Shown here: in pieces, positions 1 through 47,394 of the stretch
How the letters are laid out: each line of letters opens with the position of its first letter
Numbering within the stretch: the first letter of the stretch is position 1
Source of the DNA: Paenibacillaceae bacterium
GTDB lineage: Bacteria; Bacillota; Clostridia; Lachnospirales; Lachnospiraceae
Reading direction: 5' to 3'
DNA length: 47,394 nt
Assembly (NCBI GenBank): GCA_015057715.1
Contig: SVDS01000021.1
Coordinates: 1 to 47,394, forward strand
Translations under genes and position numbers: made by a program
The notes under the pieces: model-generated
The model's database searches: none
The model's input: the letters and a program-made list of their open reading frames with translations, nothing else
Told to the model about the DNA's origin: nothing

Positions 1-10
1 TAAAAATGTC

Positions 11-39
11 TTGACATTTTAATTTTATCTTATTATAAT
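11..39 (+). promoter_or_regulatory. sigma-A promoter of pheST
   Basis: A perfect consensus pair is visible: TTGACA at 11-16 and TATAAT at 34-39, separated by 17 bases. Transcription should begin near 46, just before the T-box leader. Such a strong promoter fits a gene pair whose output is set by attenuation in the leader rather than by initiation. Confidence 0.9.
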
Positions 40-45
40 GGTGAC

Positions 46-325
46 AATATTACATTAAAATATGAAATGCTATGAAAGTGCAAGTAGAATCTTAATTTCT
101 ATCAGAGAGAAGGGGTCACCGGCTGAAAGCCCTTTTAAGTTCAATTAAGAGTTCGAATTTCCCACTGAAGCAGCATGGCTGAAACCTGTGAATTTATTTA
201 GTTGGCAGGCGGGTAGGTCATGACGTCCTTACACGTTACGTATGCCGAGTGCCTGCTTTTGATGCAGGAATCAGGGTGGTACCGCGAACACAGCTTCGTC
301 CCTTTACAGGGATGGAGCTTTTTTT
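46..325 (+). promoter_or_regulatory. T-box leader (tRNA-Phe sensing) of pheST
   Basis: The leader carries the T-box core AGGGTGGTACCGCG at 273-286, which pairs with the NCCA end of uncharged tRNA in the antiterminator. It is followed by a terminator hairpin, with arms around 292-303 and 308-318 and a T run at 319-325. Upstream are an AGAGA-type motif near 105-110 and a stem I region of about 100 bases. The gene downstream is pheS, so the specifier should be a Phe codon; TTC triplets occur at 152-154 and 159-161, but I could not fold stem I well enough to choose between them. When charged tRNA-Phe is scarce, readthrough into pheST is expected. Confidence 0.93.
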
Positions 326-358
326 AATGTATCAGGGAATGAATCAAAGAAGGAGAGC

Positions 359-1381
359 ATGATGAAAGATCAATTAGAAAAAATCAAACAAGAAGCGTTA
401 AAGCAAATTGAAGCTTCCGATGCGCTGGAAAGACTGAATGACATTAAAGTTGCTTATCTTGGAAAAAAGGGAGAACTGACCAGCGTTTTAAAGAGCATGA
501 AGGACGTTACTCCGGAAGACAGACCTAAGATTGGACAGATGGTGAATGAAGCCAGAGAAGTAATTGAAGGTAAGCTTGATGCGGCCATGACTGGGCTGAT
601 GAAAAAAGCAAGAGAAGAGCAGTTAAAGAAAGAGGTTATTGATGTCACTCTTCCAGCGAAGAGGAACCGGGTTGGGCATACTCACCCTAATACCATTGCA
701 TTAGAAGAGGTGGAGAGAATTTTTGTGGGCATGGGTTATGAAGTAATTGAAGGCCCGGAAATAGAGTATGACCATTATAACTTTGAAAAACTGAATATTC
801 CGAAGAACCATCCGGCAAGAGATGAGCAGGATACGTTCTATATCAGTGACAGCATTGTTTTAAGAAGTCAGACCTCTCCCGTTCAGGTTCGTACCATGGA
901 GGAGGGAAAACTTCCCATCCGAATGCTGGCACCAGGCAGAGTATTCCGTTCTGATGAAGTAGATGCAACACATTCTCCTTCATTCCATCAGATTGAGGGG
1001 CTGGTAATTGATAAGAATATTACATTTGCAGATTTAAAAGGAACCCTGGCTGAATTTGCAAGAGAGTTATTTGGACCTGAGACAAAGGTGAAGTTCCGCC
1101 CCCATCATTTCCCGTTTACTGAGCCAAGTGCAGAAATGGATGTTACCTGCTTTAAGTGTGGAGGAAAGGGCTGCCGTTTCTGCAAAGGATCTGGATGGAT
1201 TGAGATTTTAGGATGCGGAATGGTACACCCCAACGTGCTTGCCATGAGCGGAATTGATTCCAATGAATATTCCGGATTTGCATTCGGAGTTGGCTTAGAG
1301 CGAATTGCCTTGTTAAAATACGAAATTGATGACATGAGATTATTATATGAAAATGACATCAGATTCTTAAAGCAGTTCTAG
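359..1381 (+). CDS. pheS: Phenylalanine--tRNA ligase alpha subunit
   Basis: Catalytic alpha subunit of the cytoplasmic (alpha-beta)2 phenylalanyl-tRNA synthetase, which charges tRNA-Phe with ATP. The 340-residue length is typical. The N-terminal ~90 residues are the charged coiled-coil arm that contacts tRNA. The class II core then shows the motif 2 region FRSDEVDATHSPSFHQIEG, the substrate-site stretch FPFTEPSAEMDV, and the Firmicutes-type Cys-rich segment (CFKCGGKGCRFCKGSGW). Motif 3 is near the C-terminus (GFAFGVGLERIALLKY). The start follows AGGAG at 351-355; two ATG codons lie in tandem at 359 and 362, and either could be used. pheT starts 22 bases downstream, so the two subunits are co-transcribed behind the T-box leader. 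Confidence 0.98.
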   Translation: MMKDQLEKIKQEALKQIEASDALERLNDIKVAYLGKKGELTSVLKSMKDVTPEDRPKIGQMVNEAREVIEGKLDAAMTGLMKKAREEQLKKEVIDVTLPAKRNRVGHTHPNTIALEEVERIFVGMGYEVIEGPEIEYDHYNFEKLNIPKNHPARDEQDTFYISDSIVLRSQTSPVQVRTMEEGKLPIRMLAPGRVFRSDEVDATHSPSFHQIEGLVIDKNITFADLKGTLAEFARELFGPETKVKFRPHHFPFTEPSAEMDVTCFKCGGKGCRFCKGSGWIEILGCGMVHPNVLAMSGIDSNEYSGFAFGVGLERIALLKYEIDDMRLLYENDIRFLKQF

Positions 1382-1403
1382 AAACAGGAAGGGAGATAGA
1401 TTG

Positions 1404-3824
1404 ATGAATACACCATTATCATGGGTTAAAGCATATGTACCGGATTTAGAAGTGACACCTCAGGATTATACAGATGCCATGACACTGACCGGAACGAAGG
1501 TTGAGGGCTATGAATGCCTGGATAAAAATTTGGAGAAGATCGTAGTTGGTCAGATCTTATCGATTGAACGCCATCCGGATGCAGATAAACTGATTGTCTG
1601 CCAGGTAAATGTGGGTTCTGAGACCGTTCAGATTGTAACCGGCGCATCAAACGTTAAAACAGGGGATATGGTACCGGTTGTTTTAGACGGAGGAAAGGTT
1701 GCAGGAGGCCATGACGGCGGTCCTCTTCCGGAAGATGGAATTAAGATCAAAAAGGGCAAGTTAAGAGGAATTGAATCCTGTGGAATGATGTGCTCCATTG
1801 AAGAACTGGGATTTACAAGCGAAATGTATCCAGATGCTCCTGAAAGCGGAATCTATATTCTTCCTAAGGACTCCGTACCGGGAACCGATGCAGTAGAGCT
1901 TCTTGGTCTTCATGATTCTGTTTTTGAATATGAAGTAACCTCAAACCGTGTGGATTGTTACAGCGTGATCGGGATTGCCAGAGAAGCAGCAGCTACCTTT
2001 AACAAAACCTTTGTTCCTCCGGTAGTAACTGCTACCGGCAACAGCGAGGATGTTCATGATTATCTGAAAGTAACTGTAGAAGACAGCCGTCTTTGTTCCC
2101 GTTACTGCGCAAGAATGGTAAAGAATATTAAGCTTGCTCCTTCTCCTGTCTGGATGCAGAGAAGACTTGCAGCCTGTGGAATCAGACCAATCAATAACAT
2201 TGTTGACATTACCAACTATGTAATGGAAGAATACGGCCAGCCAATGCATGCCTTTGATTATGAACAGCTGGCAGGTCATGAGATCGTTGTCAGATGTGCA
2301 GAAGATGGAGAGACCTTCCAGACCTTAGATGGCCAGGAAAGAAAACTGGACAGCACCGTACTCATGATTCGTGACGGAGAGAAGGCAGTGGGTATTGCCG
2401 GTATTATGGGAGGGGAAAATTCTAAAATTACTGATGAAGTCCAGACCATGGTATTTGAAAGTGCCTGCTTTGATGGAACCAATATCCGTCTTTCCTCTAA
2501 GAAAGTTGGTTTAAGAACCGATGCTTCCGGCAAATTCGAAAAGGGCCTTGATCCCAACAATGCAAAGGCTGCAATCGACCGTGCATGCCAGCTGATTGAG
2601 GAGCTTGGCGCAGGTGAAGTAGTTGGCGGCATGATTGATATTTATCCGGAGAAGAGAGAGGAAAAACGTGTTGCATTTGAACCGGAGAGAATGAACCGTC
2701 TTCTTGGTACCGATATTACAGCAGAGACAATGCTTGAGTATTACAATCGTCTGGAACTGAAATATGACGAAAAAAACGGAGAGATCATTGTTCCTACATT
2801 CCGTCAGGACTTAGAATGTATGGCGGATCTGGCAGAGGAGACAGCGAGATTTTATGGTTATGATAAGATCCCGGTTTCCCTTCCTACCGGTGAATCCACA
2901 ACTGGTAAACTCTCCTATAAATTAAGAGTGGAGGAGCTGGCAAGAGAGGTTGCGGAATTCTGCGGATTCTCTCAGGGAATGACATATTCCTTTGAAAGTC
3001 CTAAGGTTTTTGACCGTCTGCTTCTTCCTCAGGACAGTCCTCTTCGGGTTACTGTGAATATTTTAAATCCCCTTGGCGAGGACTTCAGTGTAATGAGAAC
3101 AATTCCTCTTCACGGAATGTTAAATTCACTGTCTACAAACTACAACAGACGTAATAAAAATGTCCGCCTTTATGAGCTGGCGAATATTTATCTGCCAAAG
3201 AGCCTTCCTCTTACAGAGCTTCCAGATGAAAGAATGCAGTTTACTCTGGGCTTTTACGGAGATGGTGATTTCTTTGACATGAAGGGTGTGGTTGAGGAGT
3301 TCTTTGAGAAAACCGGTATGAATTTAAAACCTCATTATGATCCAAAAGCAGGAAAGACGTTCCTTCATCCGGGAAGACAGGCAGACATTATTTACGATGG
3401 TGTAAATATCGGATATTTAGGAGAGGTTCATCCAGAGGTAGCCGATAACTACAAGATCGGAGACCGGGCTTATGTGGCAGTGATCGATATGCCGTCTATG
3501 ATACCATTTACAAGTTTTGACCGCAAATATACTGGAATTGCCAAATATCCGGCAGTTACCAGAGATATCAGTATGGTAGTACCAAAGAATATTCTTGTAG
3601 GTCAGATTGAGGAAGTCATTGAACAGCGTGGAGGTAAGATTTTAGAAAGCTACGAGTTGTTTGATATTTATGAAGGTGCACAGATTCTGGCTGGTTTTAA
3701 ATCAGTTGCCTATTCCATCACATTCCGTGCAGCAGATCATACCCTGGAAGAACAGGAAGTTTCAGGAGTTATGAAAAAAATACTCAACGGTTTACAGGCA
3801 CTTGGTATTGAGTTAAGAGCGTAA
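1404..3824 (+). CDS. pheT: Phenylalanine--tRNA ligase beta subunit
   Basis: Beta subunit of phenylalanyl-tRNA synthetase, 806 residues. Domains in order: an EMAP/OB-fold tRNA-binding domain (about residues 40-155, with VGQILSIERHPDADKL), B3/B4 editing domain (about 205-390, with GIRPINNIVDITNYV and the AGIMGG stretch), B5 domain (about 400-475), the catalytic-like core, and a C-terminal FDX-ACB anticodon-binding domain (about 712-806, with KYPAVTRDISMVVP). I chose ATG 1404 over the in-frame TTG at 1401 because the GGGAG at 1391-1395 is then 8 bases away. It forms an operon with pheS, and transcription ends at the hairpin just downstream. Confidence 0.98.
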   Translation: MNTPLSWVKAYVPDLEVTPQDYTDAMTLTGTKVEGYECLDKNLEKIVVGQILSIERHPDADKLIVCQVNVGSETVQIVTGASNVKTGDMVPVVLDGGKVAGGHDGGPLPEDGIKIKKGKLRGIESCGMMCSIEELGFTSEMYPDAPESGIYILPKDSVPGTDAVELLGLHDSVFEYEVTSNRVDCYSVIGIAREAAATFNKTFVPPVVTATGNSEDVHDYLKVTVEDSRLCSRYCARMVKNIKLAPSPVWMQRRLAACGIRPINNIVDITNYVMEEYGQPMHAFDYEQLAGHEIVVRCAEDGETFQTLDGQERKLDSTVLMIRDGEKAVGIAGIMGGENSKITDEVQTMVFESACFDGTNIRLSSKKVGLRTDASGKFEKGLDPNNAKAAIDRACQLIEELGAGEVVGGMIDIYPEKREEKRVAFEPERMNRLLGTDITAETMLEYYNRLELKYDEKNGEIIVPTFRQDLECMADLAEETARFYGYDKIPVSLPTGESTTGKLSYKLRVEELAREVAEFCGFSQGMTYSFESPKVFDRLLLPQDSPLRVTVNILNPLGEDFSVMRTIPLHGMLNSLSTNYNRRNKNVRLYELANIYLPKSLPLTELPDERMQFTLGFYGDGDFFDMKGVVEEFFEKTGMNLKPHYDPKAGKTFLHPGRQADIIYDGVNIGYLGEVHPEVADNYKIGDRAYVAVIDMPSMIPFTSFDRKYTGIAKYPAVTRDISMVVPKNILVGQIEEVIEQRGGKILESYELFDIYEGAQILAGFKSVAYSITFRAADHTLEEQEVSGVMKKILNGLQALGIELRA

Positions 3825-3840
3825 AAATATTTTATAAAAA

Positions 3841-3881
3841 GATGTCGGAAGAAAAGCAGAACGCTTCCGGCATCTTTTTTT
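3841..3881 (+). terminator. Rho-independent terminator of pheST
   Basis: Eleven-base arms at 3841-3851 and 3864-3874 form a hairpin with one mismatch, followed by seven T at 3875-3881. It closes the pheST operon 16 bases after the pheT stop codon. Confidence 0.93.
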
Positions 3882-3957
3882 GTTTGCCTGCATGGAACTG
3901 AAAAATCCAGTCAATCCTTACGGTAAAGGAATGTTTGAAAACAGGGAGGCAAAACAG

Positions 3958-5148
3958 ATGCTTGATGATCTTGATATTAAACTCATAAGAGGAAGAATGC
4001 TTTTTGATTCTGGAGGAAATCCGGCTGTGGAAGCAGAAGTAATCCTGGAAAATGGTGCACAGGGAAAAGCTGTGGTTTCGGTTTTTGATGAAATGACCGG
4101 AGAGGAAGAAGCAGATTATATCAGGGAATGGCTGTCGGAAGCAATTCTATTTGAAGATGCTGCAGAACAAAAAAATATCGATAGTCTGCTGATGAAACAA
4201 AGAGAGGCAGACGATGCGGATCATAAAGAAAACGGCAGAGGAAAGGCCGGAGTGTTAGCGCTGTCCATGGCAGCAGCAAGAGCGGCCGGAGCAGGCCTTG
4301 GACTTCCACTATACCGTTATTTAGGTGGATCTACGGCTCCAGTCATGCCGGTTCCGGTCATGAGCATGATTGACGGAGGAAACTGGGAAAAAGGAATCGA
4401 TTTTAAAGAAATTATGATTATACCCTTAAACAGGAGTTCTTTTGCAGAAGGACTGCGGCTGGGTGTTGAAGTATATCAGACATTAAAGCGGCTTTTATCC
4501 TTAAACGGAATTGATACATCAGTGGGGGAAAGCGGAGGTTTTGCAGCAGACGTAAAAAGTGCAGAGGAAGCGCTTCATTATATAATGGATGCAGTCAGAC
4601 TTTCCGGCTATGATCCGGATACCGATGTGGCCGCTGGTATTTCCGGATATGCAGACCATCTTTATGTAAAAGATGAAGGAATTTACCATTTTGATAAAGA
4701 AAGCCTGAATAATGGAATTCTGGTACACAGAAACCAAAAAGATATAATTTCCTATTATTTAAGGCTGGCAGACGGATTTCCTCTGGGACTTGTGACAGAA
4801 GGACTTTGGACAAAAGATCTTGAGGGAAGAAACCGGATGTATCAGATGTTTCAGCATCGTTTCACCATAGCTTCCGATGACTTTTTTGCATCCAATGGCG
4901 TGGAGATACAGTTGAAGAAAGCAGGTACTGTAACTGCTGCACTGGATATGGCTGAGAGAGCAGGAAGGCTTGGGCATAAAGTGATCTTTTCAAACAGCCA
5001 TAAGGAAACAGAGGAAGTGTTTCTAAGTGACATGGCAGCAGCAGTTGGAGCTGACTATATCAAATGCGGTGCACCCTGCAGAGGAGAATGCACCGCAAAA
5101 TACAACGAACTATTAAGAATTGAGGAATTCTATAGCAGACAGCGGTGA
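3958..5148 (+). CDS. Enolase-like protein, probably catalytically inactive
   Basis: An enolase-superfamily protein that aligns with enolase over nearly its full length but is shorter (396 residues against about 430). Recognisable segments are SGGNPAVEAEV near the N-terminus, VGESGGFAA, IASDDFFASN and the C-terminal IKCGAPCRGECTAKYNELLRIEE. By eye, key positions of the yeast enzyme differ: the SGASTG loop is FDEMTG; general acid/base E211 is Ser192 (Glu moved one place back); metal ligand D246 is Ser229; metal ligand E295 is Thr280; catalytic K345 is Gln318; H373 is Asn346. D320 and K396 equivalents remain. I chose ATG 3958 because AGGGAGG (3943-3949) lies 8 bases upstream; the longer reading from TTG 3880 begins inside the pheT terminator. 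It sits directly before secG-rnr-smpB, where Bacillus and clostridia usually carry real eno. A true enolase should therefore exist elsewhere; the function of this copy is unknown. Confidence 0.85.
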   Translation: MLDDLDIKLIRGRMLFDSGGNPAVEAEVILENGAQGKAVVSVFDEMTGEEEADYIREWLSEAILFEDAAEQKNIDSLLMKQREADDADHKENGRGKAGVLALSMAAARAAGAGLGLPLYRYLGGSTAPVMPVPVMSMIDGGNWEKGIDFKEIMIIPLNRSSFAEGLRLGVEVYQTLKRLLSLNGIDTSVGESGGFAADVKSAEEALHYIMDAVRLSGYDPDTDVAAGISGYADHLYVKDEGIYHFDKESLNNGILVHRNQKDIISYYLRLADGFPLGLVTEGLWTKDLEGRNRMYQMFQHRFTIASDDFFASNGVEIQLKKAGTVTAALDMAERAGRLGHKVIFSNSHKETEEVFLSDMAAAVGADYIKCGAPCRGECTAKYNELLRIEEFYSRQR

Positions 5149-5164
5149 AAAATAGAAAAAAATA

Positions 5165-5193
5165 TTGTATTTACTGAAAATTTATGGTATGAT
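5165..5193 (+). promoter_or_regulatory. Promoter of secG
   Basis: TTGTAT (5165-5170) and TATGAT (5188-5193) are separated by 17 bases, with a TG two bases before the -10 box (extended -10, 5185-5186). It lies between the enolase-like gene and secG, so secG can be transcribed independently of its upstream neighbour. Confidence 0.75.
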
Positions 5194-5223
5194 AAACGTT
5201 GTTTGACTTAAGGAGGTGGGAAA

Positions 5224-5457
5224 ATGATCCGGATTATATTATCAATTGTGTTCGTTATTATATGCGTTGCTTTATCAGCGATTATCCTGTTACAGGAAGG
5301 AAAGAGTCAGGGTCTTGGTTCTATCGGTGGTATGGCGGATACTTACTGGGGCAGGAACAAAGGACGTTCCATGGAAGGAAAACTGGAGAAGTTTACAAAG
5401 TACGGAGCAATCCTGTTTTTTGTCCTGTCATTAGTACTGAATCTGAATATACTGTAG
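5224..5457 (+). CDS. secG: Protein translocase subunit SecG
   Basis: Small accessory membrane subunit of the SecYEG protein-conducting channel. The 77 residues contain two hydrophobic segments (about residues 2-22 and 58-77) joined by a loop with the family hallmark LLQEGKSQGLGSIGG and a Gly-rich, basic stretch. Length and topology match SecG. The start ATG is preceded by AGGAGG at 5211-5216. The neighbours fit: secG-rnr-smpB is a widespread Firmicutes gene order. A terminator follows at once. Confidence 0.95.
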   Translation: MIRIILSIVFVIICVALSAIILLQEGKSQGLGSIGGMADTYWGRNKGRSMEGKLEKFTKYGAILFFVLSLVLNLNIL

Positions 5458-5463
5458 CGATTA

Positions 5464-5499
5464 AACACTCTTGTGGTATAGCAGCAAGGGTGTTTTTTT
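5464..5499 (+). terminator. Terminator after secG
   Basis: Ten-base arms 5464-5473 and 5485-5494 form a hairpin with one mismatch; the distal arm runs into seven T ending at 5499. It begins 7 bases after the secG stop codon and separates secG from rnr. Confidence 0.88.
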
Positions 5500-5596
5500 C
5501 GCATTATGGAAAAATTCTGTCATACCATCAGGTGAAGTGCAGATAATAAAAATAGATAACAACTTGTTAGAAAAATTGTGAAAAGAGAGGAAAATA

Positions 5597-7738
5597 ATGA
5601 CAGAAGAACAGTTAATGCAGCGGAAAGCCATGTTTATGGAACTGTTTTCAGATCCGACTTATAAACCGATGAAATTAAAGGAACTTTCCATGTTATTCGG
5701 GGTTCCCAAACATCAGAGAGATGAATTAAAACAGGTACTGGATGCCTTGGTGTCAGAAGGAAAAATCGGAGTATCCCAGAAAGGAAAATACGGAAAACCC
5801 GATATCGGTTCCATGGCAGGAGTATTTTTCGGACACCAGAAGGGCTTTGGTTTTGTATCGGTAGAAGGTTTTGAGAAAGATATCTTTATCCCGGAGGATA
5901 AGACTGGCGGCGCTCTTCATGGAGATACCGTACTGATATCTGCGGAAGCGGAAGGCTCTGGCGGCAAGAGAGCAGAAGGCCGGGTTATTAAGGTGCTTCA
6001 GCATGCAAATGAAGAGGTTATTGGATTTTATCAGAAAAATAAAAATTTTGGCTTCGTCATTCCGGATAACCAGAAGATTTCTAAGGATATCTTTATTCCC
6101 CAGGGAAAGGACATGGGAGCAGTAAACGGACATAAGGTAGTGGTGAAGATCACCGATTTTGGAGGAGAAGGGAAAAAGCCGGAGGGCGTGATCAAGGAGA
6201 TCCTTGGACATGTCAATGATCCGGGAACTGACATTCTTTCCATTGTGCGTGCTTACGGACTTCCGGAGGAATTCCCTGACAGTGTGATGAGACAGGTAGA
6301 GTCAGTCCCTGATTCTATTTCCGGTAAAGATATGCAGGGGCGTCTGGATTTGAGAGAATTACAGACTGTCACCATAGATGGAGAGGATGCAAAGGATCTT
6401 GATGATGCCATCACCATAACAAAGAAAGACGGGGCATATACTCTGGGAGTCCACATTGCTGACGTAACCAATTACGTAACAGAGCACAGCCCTCTTGACG
6501 AAGAAGCTTTAAAAAGAGGAACCAGCGTCTATCTGGTGGACCGGGTTATTCCCATGCTTCCCCACAAGCTGTCTAACGGTATCTGCTCTTTAAATCAGGG
6601 AGAAGATCGTCTGGCGCTGAGCTGTATCATGGAAATCGACGGAGACGGAACGGTAACCGGTCACAGAATCGCAGAAACGGTGATTAATGTAGACCGTAGA
6701 ATGACGTATACAGCTGTAAATGCAATCATAACCGATCATGATGAAGCGGTTATGAAAGAATATGAGGCATTTATCCCCATGTTTGAACAGATGAAGGAAC
6801 TTGCTGATATTTTAAGAGAAAAAAGGAAAAAAAGAGGTTCCATTGACTTTGATTTCCCAGAAACAAAGGTGATTCTTGATGAACGGGGAAAGCCATTAGA
6901 GATAAAACCTTATGACCGGAATTCAGCCACTAAAATCATTGAAGATTTTATGCTTATGGCAAATGAGACGGTTGCAGAGGATTATTTCTGGCAGGAAATT
7001 CCCTTCCTCTACCGGACTCATGACAACCCGGATCCGGAGAAGATGAAAAGTCTGGCTACGCTGATTAATAATTTCGGCTATTCCATTCGCTTTCATAACG
7101 GAGAAGTATACCCAAAAGAAGTCCAGAAATTGCTTGCCAATGCAGAGGACACTCCGGAAGAAGCATTAATCAGCCGTCTTGCCCTTCGTTCCATGAAGCA
7201 GGCTAAGTATACCGTTGGAAACACCGGACATTTTGGTCTGGCTGCCAAGTATTATACCCACTTTACCTCGCCTATCCGAAGATATCCGGATCTGCAGATC
7301 CACCGTATCATTAAGGAGAATTTAAGGTCAGGACTCAGCGATAAGCGTGTCAGCCATTATGACAAGCTCCTGATGCAGGTGGCTGTTCAGTCCTCTTCTC
7401 TGGAGAGGCGGGCAGATGAAGCAGAGCGGGAAACCATTAAGCTGAAAAAATGTGAGTATATGTCCCGGTATATCGGACAGGAGTTTGAGGGAGTCATTTC
7501 AGGAGTAACAAACTGGGGGCTTTATGTGGAACTTCCCAATACAGTGGAAGGTCTGATCCATGTCAATGATCTTCAGGATGATTATTATCATTTTGATGAA
7601 GAACATTATGAACTGGTGGGAGAAATGACCAGGAAGACGTTTAAACTTGGTCAGCCCATTCGGGTAATCGTATCGGGTACGGATAAACTGCTTCGTACCA
7701 TCGACTTTATTTTAGGAAGAGATTTTGACGGGGAATAA
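5597..7738 (+). CDS. rnr: Ribonuclease R
   Basis: Processive 3'-5' exoribonuclease of the RNB (RNase II) family, 713 residues, acting in turnover of structured RNA and in trans-translation together with SmpB and tmRNA. Domains in order: an N-terminal winged-helix-like region (about 1-70), two cold-shock OB folds (about 75-130, with GVFFGHQKGFGFV, and about 145-205, with KNKNFGFVIP), the RNB catalytic domain (about 250-585) with the acidic metal-binding cluster DGEDAKDLDDAITI from about residue 261, and a C-terminal S1 domain (about 625-705, with GVISGVTNWGLYVELP). The start ATG 5597 has AGAGG at 5586-5590. In many Firmicutes smpB follows directly; here a lipoprotein gene lies between them. 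Confidence 0.97.
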   Translation: MTEEQLMQRKAMFMELFSDPTYKPMKLKELSMLFGVPKHQRDELKQVLDALVSEGKIGVSQKGKYGKPDIGSMAGVFFGHQKGFGFVSVEGFEKDIFIPEDKTGGALHGDTVLISAEAEGSGGKRAEGRVIKVLQHANEEVIGFYQKNKNFGFVIPDNQKISKDIFIPQGKDMGAVNGHKVVVKITDFGGEGKKPEGVIKEILGHVNDPGTDILSIVRAYGLPEEFPDSVMRQVESVPDSISGKDMQGRLDLRELQTVTIDGEDAKDLDDAITITKKDGAYTLGVHIADVTNYVTEHSPLDEEALKRGTSVYLVDRVIPMLPHKLSNGICSLNQGEDRLALSCIMEIDGDGTVTGHRIAETVINVDRRMTYTAVNAIITDHDEAVMKEYEAFIPMFEQMKELADILREKRKKRGSIDFDFPETKVILDERGKPLEIKPYDRNSATKIIEDFMLMANETVAEDYFWQEIPFLYRTHDNPDPEKMKSLATLINNFGYSIRFHNGEVYPKEVQKLLANAEDTPEEALISRLALRSMKQAKYTVGNTGHFGLAAKYYTHFTSPIRRYPDLQIHRIIKENLRSGLSDKRVSHYDKLLMQVAVQSSSLERRADEAERETIKLKKCEYMSRYIGQEFEGVISGVTNWGLYVELPNTVEGLIHVNDLQDDYYHFDEEHYELVGEMTRKTFKLGQPIRVIVSGTDKLLRTIDFILGRDFDGE

Positions 7739-7751
7739 CAAATACCAAATT

Positions 7752-7784
7752 GGCAGGATAAAAATAATTTGTTTTTATCCTGCC
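7752..7784. repeat. Perfect 13-bp inverted repeat between rnr and the lipoprotein gene
   Basis: Arms 7752-7764 and 7772-7784 are perfect reverse complements around a 7-base loop. The AT part lies at the top of the stem and GC pairs at its base, and no T run follows it on either strand, so it is not a standard terminator. It could still end or stabilise the rnr transcript. It begins 14 bases after the rnr stop codon. Confidence 0.85.
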
Positions 7785-7810
7785 TACATTATATCAGGGA
7801 GTTGCTAGGT

Positions 7811-8905
7811 ATGAAAATAAAACATTTAATTAATGCATGCATGATGGCAGCATTGTTGCTTACCATGACTGGATGTGCAAAGGAAAGAAATAAGATCACG
7901 GTTCAAGAGCCTGAAAATACTAAAACAATCATTGATGAATCGAAGAAGGAAGAAAGTGAACGAAAGATAATCGTTGATAAAACTGAGCGTTTGGAACATA
8001 TAATGATTAGTGACTGGTTTGATGATGATACTGCAATTGTTTCAAAAGATAATGAGTCATTAGGAAAAATGAGCTTATCAGAACTATCAGACCAGTATCC
8101 AAAGAGTCTGTATTTACTCAATATTAACTCAAAAGAATATCAGCTGGTCAAGGAACAAAAAGATGTATTGCTTGGGGGAGCTGTGTTCTCCAGGGATAAG
8201 AAATATCTGATATACGATGAATATGTTTTAGGGGATCCTGCTTACTTCATTATGAATATGGAGAATCATGAGAGCATTGGGCTTAAGGGAGAACCGATTG
8301 GTGGAGCAAAAAGTGCGCACTGGGCAGATAACGAAACTATTATCGGTTCAGCATATAGCGGTGGTGTTTATATGGCTGACAGAACTGGAACTATGAGCTT
8401 GATTGATGAATTAAAGGATGAAGGAATATTTCTTGTTGAGAAACTGGGTAACAATATTTATTACAATACACAATCAGATTTAACTTTAATGGCCTTAGAC
8501 CTGGCTACGAAGAAGAAGACCAGTCTTAATCTGGGACAGGTATCTGAAATCATACCGTCTCCTGACAATAAAGAAATGATAATCTTACAGAATAATGGTT
8601 CCAAAAGTTCCATGATTATTTATAGTCTTGAGCAGGAAGAAAAAATTACAATTGCAGAGAATTCTGAATTGTACGGAGTATCCTGGTCACCTGATCAGAG
8701 GATGATTGCTTATGGCATGAAAGAGGATAAAAATAATGCAACAGAAAGAAGTCTGTATGTATATGATATACTTACTGGAAAATCCATAAAGATTGCTGGG
8801 AATACTGAACCCATAAATACTAATTGGAGTCCTTCTGGTAAAAGATTATCATATACGGAATGGGATGGAAATCAGTATACCAGCAGTATTATTTATTTTA
8901 AATAG
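7811..8905 (+). CDS. Lipoprotein with TolB/WD40-like beta-propeller repeats
   Basis: A 364-residue exported lipoprotein of unknown role. The N-terminus has two Lys, a hydrophobic stretch and the lipobox LTMTGC, with lipidated Cys22. A charged linker (about residues 25-60) follows. The rest is built from blades of the PD40/TolB type, clearest at YGVSWSPDQRMIAYGM and INTNWSPSGKRLSYTEW, each followed by a strand such as SLYVYDILTGK. Such propellers usually bind proteins or glycans at the cell surface. I start it at ATG 7811, with AGGGAG at 7796-7801; the open frame extends to 7769 but that would mask the signal peptide. It interrupts the common rnr-smpB pairing and looks more AT-rich than its neighbours, which suggests a later insertion. 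Confidence 0.8.
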   Translation: MKIKHLINACMMAALLLTMTGCAKERNKITVQEPENTKTIIDESKKEESERKIIVDKTERLEHIMISDWFDDDTAIVSKDNESLGKMSLSELSDQYPKSLYLLNINSKEYQLVKEQKDVLLGGAVFSRDKKYLIYDEYVLGDPAYFIMNMENHESIGLKGEPIGGAKSAHWADNETIIGSAYSGGVYMADRTGTMSLIDELKDEGIFLVEKLGNNIYYNTQSDLTLMALDLATKKKTSLNLGQVSEIIPSPDNKEMIILQNNGSKSSMIIYSLEQEEKITIAENSELYGVSWSPDQRMIAYGMKEDKNNATERSLYVYDILTGKSIKIAGNTEPINTNWSPSGKRLSYTEWDGNQYTSSIIYFK

Positions 8906-8928
8906 AGACTTTACTGATTTTCTCATCC

Positions 8929-8957
8929 TTTACGGGATATAAATAATGTAGTATGAT
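8929..8957 (+). promoter_or_regulatory. Promoter of smpB
   Basis: TTTACG (8929-8934) and TATGAT (8952-8957), 17 bases apart, lie 33 bases before the smpB start codon. It would give smpB its own transcription despite the lipoprotein gene inserted upstream. Confidence 0.65.
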
Positions 8958-8990
8958 TGTGTAAAGTTTTAATAAGGGAGATTTATTAAT

Positions 8991-9458
8991 ATGGGAGAAA
9001 ATTTTAAATTGATCGCCAATAACAAAAAGGCGTATCATGATTATTTTATCGATGAAAAATATGAAGCCGGTATCGAGCTGTTTGGCACTGAAGTAAAGTC
9101 CATACGTATGGGTAAATGCAGTGTAAAGGAGTCTTTTGTCCGTGTTGACAAAGGTGAAATTTATGTATTTGGCATGAACATCAGTCCTTATGAAAAGGGG
9201 AATATTTTTAACAAGGATCCACTGCGTATCAGAAAGCTCCTCCTTCATAAATCGGAAATTCAAAAACTGGATGAAAAAATTGCACAAAAGGGATATACTC
9301 TGGTTCCTCTTTCCGTATATTTTAAAGGCAGTCTGGTTAAAGTGGAGATCGGTCTGGCAAGAGGTAAAAAGCTTTATGATAAAAGGGATGATATCGCAAA
9401 GAAAGACCAGAAGCGGGAACTGGAACGTGATTTTAAAGTACGCAATTTAAAGGTGTAA
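8991..9458 (+). CDS. smpB: SsrA-binding protein SmpB
   Basis: tmRNA-binding partner needed for trans-translation, the rescue of stalled ribosomes. The 155-residue length is typical. It shows the N-terminal [20 protein letters not shown] region, the core [18 protein letters not shown] that binds the tmRNA elbow, the stretch [12 protein letters not shown] and the basic tail ([19 protein letters not shown]) that enters the decoding centre. ATG 8991 is preceded by AGGGAG at 8975-8980. No tmRNA (ssrA) gene was recognised in the following 90 bases or elsewhere in the window. Functionally it belongs with RNase R upstream. Confidence 0.98.
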
Positions 9459-9546
9459 TGGCTGTATGACGAAGAAATTGCCCGTCTGTACAGAACATCG
9501 ATTGGATGGTAAAATAGGGGTATAAAATAATGGGAGGAAACTGCGG

Positions 9547-11538
9547 ATGGCACTATATGATTATGTAGGGGCATTAAGAAAAGGGCGAAGGCAGTACCAG
9601 GCATCCGTATCAAGGGGAGAGTATCCGTATCTGCCGGTGCTTGATGATATCTTATCGTATTCTGATATCGTTTCTGAAGTCAATTTAGGAATTATGGACA
9701 TTCCTCTGGAGAAGGTAATCGGCACCAAGACAGAAGGACGGACCAATGCATTTGCCAGTAATTTTATGCCCCTCTTGTCGGAAAAATCCGAATTTGGAGC
9801 GAAGTGGGCCTACCTGTATGATCACCAGATTCAGGAAGGAATTCATGATCCGATCGTTGTTTATGAATTCATGAATCAATATTATGTTCAGGAAGGCAAT
9901 AAAAGGGTCAGCGTATTAAAGTATGTGGGAGCCTTCAGCATCGCTGCCTCAGTAATCCGGATGATTCCAAGGCGTACGGATGATTTAAACAACCGGCTTT
10001 ATTACGAATTCCTTGATTTTTATCAGGTTTCCTTTAACTGTGATATCTGGTTCAGCAAGGAAGGCAGCTATGATAAGCTTTTAAAGGTAATGAATAAAAT
10101 TCCGGGAGAACAGTGGAGCGAAGAAGACAGGCTGGTGTTTAAGTCTGCATATGACCGTTTTTCCAAAGCATTTCACGCATTTGGCGGTGATGATTACGAC
10201 ATGACCTGTTCCGATGCATTTTTAGTCTATGTGGAGCTGTTGGGTTATAAGTCGGTGAAAGACCGGGTGGAAAAGCAGATCAAGAAGGATCTGGTTAAGA
10301 TTAAGGATGAACTTCTTCTGTCTTCCAGAGGCAATAAGATTGCGCTGGTCGAGCAGCCGGAGGAGACTTTAGAGGGATCGGATAACACCACGATGAAGCT
10401 GATCAACTGGCTGCTTCCCAATCCGGGCCTTGACCCTTCCATGCTTAAAATAGCATTTATTCACGCAAAGACAGCGGAGACTTCCAGCTGGACTTACGGT
10501 CATGAACTGGGCAGAATGTATTTGGAGCAGGCATTCGACGGAAAGACGGAAACCATGGTGTTTTTCCATGCGGATTCGGAAGCGGAGACAGCAAAGGCAT
10601 TTGATGCCGCGATTGCAGGCGGCTGCAACATGATTTTTACTACAGCCTCCCAGATGATTAATTTAAGTGTAAAGACTGCCATTGATCATCCGGAAATCAG
10701 AGTGTTCAACTGTTCGGTCAATATGTCCTATTCTTCTGTCTGCACCTATTATGGAAGAATGTACGAATCAAAGTTTTTAATGGGAGCTTTGGCTGCTTCC
10801 ATGTCACGGGATGATAAACTTGGTTATATTGCAGATTATCCCATATACGGCACCATTGCCAATATTAATGCATTTGCTTTGGGAGCAAGGATGATTAATC
10901 CTTATGCAAAGGTATATCTGGAGTGGTCAAGGATAACAGGGCGGGATGCTCAGGCGGAACTTGAGAAGGAAGGTATCCGCTTTATATCCGGTGATGATAT
11001 GATTACTCCTCAGGCACCTACAAGGGAATACGGTCTTTATCAGAAAGCTGCAGATGGAAGCCTGAGAAACCTGGCTACTCCAATCTGGCATTGGGGTAAG
11101 TTCTATGAAAGAATCGTAAATCTCACCTGCCACGGCTCTGTTGACAGGAAAGAAATGAAAGGGAAGCAGGCGATTAACTACTGGTGGGGAATGTCAGCCG
11201 ATGTCATTGATGTGATCTGCTCCCAGAATCTCCCTCACGGCACAAACCGGCTGATTACATTTTTGAAAAATTCCATTCGGGCAGGAAGCTTCCAGCCATT
11301 TGTTGGAACGATCTATTCCCAGGATGGCACAATTCAGTGTGAAGAAGGGTTAAGTCTCACACCGGAGGAGATTACTACGATGAACTGGCTTACGGAAAAT
11401 GTTGTAGGGCAGATTCCTGATTTTGAAGAATTAACAGAAGAAGCCCGGTCATTGGTTCGTCTTCAGGGTCAGACAATATACGAGAACATGGATACGGAGG
11501 AACTTCAGCGTGAAAATTCTGGTACTGGCGGATCATGA
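9547..11538 (+). CDS. Cytoplasmic BMP-family ligand-binding protein with N-terminal ParB-like domain
   Basis: A 663-residue protein with two recognisable parts. Residues ~95-150 contain a ParB/sulfiredoxin-like strand pattern (DPIVVYEFMNQYYVQEGNKRVSVLK). Residues ~295-590 resemble the BMP/PnrA periplasmic-binding-protein fold (LKIAFIHAKTAETSSWTYGH, IFTTASQMINLSVKTAIDH, MGALAASMSRDDKLGYIADYP), which in exported relatives binds nucleosides for ABC import. There is no signal peptide, lipobox or membrane segment, so this copy should be cytoplasmic and is more likely a sensor than a transport component. ATG 9547 has GGAGG at 9533-9537. Its last 29 bases overlap the metallophosphoesterase gene, implying translational coupling. 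The ligand and function are unknown. Confidence 0.75.
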   Translation: MALYDYVGALRKGRRQYQASVSRGEYPYLPVLDDILSYSDIVSEVNLGIMDIPLEKVIGTKTEGRTNAFASNFMPLLSEKSEFGAKWAYLYDHQIQEGIHDPIVVYEFMNQYYVQEGNKRVSVLKYVGAFSIAASVIRMIPRRTDDLNNRLYYEFLDFYQVSFNCDIWFSKEGSYDKLLKVMNKIPGEQWSEEDRLVFKSAYDRFSKAFHAFGGDDYDMTCSDAFLVYVELLGYKSVKDRVEKQIKKDLVKIKDELLLSSRGNKIALVEQPEETLEGSDNTTMKLINWLLPNPGLDPSMLKIAFIHAKTAETSSWTYGHELGRMYLEQAFDGKTETMVFFHADSEAETAKAFDAAIAGGCNMIFTTASQMINLSVKTAIDHPEIRVFNCSVNMSYSSVCTYYGRMYESKFLMGALAASMSRDDKLGYIADYPIYGTIANINAFALGARMINPYAKVYLEWSRITGRDAQAELEKEGIRFISGDDMITPQAPTREYGLYQKAADGSLRNLATPIWHWGKFYERIVNLTCHGSVDRKEMKGKQAINYWWGMSADVIDVICSQNLPHGTNRLITFLKNSIRAGSFQPFVGTIYSQDGTIQCEEGLSLTPEEITTMNWLTENVVGQIPDFEELTEEARSLVRLQGQTIYENMDTEELQRENSGTGGS

Positions 11539-12106
11539 GTCCAAGTCGCTCTACGAATTCTATACACCGGAGAAGCTAAAAGACATTGATTTAATCATTT
11601 CCTGCGGAGATTTGAGAGCAAATTATCTGACTTTTTTTGCCACCTGTTCTCACGCGCCGGTCTATTACGTAAGGGGAAACCATGATTGTCAGTATGACAG
11701 ATGTCCTCCGGAGGGGTGTATCTGCATTGAAGATGAAATTGTTACCTTCAATGGAGTAAGAATTTTGGGGCTGGGTGGTTCCATGGAATATATTCCTGGT
11801 TCACCCAACCAGTTTACAGAAAAGAAAATGGAACAGAGAATCAAGCGCATGTGGTGGAAGTTAAAGAAAAATAAGGGGTTTGATATTCTTGTAACCCATG
11901 CGCCAGCTTTTGAACTGAATGATCTGCCGGATCTTCCTCATCGGGGATTTTCCTGCTTTAAGATGTTAATGGACAAGTATGCTCCGAAGTATTTTCTTCA
12001 CGGTCATATCCATGCCAATTACGGAAATGCTTTTAAGAGAGAAGATCAGTATGGAAGTACCGTTGTGATCAATGCTTATGAATATTGCATTATTGATTAT
12101 ACGTAA
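11510..12106 (+). CDS. Calcineurin-like metallophosphoesterase
   Basis: A 198-residue soluble phosphoesterase of the calcineurin fold, substrate unknown. Metal-site motifs are SCGDLR (motif II, near residue 33), RGNHD (motif III, near 60), THAPA (motif IV, near 129) and GHIHANYG (motif V, near 165). Motif I is unusual: the first strand ends LADHES, giving Asp8-His9-Glu10 instead of the usual Asp-X-His, so Glu may replace the His ligand. The GTG start at 11510 lies inside the end of the upstream gene and has GGAGG at 11496-11500, 9 bases away; no ATG further in offers a better start. The overlap suggests the enzyme works with the BMP-domain protein, perhaps on a nucleotide-type signal, but this is inference. 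Confidence 0.85.
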   Translation: MKILVLADHESKSLYEFYTPEKLKDIDLIISCGDLRANYLTFFATCSHAPVYYVRGNHDCQYDRCPPEGCICIEDEIVTFNGVRILGLGGSMEYIPGSPNQFTEKKMEQRIKRMWWKLKKNKGFDILVTHAPAFELNDLPDLPHRGFSCFKMLMDKYAPKYFLHGHIHANYGNAFKREDQYGSTVVINAYEYCIIDYT

Positions 12107-12198
12107 TATGGTAACTTATTCAGAAATACGTTCATATTCTATAACAGAAGCCCGTTTTCGGGATTAAACTCTTTGCACTGCACATGACTCTACAGTAC

Positions 12199-12317
12199 AA
12201 ACTGAGCAGGCGTCAGCTTTTAACAGCTGTAAGCCGGGTTGCATTTGCAACAGCAGATGATTTGAAAGCATCTGTGGGACAGTAGTTAACTCTAATTGTT
12301 CCGCAGGTGCATTTTTT
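12199..12317 (+). promoter_or_regulatory. NiCo (czcD) riboswitch with intrinsic terminator
   Basis: All conserved elements of the NiCo aptamer are present: CTGAGCAGGC (12202-12211), AGCCGGG (12232-12238) and GTGGGACAG (12274-12282). The four stems can be traced: P1 closes the ends (about 12199-12204 with 12280-12287), P2 is CAGCT/AGCTG (about 12214-12229), P3 is GTTGC/GCAAC (about 12238-12251) and P4 is CAGATG/CATCTG (about 12254-12274). The 3' arm of P4 and the GGGA behind it (12268-12279) can instead pair with 12300-12310, forming a terminator followed by six T (12312-12317). Metal binding should hold P4 and P1 and so allow readthrough into the CDF exporter gene. Family members respond to Ni(II)/Co(II), and a response to Fe(II) has also been reported. 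Confidence 0.93.
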
Positions 12318-12382
12318 ATTTATCGGCAGCAGGGGTTTTTTGGAAGATTTATGGGCAATGTAATAAAACTGGGGGAATTGGT

Positions 12383-13315
12383 ATGAAACGTATCACTGGA
12401 ACAAAAAAAGAAAAAGATGGAAAAAGTATTGCCATGCACGTATCAGTGGTGAGCATTGTCATTAATTTACTGCTTTCTGCTTTTAAGCTGGCAGCTGGTC
12501 TGCTTGGTCATTCTGGAGCAATGATTTCGGATGCAGTTCATTCTGCCTCCGATGTGTTCAGCACATTTATTGTTATGATCGGTGTGAATCTGGCAGACAA
12601 AAAATCAGATAAAGAACACCCATACGGTCATGACCGGATGGAATGTGTTGCGTCTGCAATACTTGCGTGTCTGTTAATGGCTACGGGCGTTGTAATTGGT
12701 ATCACAGGTATTAAAGTTATAATAGGGCAGAATGGAAAGGCGGCAGAAATACCCGGATTGGTTGCTTTGATTGCGGCAGTTTTATCAATCGTGGTAAAAG
12801 AGTGGATGTACTGGTATACAAGAGCAGCAGCCAGAAAGATAAATTCCGGTGCGGTTATGGCAGATGCCTGGCACCATCGCTCTGACGCTTTGTCATCTGT
12901 GGGAGCTATGATCGGAATTGGCGGTGCAAGAATGGGAGTTTGGGTTTTAGATCCTCTGGCCAGTATTGTAATCTGCATTTTCATTGGTAAGGCAGCTATT
13001 GATATATTTCGTGATTCCATGAACAAAATGATCGATAAATCCTGTGATGAGGATACGGTTCAAAAGATGAGGGAATTTGCAATGTCGGTTATTGGTGTTA
13101 AACGGATTGATGATATCAGGACCAGAATGTTTGGTGCAAAAGTATATGTGGATATCGAAATTGCAGCAGAAGGAAAACTGGAACTGGTAAGGTCACACGA
13201 AATTGCAGAAAAGGTGCATCTGTGCATAGAAGAACACTTTCCTGATGTAAAGCATTGCATGGTTCACGTGAATCCGGTTCTTGATATGGAAGAAAACGAT
13301 CAAATATGTCTATAG
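12383..13315 (+). CDS. Cation diffusion facilitator (CDF) metal exporter
   Basis: A 310-residue proton-coupled divalent-metal exporter of the inner membrane. Six membrane helices lie in about residues 15-215. The metal-site motifs are ISDAVHSASD in TM2 and ADAWHHRSDALSS in TM5. The C-terminal ~85 residues form the cytoplasmic ferredoxin-like dimerisation domain (KVYVDIEIAAEGKLELVRSH, HCMVHVNP). I start it at ATG 12383, with GGGGG at 12371-12375; the open frame continues upstream to 12296 but that part lies in the riboswitch terminator. The NiCo riboswitch directly upstream suggests that cobalt, nickel or possibly iron is the substrate rather than zinc or manganese. Confidence 0.93.
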   Translation: MKRITGTKKEKDGKSIAMHVSVVSIVINLLLSAFKLAAGLLGHSGAMISDAVHSASDVFSTFIVMIGVNLADKKSDKEHPYGHDRMECVASAILACLLMATGVVIGITGIKVIIGQNGKAAEIPGLVALIAAVLSIVVKEWMYWYTRAAARKINSGAVMADAWHHRSDALSSVGAMIGIGGARMGVWVLDPLASIVICIFIGKAAIDIFRDSMNKMIDKSCDEDTVQKMREFAMSVIGVKRIDDIRTRMFGAKVYVDIEIAAEGKLELVRSHEIAEKVHLCIEEHFPDVKHCMVHVNPVLDMEENDQICL

Positions 13316-13354
13316 GTATAACTCCAGATTATAATACACATTCCTATTATTTAG

Positions 13355-13383
13355 TTGACAAATAACAGTTACATTGTTATCAT
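13355..13383 (+). promoter_or_regulatory. Promoter of ilvN-ilvC with a palindrome in the spacer
   Basis: TTGACA (13355-13360) and TATCAT (13378-13383) are 17 bases apart. A perfect 6-base inverted repeat, ATAACA (13362-13367) and TGTTAT (13375-13380) with a 7-base gap, occupies the spacer and part of the -10 box. That is the place expected for a repressor operator. Confidence 0.75.
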
Positions 13384-13414
13384 TTAAATATTATACAAAA
13401 AGGCAGGGATGTGA

Positions 13415-13915
13415 ATGGAAAGAATCGTATTATCATTGTTGGTTGATAACACTGCCGGCGTTTTAAGCCGTGTAGCCGGACTGTTCAGCCGCCGTGGCTA
13501 TAACATTGAGAGCCTTACGGTAGGAGTAACTGCGGATGAGAGATATTCGAGGATGACAGTGGTTTCTGTGGGTGAACAGGAGATCTTGGATCAGATTGAA
13601 AAGCAGCTGAGAAAGCTGGAGGATGTCAGGGATATCAAGGAATTAAAGCCCGGACGTTCTGTTTACCGTGAACTTATTCTTATAAAGGTCCGCGCCAACG
13701 CCAGTGAGCGTCAGGCGATCAGTGCCATTGCAGACATATTCAGGGCCACCATCGTTGATGTGGGAAGAGATTCTTTAACCGTCATGCTGACAGGCGACCA
13801 GTCAAAACTGGATGCGCTGATTAACCTCCTTGGAGATTATGAGATTTTAGAGTTGGCAAGAACTGGTCTGACAGGACTTTCCAGAGGATCCGACGATATC
13901 CGCTATCTGCCATAG
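13415..13915 (+). CDS. ilvN: Acetolactate synthase small (regulatory) subunit
   Basis: Regulatory subunit of acetohydroxyacid synthase, the first common enzyme of branched-chain amino acid synthesis; it stimulates the catalytic subunit and confers valine feedback inhibition. The 166 residues comprise an N-terminal ACT domain (about 3-75, beginning RIVLSLLVDNTAGVLSRVAGLFSRRGYNIESL as two consecutive stretches) and a C-terminal ALS small-subunit domain (about 82-160). The ATG lies about 30 bases past the promoter -10 box. The catalytic subunit gene ilvB is not adjacent; ilvC follows 109 bases downstream and is probably co-transcribed. Confidence 0.96.
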   Translation: MERIVLSLLVDNTAGVLSRVAGLFSRRGYNIESLTVGVTADERYSRMTVVSVGEQEILDQIEKQLRKLEDVRDIKELKPGRSVYRELILIKVRANASERQAISAIADIFRATIVDVGRDSLTVMLTGDQSKLDALINLLGDYEILELARTGLTGLSRGSDDIRYLP

Positions 13916-13937
13916 GCAGTCTTTTGTTGTTAGCTAG

Positions 13938-15035
<1,098 letters not shown>

Positions 15036-15055
15036 ATTTAATTTTAGAACATGTA

Positions 15056-15112
15056 AAAAGGCTGATAAAAAGAGAATGTGGTTACACAATTTCTCTTTTC
15101 TATCAGCCTTTT
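15056..15112. terminator. Bidirectional terminator between ilvC and the LysR gene
   Basis: Arms AAAAGGCTGATA (15056-15067) and TATCAGCCTTTT (15101-15112) are perfect reverse complements, and the interior also pairs (AAAGAGAA with TTTCTCTTT). The A and T tracts at the ends let it act for both the ilvC transcript and the convergent LysR transcript. Confidence 0.9.
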
Positions 15113-15119
15113 ATGCGTA

Positions 15120-16019
15120 TTATCCTCTGATTCCGGCTTTCTGCATTGCTTCAAAGAAAATTTCCATTGCTGTGGATACAGATCCCGGGTTATAGGCAAA
15201 TCCAACCGTACGTTTCTTGATACCAGCTATCATGGGAACTTCAATCAGTTCTTTTTTATCCAGCTCATCCTGGACAAATTCTTTAATCACACAACCGATC
15301 CCCAGACCGATTTTAGCGAATTCTATCAGCAGATCCATCGTAGTAATTTCCAAAAGTTGATTGGGAATAATCTGGTTTTCATTTAAATATTCGTCAATAT
15401 ACTTCCTGGTCATATTATTTTTGTCCAATAAAAGAATGTTGCCGGTTTGAAATAAATCTGCATTTTTCCCCTCTCTTAGATATAAATTTTCCAGATAGGC
15501 ACTGGTTGATACAAAGATATCCTGAATCTCCATAACGGGATTAAATAAAAGGGGACGGCGGTTGGAGGGCTCAGCGATCAATCCTAAGTCTATCTGCTGT
15601 TGCTCTAACATGGCAACCGTATGGGTGGTGGACTGGCTTTCTATGGTAATTTTAATATGAGGATACTTTTCAATAAATCCCTTTAAATAAGGAAGAAGAA
15701 TATATTTGCACAGGGTATTGCTCACACCAATTCTTAAGTGCCCGATATTAAAATCCTTTACTCTCTTAAGCTCCAGTTCCCCTCTGTTTATCGCTTCAAA
15801 TGCTGTTTTTGTGTGATGAAACAAGAGTTTTCCTTCTTCCGTAAGCTGGACGCCTCTGGAATTTCGGGTAAATAATGCCACACCTAAATTGTCCTCCAGC
15901 TTGCTGATGGACTTGCTGATTGCGGGCTGACTGATGAAAAGCTCTTTTGCAGCTTTGGAAATATTACCAGCTTTTGCTACTTCATAAAAAATTTTATATT
16001 GAGAAAGATTTTGATCCAT
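15120..16019 (-). CDS. LysR-type transcriptional regulator
   Basis: A 299-residue one-component regulator. Residues 1-65 are the winged helix-turn-helix (MDQNLSQYKIFYEVAKAGN, then SKAAKELFISQPAISKSISK), followed by a linker helix and, from about residue 90, the two-lobed substrate-binding domain (LRIGVSNTLCKYILLPYLK). It is convergent to ilvC and divergent from the ybaK-like gene, and the intergenic stretch 16020-16234 is AT-rich with several imperfect dyads. LysR proteins commonly regulate the divergent neighbour, so the ybaK-like gene or its own gene is the first candidate target; a link to ilvC is possible but not shown. The effector is unknown. Confidence 0.9.
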   Translation of the reverse strand: MDQNLSQYKIFYEVAKAGNISKAAKELFISQPAISKSISKLEDNLGVALFTRNSRGVQLTEEGKLLFHHTKTAFEAINRGELELKRVKDFNIGHLRIGVSNTLCKYILLPYLKGFIEKYPHIKITIESQSTTHTVAMLEQQQIDLGLIAEPSNRRPLLFNPVMEIQDIFVSTSAYLENLYLREGKNADLFQTGNILLLDKNNMTRKYIDEYLNENQIIPNQLLEITTMDLLIEFAKIGLGIGCVIKEFVQDELDKKELIEVPMIAGIKKRTVGFAYNPGSVSTAMEIFFEAMQKAGIRG

Positions 16020-16169
16020 ATTAATATCCTTTCATTTTATAACTATTCATTATAATAATACGCAATACTATATATTGATATTATATCAGGTAAAATATCG
16101 GAATGTAAAGCAGGAAAATCAAGGAGGCAAATGGTCTTGCATGGAAGAAAAGCCGGCATAAGCTTTTGC

Positions 16170-16198
16170 TGGACAAACAGAGTTTTTCTTATTATGAT
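16170..16198 (+). promoter_or_regulatory. Promoter of the ybaK-like gene
   Basis: TGGACA (16170-16175) and TATGAT (16193-16198), 17 bases apart, lie 37 bases before the start codon in the region divergent from the LysR gene. Confidence 0.6.
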
Positions 16199-16234
16199 GT
16201 AATTCATAAAACAAAAGGACAGGAGTGATCTGAT

Positions 16235-16708
16235 ATGATAAAAACAAATGTAATGAGAATGCTTGATAAAGCGGGGATTTCCTATGATACAAGGGAATAT
16301 ACCGTTGACGAACAGGATTTATCAGGAAGCCATGCTGCGGATATGCTGGGGGTTGACCATGGAAGTGTATTTAAAACGCTTGTATTAAAAGGAGATAAAA
16401 CAGGTTATTTTGTCTGTTGTATCCCTGTTGACGCGGAACTGGATTTAAAAAAGACAGCAAAGCTTACGGGTGATAAAAAAGTTGAGATGATTTCCGTAAA
16501 AGATTTACAGTCTGTTACCGGTTATATCAGGGGTGGGTGTTCACCTGTGGGAATGAAAAAGCAGTTTCCTACATGGATTGATGCATCTGCGGAAAATTAT
16601 CCTGATATTGTAGTAAGCGCCGGGATCAGGGGGCAGCAAATTGTCATTGCTCCACAGAAACTGGCTGTCTTTATTAGAGGTAAATTCGCCTCACTTACTC
16701 TGAATTAG
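16235..16708 (+). CDS. ybaK: YbaK/EbsC-family Cys-tRNA(Pro) deacylase
   Basis: A free-standing trans-editing enzyme that removes cysteine, or another misattached amino acid, from tRNA-Pro in the cytoplasm. The 157 residues match the YbaK fold and length: VFKTLVLKGD near residue 45, the KKTAKLTGDKK stretch near 75, and the hallmark GYIRGGCSPVGMKKQFPTW near 100-118, containing the conserved Gly-Gly-X-Ser-Pro and Lys-Lys. The ATG has AGGAG about 10 bases upstream. It is monocistronic, divergent from the LysR gene. The downstream intergenic stretch 16709-16913 is AT-rich and I see no gene in it. Confidence 0.93.
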   Translation: MIKTNVMRMLDKAGISYDTREYTVDEQDLSGSHAADMLGVDHGSVFKTLVLKGDKTGYFVCCIPVDAELDLKKTAKLTGDKKVEMISVKDLQSVTGYIRGGCSPVGMKKQFPTWIDASAENYPDIVVSAGIRGQQIVIAPQKLAVFIRGKFASLTLN

Positions 16709-16913
16709 TTTACATAAAACATTTGAACGGTAAGACAGGCCTATAGTACACAGGTGAATAATTAACAGAAATGTAATACTATTGTAAAAAGTTAACACAT
16801 GTTTAATACAAAAAAACCACATATGTACAAGGAAAAATAGTGTATAACTAACAAAAAAATAAAATCAGGAAAAAATTAAGAAGTTAAATTATCACAAAAA
16901 TGTTAAATGACCA

Positions 16914-16943
16914 TTGACTTTTTTAACGGGATTCTTCTATAAT
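16914..16943 (+). promoter_or_regulatory. Promoter of the SleB-like hydrolase gene
   Basis: TTGACT (16914-16919) and TATAAT (16938-16943) are 18 bases apart; transcription would begin near 16950, leaving a 5' leader of about 70 bases. The surrounding 310-base gap (16709-17018) otherwise holds only AT-rich sequence, with no recognisable RNA or gene. Confidence 0.8.
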
Positions 16944-17018
16944 TACGGACGACACAAAGAAACGGGTACGGAACAGTCCGAAGCCCACGCAAATGAGATT
17001 AGAGAAAGAGGAGTATTT

Positions 17019-17906
17019 ATGCTTACACTACGCTCTATCCTTCAGCAGATTAGTCAGTTCTTCAGAGGAATGTCCGTAAGGGTCACAAAGCGAATGTATC
17101 GTTCCTCAGCAGTTTTTATGGCAGGTGCCGCAGTAATTACAGTGATTGCTTTTACTTCCACAGGTTTTGGAAGCAGCGGAAAAAATGCATTAACGGCATT
17201 TGCAGAAACACGGGCTTTAGAAGACGCTACCGATGATGAGAACGTTGAAGAAGAGGAAACAGCTTCACAAGCAAAAGTACAAATTAACCTTACCGATCCC
17301 AAGATGCAGGCACAGCAACTTGCTGGAAATCTGTTGGAAAAAGAAGTCATACAAAAGCAGGAACTGGAAAAAGAATCCTTTACCAGAATCCAGCGCATGA
17401 ACGAACAGATTGCACTGGAGGAGGAAGCAAAAAAGCAGGCGCAGATAGCCGCGGAAGAAGCCCAGAAGGCGAAAGAAGCGGAAGAGGCAGCTGCCAAAAA
17501 GGCAGAAGAGGAAAAAGCAGCACGTGCCACGTCTCTGTCGGATGAAGACTATAATGTCTTGTTAAAAATTGTGCAGGCAGAAGCCGGAGTTTGTGATGAT
17601 GAAGGAAAGATTCTTGTAGCAAATGTGATTTTAAATCGTGTAAAAAGCGGTAAATTTCCAAGTACAGTGAAAGGAGTTGTTTATTCACCCTCCCAGTTTT
17701 CCCCGGTATCCAACGGAAGCATTAATTCCGTAAAGGTTACCAGCAATACCATTGATTGTGTGGAAAGGGCACTGGAAGGTGAGGACTATTCAAACGGAGC
17801 TTTGTATTTTATGAATCGAAGGGGTTCAAGGAGCGGTGCAATCAGCTGGTTTGATTCCCATTTGACTTATTTATTCCAGCACGGAAACCATGAATTTTTT
17901 AAATAA
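17019..17906 (+). CDS. Membrane-anchored cell wall hydrolase, SleB-type catalytic domain
   Basis: A 295-residue exported peptidoglycan hydrolase. A basic N-terminus is followed by one hydrophobic segment (about residues 28-48, FMAGAAVITVIAFTSTGFG), then an acidic stretch, a long charged coiled coil rich in Glu, Lys and Ala (about 95-170), and the Hydrolase_2 (SleB/CwlJ-like) domain (about 178-295). That domain shows LLKIVQAEAGVCDDEGKI with the family Glu, LVANVILNRVKSGKFP and the C-terminal FMNRRGSRSGAISWF. Relatives cut cortex or vegetative wall as lytic transglycosylases. I start it at ATG 17019, with GAGGAG about 7 bases upstream; the open frame reaches back over the promoter. It could serve in germination or in growth; the constitutive-type promoter favours vegetative use. 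Confidence 0.88.
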   Translation: MLTLRSILQQISQFFRGMSVRVTKRMYRSSAVFMAGAAVITVIAFTSTGFGSSGKNALTAFAETRALEDATDDENVEEEETASQAKVQINLTDPKMQAQQLAGNLLEKEVIQKQELEKESFTRIQRMNEQIALEEEAKKQAQIAAEEAQKAKEAEEAAAKKAEEEKAARATSLSDEDYNVLLKIVQAEAGVCDDEGKILVANVILNRVKSGKFPSTVKGVVYSPSQFSPVSNGSINSVKVTSNTIDCVERALEGEDYSNGALYFMNRRGSRSGAISWFDSHLTYLFQHGNHEFFK

Positions 17907-17911
17907 AAACA

Positions 17912-17941
17912 TTGTTAAATATTCTGTTTTTGGTGTATAAT
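17912..17941 (+). promoter_or_regulatory. Promoter of the YhcH-family gene
   Basis: TTGTTA (17912-17917) and TATAAT (17936-17941), 18 bases apart, lie 68 bases before the start codon. Confidence 0.7.
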
Positions 17942-18009
17942 ATAGTTTAATAACAGGAATTTCCATCTTTTGTTATAACTATACTGATACATAAAAGGAG
18001 AGTATTCAA

Positions 18010-18474
18010 ATGATTTTTGACACAGCAAAAAACCTTGATTTTTACAGAAACCTTGGTGTGGAAGACAGATATGCCAAGGCAGTAGATTTTCTTAAGAATA
18101 CTGATCTGGAGAAACTGGAGCCAGGTAAATATGAGATTGACGGCAAGAACGTTTTTGCCAATGTAGTAGAATATACAACAATTCCATGGGAAGAAGCGAA
18201 ATATGAAGCTCACCATAATTATACAGATATTCAGTATGTGATTTCCGGTTCTGAGATTATGACCTACGCAAGAATTGATGAACTGAATGAAAAAGTACCA
18301 TATAACGATGAAAAAGATGTTGTATTTTACGACAATGAAAACCCAGGCTTAAAAGCGGTAGTAAAGTCTGGAGAATATATGATTTTTAATCCCTGGGATG
18401 GCCATAAACCAAAGGCTGCAGCCGGAGAACCAGCTCCAATTAAGAAAGTAATTGTTAAAATCAAAGAAAATTAA
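18010..18474 (+). CDS. YhcH/YjgK/YiaL (EbgC) family protein
   Basis: A 154-residue single-domain cupin-like protein of the DUF386 family. Visible family features are the N-terminal FDTAKNLDFY, WEEAKYEAHHNYTDIQYVISG with the conserved His pair and Glu of a metal site, and the C-terminal FNPWDGHKPKAA with a further metal-binding His. Relatives include EbgC, the small subunit of evolved beta-galactosidase, and NanQ, which acts on sialic acid anomers, so a sugar-handling role is likely. Here it stands alone between a cell-wall hydrolase and a pectinesterase. It ends at a strong hairpin shared with the convergent pectinesterase gene. Confidence 0.88.
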   Translation: MIFDTAKNLDFYRNLGVEDRYAKAVDFLKNTDLEKLEPGKYEIDGKNVFANVVEYTTIPWEEAKYEAHHNYTDIQYVISGSEIMTYARIDELNEKVPYNDEKDVVFYDNENPGLKAVVKSGEYMIFNPWDGHKPKAAAGEPAPIKKVIVKIKEN

Positions 18475-18520
18475 AAAACGGGATTCTGTTCTTTTCTAAG
18501 GAACAGAATCCCGTTTTTTT
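18473..18520. terminator. Bidirectional terminator between the YhcH-family and pectinesterase genes
   Basis: Long perfect arms (18473-18491 and 18501-18520) give a hairpin flanked by A and T tracts. It overlaps the last codons of both convergent genes and should stop transcription in both directions. Confidence 0.95.
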
Positions 18521-19484
18521 AAAACTTCCAGCCGTCAGATCCGGATAGTACGGCATCCTTTGTATATTTCACAAGATCAGTATCCTTCAGTCTGTAAATC
18601 CAGTCGGGTCTGTGATCCATGTTACCTTTGGGACCGAAGCTTCCATATTCGGCATAGAAAGCATTTGTATGAGCGCCCTCTTTGTTCCAGTCATGCCATC
18701 CTTCCCGGCAGATGTGGTCGCCAATATAGCAATTGATTAAAACTGTCTTTGCATATTCTCTCCACGGACGTCCCAGGTAAGCATTATCAGGAGGACAGTT
18801 TCCTTCAAAACGGCAGTTTTCCATGACATAACCGTATTCCTGGCCTTCCGGAGTTGATGCGGCAGTTACATAGCTGCTGATTTCTTTCCCGGTATATTTG
18901 GAAAAGAACGTGCAGTTCTCAAAGTAGGCAGTCGCGCTTCCAAAAACGAAATCAATATCACCCTCCAGATAGCAGTCCTTATAATAATGCCTTCCATTGA
19001 TTCTGGGAGCATGCTGCTTTGGTCCGATAAATCCGTTTGGCTCAATTTCCTTTGGTGGCAGAGGACCAGTAAATATGGTGTCCTGATTGCCAAGGAAACG
19101 GCAGTTATCAAAGGAGAGACGATCGCCGTCTGCATAAACAGCAAGAGCCTGTCCCACATCAATTCCTTTTCCGGCACTGTTTTCAAACGTAATATTTTTT
19201 GCTGTAAAATCATAAGTATCGATTAAACAGGAATAGGTTCGAAACGTTCCCCGCTTCATACCGTCTTCCATAGGCATATGGGCATATAAGCCATATGTCA
19301 GTATGGTTTGATTTTTATCTTCCCCAAGAAAGGTTACGTGAGGGGTGGTGATTGTGATCTGCTCCTCATATACTCCTTTGTGAATGAAAAGAGTATATTC
19401 AGCTGTGCCGTTTTGGGGCAATGAGTCAAGCGCTTTTTGTATGCTTTCAAAATCTCCGGTGCCATCTTTGGAAATGTGTATCAT
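18519..19484 (-). CDS. Pectinesterase (carbohydrate esterase family 8), probably cytoplasmic
   Basis: De-esterifies methylated galacturonan; 321 residues of right-handed beta-helix. CE8 signatures are visible: DGTGDFESIQKALD at the N-terminus, LAVYADGDRLSFDNCRFLGNQDTIF in two joined stretches (catalytic Gln/Asp region), GDIDFVFGSATAYFENC (nucleophile-type Asp) and YLGRPWREYAKTVLINC (substrate Arg/Trp). The start is ATG at 19484-19482, with AGAAGG upstream on the minus strand; the open frame extends further but crosses the promoter. There is no signal peptide, so it should act inside the cell on imported methylated oligogalacturonides. It is divergent from pckA. No other pectin gene lies beside it. 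Confidence 0.92.
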   Translation of the reverse strand: MIHISKDGTGDFESIQKALDSLPQNGTAEYTLFIHKGVYEEQITITTPHVTFLGEDKNQTILTYGLYAHMPMEDGMKRGTFRTYSCLIDTYDFTAKNITFENSAGKGIDVGQALAVYADGDRLSFDNCRFLGNQDTIFTGPLPPKEIEPNGFIGPKQHAPRINGRHYYKDCYLEGDIDFVFGSATAYFENCTFFSKYTGKEISSYVTAASTPEGQEYGYVMENCRFEGNCPPDNAYLGRPWREYAKTVLINCYIGDHICREGWHDWNKEGAHTNAFYAEYGSFGPKGNMDHRPDWIYRLKDTDLVKYTKDAVLSGSDGWKF

Positions 19485-19506
19485 ATTTGACCTTCTTTCT
19501 AGTTGT

Positions 19507-19562
19507 TGTATACATGATGCATAATGCACATTAAATATAAACAATTTTTGTGGAAAATGCAA
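19507..19562 (-). promoter_or_regulatory. Promoter and candidate operators of the pectinesterase gene
   Basis: On the minus strand TTGCAT (19562-19557) and TATATT (19539-19534) are 17 bases apart. Between this promoter and the start codon lie two short palindromes: TGTATACA (19507-19514) and TGCATAATGCA (about 19518-19528). TGTATACA-type sequences are typical half-site fusions for GntR-family regulators, which often control hexuronate genes. Their place downstream of the start point would suit a roadblock repressor. Confidence 0.55.
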
Positions 19563-19571
19563 TAGAAAATA

Positions 19572-19600
19572 TTGACTTTTTCTTAACAAAATGAGATAAT
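19572..19600 (+). promoter_or_regulatory. Promoter of pckA
   Basis: TTGACT (19572-19577) and GATAAT (19595-19600) are 17 bases apart, 36 bases before the pckA start codon and back to back with the pectinesterase promoter. Confidence 0.75.
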
Positions 19601-19636
19601 GAGAGCAAATTTGAATTTTATAAGGAGGATTTTTAT

Positions 19637-21328
19637 ATGTCAACAAAAGCTTATTACCCAATTAATGAAATTGGAAAAGGAAAGCCTGGCTTTGCAACGA
19701 CACGTTCAATTATCGAGGCACCATTCTATGGGAATAACGTTATTAAAGTTAATACGCTTCGTGAGGCATATGAATTGGCAAAAAACTCACCAGGAACGAT
19801 TGTCACAGATATGCCGGTTTATAGAGGAGAAGAATTTGGTCTGGATAAGGATGCAAAAGTACTTTTGTTTAATGATGGTGCAATTACCGGACGGTATGCA
19901 ACAGCCAGAAGAATTGCAGGAGAACCTGGAGTAAACTGTGCTGCTCTTGACAAAGTTGTTATGGATGCTGTTTATGAGACACGGTGGAAAACCATGTATC
20001 ATGCAGAGGTATACGCTGGCCTTGATCCGGAGTATATGGTGAAGGCGCATCTTCTCATTCCGGAAGGCGAGGAGAACATCTTATATAACTGGATGCTGAA
20101 CTTCCAGTATATGTCTGATCAGTATGTCAACATGTATAAGGCTTCTAAACCGGTAGGAGATGGCAAAGAGCCTGATATCTATATCTTCTCTGATCCCCAG
20201 TGGAATGGTTCTGACCGCCCTGGTGTAGATCTGTCCTGTTTAAGCGATCCTAAATGTCTATGTTATTTTAACACGGAACAAAACTGCGCTGCAATTCTCG
20301 GCATGAGATATTTTGGAGAGCATAAGAAAGGTACACTTACCATGGTATGGGCACTTGCCAATCGTAACGGCTATGCTTCCTGCCACGGCGGACAAAAGGA
20401 GTATACCCTTTCTGATGGTTCCAAGTATGTTGCATCTGTATTTGGATTATCAGGATCCGGTAAATCCACCATTACACATGCAAAACACGGTGGCAAATAC
20501 GGCGTAACCGTACTTCATGACGATGCATTTATCATTAACACCGATACCTGCGCATCTGTTGCAATTGAACCTACATATTTTGATAAGACACAGGATTATC
20601 CTACCGGTTGTGAGGACAACAAGTACTTACTGACTGCACAGAACTGCTCCTGTACTCTGGATGAAGACGGAAAGATCCAGCTGGTAACAGAAGATATCAG
20701 AAACGGTAACGGACGTGCAATTAAGTCTAAATTATGGTCACCTAACCGTGTGGATAAAATTGAATCTCCTGTTAACGCGATTTTCTGGATTATGAAGGAT
20801 CCTACCATTCCACCAGTAGTTAAATTAAAAGGAGCATCACTGGCATCTGTTATGGGTGCAACTCTTGCAACCAAGAGATCCTCTGCAGAGAGACTTGCTC
20901 CAGGAGCAGATCCTAACGCGCTGGTAGTGGTTCCTTATGCGAACCCATTCAGAACCTATCCTCTTGTTAATGATTATGAAAAATTCAAAAAACTGGTTGA
21001 AGAAAAGAACGTAGACTGCTATATTATTAATACAGGTGATTTTATGGGCAAGAAGGTTCAGCCTAAGGATACACTTGGAATTCTGGAAGCAATTGTTGAT
21101 AAAAAGGCGGAGTTTAAACAGTGGGGACCATTTACAGATATTGATATCTTTGAGTGGGAAGGATTCGTTCCGGATCTGAATGACCCGACTTATGCAGAGC
21201 AGTTAAAGGCTCGTATGCAGGATCGTGTGAAATTTGTTGCTAATATGTCAGTTGCAAAAGAAGGATACGATAAGCTTCCTGATGATGCGTTAGAGGCAAT
21301 CCAGAAGGTTGTTGATCAATTGAAGTAA
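19637..21328 (+). CDS. pckA: Phosphoenolpyruvate carboxykinase (ATP)
   Basis: Interconverts oxaloacetate + ATP with PEP + CO2 + ADP in the cytoplasm; in anaerobic clostridia it may run towards oxaloacetate as well as gluconeogenesis. The 563 residues include the P-loop FGLSGSGKST (about residues 268-278; Ser replaces the more usual Thr), the adjacent upstream stretch NRNGYASCHGGQKEYTL, the kinase-2 acidic motif LHDDAFIINTD (about 292-302), and the adenine/metal-binding region near FRTYPLVNDY. This is the divergent ATP type seen in Lachnospiraceae rather than the E. coli length and sequence. ATG 19637 has AAGGAGG upstream. It is monocistronic with its own promoter and terminator. Confidence 0.95.
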   Translation: MSTKAYYPINEIGKGKPGFATTRSIIEAPFYGNNVIKVNTLREAYELAKNSPGTIVTDMPVYRGEEFGLDKDAKVLLFNDGAITGRYATARRIAGEPGVNCAALDKVVMDAVYETRWKTMYHAEVYAGLDPEYMVKAHLLIPEGEENILYNWMLNFQYMSDQYVNMYKASKPVGDGKEPDIYIFSDPQWNGSDRPGVDLSCLSDPKCLCYFNTEQNCAAILGMRYFGEHKKGTLTMVWALANRNGYASCHGGQKEYTLSDGSKYVASVFGLSGSGKSTITHAKHGGKYGVTVLHDDAFIINTDTCASVAIEPTYFDKTQDYPTGCEDNKYLLTAQNCSCTLDEDGKIQLVTEDIRNGNGRAIKSKLWSPNRVDKIESPVNAIFWIMKDPTIPPVVKLKGASLASVMGATLATKRSSAERLAPGADPNALVVVPYANPFRTYPLVNDYEKFKKLVEEKNVDCYIINTGDFMGKKVQPKDTLGILEAIVDKKAEFKQWGPFTDIDIFEWEGFVPDLNDPTYAEQLKARMQDRVKFVANMSVAKEGYDKLPDDALEAIQKVVDQLK

Positions 21329-21333
21329 TTGTC

Positions 21334-21373
21334 ACAGAGACGAAAAAGGGGAACTTTTTCGTCTCTGTTTTTT
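21334..21373 (+). terminator. Terminator of pckA
   Basis: Perfect 14-base arms 21334-21347 and 21354-21367 with a 6-base loop, followed by six T. It begins 5 bases after the pckA stop codon. Confidence 0.95.
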
Positions 21374-21393
21374 AAGGTAGAAGAGGAGATGTT

Positions 21394-22038
21394 ATGAACA
21401 AAGATTATTTGCTGTTTGATTTAGATGGAACGCTGACCGATCCCAAAGAGGGCATTACAAAATCGGCCCGCCATGCTCTGCATGCTTTTGGAATTGAAGT
21501 GGAAAATCTCGATGATTTATGCTGTTTTATCGGACCACCTTTAAAAGACAGCTTTATGGAGTACTATGGCTTTACAGAATCGGATGCCCAAAGGGCAGTG
21601 GAGATCTTTCGGGAATATTTCTCCTCCCAGGGAATCTTTGAGAATAAAGTATATGAGGGAACCAGAGAGTCTTTAGAAGCACTTGTGAGATCAGGGAAAA
21701 AACTTTATGTTGCTTCATCAAAACCGGAAGTCTTTGTAAGAATGATATTGGAGCATTTTGAACTGGATTCTTATTTTGAATTTATGGGAGGAGCGGATTT
21801 TGAAGAAATCCGTGTGAAAAAAGCAGATGTGATCCGTTATGTGCTTGATACCTGCGAAATCCGTGATATATCAAAAACAGTGATGATCGGCGACCGAAAA
21901 CATGACATTCTGGGTGCAAAAGAGTTTGGAATGGAATCTGTAGGGGCATTGTATGGATATGGGAGCAGGGAGGAACTTACTAAGGCAGGAGCAGATTTTC
22001 TGGTAGAATCAATTTTTGATTTGCAGAATCTTTTCTAG
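21394..22038 (+). CDS. HAD-superfamily phosphatase, Gph/PGP-like
   Basis: A 214-residue cytoplasmic phosphatase with a C1 cap. HAD motif I is FDLDGTLTD (residues 8-16; nucleophile and acid/base Asp), motif II is the Ser in VASSKP (near 109-114), motif III is the Lys in VKKADVIRY (near 140) and motif IV is GDRKHD (near 166-171). Sequence and length resemble phosphoglycolate phosphatase-type enzymes, but these are promiscuous and the substrate cannot be read from the sequence. It starts 20 bases after the pckA terminator, with AAGAGGAG just upstream. GNAT and HPr-like genes follow on the same strand, possibly as one transcript. Confidence 0.92.
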   Translation: MNKDYLLFDLDGTLTDPKEGITKSARHALHAFGIEVENLDDLCCFIGPPLKDSFMEYYGFTESDAQRAVEIFREYFSSQGIFENKVYEGTRESLEALVRSGKKLYVASSKPEVFVRMILEHFELDSYFEFMGGADFEEIRVKKADVIRYVLDTCEIRDISKTVMIGDRKHDILGAKEFGMESVGALYGYGSREELTKAGADFLVESIFDLQNLF

Positions 22039-22122
22039 TGTGCTATACTAGGGCTTTAACAGGAAATAGTCCTTTTGATATCGGTATTTGGAAGACGAAG
22101 CACCAGCGAAAGGAGAATTATT

Positions 22123-22917
22123 GTGATTGAATTGGAAAGAGATGAGAGACAGATTGTAAGAGAACTTTGCAGCATGAGCAAAGAGGTGATACCCTCTGCT
22201 GTTGCAAAAGGGCGTATCGGAAAAGTCTGGGTCCCCGAGCGGGATAATCCGTCCTTTTGTTTGATTCATTCGGGTAATTTTGTATATCTGGCCGGAATTT
22301 GTCCCAAGGGTGAGCAGGCTCTTGAGCTCAGGGAACTTTTAATTAAAAACTGCAGTAAGGGTTTTATAACCCCTTCCGACGAACGCTGGTCTGAATGGCT
22401 GGAAGAGACGTTTGGAGGCAGTTGCCGGATTATGTCCCGTTATGCCATGAGAACAGATGAAGATCTTTTCTCTAAGGAGACTCTGAATAATTATTTGAAC
22501 TCCATTCCTGAAGGAATTCAAATTACAAAAATGAATGAGGGTCTTTTTGAGAAAGCCATGAGTTCAGAGTGGAGCAGAGAGATCTGTTCTGATTTTGAAA
22601 CCCAGAAGGATTTTATCCATCACGGTTTTGGATTTGCAGCACTGGACGGTGAAAGACTGGTTTCCGGTTGTTCGGCCTATCCAATCAGTGAAGAGAAGAT
22701 TGTGGTAAAAGTTGCGACACAGAAGGAATATAAGCGCCGGGGTCTTGCTCTGGCATGCAGTGCAGGATTAATTTTATCCTGTTTAAAACAGGAGATTTTT
22801 CCAACCTGGGATGCGGACAACATTCCTGCCGCCGGACTGGCGGAAAAGCTTGGTTATATTTTTGAAAAAGAATATCAGGTATACAGACTTGGAAATCTGG
22901 AGAATGGACTGTATTAG
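22123..22917 (+). CDS. GNAT-family N-acetyltransferase
   Basis: A 264-residue protein with a C-terminal GNAT fold (about residues 140-255). VKVATQKEYKRRGLALACSA is the acetyl-CoA-binding motif A (R-R-G-L-A form), and AAGLAEKLGYIFEKEYQVY is the typical GNAT end. The N-terminal half (about 1-120) is less conserved and resembles the leader domain of the PF12746-type GNATs of clostridia. I prefer GTG 22123 because AGGAG (22111-22115) lies 7 bases upstream; a longer reading from TTG 22075 has no comparable site. The substrate is unknown. Confidence 0.85.
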   Translation: MIELERDERQIVRELCSMSKEVIPSAVAKGRIGKVWVPERDNPSFCLIHSGNFVYLAGICPKGEQALELRELLIKNCSKGFITPSDERWSEWLEETFGGSCRIMSRYAMRTDEDLFSKETLNNYLNSIPEGIQITKMNEGLFEKAMSSEWSREICSDFETQKDFIHHGFGFAALDGERLVSGCSAYPISEEKIVVKVATQKEYKRRGLALACSAGLILSCLKQEIFPTWDADNIPAAGLAEKLGYIFEKEYQVYRLGNLENGLY

Positions 22918-22947
22918 ACGCAAGAAAAATCAGGAGGATTACAGCAG

Positions 22948-23211
22948 ATGAAAAAGGTTAGGATCGGTTTTTGGGGCATGGACTCCATATTGGAATTTGT
23001 GACCATAGCCGGTAAATGTAAAGAAAAGATGGAATTGATGAATGGAGACTGCATTGTGAATGCAAAATCACTTTTATCTGTTCTTTCCCTGGTAACTGCT
23101 GAAGCGGTTGAACTGATTATACAGGAAGAATCCTGCGATTCCCTTTTAAACCGGTTGGATTTATACGTGGAACACGGAAGACTTCTTGGCGGTAAGAATA
23201 TTGTTTTCTGA
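22948..23211 (+). CDS. HPr-like protein lacking the active-site histidine
   Basis: An 87-residue protein of HPr length and pattern. The segment IVNAKSLLSVLSL (about residues 36-48) matches the HPr stretch around regulatory Ser46, and the flanking strands and C-terminal helix also fit. The N-terminal loop that in HPr reads GIHARPA, with phosphorylated His15, is here DSILEFVTIAG, without His or the following Arg. It therefore cannot be a normal PTS phosphocarrier. Such proteins, like Crh of Bacillus, may act only as regulators. AGGAGG lies about 10 bases before the ATG. It follows the GNAT gene by 30 bases. Its partner is unknown. Confidence 0.72.
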   Translation: MKKVRIGFWGMDSILEFVTIAGKCKEKMELMNGDCIVNAKSLLSVLSLVTAEAVELIIQEESCDSLLNRLDLYVEHGRLLGGKNIVF

Positions 23212-23243
23212 TCAGTAAAGTAAAAACTGTCAGGAAAAGGAAC

Positions 23244-23272
23244 TTGAAAATTCTCTGGAATTGTTGTATACT
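23244..23272 (+). promoter_or_regulatory. Promoter of the putative 6S RNA
   Basis: TTGAAA (23244-23249) and TATACT (23267-23272) are 17 bases apart. No start codon with a ribosome site follows; a structured, non-coding stretch begins about 7 bases downstream. Confidence 0.75.
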
Positions 23273-23278
23273 GAAGCC

Positions 23279-23506
23279 ATAGAAAATAGAGACTGTAATT
23301 CCTGAGATGTGCGATAATCTTACCTTTTTTGAACCTACATTATGACATAAGGGATTCCAATATTTTCAGGCGGATGTCAGGCCTCCTTTGTAGTGGAAGG
23401 CAGATGCCTGAGTGAGGTTGCCCACCTAGCTTAGCTAGGCGTCAATAAGTAAGAACCGGCATTTTGGGGTTACAAAAGAAAAAAGCAGCGAGAAATCGCT
23501 GCTTTA
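23279..23506 (+). ncRNA. ssrS: Putative 6S RNA
   Basis: This gap of about 360 bases contains no credible ORF but a strong promoter and long-range pairing. The ends close with GTAATTCC (23295-23302) against GGGGTTAC (23466-23473), then ATGT near 23306 against GGCAT near 23458, and CTTAC (23319-23323) against GTAAG (23449-23453). An open central region follows, and a long imperfect hairpin (about 23370-23412). On the 3' side is a perfect small hairpin, CCTAGC/GCTAGG (23425-23439). This rod with a central bubble is the 6S RNA architecture, which mimics an open promoter and sequesters sigma-A RNA polymerase. Wording such as CCTGAGATGTG and TTTGAACCTACATTATGACA also resembles Firmicutes 6S. The hairpin AAAGCAGCGA/TCGCTGCTTT (23482-23505) probably ends it. 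Another structured RNA class is possible. Confidence 0.68.
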
Positions 23507-23573
23507 ACTTTATGGTAAAATATGGTAAAGTATCATAAGACATATATTAATTTCAACCATATAGGAGATGAAC

Positions 23574-24806
23574 ATGAAGGATTTTAAATACCGCAGTTAC
23601 GTTTGCTGGGGAGTAACCGCTCTTGCAGTAATTGCATTAAGCATTGCATTTGCTTTTTTTATTTCCCGGTTTGAATCGGTAAAAGGTACCATGGGTTTGA
23701 TTGTAGAAATCTTAATGCCTGTCATTTATGGCGCAGTTCTGGCATATCTTTTATTGCCGGTTTATAACAAAACAAGAGATATGGCAGCCCGTATGCTGAA
23801 TGCGGTGTTTCATAACAAGAAAACGGTTCGCTCCATTTCAAGAGCTCTGGCGACTCTGGTCAGCCTGATTTTTTTGTTTGTGATTGTCATAGGACTTTTC
23901 TCAATGATTATACCCGAAATTTATACAAGCATTATGGGGATACAGAATAATTTCGGAGATAACATCAACAATATTGCACTTGGACTTCAAAAGATGTTTC
24001 AGGATAATCCTGCTTTTGAAAAAGCCATAATCCCTATCTATGATCAGGTTGCCAGCCGGCTTCAGAACTGGATGACCACTGATTTAGTCCCCAATATGTC
24101 TTCCTTAATCGGCAGCTTATCCAGCGGTTTGTTAAGTGTTGTACTGGTTTTTAAGAATATATTAATCGGCGTAATTGTTATGGTATATATTCTTAATATC
24201 AAAGAGACGCTTTCTGCACAGGGAAAAAAAATCATTTATAGCATATTTTCCTTAAAAACGGCGAATCAGGCAATTGAAGAAATCCGTTTTGTACATCGTG
24301 TATTTGGCGGATTTATTACTGGTAAGCTATTAGATTCTTTAATTATCGGAATTATGTGCTTTGTGCTGCTCAATGCAATGAAGATGCCCTATGTACTGTT
24401 AGTCAGCGTAATTGTGGGAGTTACCAATGTAATACCATTTTTTGGGCCTTTCATTGGGGCAGTTCCCAGTGCATTTTTAATACTCTTAGTCAGCCCGGTA
24501 AAGTGCCTCTATTTCTTGATTTTCATTTTGCTTTTGCAGCAGTTTGATGGCAATATACTGGGACCTAAAATTCTTGGACAATCCACCGGACTGCCCAGTT
24601 TCTGGGTGCTGTTTTCCATTCTTCTGTTTGGCGGATTGTTTGGATTTGTGGGAATGATTATTGCCGTTCCTACGTTCGCGGTGATTTACAGTGTGATTAC
24701 CAGACTGGTGAACGGGTCACTGTCAAAGAAACAACTGTCTTTAAAAACAGAAGATTATCTGAATCTGGATCGGATTGAAGAAGAGAAAAAAACATATATG
24801 AAATAA
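23574..24806 (+). CDS. AI-2E family transporter (PerM/YdiK-like membrane protein)
   Basis: A 410-residue polytopic membrane protein. Two hydrophobic segments near the N-terminus (about 10-32 and 38-65) are followed by one at about 90-115, an extracellular-type stretch of about 90 residues, and five more membrane segments (about 195-370). The conserved re-entrant region TNVIPFFGPFIGAVPSA and LLQQFDGNILGPKILG are hallmarks of the family. Relatives export autoinducer-2 or act as Na+/H+ antiporters, so the substrate is unsure. ATG 23574 lies 6 bases after AGGAG; the in-frame ATG at 23568 is too close to it. The SpoIID-domain gene begins 9 bases after its stop, so the two are co-transcribed. Confidence 0.92.
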   Translation: MKDFKYRSYVCWGVTALAVIALSIAFAFFISRFESVKGTMGLIVEILMPVIYGAVLAYLLLPVYNKTRDMAARMLNAVFHNKKTVRSISRALATLVSLIFLFVIVIGLFSMIIPEIYTSIMGIQNNFGDNINNIALGLQKMFQDNPAFEKAIIPIYDQVASRLQNWMTTDLVPNMSSLIGSLSSGLLSVVLVFKNILIGVIVMVYILNIKETLSAQGKKIIYSIFSLKTANQAIEEIRFVHRVFGGFITGKLLDSLIIGIMCFVLLNAMKMPYVLLVSVIVGVTNVIPFFGPFIGAVPSAFLILLVSPVKCLYFLIFILLLQQFDGNILGPKILGQSTGLPSFWVLFSILLFGGLFGFVGMIIAVPTFAVIYSVITRLVNGSLSKKQLSLKTEDYLNLDRIEEEKKTYMK

Positions 24807-24815
24807 GAGGAGCGC

Positions 24816-27092
24816 ATGAATAAAAAGTCATTGATCGGATTTGTCGTCGGAATTCCTCTCCTGGTTATCTTTCTCATTATCATTATATTGATGAATGAGC
24901 CGGAACCAGAGGGGATCTCAAGGGGGTTGGCATGCAAGTCAGCAGCTCTCCTTCTTACAGACAGAGAAAGCTTGGAAAAAATGCCGGAAAATCAAAAACA
25001 GCAATATTTCTCCAAACAGGATCAGAGCCTCTGGTATGCGAAATATATGGATTACCTATATGCCAATGGCTATCTTGATGCTGGGCTTATGCCTGCAGAC
25101 AAAGAAACTGCACAGGGTTTTTTAACTTACCAGGAAGCAGAAAGTCTGGCAGAAGCGCTGGTTCCTGGTTCTGGAACCAACATTCATGCAGGTAGAAAGA
25201 ATAAGAGTAAACACATAACCGCTGATGAATGGTGGAATCTGTTTGACGATTTAAAAAAAGCACTTGATAAAGAAAATCAGATAAAAACAATGGATGTACT
25301 GCTTTATGGAACGCCTTCTAACATAAATCCCTCATCCGTATGGACTGCCTATACCAGTGAAGGTACCTTCGGGTTTGAAGGCATCAGTCTGGATTCTTAT
25401 ATTGACTGGGAAATAAAGATTCTCGTAAAGGGCAGTGAGATCATTGCACTAAAAGAAGTGGTAAGTGATTCTGTTACATATAAGAATGCCTGGCTGACTG
25501 CTGGGGATAATCAGACATTTCAGGTACACTTTGGTTCTGTTATCAGAACTTTTCCTTTGGATGCATCATTAGGGCAGACGGAGGATCTTGTTAATAATCT
25601 GGCAGATATCAGTCTGAAACGGGGAAATCTTGAAAAAGTTACTTTGAAGAAAAAGAGAATATCCGGAAAGGTACTTGCCATTACCGATTCTTATATAGAA
25701 ATTGAGAATTATGGAAAGCTGAAGTTTGATAAGGACTTTAAAGTATACCGTCTGTATGGCCAGTTTGAAGAACGATCTGTTACCGATATTTTAGTTGGCT
25801 ATGACATTCAGGATTTTGTAGTAGCCCATGGAAAGCTTTGTGCGGCTTTACTTGTACGAGAATTTGATGCAAAGACCATACGGGTGCTTTTGATGAACAC
25901 GAATTTCCAGTCCATCTTTCACCCATCGGTTACACTCTCTTCTGAAACAGGTCTTACACTGACTTACGATAAAGAGACTGTCCAGGTACCTCCAAAAGCA
26001 GAAGTGATCATTGAACCATCAGATGAACGGTTAAAGAGCGGCCGAATAGTAGCAGCTCCTCTGGAAAAAGGCGGGTCGATAGAGGTGAATTCCATAAGCC
26101 GTTCCTATGGGACACCTTCTTATGGCGGAAGCATTGAGATCAGAAAGGATTCGGATGGATTGCTTCTGATTAATGAACTGTTTCTGGAGGATTACTTAAC
26201 AAAAGTTGTTCCAAGTGAGATGCCAGACAGCTACGAAAAGGAAGCGCTGAAGGCGCAGGCTGTGTGTGCAAGAACCTACGCATACCGCCAGATCCAAAGC
26301 AATACCTACAGCAAATATGGTGCCCATGTAGACGACAGCACACGTTTTCAAGTGTACAATAATCTTCCTACTGCGCAAAAGACAGAAGACGCAGTTCGGG
26401 AAACTTACGGGAAACTGCTTTTTTATGGAGATACACCCATTGAAGCATTCTATTTTTCCACCTCCTGCGGACATACGACTGATGGCAGTGTATGGGGAGG
26501 AGATCCAGCTCAGTATCCTTATTTGGACGGAAGTCTCCTTCAGGATGGAGGAGCAGTGTTAAATCTGTCCACCAATTCTGATTTTGAACAATTTATAAAG
26601 AATAAGGATTATCCGGCTTATGATTCCTCATTCCCCATGTATCGGTGGGAGACGACAGTAACCAACCGGCAGCTGGAAGAAGAGATTACTGAGGTAGGCT
26701 CCATCTTAAACATTACAGTGGTTGAAAGAGGAGTAGGGGGTATCGTAAAGAAGTTAAGAGTCGAAGGCTCGGAGGGCGTTATGACCATAAGCGGAGAGGG
26801 TCAGGTCAGAGCTAAACTTGGTAATAAATATATGACACTTACAAAAAAAGACGGAACCCAGATGAAAAATTTTGATTCCCTTCCCAGCGCTTATCTGGCT
26901 ATAGAGAATCAGGGCGTTGATGAAAAAAACATCACTACGTTTCATATCTACGGCGGCGGCTTTGGTCATGGAGTAGGTATGAGCCAGAACGGAGCCCAGA
27001 CCATGGCAAAGGAAGGAAAATCTTTTGAAGATATCCTGCAATTTTTTTATCATGATGTCCGGGTATGTGAGGCAGACAGTGTAAAGGAATGA
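24816..27092 (+). CDS. SpoIID/LytB domain protein, membrane anchored
   Basis: A 758-residue protein with one N-terminal membrane anchor (about residues 6-27) and an extracytoplasmic body. The SpoIID/LytB domain lies at about 430-755. It contains FLEDYLTKVVPSEMPDSYE with the catalytic-type Glu of SpoIID, LKAQAVCARTYAYRQIQ, FYFSTSCGHTTDGSVWGG and the end motif GGGFGHGVGMSQNGAQTMA. SpoIID cuts glycan strands in denuded peptidoglycan during engulfment; LytB relatives modify amidases. At more than twice SpoIID length, with an unassigned N-terminal region of about 400 residues, this is probably a vegetative or spore-associated relative rather than SpoIID itself. GAGGAG precedes ATG 24816. A Csp-type protease gene follows 46 bases downstream. 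Confidence 0.87.
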   Translation: MNKKSLIGFVVGIPLLVIFLIIIILMNEPEPEGISRGLACKSAALLLTDRESLEKMPENQKQQYFSKQDQSLWYAKYMDYLYANGYLDAGLMPADKETAQGFLTYQEAESLAEALVPGSGTNIHAGRKNKSKHITADEWWNLFDDLKKALDKENQIKTMDVLLYGTPSNINPSSVWTAYTSEGTFGFEGISLDSYIDWEIKILVKGSEIIALKEVVSDSVTYKNAWLTAGDNQTFQVHFGSVIRTFPLDASLGQTEDLVNNLADISLKRGNLEKVTLKKKRISGKVLAITDSYIEIENYGKLKFDKDFKVYRLYGQFEERSVTDILVGYDIQDFVVAHGKLCAALLVREFDAKTIRVLLMNTNFQSIFHPSVTLSSETGLTLTYDKETVQVPPKAEVIIEPSDERLKSGRIVAAPLEKGGSIEVNSISRSYGTPSYGGSIEIRKDSDGLLLINELFLEDYLTKVVPSEMPDSYEKEALKAQAVCARTYAYRQIQSNTYSKYGAHVDDSTRFQVYNNLPTAQKTEDAVRETYGKLLFYGDTPIEAFYFSTSCGHTTDGSVWGGDPAQYPYLDGSLLQDGGAVLNLSTNSDFEQFIKNKDYPAYDSSFPMYRWETTVTNRQLEEEITEVGSILNITVVERGVGGIVKKLRVEGSEGVMTISGEGQVRAKLGNKYMTLTKKDGTQMKNFDSLPSAYLAIENQGVDEKNITTFHIYGGGFGHGVGMSQNGAQTMAKEGKSFEDILQFFYHDVRVCEADSVKE

Positions 27093-27138
27093 GAAAGAAA
27101 CATCCTGCGTACAATGTAAAAAAAGCACAGGATATAAT

Positions 27139-28842
27139 ATGCAGGATCAGAAATTGGAGAATCTGCTTAATCTCGCTCTCAGTGCAACTCCCGAGGAGCG
27201 GGAGAAGTCAGGTAATTTAAATGTAGGATATAATCCGGTGGAAAAAACATGGGATGTGATTGTAAAACATTCCGGAGATATCGGTTTTCTTACCGAGATA
27301 GGAATCAGGGTGGAGCCAATGATAAATGAGTATGCCATCTTGAATGTACCGGAGTCCCTGATTGACCAGTTAAGTGATCTTCCCCAGATCGAATATGTGG
27401 AAAAACCAAAGAGGCTGTTTTTTGCCATAAATCAGGCAAAAGCGGCCTCTTGTGTCAATCTGGTCCAGCAGGGAACCAACAATCTGACCGGGAAAGGTGT
27501 TCTTGTAGCCATTATTGATTCCGGTATAGATTATTATCATGATGATTTTCGCAACCCAGATGGAACCACCCGGATTGTAAAGCTGTGGGATCAGACTCTG
27601 GACAGAGTATTTACAAAAGAGGAGATTGATGCGGCTCTGGCAACAGGAAGCAGAGCAGAGGCCAATAAACTGGTTCCGTCCGTTGATATTACCGGTCATG
27701 GAACTGCGGTAGCCTCTATTGCAGCAGGAAACGGCAGGGAAAACCGGGGGCAGTACAGAGGGGTTGCATATGAAAGCCCTCTACTGGTGGTGAAGCTGGG
27801 AGTGCCTCAGGAAAACGGGTTCCCAAGGACTACAGAACTTATGCGTGCAGTGAATTTTGCTGTGAAAGAAGCAGTCGATATGCAGATGCCGGTTGCCATT
27901 AATTTAAGCTTTGGCAATACGTATGGATCTCACGACGGAACCAGCCTTTTGGAAACATTTCTTGATGATATCTCTAATTATGGAAAAACTGTAATTGTGG
28001 TTGGTACAGGAAACGAAGGGGTTGGTGCAGGACATATTTCAGGTACATTGACCATGACAAGTCCCCAGGAGATAGAGTTAAGTGTGGGGAATTTTCAGCA
28101 GAGCTTCAGCGTCCAGCTCTGGAAATCTTATGCAGATTTATTTGATATCAGCATTGTGACTCCATCCGGAGAAGTGATTGGTCCGATCAGCAGCCGGCTT
28201 GGCCCCCAGAGCATCCGGTATGGAAATACGCAAATCCTTCTGTATTATGGAAAACCGGGACCATACAGTGTGGCACAGGAGATTTATTTAGACTTTCTTC
28301 CTGCTGACACGTATGTTGACAGTGGAATCTGGAAATTCCGGCTGACGCCCAGACAGATTGTTGAGGGGAAATACGATTTATGGCTTCCCTCCTCTGGGGT
28401 GTTAAATCAGTCCACCCGTTTTTTACGGGCAACACCAGAAACAACACTGACGATTCCTTCAACGGCTTCCAAGGTTATTTCGGTGGGAGCATATGATGAT
28501 ACCTATCAATCCTATGCCGATTTTTCAGGAAGAGGTTTCACCAGAAGAACCAATCAGGTAAAGCCTGATCTGGCTGCGCCGGGAGTGGGGATTATTGCCG
28601 CATATGCAGGAGGAGGTTATGATGCAGTGACTGGGACTTCATTTGCCACACCTTTTGTCACTGGCAGCTCCGCGCTTCTCATGGAGTGGGGAATTGTGGA
28701 TGGAAGAGATCCGTTCCTTTTCGGGGAAAAAATAAAAGCATATCTGATCCGCGGAGCAAGAAAGCTACCCGGAATCACCCAGTATCCCAATCCGGAACTG
28801 GGATATGGAGTTTTATGTGTCAGTGACAGTCTTCCTGTGTAA
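27139..28842 (+). CDS. Csp-like subtilisin family serine protease (S8)
   Basis: A 567-residue subtilase without a signal peptide, of the CspABC type known from clostridial spores, where CspB activates the cortex hydrolase SleC. The complete catalytic triad is visible: Asp127 in IIDSGID, His187 in TGHGTAVAS and Ser501 in GTSFATP. Residues about 1-95 form a prodomain-like region, and about 290-440 carry the insert (jelly-roll) domain usual in Csp proteins. It follows the SpoIID-domain gene by 46 bases. The ribosome site is weak; TATAAT abuts the ATG, but I see no -35 box. An intact triad means it is not a pseudoprotease like C. difficile CspA/CspC. Whether it acts in germination is inference; no sleC is in the window. 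Confidence 0.9.
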   Translation: MQDQKLENLLNLALSATPEEREKSGNLNVGYNPVEKTWDVIVKHSGDIGFLTEIGIRVEPMINEYAILNVPESLIDQLSDLPQIEYVEKPKRLFFAINQAKAASCVNLVQQGTNNLTGKGVLVAIIDSGIDYYHDDFRNPDGTTRIVKLWDQTLDRVFTKEEIDAALATGSRAEANKLVPSVDITGHGTAVASIAAGNGRENRGQYRGVAYESPLLVVKLGVPQENGFPRTTELMRAVNFAVKEAVDMQMPVAINLSFGNTYGSHDGTSLLETFLDDISNYGKTVIVVGTGNEGVGAGHISGTLTMTSPQEIELSVGNFQQSFSVQLWKSYADLFDISIVTPSGEVIGPISSRLGPQSIRYGNTQILLYYGKPGPYSVAQEIYLDFLPADTYVDSGIWKFRLTPRQIVEGKYDLWLPSSGVLNQSTRFLRATPETTLTIPSTASKVISVGAYDDTYQSYADFSGRGFTRRTNQVKPDLAAPGVGIIAAYAGGGYDAVTGTSFATPFVTGSSALLMEWGIVDGRDPFLFGEKIKAYLIRGARKLPGITQYPNPELGYGVLCVSDSLPV

Positions 28843-28858
28843 TACAAAAGAAAATCCG

Positions 28859-28887
28859 TTGGAAAACAGGCAGAAATGTTTTATAAT
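28859..28887 (+). promoter_or_regulatory. Promoter of the first AraC-family gene
   Basis: TTGGAA (28859-28864) and TATAAT (28882-28887) are 17 bases apart, 27 bases before the ATG at 28915. Confidence 0.72.
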
Positions 28888-28914
28888 GGATACAGTACTT
28901 TACGGAGGTGTAAA

Positions 28915-29745
28915 ATGGAAATCAGGCATGAGCTGGTAATTCCCAATAATGATCTTCCTTTCCGGCTGTTTATTTTCGAGGGTAGGGAAGGAAACTATAA
29001 AGTGACAAAGCACTGGCACCATTCGGTAGAGATTTTTCTGGTACTGGAGGGAGAGATTGATTTTTTTATCAATAACACCCATCTTAAGCTTACCAGAGAT
29101 GAGTTTGTACTGGTCAATTCCAATGAGGTGCATTCCATCGAATGCCCCAATCCCAATATTACCATTGTCCTGCAGATTCCGGGAGAGACCTTTGAGGATT
29201 ACATGGGAGAAGATTCCTATGTGAACTTTGAAAGTAAAGGAGAAGAGGCAAACCGCAGGCTGAAGGATCTTGTGACTTCTCTCTTTTTTACTTATGACAA
29301 ACAGGAATACGGATATAGCTTTCAGGTAAAAAGCCAGTTCTATCAGCTTTTGTATCTTCTGGTAACCGAATTTAAAACAGAAAATATGGATAAAGAGATC
29401 ATCCGTCAGAAAAAACAGCTGGATAAACTTTCTGATGTAACCCAGTATATGAGGGAGAATTATGATCAGGATTTAAAACTGGACTCGGTGGCATTGCGCT
29501 TTGGATTCAGTCCTACCTATTTATCCAGAATTTTTTTAAAGTATGCGCAGGTTAATTATCGAACCTTTTTAATTGACCTGCGTGTCAAATATGCAGTGCG
29601 TGAACTTATGGGAACAGATCATGAAATCGGCGAGATTGCCATGAGGCATGGATTTCCTGACAGCAGGGCATTTGCCAAGGCATTTAAGAAACGATATGGC
29701 TGTCTCCCCAGTGAATACAGGAAACACATCAGCAGCACCAGATGA
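28915..29745 (+). CDS. AraC-family regulator with N-terminal cupin domain
   Basis: A 276-residue regulator. Residues about 10-95 form a cupin-type sensor (HWHHSVEIFLVLEGEIDFFI, then LVNSNEVHSIECPN). The C-terminal ~100 residues carry two helix-turn-helix motifs (LDSVALRFGFSPTYLSRIF and IGEIAMRHGFPDSRAFAKAF) and end KKRYGCLPSEYRKH, as is typical. GGAGG (28904-28908) sets the start at 28915. It is a single gene between the Csp protease and dgt, with no sugar genes next to it, so its target and effector cannot be named. Confidence 0.92.
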   Translation: MEIRHELVIPNNDLPFRLFIFEGREGNYKVTKHWHHSVEIFLVLEGEIDFFINNTHLKLTRDEFVLVNSNEVHSIECPNPNITIVLQIPGETFEDYMGEDSYVNFESKGEEANRRLKDLVTSLFFTYDKQEYGYSFQVKSQFYQLLYLLVTEFKTENMDKEIIRQKKQLDKLSDVTQYMRENYDQDLKLDSVALRFGFSPTYLSRIFLKYAQVNYRTFLIDLRVKYAVRELMGTDHEIGEIAMRHGFPDSRAFAKAFKKRYGCLPSEYRKHISSTR

Positions 29746-29831
29746 ACGCAGTGCAAATAATTTAATATAGGGTATTAAAATTACTGAAAATATGATATAA
29801 TGTACCATAACTTTGCGAAGGATGTGATCGA

Positions 29832-30842
29832 ATGAATATCAGAGAATCCACTGAACAGTGGGAGGAAGCTTATTTAAGTCCTTATGCTGCTTTTAGCAAG
29901 AATTCCAAAGGCAGAGAACGGGAAGAAGAACCCTGTGATATCCGCACCGCTTACCAGCGGGACCGTGACAGAATCATTCACTGTAAAGCATTTCGAAGGC
30001 TGAAGCACAAGACTCAGGTGTTTCTGGCACCGGAAGGTGACCATTACCGTACAAGACTGACCCATACACTGGAAGTTTCCCAGATAGCAAGAACCATTGC
30101 CAAATCCCTGCGTATGAACGAGGATTTAACAGAGGCGATTGCGTTGGGGCATGATCTTGGACATACTCCATTTGGGCATTCCGGAGAAGCAATTCTTAAT
30201 GAGATCTGTTCCCAGGGGTTCGCCCATTACAGGCAGAGCGTACGGGTGGTTGAAATCCTTGAAAAAAACGGAATGGGTTTAAATCTTACATGGGAAGTGA
30301 GAGATGGAATCTTAAATCACCGGACCAGCGGTCATCCCTCCACGTTAGAGGGCGCCATTGTCCGGCTTTCTGACAAAATTGCCTATATTAATCATGACAT
30401 TGATGATGCAATCCGGGCAAAGATGTTTGTGGAGGAGGATCTTCCCGGCTGCTATACCGATATATTAGGACACAGCGTCAGGGAGAGACTGAATAATCTC
30501 ATTCATGATATTATTAATAACAGCTATGGGAAGAATGAGATCATCATGTCTTCTGATATGGAAGCAGCCATGCAGGGACTTAGAACCTGGATGTTTCAGC
30601 ATGTTTATAAGAATGAGATTCCAAAAGCAGAAGAAGGAAAAGCACAGAAGATGATCGCCATGCTTTTTGAGTATTATATGGATCATCCGGATAAGCTTCC
30701 CCAGGAATACCGGTATTTAATGGAAAAAGGTACTGCAGACAAGGAACGTGCTGTCTGTGATTATATTGCCGGCATGAGTGACAGCTACGCCATTGACCGG
30801 TTTGAGGAACTGTTTGTACCAAAGGCATGGAAAGCAATTTGA
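29832..30842 (+). CDS. dgt: dGTP triphosphohydrolase-like HD-domain protein
   Basis: A 336-residue cytoplasmic metal-dependent hydrolase that cleaves dNTPs to nucleoside and triphosphate. The N-terminus has the family start (AAFSKNSKGREREEEPCDIR and the FRRLKHKTQVF stretch). The HD domain shows RTRLTHTLEVSQIARTIA with the first His, and AIALGHDLGHTPFGHSGE with the HD pair. A further Asp occurs in VRLSDKIAYINHDIDDA. Length matches the short (type 2) bacterial Dgt-like proteins. It lies directly before dnaG, a common clostridial order, so it is probably expressed with the replication/transcription operon. Confidence 0.93.
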   Translation: MNIRESTEQWEEAYLSPYAAFSKNSKGREREEEPCDIRTAYQRDRDRIIHCKAFRRLKHKTQVFLAPEGDHYRTRLTHTLEVSQIARTIAKSLRMNEDLTEAIALGHDLGHTPFGHSGEAILNEICSQGFAHYRQSVRVVEILEKNGMGLNLTWEVRDGILNHRTSGHPSTLEGAIVRLSDKIAYINHDIDDAIRAKMFVEEDLPGCYTDILGHSVRERLNNLIHDIINNSYGKNEIIMSSDMEAAMQGLRTWMFQHVYKNEIPKAEEGKAQKMIAMLFEYYMDHPDKLPQEYRYLMEKGTADKERAVCDYIAGMSDSYAIDRFEELFVPKAWKAI

Positions 30843-30891
30843 CAAATAAGCATTTTATCATAAATCTTTGTGAAAGGAGGTTGATAGCTTT

Positions 30892-32664
30892 ATGCGATAT
30901 TCGGAAGACATAATTGAAGAAGTCCGCGTAAGGAATGACATTGTGGATATCGTATCAGGGTACGTGAAACTGCAAAAAAAGGGCAGCAATTATTTTGGCT
31001 TATGCCCGTTTCATAATGAAAAGTCTCCCTCCTTTTCCGTGTCACCGGCCAAACAGATGTATTACTGCTTTGGCTGCGGTGCAGGCGGTAATGTTATTAC
31101 CTTTGTTATGGAGTATGAGAATTATTCCTTCTCAGAAGCGTTTAAGATGCTGGCAGACCGGGCAGGAGTAAAACTGCCGGTGGAAGAATACAGCAAAGAG
31201 GCAAGGGAGCAGGAAGATTTAAGGGCCGCTCTTTTAGAGATGAATAAGCTGGCAGCCAGCTATTTTTATTATCAGCTGAAAAAGCCTCAGGGCGAAGCAG
31301 GTTACCGGTATCTAAAGGACAGGCAGTTAAGTGATGAAACCATAGTCCGATTTGGACTGGGATACTCCAATAAAACCAGTGACGATTTATACCGCTATTT
31401 AAGAGGCAAGGGGTATGAAGATTCTGTATTAAAGCAGTCAGGGCTTGTGACGATTGAGGAAAAGGGAAGTCATGATAAGTTCTGGAACCGGGTGATGTTT
31501 CCCATCATGGATGTGAATAACAGGGTCATCGGTTTCGGCGGAAGAGTGATGGGAGCCGGTGAGCCGAAATATTTAAATTCACCGGAGACAAAGCTGTTTG
31601 ATAAAAGCAGAAACTTATATGGACTGAACTATGCCAGATTGTCACGGGAAAAATACATATTGATCTGCGAAGGGTATATGGATGTAATTGCCATGCATCA
31701 GGCAGGCTTTACCAATGCGGTGGCTTCTCTGGGAACGGCCTTTACCACCCAGCATGCCCAGCTGTTAAAGCGGTATACGGACAAAGTGATCCTTACCTAT
31801 GACAGCGACGGAGCAGGTCAGAAAGCGGCACTGAGAGCGATTCCTATTTTAAGGGATGTGGGAGTTTCCATTCGTGTTCTGAACATGGAGCCTTATAAGG
31901 ATCCCGATGAATTTATAAAGAATCTGGGAGCGGAAGAATTTAAACAGAGAATTGAACAGGCACAAAACAGTTTTCTCTTTGAGATTGAAGTTTTGAAAAA
32001 GAATTACAAGATGGAAGATCCCGAACAGAAAACAGAATTTTATAATCAAACGGCAAGAAAGCTTCTGGAATTTCCGGAAGCGCTTGAGCGGGAAAACTAT
32101 TTAGAAGCTGTTTCCAGAGAATTTTTCATTAATTACCAGGATTTAAAACGCCTGGTTAACCGGCTGGGATCTACGCTCGGACCTGTCCGGTCCTCAGTAA
32201 GGGGAGAAGAGGAAGATAACGGGAAGAATCAGCGGAAAAAAGATAAAGAAGATGGGGTTATGCAGTCTCAAAGGCTGCTGCTTACCTGGCTGATTGAAAA
32301 TCCTGTACTATTTGATAAGATTAAAGGGGTCATTACTCCTGATGATTTTATAGAAGAACTGTATCATAAGGTGGCACAGATGGTTTTTGACGGACACGCT
32401 GCCGGAACACTGAATCCGGCCGAGATTTTGAATCATTTCATCGATGATGATGATCAATACCGGACTGTCGCTGGTCTTTTCCATGCGAGCTTAAAAGAGT
32501 CTCTTGATAATGAAGAACAGAAAAAAGCGTTTTCGGAAACAATAATGAAAGTGAAAAAAAACAGTCTGGATCATGCCAGCCGTCATGCAGCAGGGATAGA
32601 AGAACTGCAAAGAATTATAAAGGAACAGGCTGCGCTGAGGGATTTGAATATTTCGCTGGATTAG
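30892..32664 (+). CDS. dnaG: DNA primase
   Basis: Makes RNA primers at the replication fork; 590 residues. The N-terminal CHC2 zinc domain shows CPFH with Cys38 and His41, and CFGCG with Cys59 and Cys62. It is followed by the RNA polymerase core and the TOPRIM domain (about 250-345), with LICEGYMDVIAMHQAGF (Glu) and LTYDSDGAGQKAA (Asp-X-Asp). The C-terminal ~150 residues are the helicase-binding region. AAGGAGG lies at 30874-30880, 11 bases before the ATG. rpoD follows 39 bases downstream, the classic macromolecular-synthesis operon order without rpsU. Confidence 0.97.
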   Translation: MRYSEDIIEEVRVRNDIVDIVSGYVKLQKKGSNYFGLCPFHNEKSPSFSVSPAKQMYYCFGCGAGGNVITFVMEYENYSFSEAFKMLADRAGVKLPVEEYSKEAREQEDLRAALLEMNKLAASYFYYQLKKPQGEAGYRYLKDRQLSDETIVRFGLGYSNKTSDDLYRYLRGKGYEDSVLKQSGLVTIEEKGSHDKFWNRVMFPIMDVNNRVIGFGGRVMGAGEPKYLNSPETKLFDKSRNLYGLNYARLSREKYILICEGYMDVIAMHQAGFTNAVASLGTAFTTQHAQLLKRYTDKVILTYDSDGAGQKAALRAIPILRDVGVSIRVLNMEPYKDPDEFIKNLGAEEFKQRIEQAQNSFLFEIEVLKKNYKMEDPEQKTEFYNQTARKLLEFPEALERENYLEAVSREFFINYQDLKRLVNRLGSTLGPVRSSVRGEEEDNGKNQRKKDKEDGVMQSQRLLLTWLIENPVLFDKIKGVITPDDFIEELYHKVAQMVFDGHAAGTLNPAEILNHFIDDDDQYRTVAGLFHASLKESLDNEEQKKAFSETIMKVKKNSLDHASRHAAGIEELQRIIKEQAALRDLNISLD

Positions 32665-32703
32665 GGTGTACACTATAGGCAGGCTGTGGAAGGATGGAAA
32701 AAC

Positions 32704-33909
32704 ATGGACGATAATGTTAAGAAGACAGCAGATAAGATGGTGGGTTCAGGAAAGACAGAAGAGGAACAGGTTTTTGGCAGCAGGCAGGAAGAGTCAACAG
32801 CGGCGTTTGAGGAGAAGTTAAACCAGCTTCTCTTATTGGCGAGAAAAAAGAGAAATGTCCTGGAAAATCAGGAAGTACTTGATTTCTTTATTGGAGAGAG
32901 TTTGGATTCAGACCGTCTGGATCAGATCTATGATTTCCTGGAGAGCAGCAAAGTAGATGTGCTTTCCATGGGCGGAGAAGAACTGGATTTAGACGAAGAT
33001 CTGTTTATGGAAGAAGACATTGAGGAAGAGGAAGAAATCGATATGGAAAGTATCGATTTATCTGTTCCGGAAGGTGTCAGTGTAGAAGATCCGGTCCGCA
33101 TGTATTTAAAAGAGATCGGTAAAGTCCCCCTTCTTTCCAGTGAAGATGAGATTGAACTTGCGAAAAAGATTGAGCTTGGGGATGAAGAATCAAAGCAAAG
33201 ATTAACAGAAGCCAACCTCCGGCTGGTTGTCAGTATCGCCAAGCGCTATGTGGGGCGGGGGATGCAGTTTTTAGATCTGATACAGGAAGGAAATTTAGGT
33301 CTGATTAAAGCGGTAGAAAAGTTTGATTACCGGAAAGGCTATAAGTTCAGCACCTATGCAACCTGGTGGATCAGACAGGCAATTACCCGGGCCATAGCAG
33401 ATCAGGCTCGTACAATCCGTATCCCTGTTCATATGGTTGAGACCATTAACCGTCTGGTACGTGTATCCAGACAGCTTTTACAGGAACTGGGAAGAGAACC
33501 TGTTCCGGAAGAGATTGCAGCAAGGGCAGATATGCAGGTGGAGCGGGTACGGGAAATTATGAAAGTTTCCCAGGAACCGGTTTCTTTAGAAACACCCATC
33601 GGTGAGGAAGAAGACAGTCATTTAGGTGATTTTATCCAGGACGATCAGGTGGCAGTTCCTGCAGATGCGGCTACATTTACCATGCTTCATGAACAGCTGA
33701 TGGAAGTCCTTGACACCCTGACAGAGCGGGAACAAAAGGTGTTAAAACTTCGGTTTGGTTTAAATGACGGGCGCCCCAGAACCCTGGAAGAGGTTGGAAA
33801 AGAATTTAATGTTACAAGAGAACGGATCAGACAGATTGAAGCGAAAGCTTTGCGAAAACTGCGCCATCCCAGCAGAAGCAAAAAGTTGAAAGATTATCTG
33901 GATGATTAA
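32704..33909 (+). CDS. rpoD: RNA polymerase primary sigma factor (sigma-A)
   Basis: Housekeeping sigma factor, 401 residues. Region 1.1 is followed by an acidic stretch (about 90-125, many Glu/Asp), then region 1.2 ([20 protein letters not shown]). Regions 2.1-2.4 include [20 protein letters not shown] and [19 protein letters not shown]. Region 3 follows, then region 4 with [19 protein letters not shown] and the KLRHPSR end. ATG 32704 with AAGGA (32690-32694) is preferred to the in-frame GTG at 32686. It matches the consensus promoters seen throughout the window. trmK and yqfO follow in the same operon. Confidence 0.97.
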
Positions 33910-33929
33910 GAAATAAGACGGAGTTTACT

Positions 33930-34640
33930 ATGAAATTATCAAAACGTTTGGGGATGATCGCTTCCTTTGTACCTGGTGGCAGCCGTGTGGCTGACATCGG
34001 TACCGATCATGGTTATATCCCGATTCATTTAGTACAGGAAGGGATTGCAAAATCTGCAATTGCCATGGATGTGAGAAAAGGGCCTCTTTTAAGGGCCCAG
34101 ACTCACATAAAAGAGGCAGGTCTTACCGATCTGGTTGAAGTCCGTTTAAGCGACGGGCTTTTAAAGTTAGAGAAAAATCAGGCTGACTGTGTTGTTATTG
34201 CTGGCATGGGCGGAGAACTGATCATACATATATTGGAGGAGGGACGGCATTTATGGGACAGTATCTCATACTGGGTTCTGTCACCTCATTCGGAGCTTTA
34301 TAAAGTTCGTAAGTTTCTTGCAGAACATGAATTTTCTATCGGAAGAGAGACTATGATAAAAGAGGACGGAAAATATTATTCTGTCATGGGTGTTACCAGA
34401 GATTCTATGATTTCGGAAGATAGCGATCCGGAACTGGGATACCGGTACGGAAAAGACCTGTTAGATTCAAAAAATCCGGTTTTAAAGGAATTTTTACAGA
34501 AAGAACAGATACAGATTGGTGAAATTCTAAAAGGACTTCAGTCAAGCGGAACTAAAAATGCAGAAAGCAGAATTGAAGAACTGGAACTGGAGCTGAAGTG
34601 GAATAAGGAGGCACAAGATGCAATGCAGCAAACTGATTGA
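33930..34640 (+). CDS. trmK: tRNA (adenine(22)-N1)-methyltransferase
   Basis: SAM-dependent methyltransferase that makes m1A22 in bacterial tRNA. The 236 residues show the Rossmann SAM motif VADIGTDHGYIPIHLV (about 20-35), AIAMDVRKGPLLRA (acidic ribose ligand), and VVIAGMGGELIIHIL (about 89-103, the catalytic-side motif of the COG2384 family). It lies 20 bases after rpoD, as in many Firmicutes. Its last 23 bases overlap the next gene, indicating translational coupling. Confidence 0.93.
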   Translation: MKLSKRLGMIASFVPGGSRVADIGTDHGYIPIHLVQEGIAKSAIAMDVRKGPLLRAQTHIKEAGLTDLVEVRLSDGLLKLEKNQADCVVIAGMGGELIIHILEEGRHLWDSISYWVLSPHSELYKVRKFLAEHEFSIGRETMIKEDGKYYSVMGVTRDSMISEDSDPELGYRYGKDLLDSKNPVLKEFLQKEQIQIGEILKGLQSSGTKNAESRIEELELELKWNKEAQDAMQQTD

Positions 34641-35439
34641 AATACTGGAACAGCTGGCGCCTGTTAAATGTGCCTGTGACTGGGATAATGTAGGACTTCT
34701 TGTGGGACGGAATAAAAAAGAGATAAAAAAAGTATTTATCGCGCTGGACGGGGATGAGAGAGCAATAGAAGAGGCAGTGCAGTATGGAGCCGATCTTCTT
34801 TTGACCCATCATCCCCTGATTTTTAAGCCTGTAAGCAGAATTACTGACAGTGATTTTATCGGTGAAAGACTGATGAAGCTGATGAAGCATGATATCTGCT
34901 GTTATGCCATGCATACCAACTTTGATTCAGCACCTGGATGTATGGCGGATGCCGCTGCGGGAATGTTAGGGTTAGAAAAGACTCAGGTATTGGAACAAGA
35001 GGGAATTGTTCCGTTTGAAACACCGGAAGGTATCAAAGAACTTCCATATGGAATTGGAAAGACCGGTTATTTAGAACAGCCCATGACAGTGAGGGAACTG
35101 GCTGGTCTGGTAAAGGAACGGTTTAAACTTCCATTCGTTACCATATATGGAGAACAGGATATAAAAGAGCCGGTAACGTTTGTGGCAATCAGCCCGGGCG
35201 CTGGTTCCAGCATGATAAAACCAGCGTTAAAAGCAGGAGTAGATGTACTGATTACCGGTGATATCGGACATCACAGCGGAACTGACGCAGCAGCAAATCA
35301 TATGGCAGTGATCGATGCAGGCCATTATGGACTGGAATATCTTTTTCTGAAATTTATGGAAGATTTTCTAAAAGCGAATACAGGGGAAGAACTGGAGATT
35401 GGCAAGGCAGATGTGAGATTTCCTGAGACATTTTTATAA
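34618..35439 (+). CDS. Nif3-like dinuclear metal centre protein (YqfO family)
   Basis: A 273-residue cytoplasmic protein of the NIF3/DUF34 family, formerly annotated as GTP cyclohydrolase I type 2; biochemical role unsettled, possibly metal handling. Metal-binding stretches are DLLLTHHPLIF (about 59-69), MHTNFDSAPGCMAD (about 98-111) and, near the C-terminus, GDIGHHSGTDAAANH and VIDAGHYGLE. This copy is of the short form, without the central PII-like insert. ATG 34618 has AAGGAGG 7 bases upstream, inside trmK. It follows trmK as in Bacillus (sigA-trmK-yqfO). Confidence 0.92.
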   Translation: MQCSKLIEILEQLAPVKCACDWDNVGLLVGRNKKEIKKVFIALDGDERAIEEAVQYGADLLLTHHPLIFKPVSRITDSDFIGERLMKLMKHDICCYAMHTNFDSAPGCMADAAAGMLGLEKTQVLEQEGIVPFETPEGIKELPYGIGKTGYLEQPMTVRELAGLVKERFKLPFVTIYGEQDIKEPVTFVAISPGAGSSMIKPALKAGVDVLITGDIGHHSGTDAAANHMAVIDAGHYGLEYLFLKFMEDFLKANTGEELEIGKADVRFPETFL

Positions 35440-35450
35440 GGAGGAAAAGA

Positions 35451-37112
35451 ATGGCGATTGTAACAATAGATGGAACTAAGAAACAATATCCAATTGGAAC
35501 GACTTATCAGGATATAGCAAAGGAATATCAGACCCAGTATGAAGATGAGATTCTGCTGGTTGGGATCAACGGTAAATTAAGAGAGCTTCATAAGACTGTT
35601 CAGTTTGACTGTACACTCCAATTTTATACCGGTAAAGATCAGCCGGGAATTCAGACTTATCACCGAAGTGCAATTTTTCTCATGATGAAAGCATTTTATG
35701 ATGTGGCTGGTTCCGAGAACATTGAAAAAGTGACAGTTGATTTTTCCCTGGGCAAGGGCTATTACATTCAGCCCCATGGAACCGTAGAACTGACAGAAGA
35801 ACTGTTAAACCACGTGCTGACACGCATGAGGGAATATGTGGATCAGAAGATTCCCATTATGAAGCGAAGCGTCAATACAGATGATGCCATTGAATTATTT
35901 CACAAACACCGGATGTATGACAAAGAACGACTTTTCCGCTACCGCAGAGTATCCCGCGTGAATTTATACAGCATCGGTGGCTTTGAAGATTATTTTTACG
36001 GCTATATGGTACAGAATACTGGATATATTAAATATTTTGATATCATTCCTTATGATGAAGGATTTATGCTCATGCTCCCTCAGAAAGAGAATCCACAGGA
36101 AGTACCTGTTTTTGAGGCAGAAAAAAAGCAGAAGCTTTTCGCAGTGCTAAAGGAAAGTGTTAAATGGGGAGAACGTCTGAATGTTTCCCATGTCGGAGCA
36201 TTAAACGAAGGCATAGCAGCAGGTAACATCAATGAACTGATTCTGATTCAGGAAGCGCTTCAGGAGAAAAAGATTGCTGAAATGGCAGCACGGATTGGTT
36301 CTGACAGAAGCAAGAAATTTGTTATGATAGCAGGTCCGTCTTCTTCAGGAAAAACTACATTTTCTCACAGATTATCAATACAATTAAAGGCCCAGGGGAT
36401 GATTCCACACCCCATAGCAGTGGATGATTATTTTGTAAACAGGGTTAACAGTCCGAAAAATCCTGACGGAAGCTATAATTATGAAGTACTGGAATGTCTG
36501 GACATCGATCAGTTTAATAAGGATATGACGGCTCTTTTAGCTGGCGAAACGGTAGAGATGCCAAGATACCAGTTTAAAACAGGGGAACGGGAATATCGGG
36601 GAGATTACTTGAAATTGGGCAATGATGATATTCTGGTAATTGAAGGAATTCACTGTCTGAATGATAAGTTATCCTATTCACTTCCAAAAGATAGTAAATT
36701 CCGTGTCTATGTCAGTGCACTGACCCAGTTAAATATTGATGAGCACAACCGGATTCCAACCACCGACTGCCGCCTGATCAGGCGCATGGTGCGGGATGCC
36801 AGAACAAGAGGCGCATCAGCCCAGGATACCATTCGCATGTGGCCCACTGTAAGAGAGGGTGAGGAAGCCTATATTTTCCCATACCAGGAATCTGCAGATA
36901 TGATGTTTAATTCTGCCACAGTATATGAATTATCTGTTTTAAAGCAGTACGCAGAACCGCTTCTGTTTGGAATACCAAGGGAATCACCGGAATACATGGA
37001 AGCGAAACGGCTTTTAAAGTTCCTGGATTATTTTCTGGGAGTTAACAGTGAAGACATTCCGCGTAACTCCATTGTACGGGAATTTATTGGAGGAAGCTGT
37101 TTTAAGGTTTAA
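35451..37112 (+). CDS. Uridine kinase-like nucleoside kinase with ThrRS-like N-terminal domains
   Basis: A 553-residue fusion. Residues 1-60 resemble a TGS domain (VTIDGTKKQYPIGTTYQDIA), and about 65-230 resemble the second-additional-domain region of threonyl-tRNA synthetase. The C-terminal half is a P-loop kinase: Walker A MIAGPSSSGKTTFSHRL (about 283-299), AVDDYFVNR, ILVIEGIHCLND and RMVRDARTRGASAQDTI. It resembles uridine/phosphoribulokinase-type enzymes. This architecture recurs in clostridia, usually annotated as nucleoside kinase; the role of the synthetase-like part is not known. AAGGAGG precedes ATG 35451, 11 bases after the Nif3-like gene, so it ends the dgt-dnaG-rpoD operon. Confidence 0.88.
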   Translation: MAIVTIDGTKKQYPIGTTYQDIAKEYQTQYEDEILLVGINGKLRELHKTVQFDCTLQFYTGKDQPGIQTYHRSAIFLMMKAFYDVAGSENIEKVTVDFSLGKGYYIQPHGTVELTEELLNHVLTRMREYVDQKIPIMKRSVNTDDAIELFHKHRMYDKERLFRYRRVSRVNLYSIGGFEDYFYGYMVQNTGYIKYFDIIPYDEGFMLMLPQKENPQEVPVFEAEKKQKLFAVLKESVKWGERLNVSHVGALNEGIAAGNINELILIQEALQEKKIAEMAARIGSDRSKKFVMIAGPSSSGKTTFSHRLSIQLKAQGMIPHPIAVDDYFVNRVNSPKNPDGSYNYEVLECLDIDQFNKDMTALLAGETVEMPRYQFKTGEREYRGDYLKLGNDDILVIEGIHCLNDKLSYSLPKDSKFRVYVSALTQLNIDEHNRIPTTDCRLIRRMVRDARTRGASAQDTIRMWPTVREGEEAYIFPYQESADMMFNSATVYELSVLKQYAEPLLFGIPRESPEYMEAKRLLKFLDYFLGVNSEDIPRNSIVREFIGGSCFKV

Positions 37113-37134
37113 ATAAGATATCCGAAATGGAAGC

Positions 37135-37163
37135 TTTACAAATAGATGAAACTATGATAAACT
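37135..37163 (+). promoter_or_regulatory. Promoter of rnpB
   Basis: TTTACA (37135-37140) and TAAACT (37158-37163), 17 bases apart, place the start of transcription at about 37170, right at the 5' end of the RNase P RNA. Confidence 0.6.
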
Positions 37164-37172
37164 TATGTGGTT

Positions 37173-37516
37173 TTGAGTAAGACAAATGGCCGCAGCTGCA
37201 AAGCCGAAAGGCTGCAGGTGAGGAAAGTCCGGGCTTCACAGGGCAGAATGCCAGATAACGTCTGGCGGAGGTGACTCTAGGGAAAGTGCAACAGAAATAA
37301 ACCGCCGCATCTGCGGTAAGGGTGGAAAGGTGGTGTAAGAGACCACCGCTCTCCTGGTAACAGGAGGGGTCCATGTAAACCCCATTCGAAGCAAGACCGA
37401 ACAGGAAGCATAAGGCGGCCCGTCTGCTTCCGGGTAGGTCGCTTGAGCCTGCTGGCGACGGCAGGCCTAGATAGATGGCCATTCAACGACATAACCCGGC
37501 TTATCGTCTTACTCAA
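37173..37516 (+). ncRNA. rnpB: RNase P RNA
   Basis: Catalytic RNA of RNase P, which matures tRNA 5' ends, about 344 bases. The ends pair perfectly as helix P1: TTGAGTAAGAC at 37173-37183 with GTCTTACTCAA at 37506-37516. Conserved core stretches are GAGGAAAGTCCGGGC (near 37220), CAGAAATAAACCGCC (near 37291), GAAGCAAGACCGAACAGGAA (near 37388) and the 3' ATAACCCGGCTTATCG (near 37491), which pairs in P4 with the 5' core. No protein is encoded on either strand here. It follows the kinase gene by 60 bases and has its own promoter and terminator. Confidence 0.97.
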
Positions 37517-37542
37517 AGCATTTAATAGTTAGACAATTAAAA

Positions 37543-37590
37543 AGAGGGTACCGCTTTATCACATGTTCAGTGATTTTGGCGTTACCCTCT
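37543..37590. terminator. Terminator between rnpB and the convergent pyrBI operon
   Basis: AGAGGGTA (37543-37550) pairs with TACCCTCT (37583-37590), with further pairing inside (ATCAC with GTGAT). A-rich and T-rich flanks allow use on both strands, ending rnpB and, from the other side, pyrI. Confidence 0.8.
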
Positions 37591-37596
37591 ATTTTG

Positions 37597-38022
37597 TTAT
37601 CTGCTATATTTTTCTTCACAATACATGCAGCGGTATGTTTCCTTTTCGGCATCTGAGAGATAAAAAACATGGGGAAGCCCCTGCTCGATGGAAGTGATGC
37701 AACGTGGATTTTTGCACTGTATGATATTGGTGATCTTTTTTGGGAGGCTGAGTGACTTCTTTTCTACAATTTCATTATCCCGGATAATGTTTACTGTAAT
37801 GTTGTGATCAATATATCCCAGGATCTCCAGGTTAATATGATCCATACCGCCTTCTATTTTAATAATATCTTTCTTTCCCATTTTATTGCTTTTTGCATTC
37901 TTGATTATAGCTACCTGGCAGTCTAACTTGTCCAGTCCAAGATTATAGTAGATTTCCAGACTCTTTCCTGCCTCAATATGGTCTAATACGATACCTTCTT
38001 TTAATCCGCCGATATTTAACAT
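37597..38022 (-). CDS. pyrI: Aspartate carbamoyltransferase regulatory chain
   Basis: Regulatory subunit of aspartate transcarbamoylase, which binds nucleotide effectors and links catalytic trimers. The 141 residues comprise an N-terminal effector-binding domain (about 1-95) and a C-terminal zinc domain with Cys in CKNPRC and CMYC, the expected four zinc ligands. Length is slightly under the E. coli protein (153). Its ATG overlaps the end of pyrB by 7 bases, so the two chains are translated in a coupled way in matching amounts. Confidence 0.95.
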
Positions 38023-38939
38023 GGTTTATTTACCTCCAGTAATGTCATGATAAGAGCCATACGTACATAAACACCATACTGTGCCTGCTTAAAGTAGGCG
38101 GCCCGTTTATCATCATCAACTTCTACAGAGATCTCGTTGACTCTGGGAAGGGGGTGAAGAACATACATATCTTCCTTCGCCAGCTTCATTTTCTTCTTAT
38201 CCAGAATGTAGCAGTCCTTTAAACGGATGTAGTCTTCTTCGTTGAAGAAACGTTCTTTCTGTACACGTGTCATATACAGGATATCAAGATCCGGCATGGC
38301 ATCGTCAAGACTGTCCATTTCAATAAATTCAATGTTGTTGGCCCTTAGGACATCTTCCCGGATGTATTCAGGTACCCTCAGTTCAGGGGGGGAAATTAAG
38401 ATGAATTTGATGTTTTCGTATCTTACAAGAGCATTGATAAGAGAATGAACAGTACGGCCAAATTTTAAATCACCGCAAAGACCAATAGTTAAATCGTTCA
38501 GACGGCCTTTTAAGGAACGAATAGAGAGTAAATCGGTAAGTGTCTGTGTTGGATGCTGGTGTCCGCCGTCTCCTGCGTTAATGACTGGAATACCGGAATA
38601 GTTTGCAGCAACTAATGGTGCGCCTTCCTTGGGGTGTCTCATTGCACAGATATCTGCGTAACAGGAGATGACCCGAATGGTATCAGCGACGCTTTCTCCT
38701 TTTGAAGCAGAGCTTGAATCGGCAGAGGAAAAGCCAAGTACGCTGCCTCCTAAATTAAGCATGGCAGCCTCGAAACTCAAACGGGTTCTTGTACTTGGCT
38801 CATAAAAAAGTGTCGCTAGTTTTTTTCCATTGCATACATGAGAATATTCCGGAAGATTATCTTCGATATCTTTTGCCAGATCAAGCAGTTGTCCGGTTTC
38901 TTCCAGACTGAAATCTAACGGGTTAAGTAAATGTCTCAT
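38016..38939 (-). CDS. pyrB: Aspartate carbamoyltransferase catalytic chain
   Basis: Condenses carbamoyl phosphate and aspartate, the committed step of pyrimidine synthesis. The 307-residue protein shows the carbamoyl-phosphate site [16 protein letters not shown] (about 46-61), the mobile-loop Lys in [29 protein letters not shown] and the aspartate-site [11 protein letters not shown] near residue 262. AAGGAG lies just upstream of the ATG on the minus strand. The presence of pyrI makes this the E. coli-type allosteric holoenzyme rather than the Bacillus trimer. No PyrR attenuator was recognised in the short leader. Confidence 0.97.
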
Positions 38940-38984
38940 AAGAATCTCCTTTATCCACTGAGTTATGGTTTAAAATTCTATCCC

Positions 38985-39013
38985 ATTATAAAGCATAGTT
39001 TAAAATATTTCCA
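38985..39013 (-). promoter_or_regulatory. Possible promoter of pyrBI
   Basis: On the minus strand a perfect TATAAT (38990-38985) has TGGAAA (39013-39008) 17 bases upstream. The -35 box is weak. The start codon lies 46 bases downstream of the -10 box, leaving a short leader. Confidence 0.45.
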
Positions 39014-39161
39014 CTCTTTTTTAAAATATTTTTTACGGGTTTATAAAAGACTTTTGGGCGTGTAAGGAATATGTAAGGAAGATTAAGAAAATAAAGAATA
39101 TCGGATTTGCCAATCCTGTTGTATAATGTGATTGCGTGAATATTTCAAGGAGGAAGCTGTA

Positions 39162-39902
39162 GTGGTGGAAAACAAAACACCCATGATTCAGGTTAAGGAT
39201 CTTTATAAGGTGTATAAGGTGGGAGATACCAAAGTCTATGCACTGAACGGAGTAGACTTTACGATATATAAAGGCGAATTTTGTGCCATTGTGGGCCCGT
39301 CCGGTTCGGGAAAATCCACACTTTTAAACATGATGGCGGGGTTGGAAAAACCGTCAAAAGGGGAGATTGTCATTGCAGGCAATCACATCGAAAAACTTTC
39401 TGAGAATCAGCTGGTTGCATTCAGAAGAAAGCATGTGGGTTTTATTTTCCAGTCCTATAATTTGATTAAGACATTGAATGCAGTAGAAAATGTTGCACTT
39501 CCCCTGTCATTTCGTGGTGTGCCCAAAAAGATCCGGAATGAAAAAGCAAAAAAATACATAAAACTGGTAGGTTTGGAAAAACAGACGAACCATATGGCCA
39601 ATGAGATGTCAGGAGGCCAGCAGCAGCGGGTGGGAATTGCCAGAGCTCTTGCCGTTGATCCCAAGATTATTTTTGCCGATGAACCAACCGGAAATCTGGA
39701 TTCCAAAACCACAAAAGAGGTTCTGGGACTGATGCAGAAGATTGTAAAAGAGCAGAACCAGACTCTTGTCATGGTAACCCACGACAATTATATTGCCAGG
39801 TTTGCAGACAGACAGTTCCACATAGTAGATGGAAAGATATTTAAAATTGAAGAACAGCATCACGAGGATACTAAGGGGGATATGGAAGATGTACAGAGTT
39901 AA
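39162..39902 (+). CDS. ABC transporter ATP-binding protein (MacB/LolD type)
   Basis: A 246-residue ATPase subunit of the type that drives FtsX-like mechanotransmission exporters. Walker A is GPSGSGKST, the Q-loop lies in FIFQSYNLI, the signature is [15 protein letters not shown], Walker B is [13 protein letters not shown] and the H-loop is MVTHD. The start is most likely GTG 39162 (or the next GTG at 39165), because AAGGAGG at 39147-39153 lies 8 bases upstream; the open frame also has a TTG at 39132. A TATAAT at 39122-39127 may be the promoter -10. The gene overlaps the exported-protein gene by 14 bases, which in turn overlaps the permease gene. Confidence 0.93.
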
Positions 39903-41724
39903 GAAAAAGATTGTAGGGCTGCTGGCTCTAATTATGGCGGTTACTGCAATACCGGCAACAGCGCTAGCACAATATGATTTAAGTAAAAATACATATATTG
40001 ATGTGAAAAAAACTCCATCTGGAAAGACTGGGGAGAATATTACCATTAATATGGTTTTTACCAATAATACAGGTAATGATTTAAAGGATGTTGCTGTCAG
40101 ATTTGACAGAGATATACCGGAACAGGAGTACAGAGCGACCGAAGATGCAGAAGAGACCACAACATATACCGGATCTGTTTTTCCTTTCGAAATATCTTCC
40201 AATACCTTTGACAATAAAAAACTGGGTGATGTAAAGAGCGGAAGCTCTAAAACCTTCAGCCTCACTGCAAGAATCCGGAGAGATGTATCCGAGGGGTATT
40301 ATCTGGTACCAGTAGAGGTTGTTACTGATGCAAAGAAAAAGGATGATGGTGCTCATGCATCCTATGAAAAGGTGAATATCTGGATTACAAAATCATCCGC
40401 AACAACCTCTTCCGGAGCCAATGAAGGAACCATCAGTTTCGAACTTGGCGAGGGTCAGAACACTCCTTTCGGAACTTATCCAGAAGTGATGAATTATAGC
40501 ATGAATGTCCGTAATTCTTCTAATTTAACTGCCTTTGACGTCAATGTCCGAATGGGAGTAAACCAGGACAGCACAAAATTCCCTTTTGATATTAACGATG
40601 GAAATTATACCAAACATTTCGACCGGATCGGAGGCGGGGAGACGATTTCCATACCTTACAGCATGATGATCCGAAAGGATGTGTACAGCGGTTATTATCC
40701 CATTACATTTAACATCGAATACCGGGACAGCAGCGATGGAGACATTCAGAAATCCGAAGAGACGTTTTTTGTAAAGGTACAAAACAAAGAGAAAGAAGAG
40801 TCGACCAAAGAGTTTAATATCAATGACAGAACCAAAGCCAGAATCGTTGTTGATGGTTTTGAAACCAATCCGGAGAAGGTTTTTGCCGGTGAGGAGTTTG
40901 AACTTATCCTGCACATGAAGAATGCATCAGAAAGCGTTCCTGCAAGCAATATATTATTTAATCTGGAGTCTGAGAAGGTAACGGATAGTGCCGTGTTTAC
41001 AACGGATGAAGGTAGTTCCTCCGTTGTTGTGAATTCCCTTGGTGCGGGTCAGACCACAGATGTCAAGGTGAAGCTTCGTGCCGGTGCATGGGTGGATCAA
41101 AGAACCTATGGACTGACAATTAATGAAAAATTCGACAGCCCGGAATTTAAAAATGCAGAAGAAAAAATAACTGTGAATATCCCGGTAAAACAGGTGGCCC
41201 GTTTAAATACAGGTACCATCGACATCATGCCGGAATCAATTGCAGCAGGTTCAGAAACCAATATTATGTTCCCGGTTAATAATACAGGAAAGGTTCTTCT
41301 CTATAATGTCATGGTGGCATTTGTGGGAGATTCCATACAGCAGTCCAGTACCTACATAGGAAATATTAAGCCTGGTGAAACAGGAAATGTGGATGCCATG
41401 ATTACCGGAACCACACCAACGGCTGATGACGGAAAAATAAAGATTTTAATTACCTATGAGGATGAAAACGGAGTAGTTTCTGATCCTATAGAAAAAGAAG
41501 TTACATTGATGGTAACTGAGCCGGAAGAAACAGGAGCTGATAACGGGAATATGGGCGAGGAGCCTGTAGATGTACAGCCTACAGGGTTTGCAAAGTATGG
41601 TAAGATCCTGATCCCTTCTGTTGTTGTCCTGCTTGCGGCAGGAGCAGGTGCAGCCTTTTTTATCTGGAAAAGAAGAAAGCAGAAGAAGCTGGCTGCCATA
41701 GAGGAAATAAACGATGAAATTTAG
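39889..41724 (+). CDS. Exported, C-terminally anchored repeat protein of the ABC operon
   Basis: A 611-residue surface protein of the COG1361 (CARDB/NEW3-like beta-sandwich) type. The N-terminus is a signal peptide (basic start, hydrophobic core, cut after ATALA near residue 27). Several Ig-like repeats of about 110-130 residues follow, each opening with a phrase such as NMVFTNNTGNDLKDV, NYSMNVRNSSNLTAFDV, ILHMKNASESVPASNI or MFPVNNTGKVLLYNV. A membrane helix near the C-terminus (ILIPSVVVLLAAGAGAAFF) is followed by a basic tail. ATG 39889 has AAGGGGG at 39873-39879; the longer frame lies inside the ATPase gene. It replaces the HlyD-like adaptor one might expect in a MacB system, so it may deliver substrate to, or transmit force from, the permease. 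Confidence 0.8.
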   Translation: MYRVKKKIVGLLALIMAVTAIPATALAQYDLSKNTYIDVKKTPSGKTGENITINMVFTNNTGNDLKDVAVRFDRDIPEQEYRATEDAEETTTYTGSVFPFEISSNTFDNKKLGDVKSGSSKTFSLTARIRRDVSEGYYLVPVEVVTDAKKKDDGAHASYEKVNIWITKSSATTSSGANEGTISFELGEGQNTPFGTYPEVMNYSMNVRNSSNLTAFDVNVRMGVNQDSTKFPFDINDGNYTKHFDRIGGGETISIPYSMMIRKDVYSGYYPITFNIEYRDSSDGDIQKSEETFFVKVQNKEKEESTKEFNINDRTKARIVVDGFETNPEKVFAGEEFELILHMKNASESVPASNILFNLESEKVTDSAVFTTDEGSSSVVVNSLGAGQTTDVKVKLRAGAWVDQRTYGLTINEKFDSPEFKNAEEKITVNIPVKQVARLNTGTIDIMPESIAAGSETNIMFPVNNTGKVLLYNVMVAFVGDSIQQSSTYIGNIKPGETGNVDAMITGTTPTADDGKIKILITYEDENGVVSDPIEKEVTLMVTEPEETGADNGNMGEEPVDVQPTGFAKYGKILIPSVVVLLAAGAGAAFFIWKRRKQKKLAAIEEINDEI

Positions 41725-43075
41725 TGATTTGCTTTCCATGAGTGTGAACAATTTAAGACGAAGAAAGATGAGAACATTTTTAACTGTTCTTGGAGTTTTA
41801 ATTGGTACCGCTTCCATTGTTGTTATGGTATCTCTGGGAATCGGTTTTAATGAACTTACCATGGAACAGTATGCTTCTTATGGAAGTCTGACTGAGATCA
41901 CTGTATATTCCAATCAATCCTTTGGGGGAGAAGGGAAAAAAGAACCTACTTATATGACAGATAATGTGGTTGCCCAGTTTGCCGGTCTGGATCATGTAAA
42001 GTCGGCCTCTCCGCTTTTACAGACAGACACTATCATGAGCCAGGGGGCATATCAGGCCAATATTACCGTGATTGGAGTAACCCCCGAATACATGGATAAT
42101 ATATCACTAAAACAGGGGCATCTTCCCGATAAAGGGACGAATGAACTTCAGATGGTGGTAGGAAATATGGTGCCCAGGCAATTTAGTAATCCCAAAAGCA
42201 GAAATCAGGATTATTACGATGACCCAACCAAGATTCCAGATATTGATTTTATGAACAGACCTGTATTTGTGGTATTTGACACCGATGCCTATTATCAGTC
42301 TCAGAACGGAGGGACAGGTAGTGATGGAAAAACTCCTGTGAAGCCGCCTAAAAAATATCTGCTAAAAACAGCAGGGCTGGTAGCAGGAGGAGTAGAGGAC
42401 TGGAGTAATTACAGCTATAATGTCTATGTTGATTTGGATGCACTCAAATCCCAGTTAAAACAGATTTATAAGAAAAAGCCGATTCCCAACCAGCCTACCA
42501 ATAAAAAAGGGAAGCCTTATAACTACTTTATCTATGATCAGGCAGTGGTAGAGGTGGACGATATGGCTAATGTAACCGCGGTGCAGAAGGCGATTACAGA
42601 TATGGGATATCAGGCAAACAGCAATATGGAATGGCTGGAGCAATCCCAGAAGCAGGCAAAGATGGTTCAGGCTTTGCTAGGCGGAATCGGAACCGTATCC
42701 TTATTTGTCGCAGCTATCGGAATTGCCAATACGATGATGATGTCCATCTATGAAAGAACCAAGGAGATCGGTATTTTAAAGGTACTGGGGCTTGATATGA
42801 ATCATATCAGAGACATGTTTTTAATTGAATCCGGATTTATTGGCTTCCTTGGCGGGATCACGGGTATTACTTTCAGTTACGGCGTTTCGTTTCTTATAAA
42901 CCGGTTTCTGGCAGGACGTTTTATGCCCGATATGCCAGGAGATTTATCCAGAATACCTTTGTGGCTGTCTTTGGCTGCCGTAGGATTTTCTGTATTTGTA
43001 GGTATGGCTGCCGGATTTTTCCCTTCCCTGAGAGCCATGAAACTCAGTCCTCTGGCTGCCATTCGCAACGAATAA
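41714..43075 (+). CDS. ABC transporter permease, MacB/FtsX type
   Basis: A 453-residue permease with the MacB topology: one N-terminal membrane helix (about 20-45, FLTVLGVLIGTASIVVMVSLG), a large extracytoplasmic domain (about 50-310), then three helices (about 325-350, 375-400, 415-440). The FtsX domain has NTMMMSIYERTKEIGILKVLG and a C-terminal GFFPSLRAMKLSPLAAIRNE, as in MacB and LolC. The start overlaps the exported-protein gene by 11 bases, with AGAGGA upstream. With the ATPase it forms a three-gene unit; such systems export peptides or lipoproteins or respond to antimicrobials, and the substrate here is unknown. Confidence 0.93.
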   Translation: MKFSDLLSMSVNNLRRRKMRTFLTVLGVLIGTASIVVMVSLGIGFNELTMEQYASYGSLTEITVYSNQSFGGEGKKEPTYMTDNVVAQFAGLDHVKSASPLLQTDTIMSQGAYQANITVIGVTPEYMDNISLKQGHLPDKGTNELQMVVGNMVPRQFSNPKSRNQDYYDDPTKIPDIDFMNRPVFVVFDTDAYYQSQNGGTGSDGKTPVKPPKKYLLKTAGLVAGGVEDWSNYSYNVYVDLDALKSQLKQIYKKKPIPNQPTNKKGKPYNYFIYDQAVVEVDDMANVTAVQKAITDMGYQANSNMEWLEQSQKQAKMVQALLGGIGTVSLFVAAIGIANTMMMSIYERTKEIGILKVLGLDMNHIRDMFLIESGFIGFLGGITGITFSYGVSFLINRFLAGRFMPDMPGDLSRIPLWLSLAAVGFSVFVGMAAGFFPSLRAMKLSPLAAIRNE

Positions 43076-43099
43076 AAACAGGAATAAATAAAAAAGACC

Positions 43100-43128
43100 T
43101 TGCAATTTTTGGGAGAATCATATATTAT
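43100..43128 (+). promoter_or_regulatory. Promoter of the ZTP riboswitch operon
   Basis: TTGCAA (43100-43105) and TATTAT (43123-43128), 17 bases apart, place the transcript start near 43135, just before the aptamer. Confidence 0.72.
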
Positions 43129-43140
43129 GTTAGACATGGT

Positions 43141-43239
43141 ACGTGCAACTGGCGGATAAGTGGAGAAAACCACGGGGAGCACGTTACGTTTTGAAGCCGA
43201 CCGCCTGGGCACCGCTATGGGATGCCCAGGCGGTTTTTT
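43141..43239 (+). promoter_or_regulatory. ZTP (pfl) riboswitch with intrinsic terminator
   Basis: The pfl motif is clear: ACTGGCGGATAA (43148-43159), hairpin GTGG/CCAC (43160-43173), CGGGGAGC (43173-43180), closing helix ACGTGC/GCACGT (43141-43146 with 43179-43184), and CCGCCTGGGCA at 43201-43211. CCGCC (43201-43205) can pair with GGCGG (43151-43155) as the aptamer pseudoknot. It can instead pair within a terminator, 43201-43211 against 43223-43233 followed by six T. Binding of ZMP/ZTP, which accumulates when 10-formyl-THF is short, should favour the pseudoknot and switch on the two downstream IMP-synthesis genes. Confidence 0.95.
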
Positions 43240-43271
43240 GCGTCTTTATAGAAAATGGAGGACTGTAAGTC

Positions 43272-43985
43272 ATGAATTTGGTTTCTTTGAAGGATGAATT
43301 AACAAACAATTCCTATCCTGGAAGGGGGATAATTATTGGAAAAACCCCAGATGGAAGGAAGGCAGTAGCTGCTTATTTTATCATGGGAAGAAGTGTGAAC
43401 AGCCGTAACCGCGTATTTGTGGAAGATGGGGATGGAATCCGTACCCAGGCTTACGATCCTTCAAAATTATCAGATCCCAGTCTGATTATTTACGCTCCAG
43501 TGCGTGTTCTGGGCAATAAAACCATTGTAACAAACGGAGACCAGACTGATACCATCTATCAGGGCATGGATATTCAGCTCACATTTGAACAGGCTCTTCG
43601 CAGCAGGGAATTTGAACCGGACAGCCCCAATTATACACCCCGTATCTCTGGTATTATCCATGTGGAAGATGGAAAATTTAACTATGCCATGTCTATATTA
43701 AAGAGTAATAACGGGGATCCGTCCTCCTGCAACCGCTTTACCTTTGCCTATGAAAATCCTGTGCCTGGAGAAGCCCATTTTATCCATACCTACATGCATG
43801 ACGGCAATCCTCTTAAAAGCTTTGAAGGGGAACCAAAACTGGTGGAAGTTTTAGCAGATCCCAATGAGTTTACTTCACTGATCTGGGAAAGTCTGAATGA
43901 AGAGAACAAGGTATCTCTGTTTGTACGTTATATTGATCTTGAAACAGGTTCCTTTGAGACCCGGATAATAAATAAGAATGAATAG
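43272..43985 (+). CDS. IMP cyclohydrolase, PurO-like
   Basis: Likely closes the ring of FAICAR to give IMP, the last step of purine synthesis. The 237-residue protein matches the PF07826 (archaeal PurO-like) family, not the N-terminal half of bacterial PurH: NSYPGRGIIIGKTPDGRKAVAAY, given here in overlapping parts as YPGRGIIIG and GRKAVAAYFIMGRS, plus NRVFVEDGDG, YAPVRVLGN and NYTPRISGI. GGAGG (43257-43261) lies 10 bases before the ATG. It is the first gene behind the ZTP riboswitch, and the AICAR transformylase gene follows 14 bases later. Confidence 0.9.
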   Translation: MNLVSLKDELTNNSYPGRGIIIGKTPDGRKAVAAYFIMGRSVNSRNRVFVEDGDGIRTQAYDPSKLSDPSLIIYAPVRVLGNKTIVTNGDQTDTIYQGMDIQLTFEQALRSREFEPDSPNYTPRISGIIHVEDGKFNYAMSILKSNNGDPSSCNRFTFAYENPVPGEAHFIHTYMHDGNPLKSFEGEPKLVEVLADPNEFTSLIWESLNEENKVSLFVRYIDLETGSFETRIINKNE

Positions 43986-43999
43986 CAGGAGTACAAAAG

Positions 44000-45178
44000 A
44001 TGAATGAATTAGAGCTGAAATATGGGTGTAATCCCAATCAAAAACCATCAAAAATCTATATGGCAGACGGATCAGATCTTCCCATAACCGTATTAAGCGG
44101 AAAACCCGGTTATATTAATTTTCTGGATGCATTAAACGGCTGGCAGCTGGTAAAAGAATTAAAGGAGGCCACTGGATTACCTGCGGCAGCCTCCTTCAAA
44201 CACGTTTCTCCAGCTGGTGTGGCAGTTGGACTTCCCTTAAGTCCGGTTTTAAAAAAGATCTACTGGGTTGAAGATATGGGAGAGCTTTCTCCTCTTGCCT
44301 GCGCTTATGCCAGAGCCAGAGGCGCTGACCGCATGTCTTCCTTTGGTGATTACATTTCCTTATCGGATATTTGTGATGAAGATACAGCGAAAATCATTAA
44401 GAGAGAGGTTTCGGACGGTGTGATTGCACCAGGCTATACTCCGGAAGCTTTGGACATATTAAAGTCTAAGAAAAATGGCAATTATAACGTGATTCTTATT
44501 GATCCGGAATATACGCCGGAACCCATAGAGAAAAAACAGGTTTATGGAGTTACGTTTGAACAGGGAAGAAATGAGATTAAAATTGGCCGTGAAGTGTTGG
44601 AAAACAGAGTAACTGAGAACAAGGAGATTCCTGAAGCTGCTGAAATTGATTTAATCCTCTCTTTGATTACATTAAAATATACCCAGTCCAATTCTGTCTG
44701 CTATACAAAGAATGGACAGGCAATTGGAATCGGAGCCGGACAGCAATCCCGTGTTCATTGCACCAGACTGGCAGGAAGCAAGGCGGACAACTGGTATTTA
44801 AGACAGGCACAAAAGGTGCTGGAACTTCCGTTCCTTGATGACATCCGCCGGGCGGACAGGGATAATGCCATAGATGTATATATCGGTGAAAATGATATGG
44901 ATGTTTTGGCAGACGGAAGATGGGAGCAGGTATTTAAGGAGAAGCCTCCGGTATTTTCGAGAGAAGAAAAAAGGCAGTGGCTTGATCAGCTGACTGATGT
45001 ATCTCTTGGTTCTGATGCGTTTTTCCCATTTGGAGATAACATCGACCGTGCATATAAAAGTGGCGTGAAATATGTTGTTCAGCCAGGAGGTTCTGTTAGA
45101 GATGATAAGGTAATTGAGACTTGTAACAAATATGGTATGGTAATGGCATTTAATGGAATCCGCCTGTTCCACCATTAA
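44000..45178 (+). CDS. AICAR transformylase (PurH C-terminal type, stand-alone)
   Basis: Transfers a formyl group from 10-formyl-THF to AICAR (ZMP), giving FAICAR. The 392 residues correspond to the AICARFT domain of bifunctional PurH, with the IMP cyclohydrolase half absent. Recognisable are LKYGCNPNQKPS at the N-terminus, ASFKHVSPAGVAVG (PurH usually has Lys-His-X-Asn-Pro-Cys-Gly), YTQSNSVCYTKNGQAIGIGAGQQSR and the C-terminal DAFFPFGDNIDRAYKSGV. The Lys-His pair needed for catalysis is kept. It pairs with the PurO-like gene upstream, and both are under the ZTP riboswitch, which senses this enzyme's own substrate. Confidence 0.93.
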   Translation: MNELELKYGCNPNQKPSKIYMADGSDLPITVLSGKPGYINFLDALNGWQLVKELKEATGLPAAASFKHVSPAGVAVGLPLSPVLKKIYWVEDMGELSPLACAYARARGADRMSSFGDYISLSDICDEDTAKIIKREVSDGVIAPGYTPEALDILKSKKNGNYNVILIDPEYTPEPIEKKQVYGVTFEQGRNEIKIGREVLENRVTENKEIPEAAEIDLILSLITLKYTQSNSVCYTKNGQAIGIGAGQQSRVHCTRLAGSKADNWYLRQAQKVLELPFLDDIRRADRDNAIDVYIGENDMDVLADGRWEQVFKEKPPVFSREEKRQWLDQLTDVSLGSDAFFPFGDNIDRAYKSGVKYVVQPGGSVRDDKVIETCNKYGMVMAFNGIRLFHH

Positions 45179-45196
45179 TAAAATATGACATGTAAG

Positions 45197-45224
45197 GGAT
45201 CGGACTGTTGTCCGGTCCTTTTTT
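45197..45224 (+). terminator. Terminator of the IMP-synthesis operon
   Basis: Nine-base arms 45197-45205 and 45210-45218 (one wobble pair) with a TGTT loop, followed by six T. It begins 18 bases after the transformylase stop codon. Confidence 0.93.
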
Positions 45225-45231
45225 ATGGAAA

Positions 45232-45262
45232 TTACTTTACATAAAAATATTATGTAAAGTAA
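45232..45262. repeat. Perfect 13-bp inverted repeat upstream of sigK
   Basis: TTACTTTACATAA (45232-45244) and TTATGTAAAGTAA (45250-45262) are perfect reverse complements with a 5-base gap. It is AT-rich and has no T tail, so it looks like a dimeric-protein operator rather than a terminator. It lies between the purine operon terminator and the truncated sigK gene, about 110 bases before the latter's start codon. Confidence 0.85.
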
Positions 45263-45370
45263 CAGAGAGAATTTTGTAAATAAATAAGTACCAGCTAATA
45301 TTTTTTGTAAAAGCACTTTAAAGATAAGGGCGGCATAAAATAGGAGTAAGTAAGTTTAAGGTGGCTTTCT

Positions 45371-45652
45371 TTGAAAACTTTTCCCAAACCTTTAACTGCG
45401 CGAGAGGAACGAGAGTGTCTGGAACGATACCAGGAAGGGGATCAGGAGGCGAGAGCCACACTCATCGAGCGTAATATGCGTCTTGTAGCCCATGTGGCAA
45501 AAAAGTATCAGAATACAGACTATGATATGGAAGATCTCCTGTCAGTAGGGACTATCGGTTTAATCAAGGCTGTTAATACCTTTCATCCAGACAGAGGATC
45601 AAGGCTGGCCACTTATGCGGCGAAATGTGTGGAGAATGATATACTATCATAA
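45371..45652 (+). CDS. sigK: Sigma-K N-terminal half, interrupted
   Basis: A 93-residue fragment of the late mother-cell sporulation sigma factor. FPKPLTAREERECLERY is the sigma-K start without a pro-sequence, as in C. difficile. NMRLVAHVAKKYQNTDYD and LLSVGTIGLIKAVNTF are region 2.1-2.2, and RLATYAAKCVENDIL is region 2.3-2.4. It then ends in Ser-stop, where intact sigma-K continues with a Met-X-Leu-Arg stretch; the rest of region 2.4, region 3 and the DNA-binding region 4 are missing. The TTG start has AAGGTGG (45358-45364) 6 bases upstream. The break follows the AATGA (45635-45639) used by the B. subtilis skin element, so this is probably a gene half awaiting excision of an inserted element, or else a remnant. 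The other half is not in the window. Confidence 0.85.
   Translation: MKTFPKPLTAREERECLERYQEGDQEARATLIERNMRLVAHVAKKYQNTDYDMEDLLSVGTIGLIKAVNTFHPDRGSRLATYAAKCVENDILS
45635..45646. other. Candidate attachment site / insertion junction in sigK
   Basis: AATGA at 45635-45639 lies in the codons for Glu-Asn-Asp of sigK. From memory, AATGA is the 5-base recombination core of the B. subtilis skin element in the same codons. Coding similarity continues only about 6-7 bases further, so the left junction should fall at 45635-45646. The AraC gene on the other strand ends at 45647. Confidence 0.55.
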
Positions 45653-46507
45653 CGGCTTTTTAAGCCCATTATGCCGGTCTCTGTATTGAACAGGTGAAAT
45701 CCCCATGTTTTTCCTAAAAACCTTTGAGAAATAATTGCTGCCCGAGTATCCACATTCCTTCGCAATGGCCTCAAGACCCATTGACGTATTTAGAAGAAGG
45801 GATAATCCATGTTCCAGGCGCAGACTGGTTAAATACTTTATGGGAGAGAGTCCTGTCTGCAAGTGAAACTGCCTTGTTAAATGGGGAAGGCTCACGTCAA
45901 GCTCACGGCACATCTGAGAGAGCCCGATCTGATATTTATAGTTTTTCTGCATCCACTTTGCGGCATCTTCCACACAGGCATTTTTAACTGATTTTAGCGG
46001 GGTTTCCAGTTCTCTCATAAGCAGGGTAAGGAATTGATATAAAAAGATTCCGCTGTCATAGCGTCCGTATTTTTTCCCAGATTTCACCGCCTGGAATTCC
46101 TCTAAAAACAGTAAGATGGCCTGACTTGTATTGGGTATGGAAAAGGTTTTTCCTGTCAGTGCCTGTATCCGCTGAAAAAAATATTGCCCCATTTCGCCGT
46201 CAAAATGGATATAAAAGTATTTCCATGAATTATTTTCAGCCAGATAGTATCTGCTTCTATCTGGAAATGTGATAAAAAAAGCATCTCCAGGAGAAAGAAT
46301 GGCTGTCTGCCCCTCTGATTCAAACATTCCCATTCCATCTAATGTGTACTGAAGCAGATAACCAGAATAACTGCCTCGATTATTATTTTGAAAATCATAG
46401 GTTTCATTTTTTCTCTGCTCCAACCCAAAATCCAGGAGAAACAGTGGTGCATTCCATTGTCTGTCAAGATCCAGAAAACCAAATGTCTGGCAAGCTCCGT
46501 TGATCAA
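45647..46507 (-). CDS. AraC-family regulator, probable control of the alpha-galactosidase-like gene
   Basis: A 286-residue regulator with an N-terminal AraC-type sugar-sensing cupin (about 40-130, with GDAFFITFPDRSRYYLAE and WKYFYIHFDG). The C-terminal pair of helix-turn-helix motifs (about 185-280) includes LSQMCRELDVSLPHLTRQF and LEAIAKECGYSGSNYFSKVF, ending FRKNMGISPVQYRDR. The start is a TTG at 46507 with GGAGGG 7 bases upstream on the minus strand. It is divergent from the GH27-like gene and shares its ~100-base control region, so it is the obvious regulator of that gene. Its stop codon abuts the end of the broken sigK reading frame. Confidence 0.9.
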   Translation of the reverse strand: MINGACQTFGFLDLDRQWNAPLFLLDFGLEQRKNETYDFQNNNRGSYSGYLLQYTLDGMGMFESEGQTAILSPGDAFFITFPDRSRYYLAENNSWKYFYIHFDGEMGQYFFQRIQALTGKTFSIPNTSQAILLFLEEFQAVKSGKKYGRYDSGIFLYQFLTLLMRELETPLKSVKNACVEDAAKWMQKNYKYQIGLSQMCRELDVSLPHLTRQFHLQTGLSPIKYLTSLRLEHGLSLLLNTSMGLEAIAKECGYSGSNYFSKVFRKNMGISPVQYRDRHNGLKKPL

Positions 46508-46539
46508 AAAATTACCCTCCCTGTATCGTGTTCTTACTC

Positions 46540-46567
46540 TTGTAATACATTGTTCAGTTGCTATAAT
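46540..46567 (+). promoter_or_regulatory. Promoter of the GH27-like gene
   Basis: TTGTAA (46540-46545) and TATAAT (46562-46567) are 16 bases apart, with TG two bases before the -10 box (46559-46560). It lies in the divergent region between the AraC gene and the glycosidase gene. Confidence 0.65.
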
Positions 46568-46608
46568 GATATCAGATTTATCAATAAATTACCAGGAAAG
46601 GATATCGG

Positions 46609-47394
46609 ATGAGCAGATATTTATCATCAGGAAAACCCCCTATGGGGTGGAACAGCTATGACTATTATGATACGGCAGTAACAGAACAAGAGGTTCGGGC
46701 CAATGCTGAATACATGGCGCAGAATTTAAAAGAATATGGCTGGGAATATATTGTGGTTGATATACAGTGGTATGCTCATAATGCCGGAACCAGACGGCAG
46801 GAGTGCCAGTATATTCCCTTCGGTCAGGTTGAAATAGACGAATATTCCAGACTTTGGCCGTGTCCGGAACGCTTTCCATCTTCTGTGGGTGGTCATGGTT
46901 TCAAACCACTGGCTGATTATATCCATGGGCTGGGTCTAAAATTCGGGATTCACATCATGAGAGGAGTTCCCCGTATCGCAGCTCATAATAGGATGAAAAT
47001 ATGGGGAACAGATCGTACAGCCGATGGCATTTCCAATCCTTATTCCATTTGCTCATGGAACCCGGATATGTATGGAGTGAACCCTGAGGCAGAGGGAGCA
47101 CAGGCGTATTATGATTCTATTTTCCAGCTGTATGCCCAGTGGGGGGTGGATTTTATCAAATGTGATGATATCTGCCGCATGGATGCGGCGTCTGCAAAAG
47201 AAGAAATCTGTATGCTTCATGAGGCAATCAATAAAAGCGGAAGACAGATGGTACTTAGCCTTTCACCGGGACCTGCCCGGCTGAAAGAGGCATGGCATTA
47301 TGAGACTTACGCTAATATGTGGCGGATTACCGATGACTTTTGGGACGACTGGACTTTGTTAAAGCAGATGTTTGAACGGTGTGAGCATTGGCAG
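46609..47394 (+). CDS. GH27-type alpha-galactosidase-like glycoside hydrolase (partial, 3' end outside window)
   Basis: The first 262 codons of a glycoside hydrolase of the GH27/GH36 clan. The start reads KPPMGWNSYDYY, the hallmark beta-strand 1 of GH27. VVDIQWY follows in strand 2, and then a region typical of clostridial homologues, NPYSICSWNPDMYGVNP. The likely nucleophile is the first Asp of FIKCDDICRMD, and the acid/base Asp is probably in RITDDFWDDW. There is no signal peptide, so it should act on imported alpha-galactosides, or on a related sugar such as beta-L-arabinopyranosides. An AAAGGA-type ribosome site precedes ATG 46609. The frame is open to the last base, 47394. Confidence 0.88.
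   Translation, partial: MSRYLSSGKPPMGWNSYDYYDTAVTEQEVRANAEYMAQNLKEYGWEYIVVDIQWYAHNAGTRRQECQYIPFGQVEIDEYSRLWPCPERFPSSVGGHGFKPLADYIHGLGLKFGIHIMRGVPRIAAHNRMKIWGTDRTADGISNPYSICSWNPDMYGVNPEAEGAQAYYDSIFQLYAQWGVDFIKCDDICRMDAASAKEEICMLHEAINKSGRQMVLSLSPGPARLKEAWHYETYANMWRITDDFWDDWTLLKQMFERCEHWQ

Follow-up and report, generated by a model that had tools for sequence, protein, structure and literature searches.

Skin elements, their AATGA site, directionality factors driven by sigma-E and intervening elements of non-phage kind are already known (PMC5025042, PMC6957869, PMC5595907, PMC10745906). The skin element of Bacillus subtilis (SpoIVCA, Skr) is a 48-kb prophage remnant that splits sigK, with AATGA at the recombination site, a single large serine recombinase and a small directionality factor of 64 aa, and sigma-K in this species has a pro-sequence (PMC6957869, PMC10745906). 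The skinCd element of Clostridioides difficile (CD1231 recombinase, CD1234 directionality factor) lies at a different sigK site from that of B. subtilis skin, with its recombinase gene directly upstream of the sigK 3' part, no pro-sequence, and a small protein of 72 aa with a sigma-E promoter; several C. difficile strains lack the element (PMC5025042). In Bacillus cereus ATCC10987, gin splits another mother-cell gene, gerE, and is 28.6 kb long with 31 genes, among them three serine recombinases that are not all adjacent, and no phage-related genes (PMC5595907). A 22-kb insertion in the sigK gene of Bacillus cereus biovar anthracis, island IV, is of non-phage kind, is excised and carries restriction-modification genes (PMC10745906).

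The sigK gene of Lacrimispora is split by an element, here element A, that shares AATGA and a single large serine recombinase with B. subtilis skin, and shares with skinCd both the position of the recombinase gene and the lack of a pro-sequence. Its small ORF, a candidate directionality factor, may correspond to the small proteins of both, to CD1234 by description. Unlike B. subtilis skin, element A measures 2.65-11.5 kb, its Pfam-annotated cargo is not phage-like and the sigma-K concerned has no pro-sequence; unlike skinCd, it is genus-wide and carries a hydrogenase. A second element, element B, splits the same gene again in some genomes. It resembles gin in having three serine recombinases, no phage genes and a mother-cell gene as its site, and differs from it in lying in sigK and in carrying polysaccharide deacetylase and beta-propeller genes. 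Site and cargo of island IV are unlike those of either element.

Element A and the first two exons of sigK

The window analysed here is the whole of contig C267 (47,394 b), from a 5.40-Mb draft genome in 283 contigs (G000) that belongs to the genus Lacrimispora. The 93-aa ORF at 45371-45652, which begins with TTG, represents the 5' part of sigK. The NCBIfam SigK model TIGR02846 fits it better than SigE does (144.7 bits, E 3e-42); the match covers profile positions 24-114 and begins at position 24, so that a pro-sequence is lacking. An in-frame TAA (45650-45652) closes the frame. The original prediction, made from the letters alone, had described a sigma-K match running through VENDIL to a stop, AATGA at 45635-45639, and an AraC gene and a GH27-like gene behind the truncated frame; all of this holds, the two genes being recognized by Pfam (Table 1).

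Table 1. Features of the sigK end of the window (window coordinates)
Feature	Position	Strand	Basis and remarks
sigK leader/promoter region, conserved	45275..45370	+	Nearly invariant in alignment of 13/20 genomes
sigK exon 1 (5' part)	45371..45637	+	TTG start; lacks a pro-sequence; 3' end within region 2; without splicing, the ORF continues to stop 45650-45652
attL core AATGA	45635..45639		attL/attR comparison (20 genomes and 4 other genera); G007 contig ends
Element A, left 1,755 bp of 7,850 bp	45640..47394		Rest on contig C13 (L011) past 77-base overlap
AraC-family regulator, element A cargo	45650..46507 (with stop, 45647-46507)	-	Pfam HTH_18, AraC_binding
GH27/melibiase-like glycosidase, 5' part, element A cargo	46609..47394	+	Pfam Melibiase_2, 92.5 bits, for the protein completed from contig C13, where the gene continues

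The conservation of the roughly 95 bp 5' of sigK exceeds what a plain promoter would need, and a pattern search found no sigma-E pattern 5' of sigK in any of 20 genomes. Within exon 1 itself (window 45374-45637 and its relatives), dS is about 2 to 9 times below that of exon 2 in the computable pairs, the pair G005/G018 (0.51 vs 0.59) being the only exception, hinting at a constraint on exon 1 at the DNA or RNA level.

A search of the same genome placed the 3' part of sigK at C13:6162-6479 (SigK profile positions 109-213). It is the only SigK besides exon 1 among the 14 sigma-factor matches of this 283-contig draft, which include no intact sigK; the best-scoring of them (C136:1770-2408), 44% identical to the Lacrimispora sigK query, we infer to be SigE. 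The presence of two sigK halves in one genome rules out a chance sigma-like ORF. The last 77 bases of C267 are exactly the first 77 bases of C13, and exons 1 and 2 therefore sit 7,850 bp apart. An AATGA core lies at each end in direct orientation, attL in the window and attR at L011:6168-6172 (L011 being C13:1-20000). From left to right, exon 1 is followed by the AraC gene (minus strand), the GH27 gene, a HycI-type maturation protease, a cytochrome-b5-like protein with GPTGG repeats, the hydrogenase small and large subunits, a small minus-strand ORF, the recombinase and exon 2. The recombinase (557 aa, L011:4499-6172) has resolvase, recombinase and Zn-ribbon domains by Pfam, matches the integrase family PHROG 95, and ends in the exon 2 junction, its TGA stop lying within AATGA. 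The comparison with PHROGs covered the small ORF and this recombinase; by Pfam, no phage-derived gene was found among the element A and B proteins of G000, and the annotated ORFs of element A include no transfer genes.

Removal of insert A restores the reading frame, which supports the view that it is a skin-like element splitting sigK. Such an element had been one of the two readings of the original prediction, and what it led one to expect is in place, namely a sigK 3' half starting at AATGA, on contig C13 of the same genome, and a large serine recombinase immediately 5' of it. No other sigK was found among the sigma-factor matches, nor the same truncated ORF and genes in a relative without a recombinase, which all 20 placed elements contain.

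These 20 elements come from the 25 Lacrimispora genomes. Among the matches listed by E-value, separate exon-1 matches occur in 24 and separate exon-2 matches in 22 of the 25 genomes; both exons share one contig in 19, to which the overlap adds G000. All 20 elements occupy the same sigK site with conserved exon order on one strand and span 2,654-11,508 bp; a rejoined junction of exons 1 and 2 was found in none of the 25 assemblies. The recombinase and the cytochrome-b5-like gene are present throughout, the recombinase frame being intact in 19 and broken in G024. Trees were built for the recombinase (25 rows), the neighbouring purH-like gene (23) and the hydrogenase large subunit (15). All three share the clades {G000, G003, G004, G013, G014, G021, G024} and {G005, G006, G017, G019, G020}, and the first two also share {G002, G022, G023}; the deep forks are weak. 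As shown by comparison of sequences, element A has been vertically inherited in Lacrimispora. The sigK exons are likewise shown, at this level, to be under strong purifying selection: over eight chosen genome pairs, in some of which dS is saturated, omega does not exceed 0.02 in exon 1 and 0.03 in exon 2, and lies at 0.03-0.09 in the purH-like neighbour, 0.07-0.09 in recombinase A, 0.04-0.10 in the two hydrogenase subunits, 0.09-0.16 in the GH27 gene and 0.11-0.29 in the protease.

The core at attR is AATGA in 20 of 20 elements, and attL reads AATGG in eight and AATGC in one, AATG being common to all; this variation of the fifth attL base in nine of 20 elements places a two-base crossover within AATG. 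In another genus (L098), attL is AAACC against AATGA at attR. The crossover dinucleotide is therefore probably AA (45635-45636), provided that its position is the same in L098.

Across the family, 93 of 150 genera gave an exon-2 match, and seven of them, including that of the window, have a short frame, as judged by frame length. Among the other six, a recombinase lies beside exon 2 in five (L094, L095, L096, L097 and L098, 38-56% identical), which represent further sigK elements in Lachnospiraceae; exon 1 lies at 3.7-9.8 kb in four of these. The sixth (G151) was dropped, its frame being broken by a run of N with no recombinase alongside. Hydrogenase, cytochrome-b5-like and GH27 genes were absent from the stretch read of these elements.

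The small minus-strand ORF occurs in all 20 elements, pointing away from the recombinase, and encodes 55 aa in G000 and about 55-69 aa in relatives. Searches of Pfam, NCBIfam, PHROGs and a phage collection brought no match to it. At a constant distance 5' of it, ATA-N17-CATACA or CATATA is found in 20 of 20 elements (19 of 20 in strict form), where shuffled sequences gave 0.53 and 0.14 of 20, the 20 elements of this count being related rather than independent. Relatives of the ORF in three other genera (36-42% identical) have the sigma-E-like promoter in strict form in none and in loose form in one. The small ORF is our candidate for the directionality factor of element A; the sigma-E-like block could in part be a recombinase promoter on the other strand.

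The hydrogenase operon in element A

The large subunit matches Pfam NiFeSe_Hases with 324 bits, and its motifs RICGIC and DPCVSCATH are invariant in 10 aligned sequences. With RxCxxC and DPCxxCxxH in the large subunit, a small subunit and a maturation protease, the operon has the features of a group 1-like [NiFe] hydrogenase. The nearest solved structures are those of periplasmic [NiFeSe] enzymes for the large subunit (E 1.3e-88) and of a [NiFe] enzyme for the small one (E 1.5e-52); no Tat signal was seen by eye in the small subunit. Clostridial Group 1a [NiFe] hydrogenases with a cytochrome b5 neighbour likewise have a small and a large subunit, a cytochrome-b5-like gene and no Tat signal, but are not described in sigK, whereas the Lacrimispora operon is cargo of a sigK element (PMC9431212).

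A large subunit occurs in 17 of the 25 Lacrimispora genomes, with one match each, 15 in placed elements A (of 20) and two on element contigs (G007, G016), so that within the genus the hydrogenase was found only in element A. Family-wide (150 genomes, E <= 1e-40), it was present in two, G000 and G091 (55%). Among the best 80 of at least 541 public loci, sigK exons flank the hydrogenase in six of seven Lacrimispora loci (the remaining contig holds the element and nothing else) and are found near it in none of the 73 other loci within the fetched flanks; those 73 have a small subunit within 3 kb in 70 cases, a protease in 66 and a cytochrome-b5-like gene in 52. The operon itself is thus of a known kind, unlike its place inside a sigK element.

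The operon varies between relatives. The smallest elements (G011, G012) have no hydrogenase. The element of G018 holds the whole operon together with hypA, F, C, D and E. A distant HypD lies outside the element in 20 of 25 genomes, G018 having just its in-element copy, and 16 of the 17 hydrogenase-bearing genomes have HypD, the one without being G016 (82% complete). Broken hydrogenase genes are the small subunit of G004 and the large subunit of G020, which has one TGA. The cytochrome-b5-like gene (L011:1242-1934) is kept also in the elements without hydrogenase, and the number of its GPTGG-type repeats differs between relatives.

In the clade of G005, G006, G008, G009, G017, G019 and G020, an invariant block, AAAGAATATTT..TGTCCAACATATATAT, lies upstream of the protease gene (7/7), where the hydrogenase operon may have a sigma-E-like promoter. 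In another clade, the region before GH27 looks sigma-A-like in 7 of 7 aligned sequences. A loose sigma-E pattern is found 5' of the cytochrome-b5-like gene in two of 20 elements, with 0.47 expected.

Element B and a third sigK exon

The exon 2 frame diverges at one and the same codon in G000, G002, G022 and G023. A sequencing error at the end of exon 2 in G000 was considered and rejected, since the same left end of element B is found in the other three. The missing end of sigK, YVSRLEKKALERLRTELKRNGI (exon 3), lies 7,006 bp further on, at L011:13474-13539, followed by lepB; G002, G022 and G023 have the same split of exons 2 and 3, with a spacing of 8.3-8.4 kb. Exon 3 is a fragment of 22 codons that shows only synonymous differences between G000, G015 and G013. 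The split point of element B falls in what we take, by comparison, to be the recognition helix of sigK region 4.

Joined, all exons give an in-frame product of 210 aa, which the SigK subfamily model (cut-off 252) scores at 294.2 bits. Against the equivalog model it reaches 292.4 bits, below the cut-off of 298.65, as does the intact gene of genus G060 (293.1). Removal of element A alone already gives 269.0 bits (subfamily) and 270.4 (equivalog), the former above the cut-off, so that passing the subfamily model is no evidence of a need for exon 3.

Element B is unrelated to element A. Its genes encode a polysaccharide deacetylase, a BNR-type beta-propeller, a DUF6870 protein and, after the latter, three serine recombinases. 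All three have a zinc ribbon in G002; the second (326 aa) and third (419 aa) are without it in G000, and no intact first recombinase is among those listed for G022 and G023. The beta-propeller occurs in seven of 25 genomes: G000, G002, G022, G023, G015, which has the right half of element B with exon 3, G001 (contig C31) and G011. The sigK gene is in three exons in G000, G002, G022 and G023 and, judging by these parts, probably in six genomes in all. In G011 (L212, G011:C7), a deacetylase and beta-propeller pair lies outside sigK with no recombinases nearby; it is a possible source of the element B cargo.

Probable excision of both elements and its meaning

In G007, one contig of 7,842 b is exactly element A, from AATGA to AATGA; the contig with exon 1 closes with ..GAGAATGA, that with exon 2 opens with AATGAGATCC, and the contig ends overlap by just the 5 core bases in all four combinations. 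Contig C31 of G001 is exactly element B, from TA to TA (8,176 b), and its overlap with the contig of exon 3 is exactly 95 bases long. A contig of G016 ends at the element A core with a 99-base overlap; its left break lies elsewhere, so that it is a weaker sign. Breaks at exact cores are the assembler outcome expected when the integrated form and circular or rejoined forms are both among the reads. These breaks in relatives strongly suggest that both kinds of element excise, and do not bear on timing.

The reading that we hold with considerable confidence is that an inherited skin-like element A, and then the unrelated element B, interrupt sigK, and that both would be excised to rejoin the gene at sporulation. 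In growing cells, sigK in three exons would yield only the 93-aa fragment. In the mother cell, sigma-E would switch on the small ORF of element A, whose product would act as directionality factor for the recombinase to excise A as a circle, and element B would be removed by one or more of its three recombinases. The rejoined gene would give sigma-K without a pro-sequence, so that, as in C. difficile, timing would depend mainly on the excision of DNA. Both elements would stay in the forespore with their cargo: the [NiFe] hydrogenase, cytochrome-b5-like protein and GH27/AraC genes of A, and the polysaccharide deacetylase and beta-propeller of B.

It is unlikely, if conceivable, that only A is a true developmental element and B a recent parasite unable to excise in the lineage of the window, leaving sigma-K non-functional in this species only. 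The shortened recombinases 2 and 3 of G000 would fit such a history; yet G015 retains this set in its shortened form, with omega of 0.09, 0.16 and 0.24 and no internal stops, the exon 3 protein is identical to that of G013, and a G001 contig coincides with element B. Less probable still is that A and B are ordinary mobile islands for which sigK is a mere integration site, excision serving transfer and not sporulation. Serine-recombinase islands with cargo are common, B is patchy (6/25) and G011 has the B cargo pair at a place other than sigK, but A lies at one site in 20 of 20 placed genomes with a tree agreeing with that of the host gene and without transfer genes among its annotated ORFs, and the strong selection on sigK requires rejoining. 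Decay of sigK, the other reading of the original prediction, in which insertion of a metabolic island ended its function and sporulation was lost or is served by another factor, can be set aside as very improbable: the frame is broken as it stands and some genes are broken in some elements, but omega of exons 1 and 2 (0-0.03) is below that of the purH-like neighbour, the 22-codon exon 3 is kept with synonymous changes only, the split is genus-wide, and all but one of the 20 placed elements have an intact recombinase A.

With more reserve, we lean towards a wider proposal: some Lacrimispora would obtain sigma-K only after two unrelated recombination systems had each excised an element, a three-exon, two-key switch of late transcription in the mother cell, and the genus would have made element A a permanent home of its [NiFe] hydrogenase, so that with each sporulation the mother-cell chromosome would lose the genes of this enzyme and the spore would retain them. 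Neither a sigK with two elements nor a hydrogenase in a skin element was found in openly licensed PubMed Central papers, though either may be in print. Going by these papers, what is new is the presence of two unrelated elements within a single sigK, the hydrogenase cargo and the genus-wide retention of a sigK element.

Few bacterial genes are known to undergo programmed DNA excision. One gene that seems to need two independent excisions makes their order, dependence and error rate directly measurable, and element A, which has persisted through the divergence of a genus, offers natural variants from 2.65 kb, with the recombinase and the cytochrome-b5-like gene only, to 11.5 kb with the full hydrogenase operon. 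The hupL gene of heterocyst-forming cyanobacteria is interrupted by an excised element, and a hydrogenase tied to a developmentally excised element recalls it. Under standard annotation, sigK will count as truncated in these genomes, which may then be scored as asporogenous.
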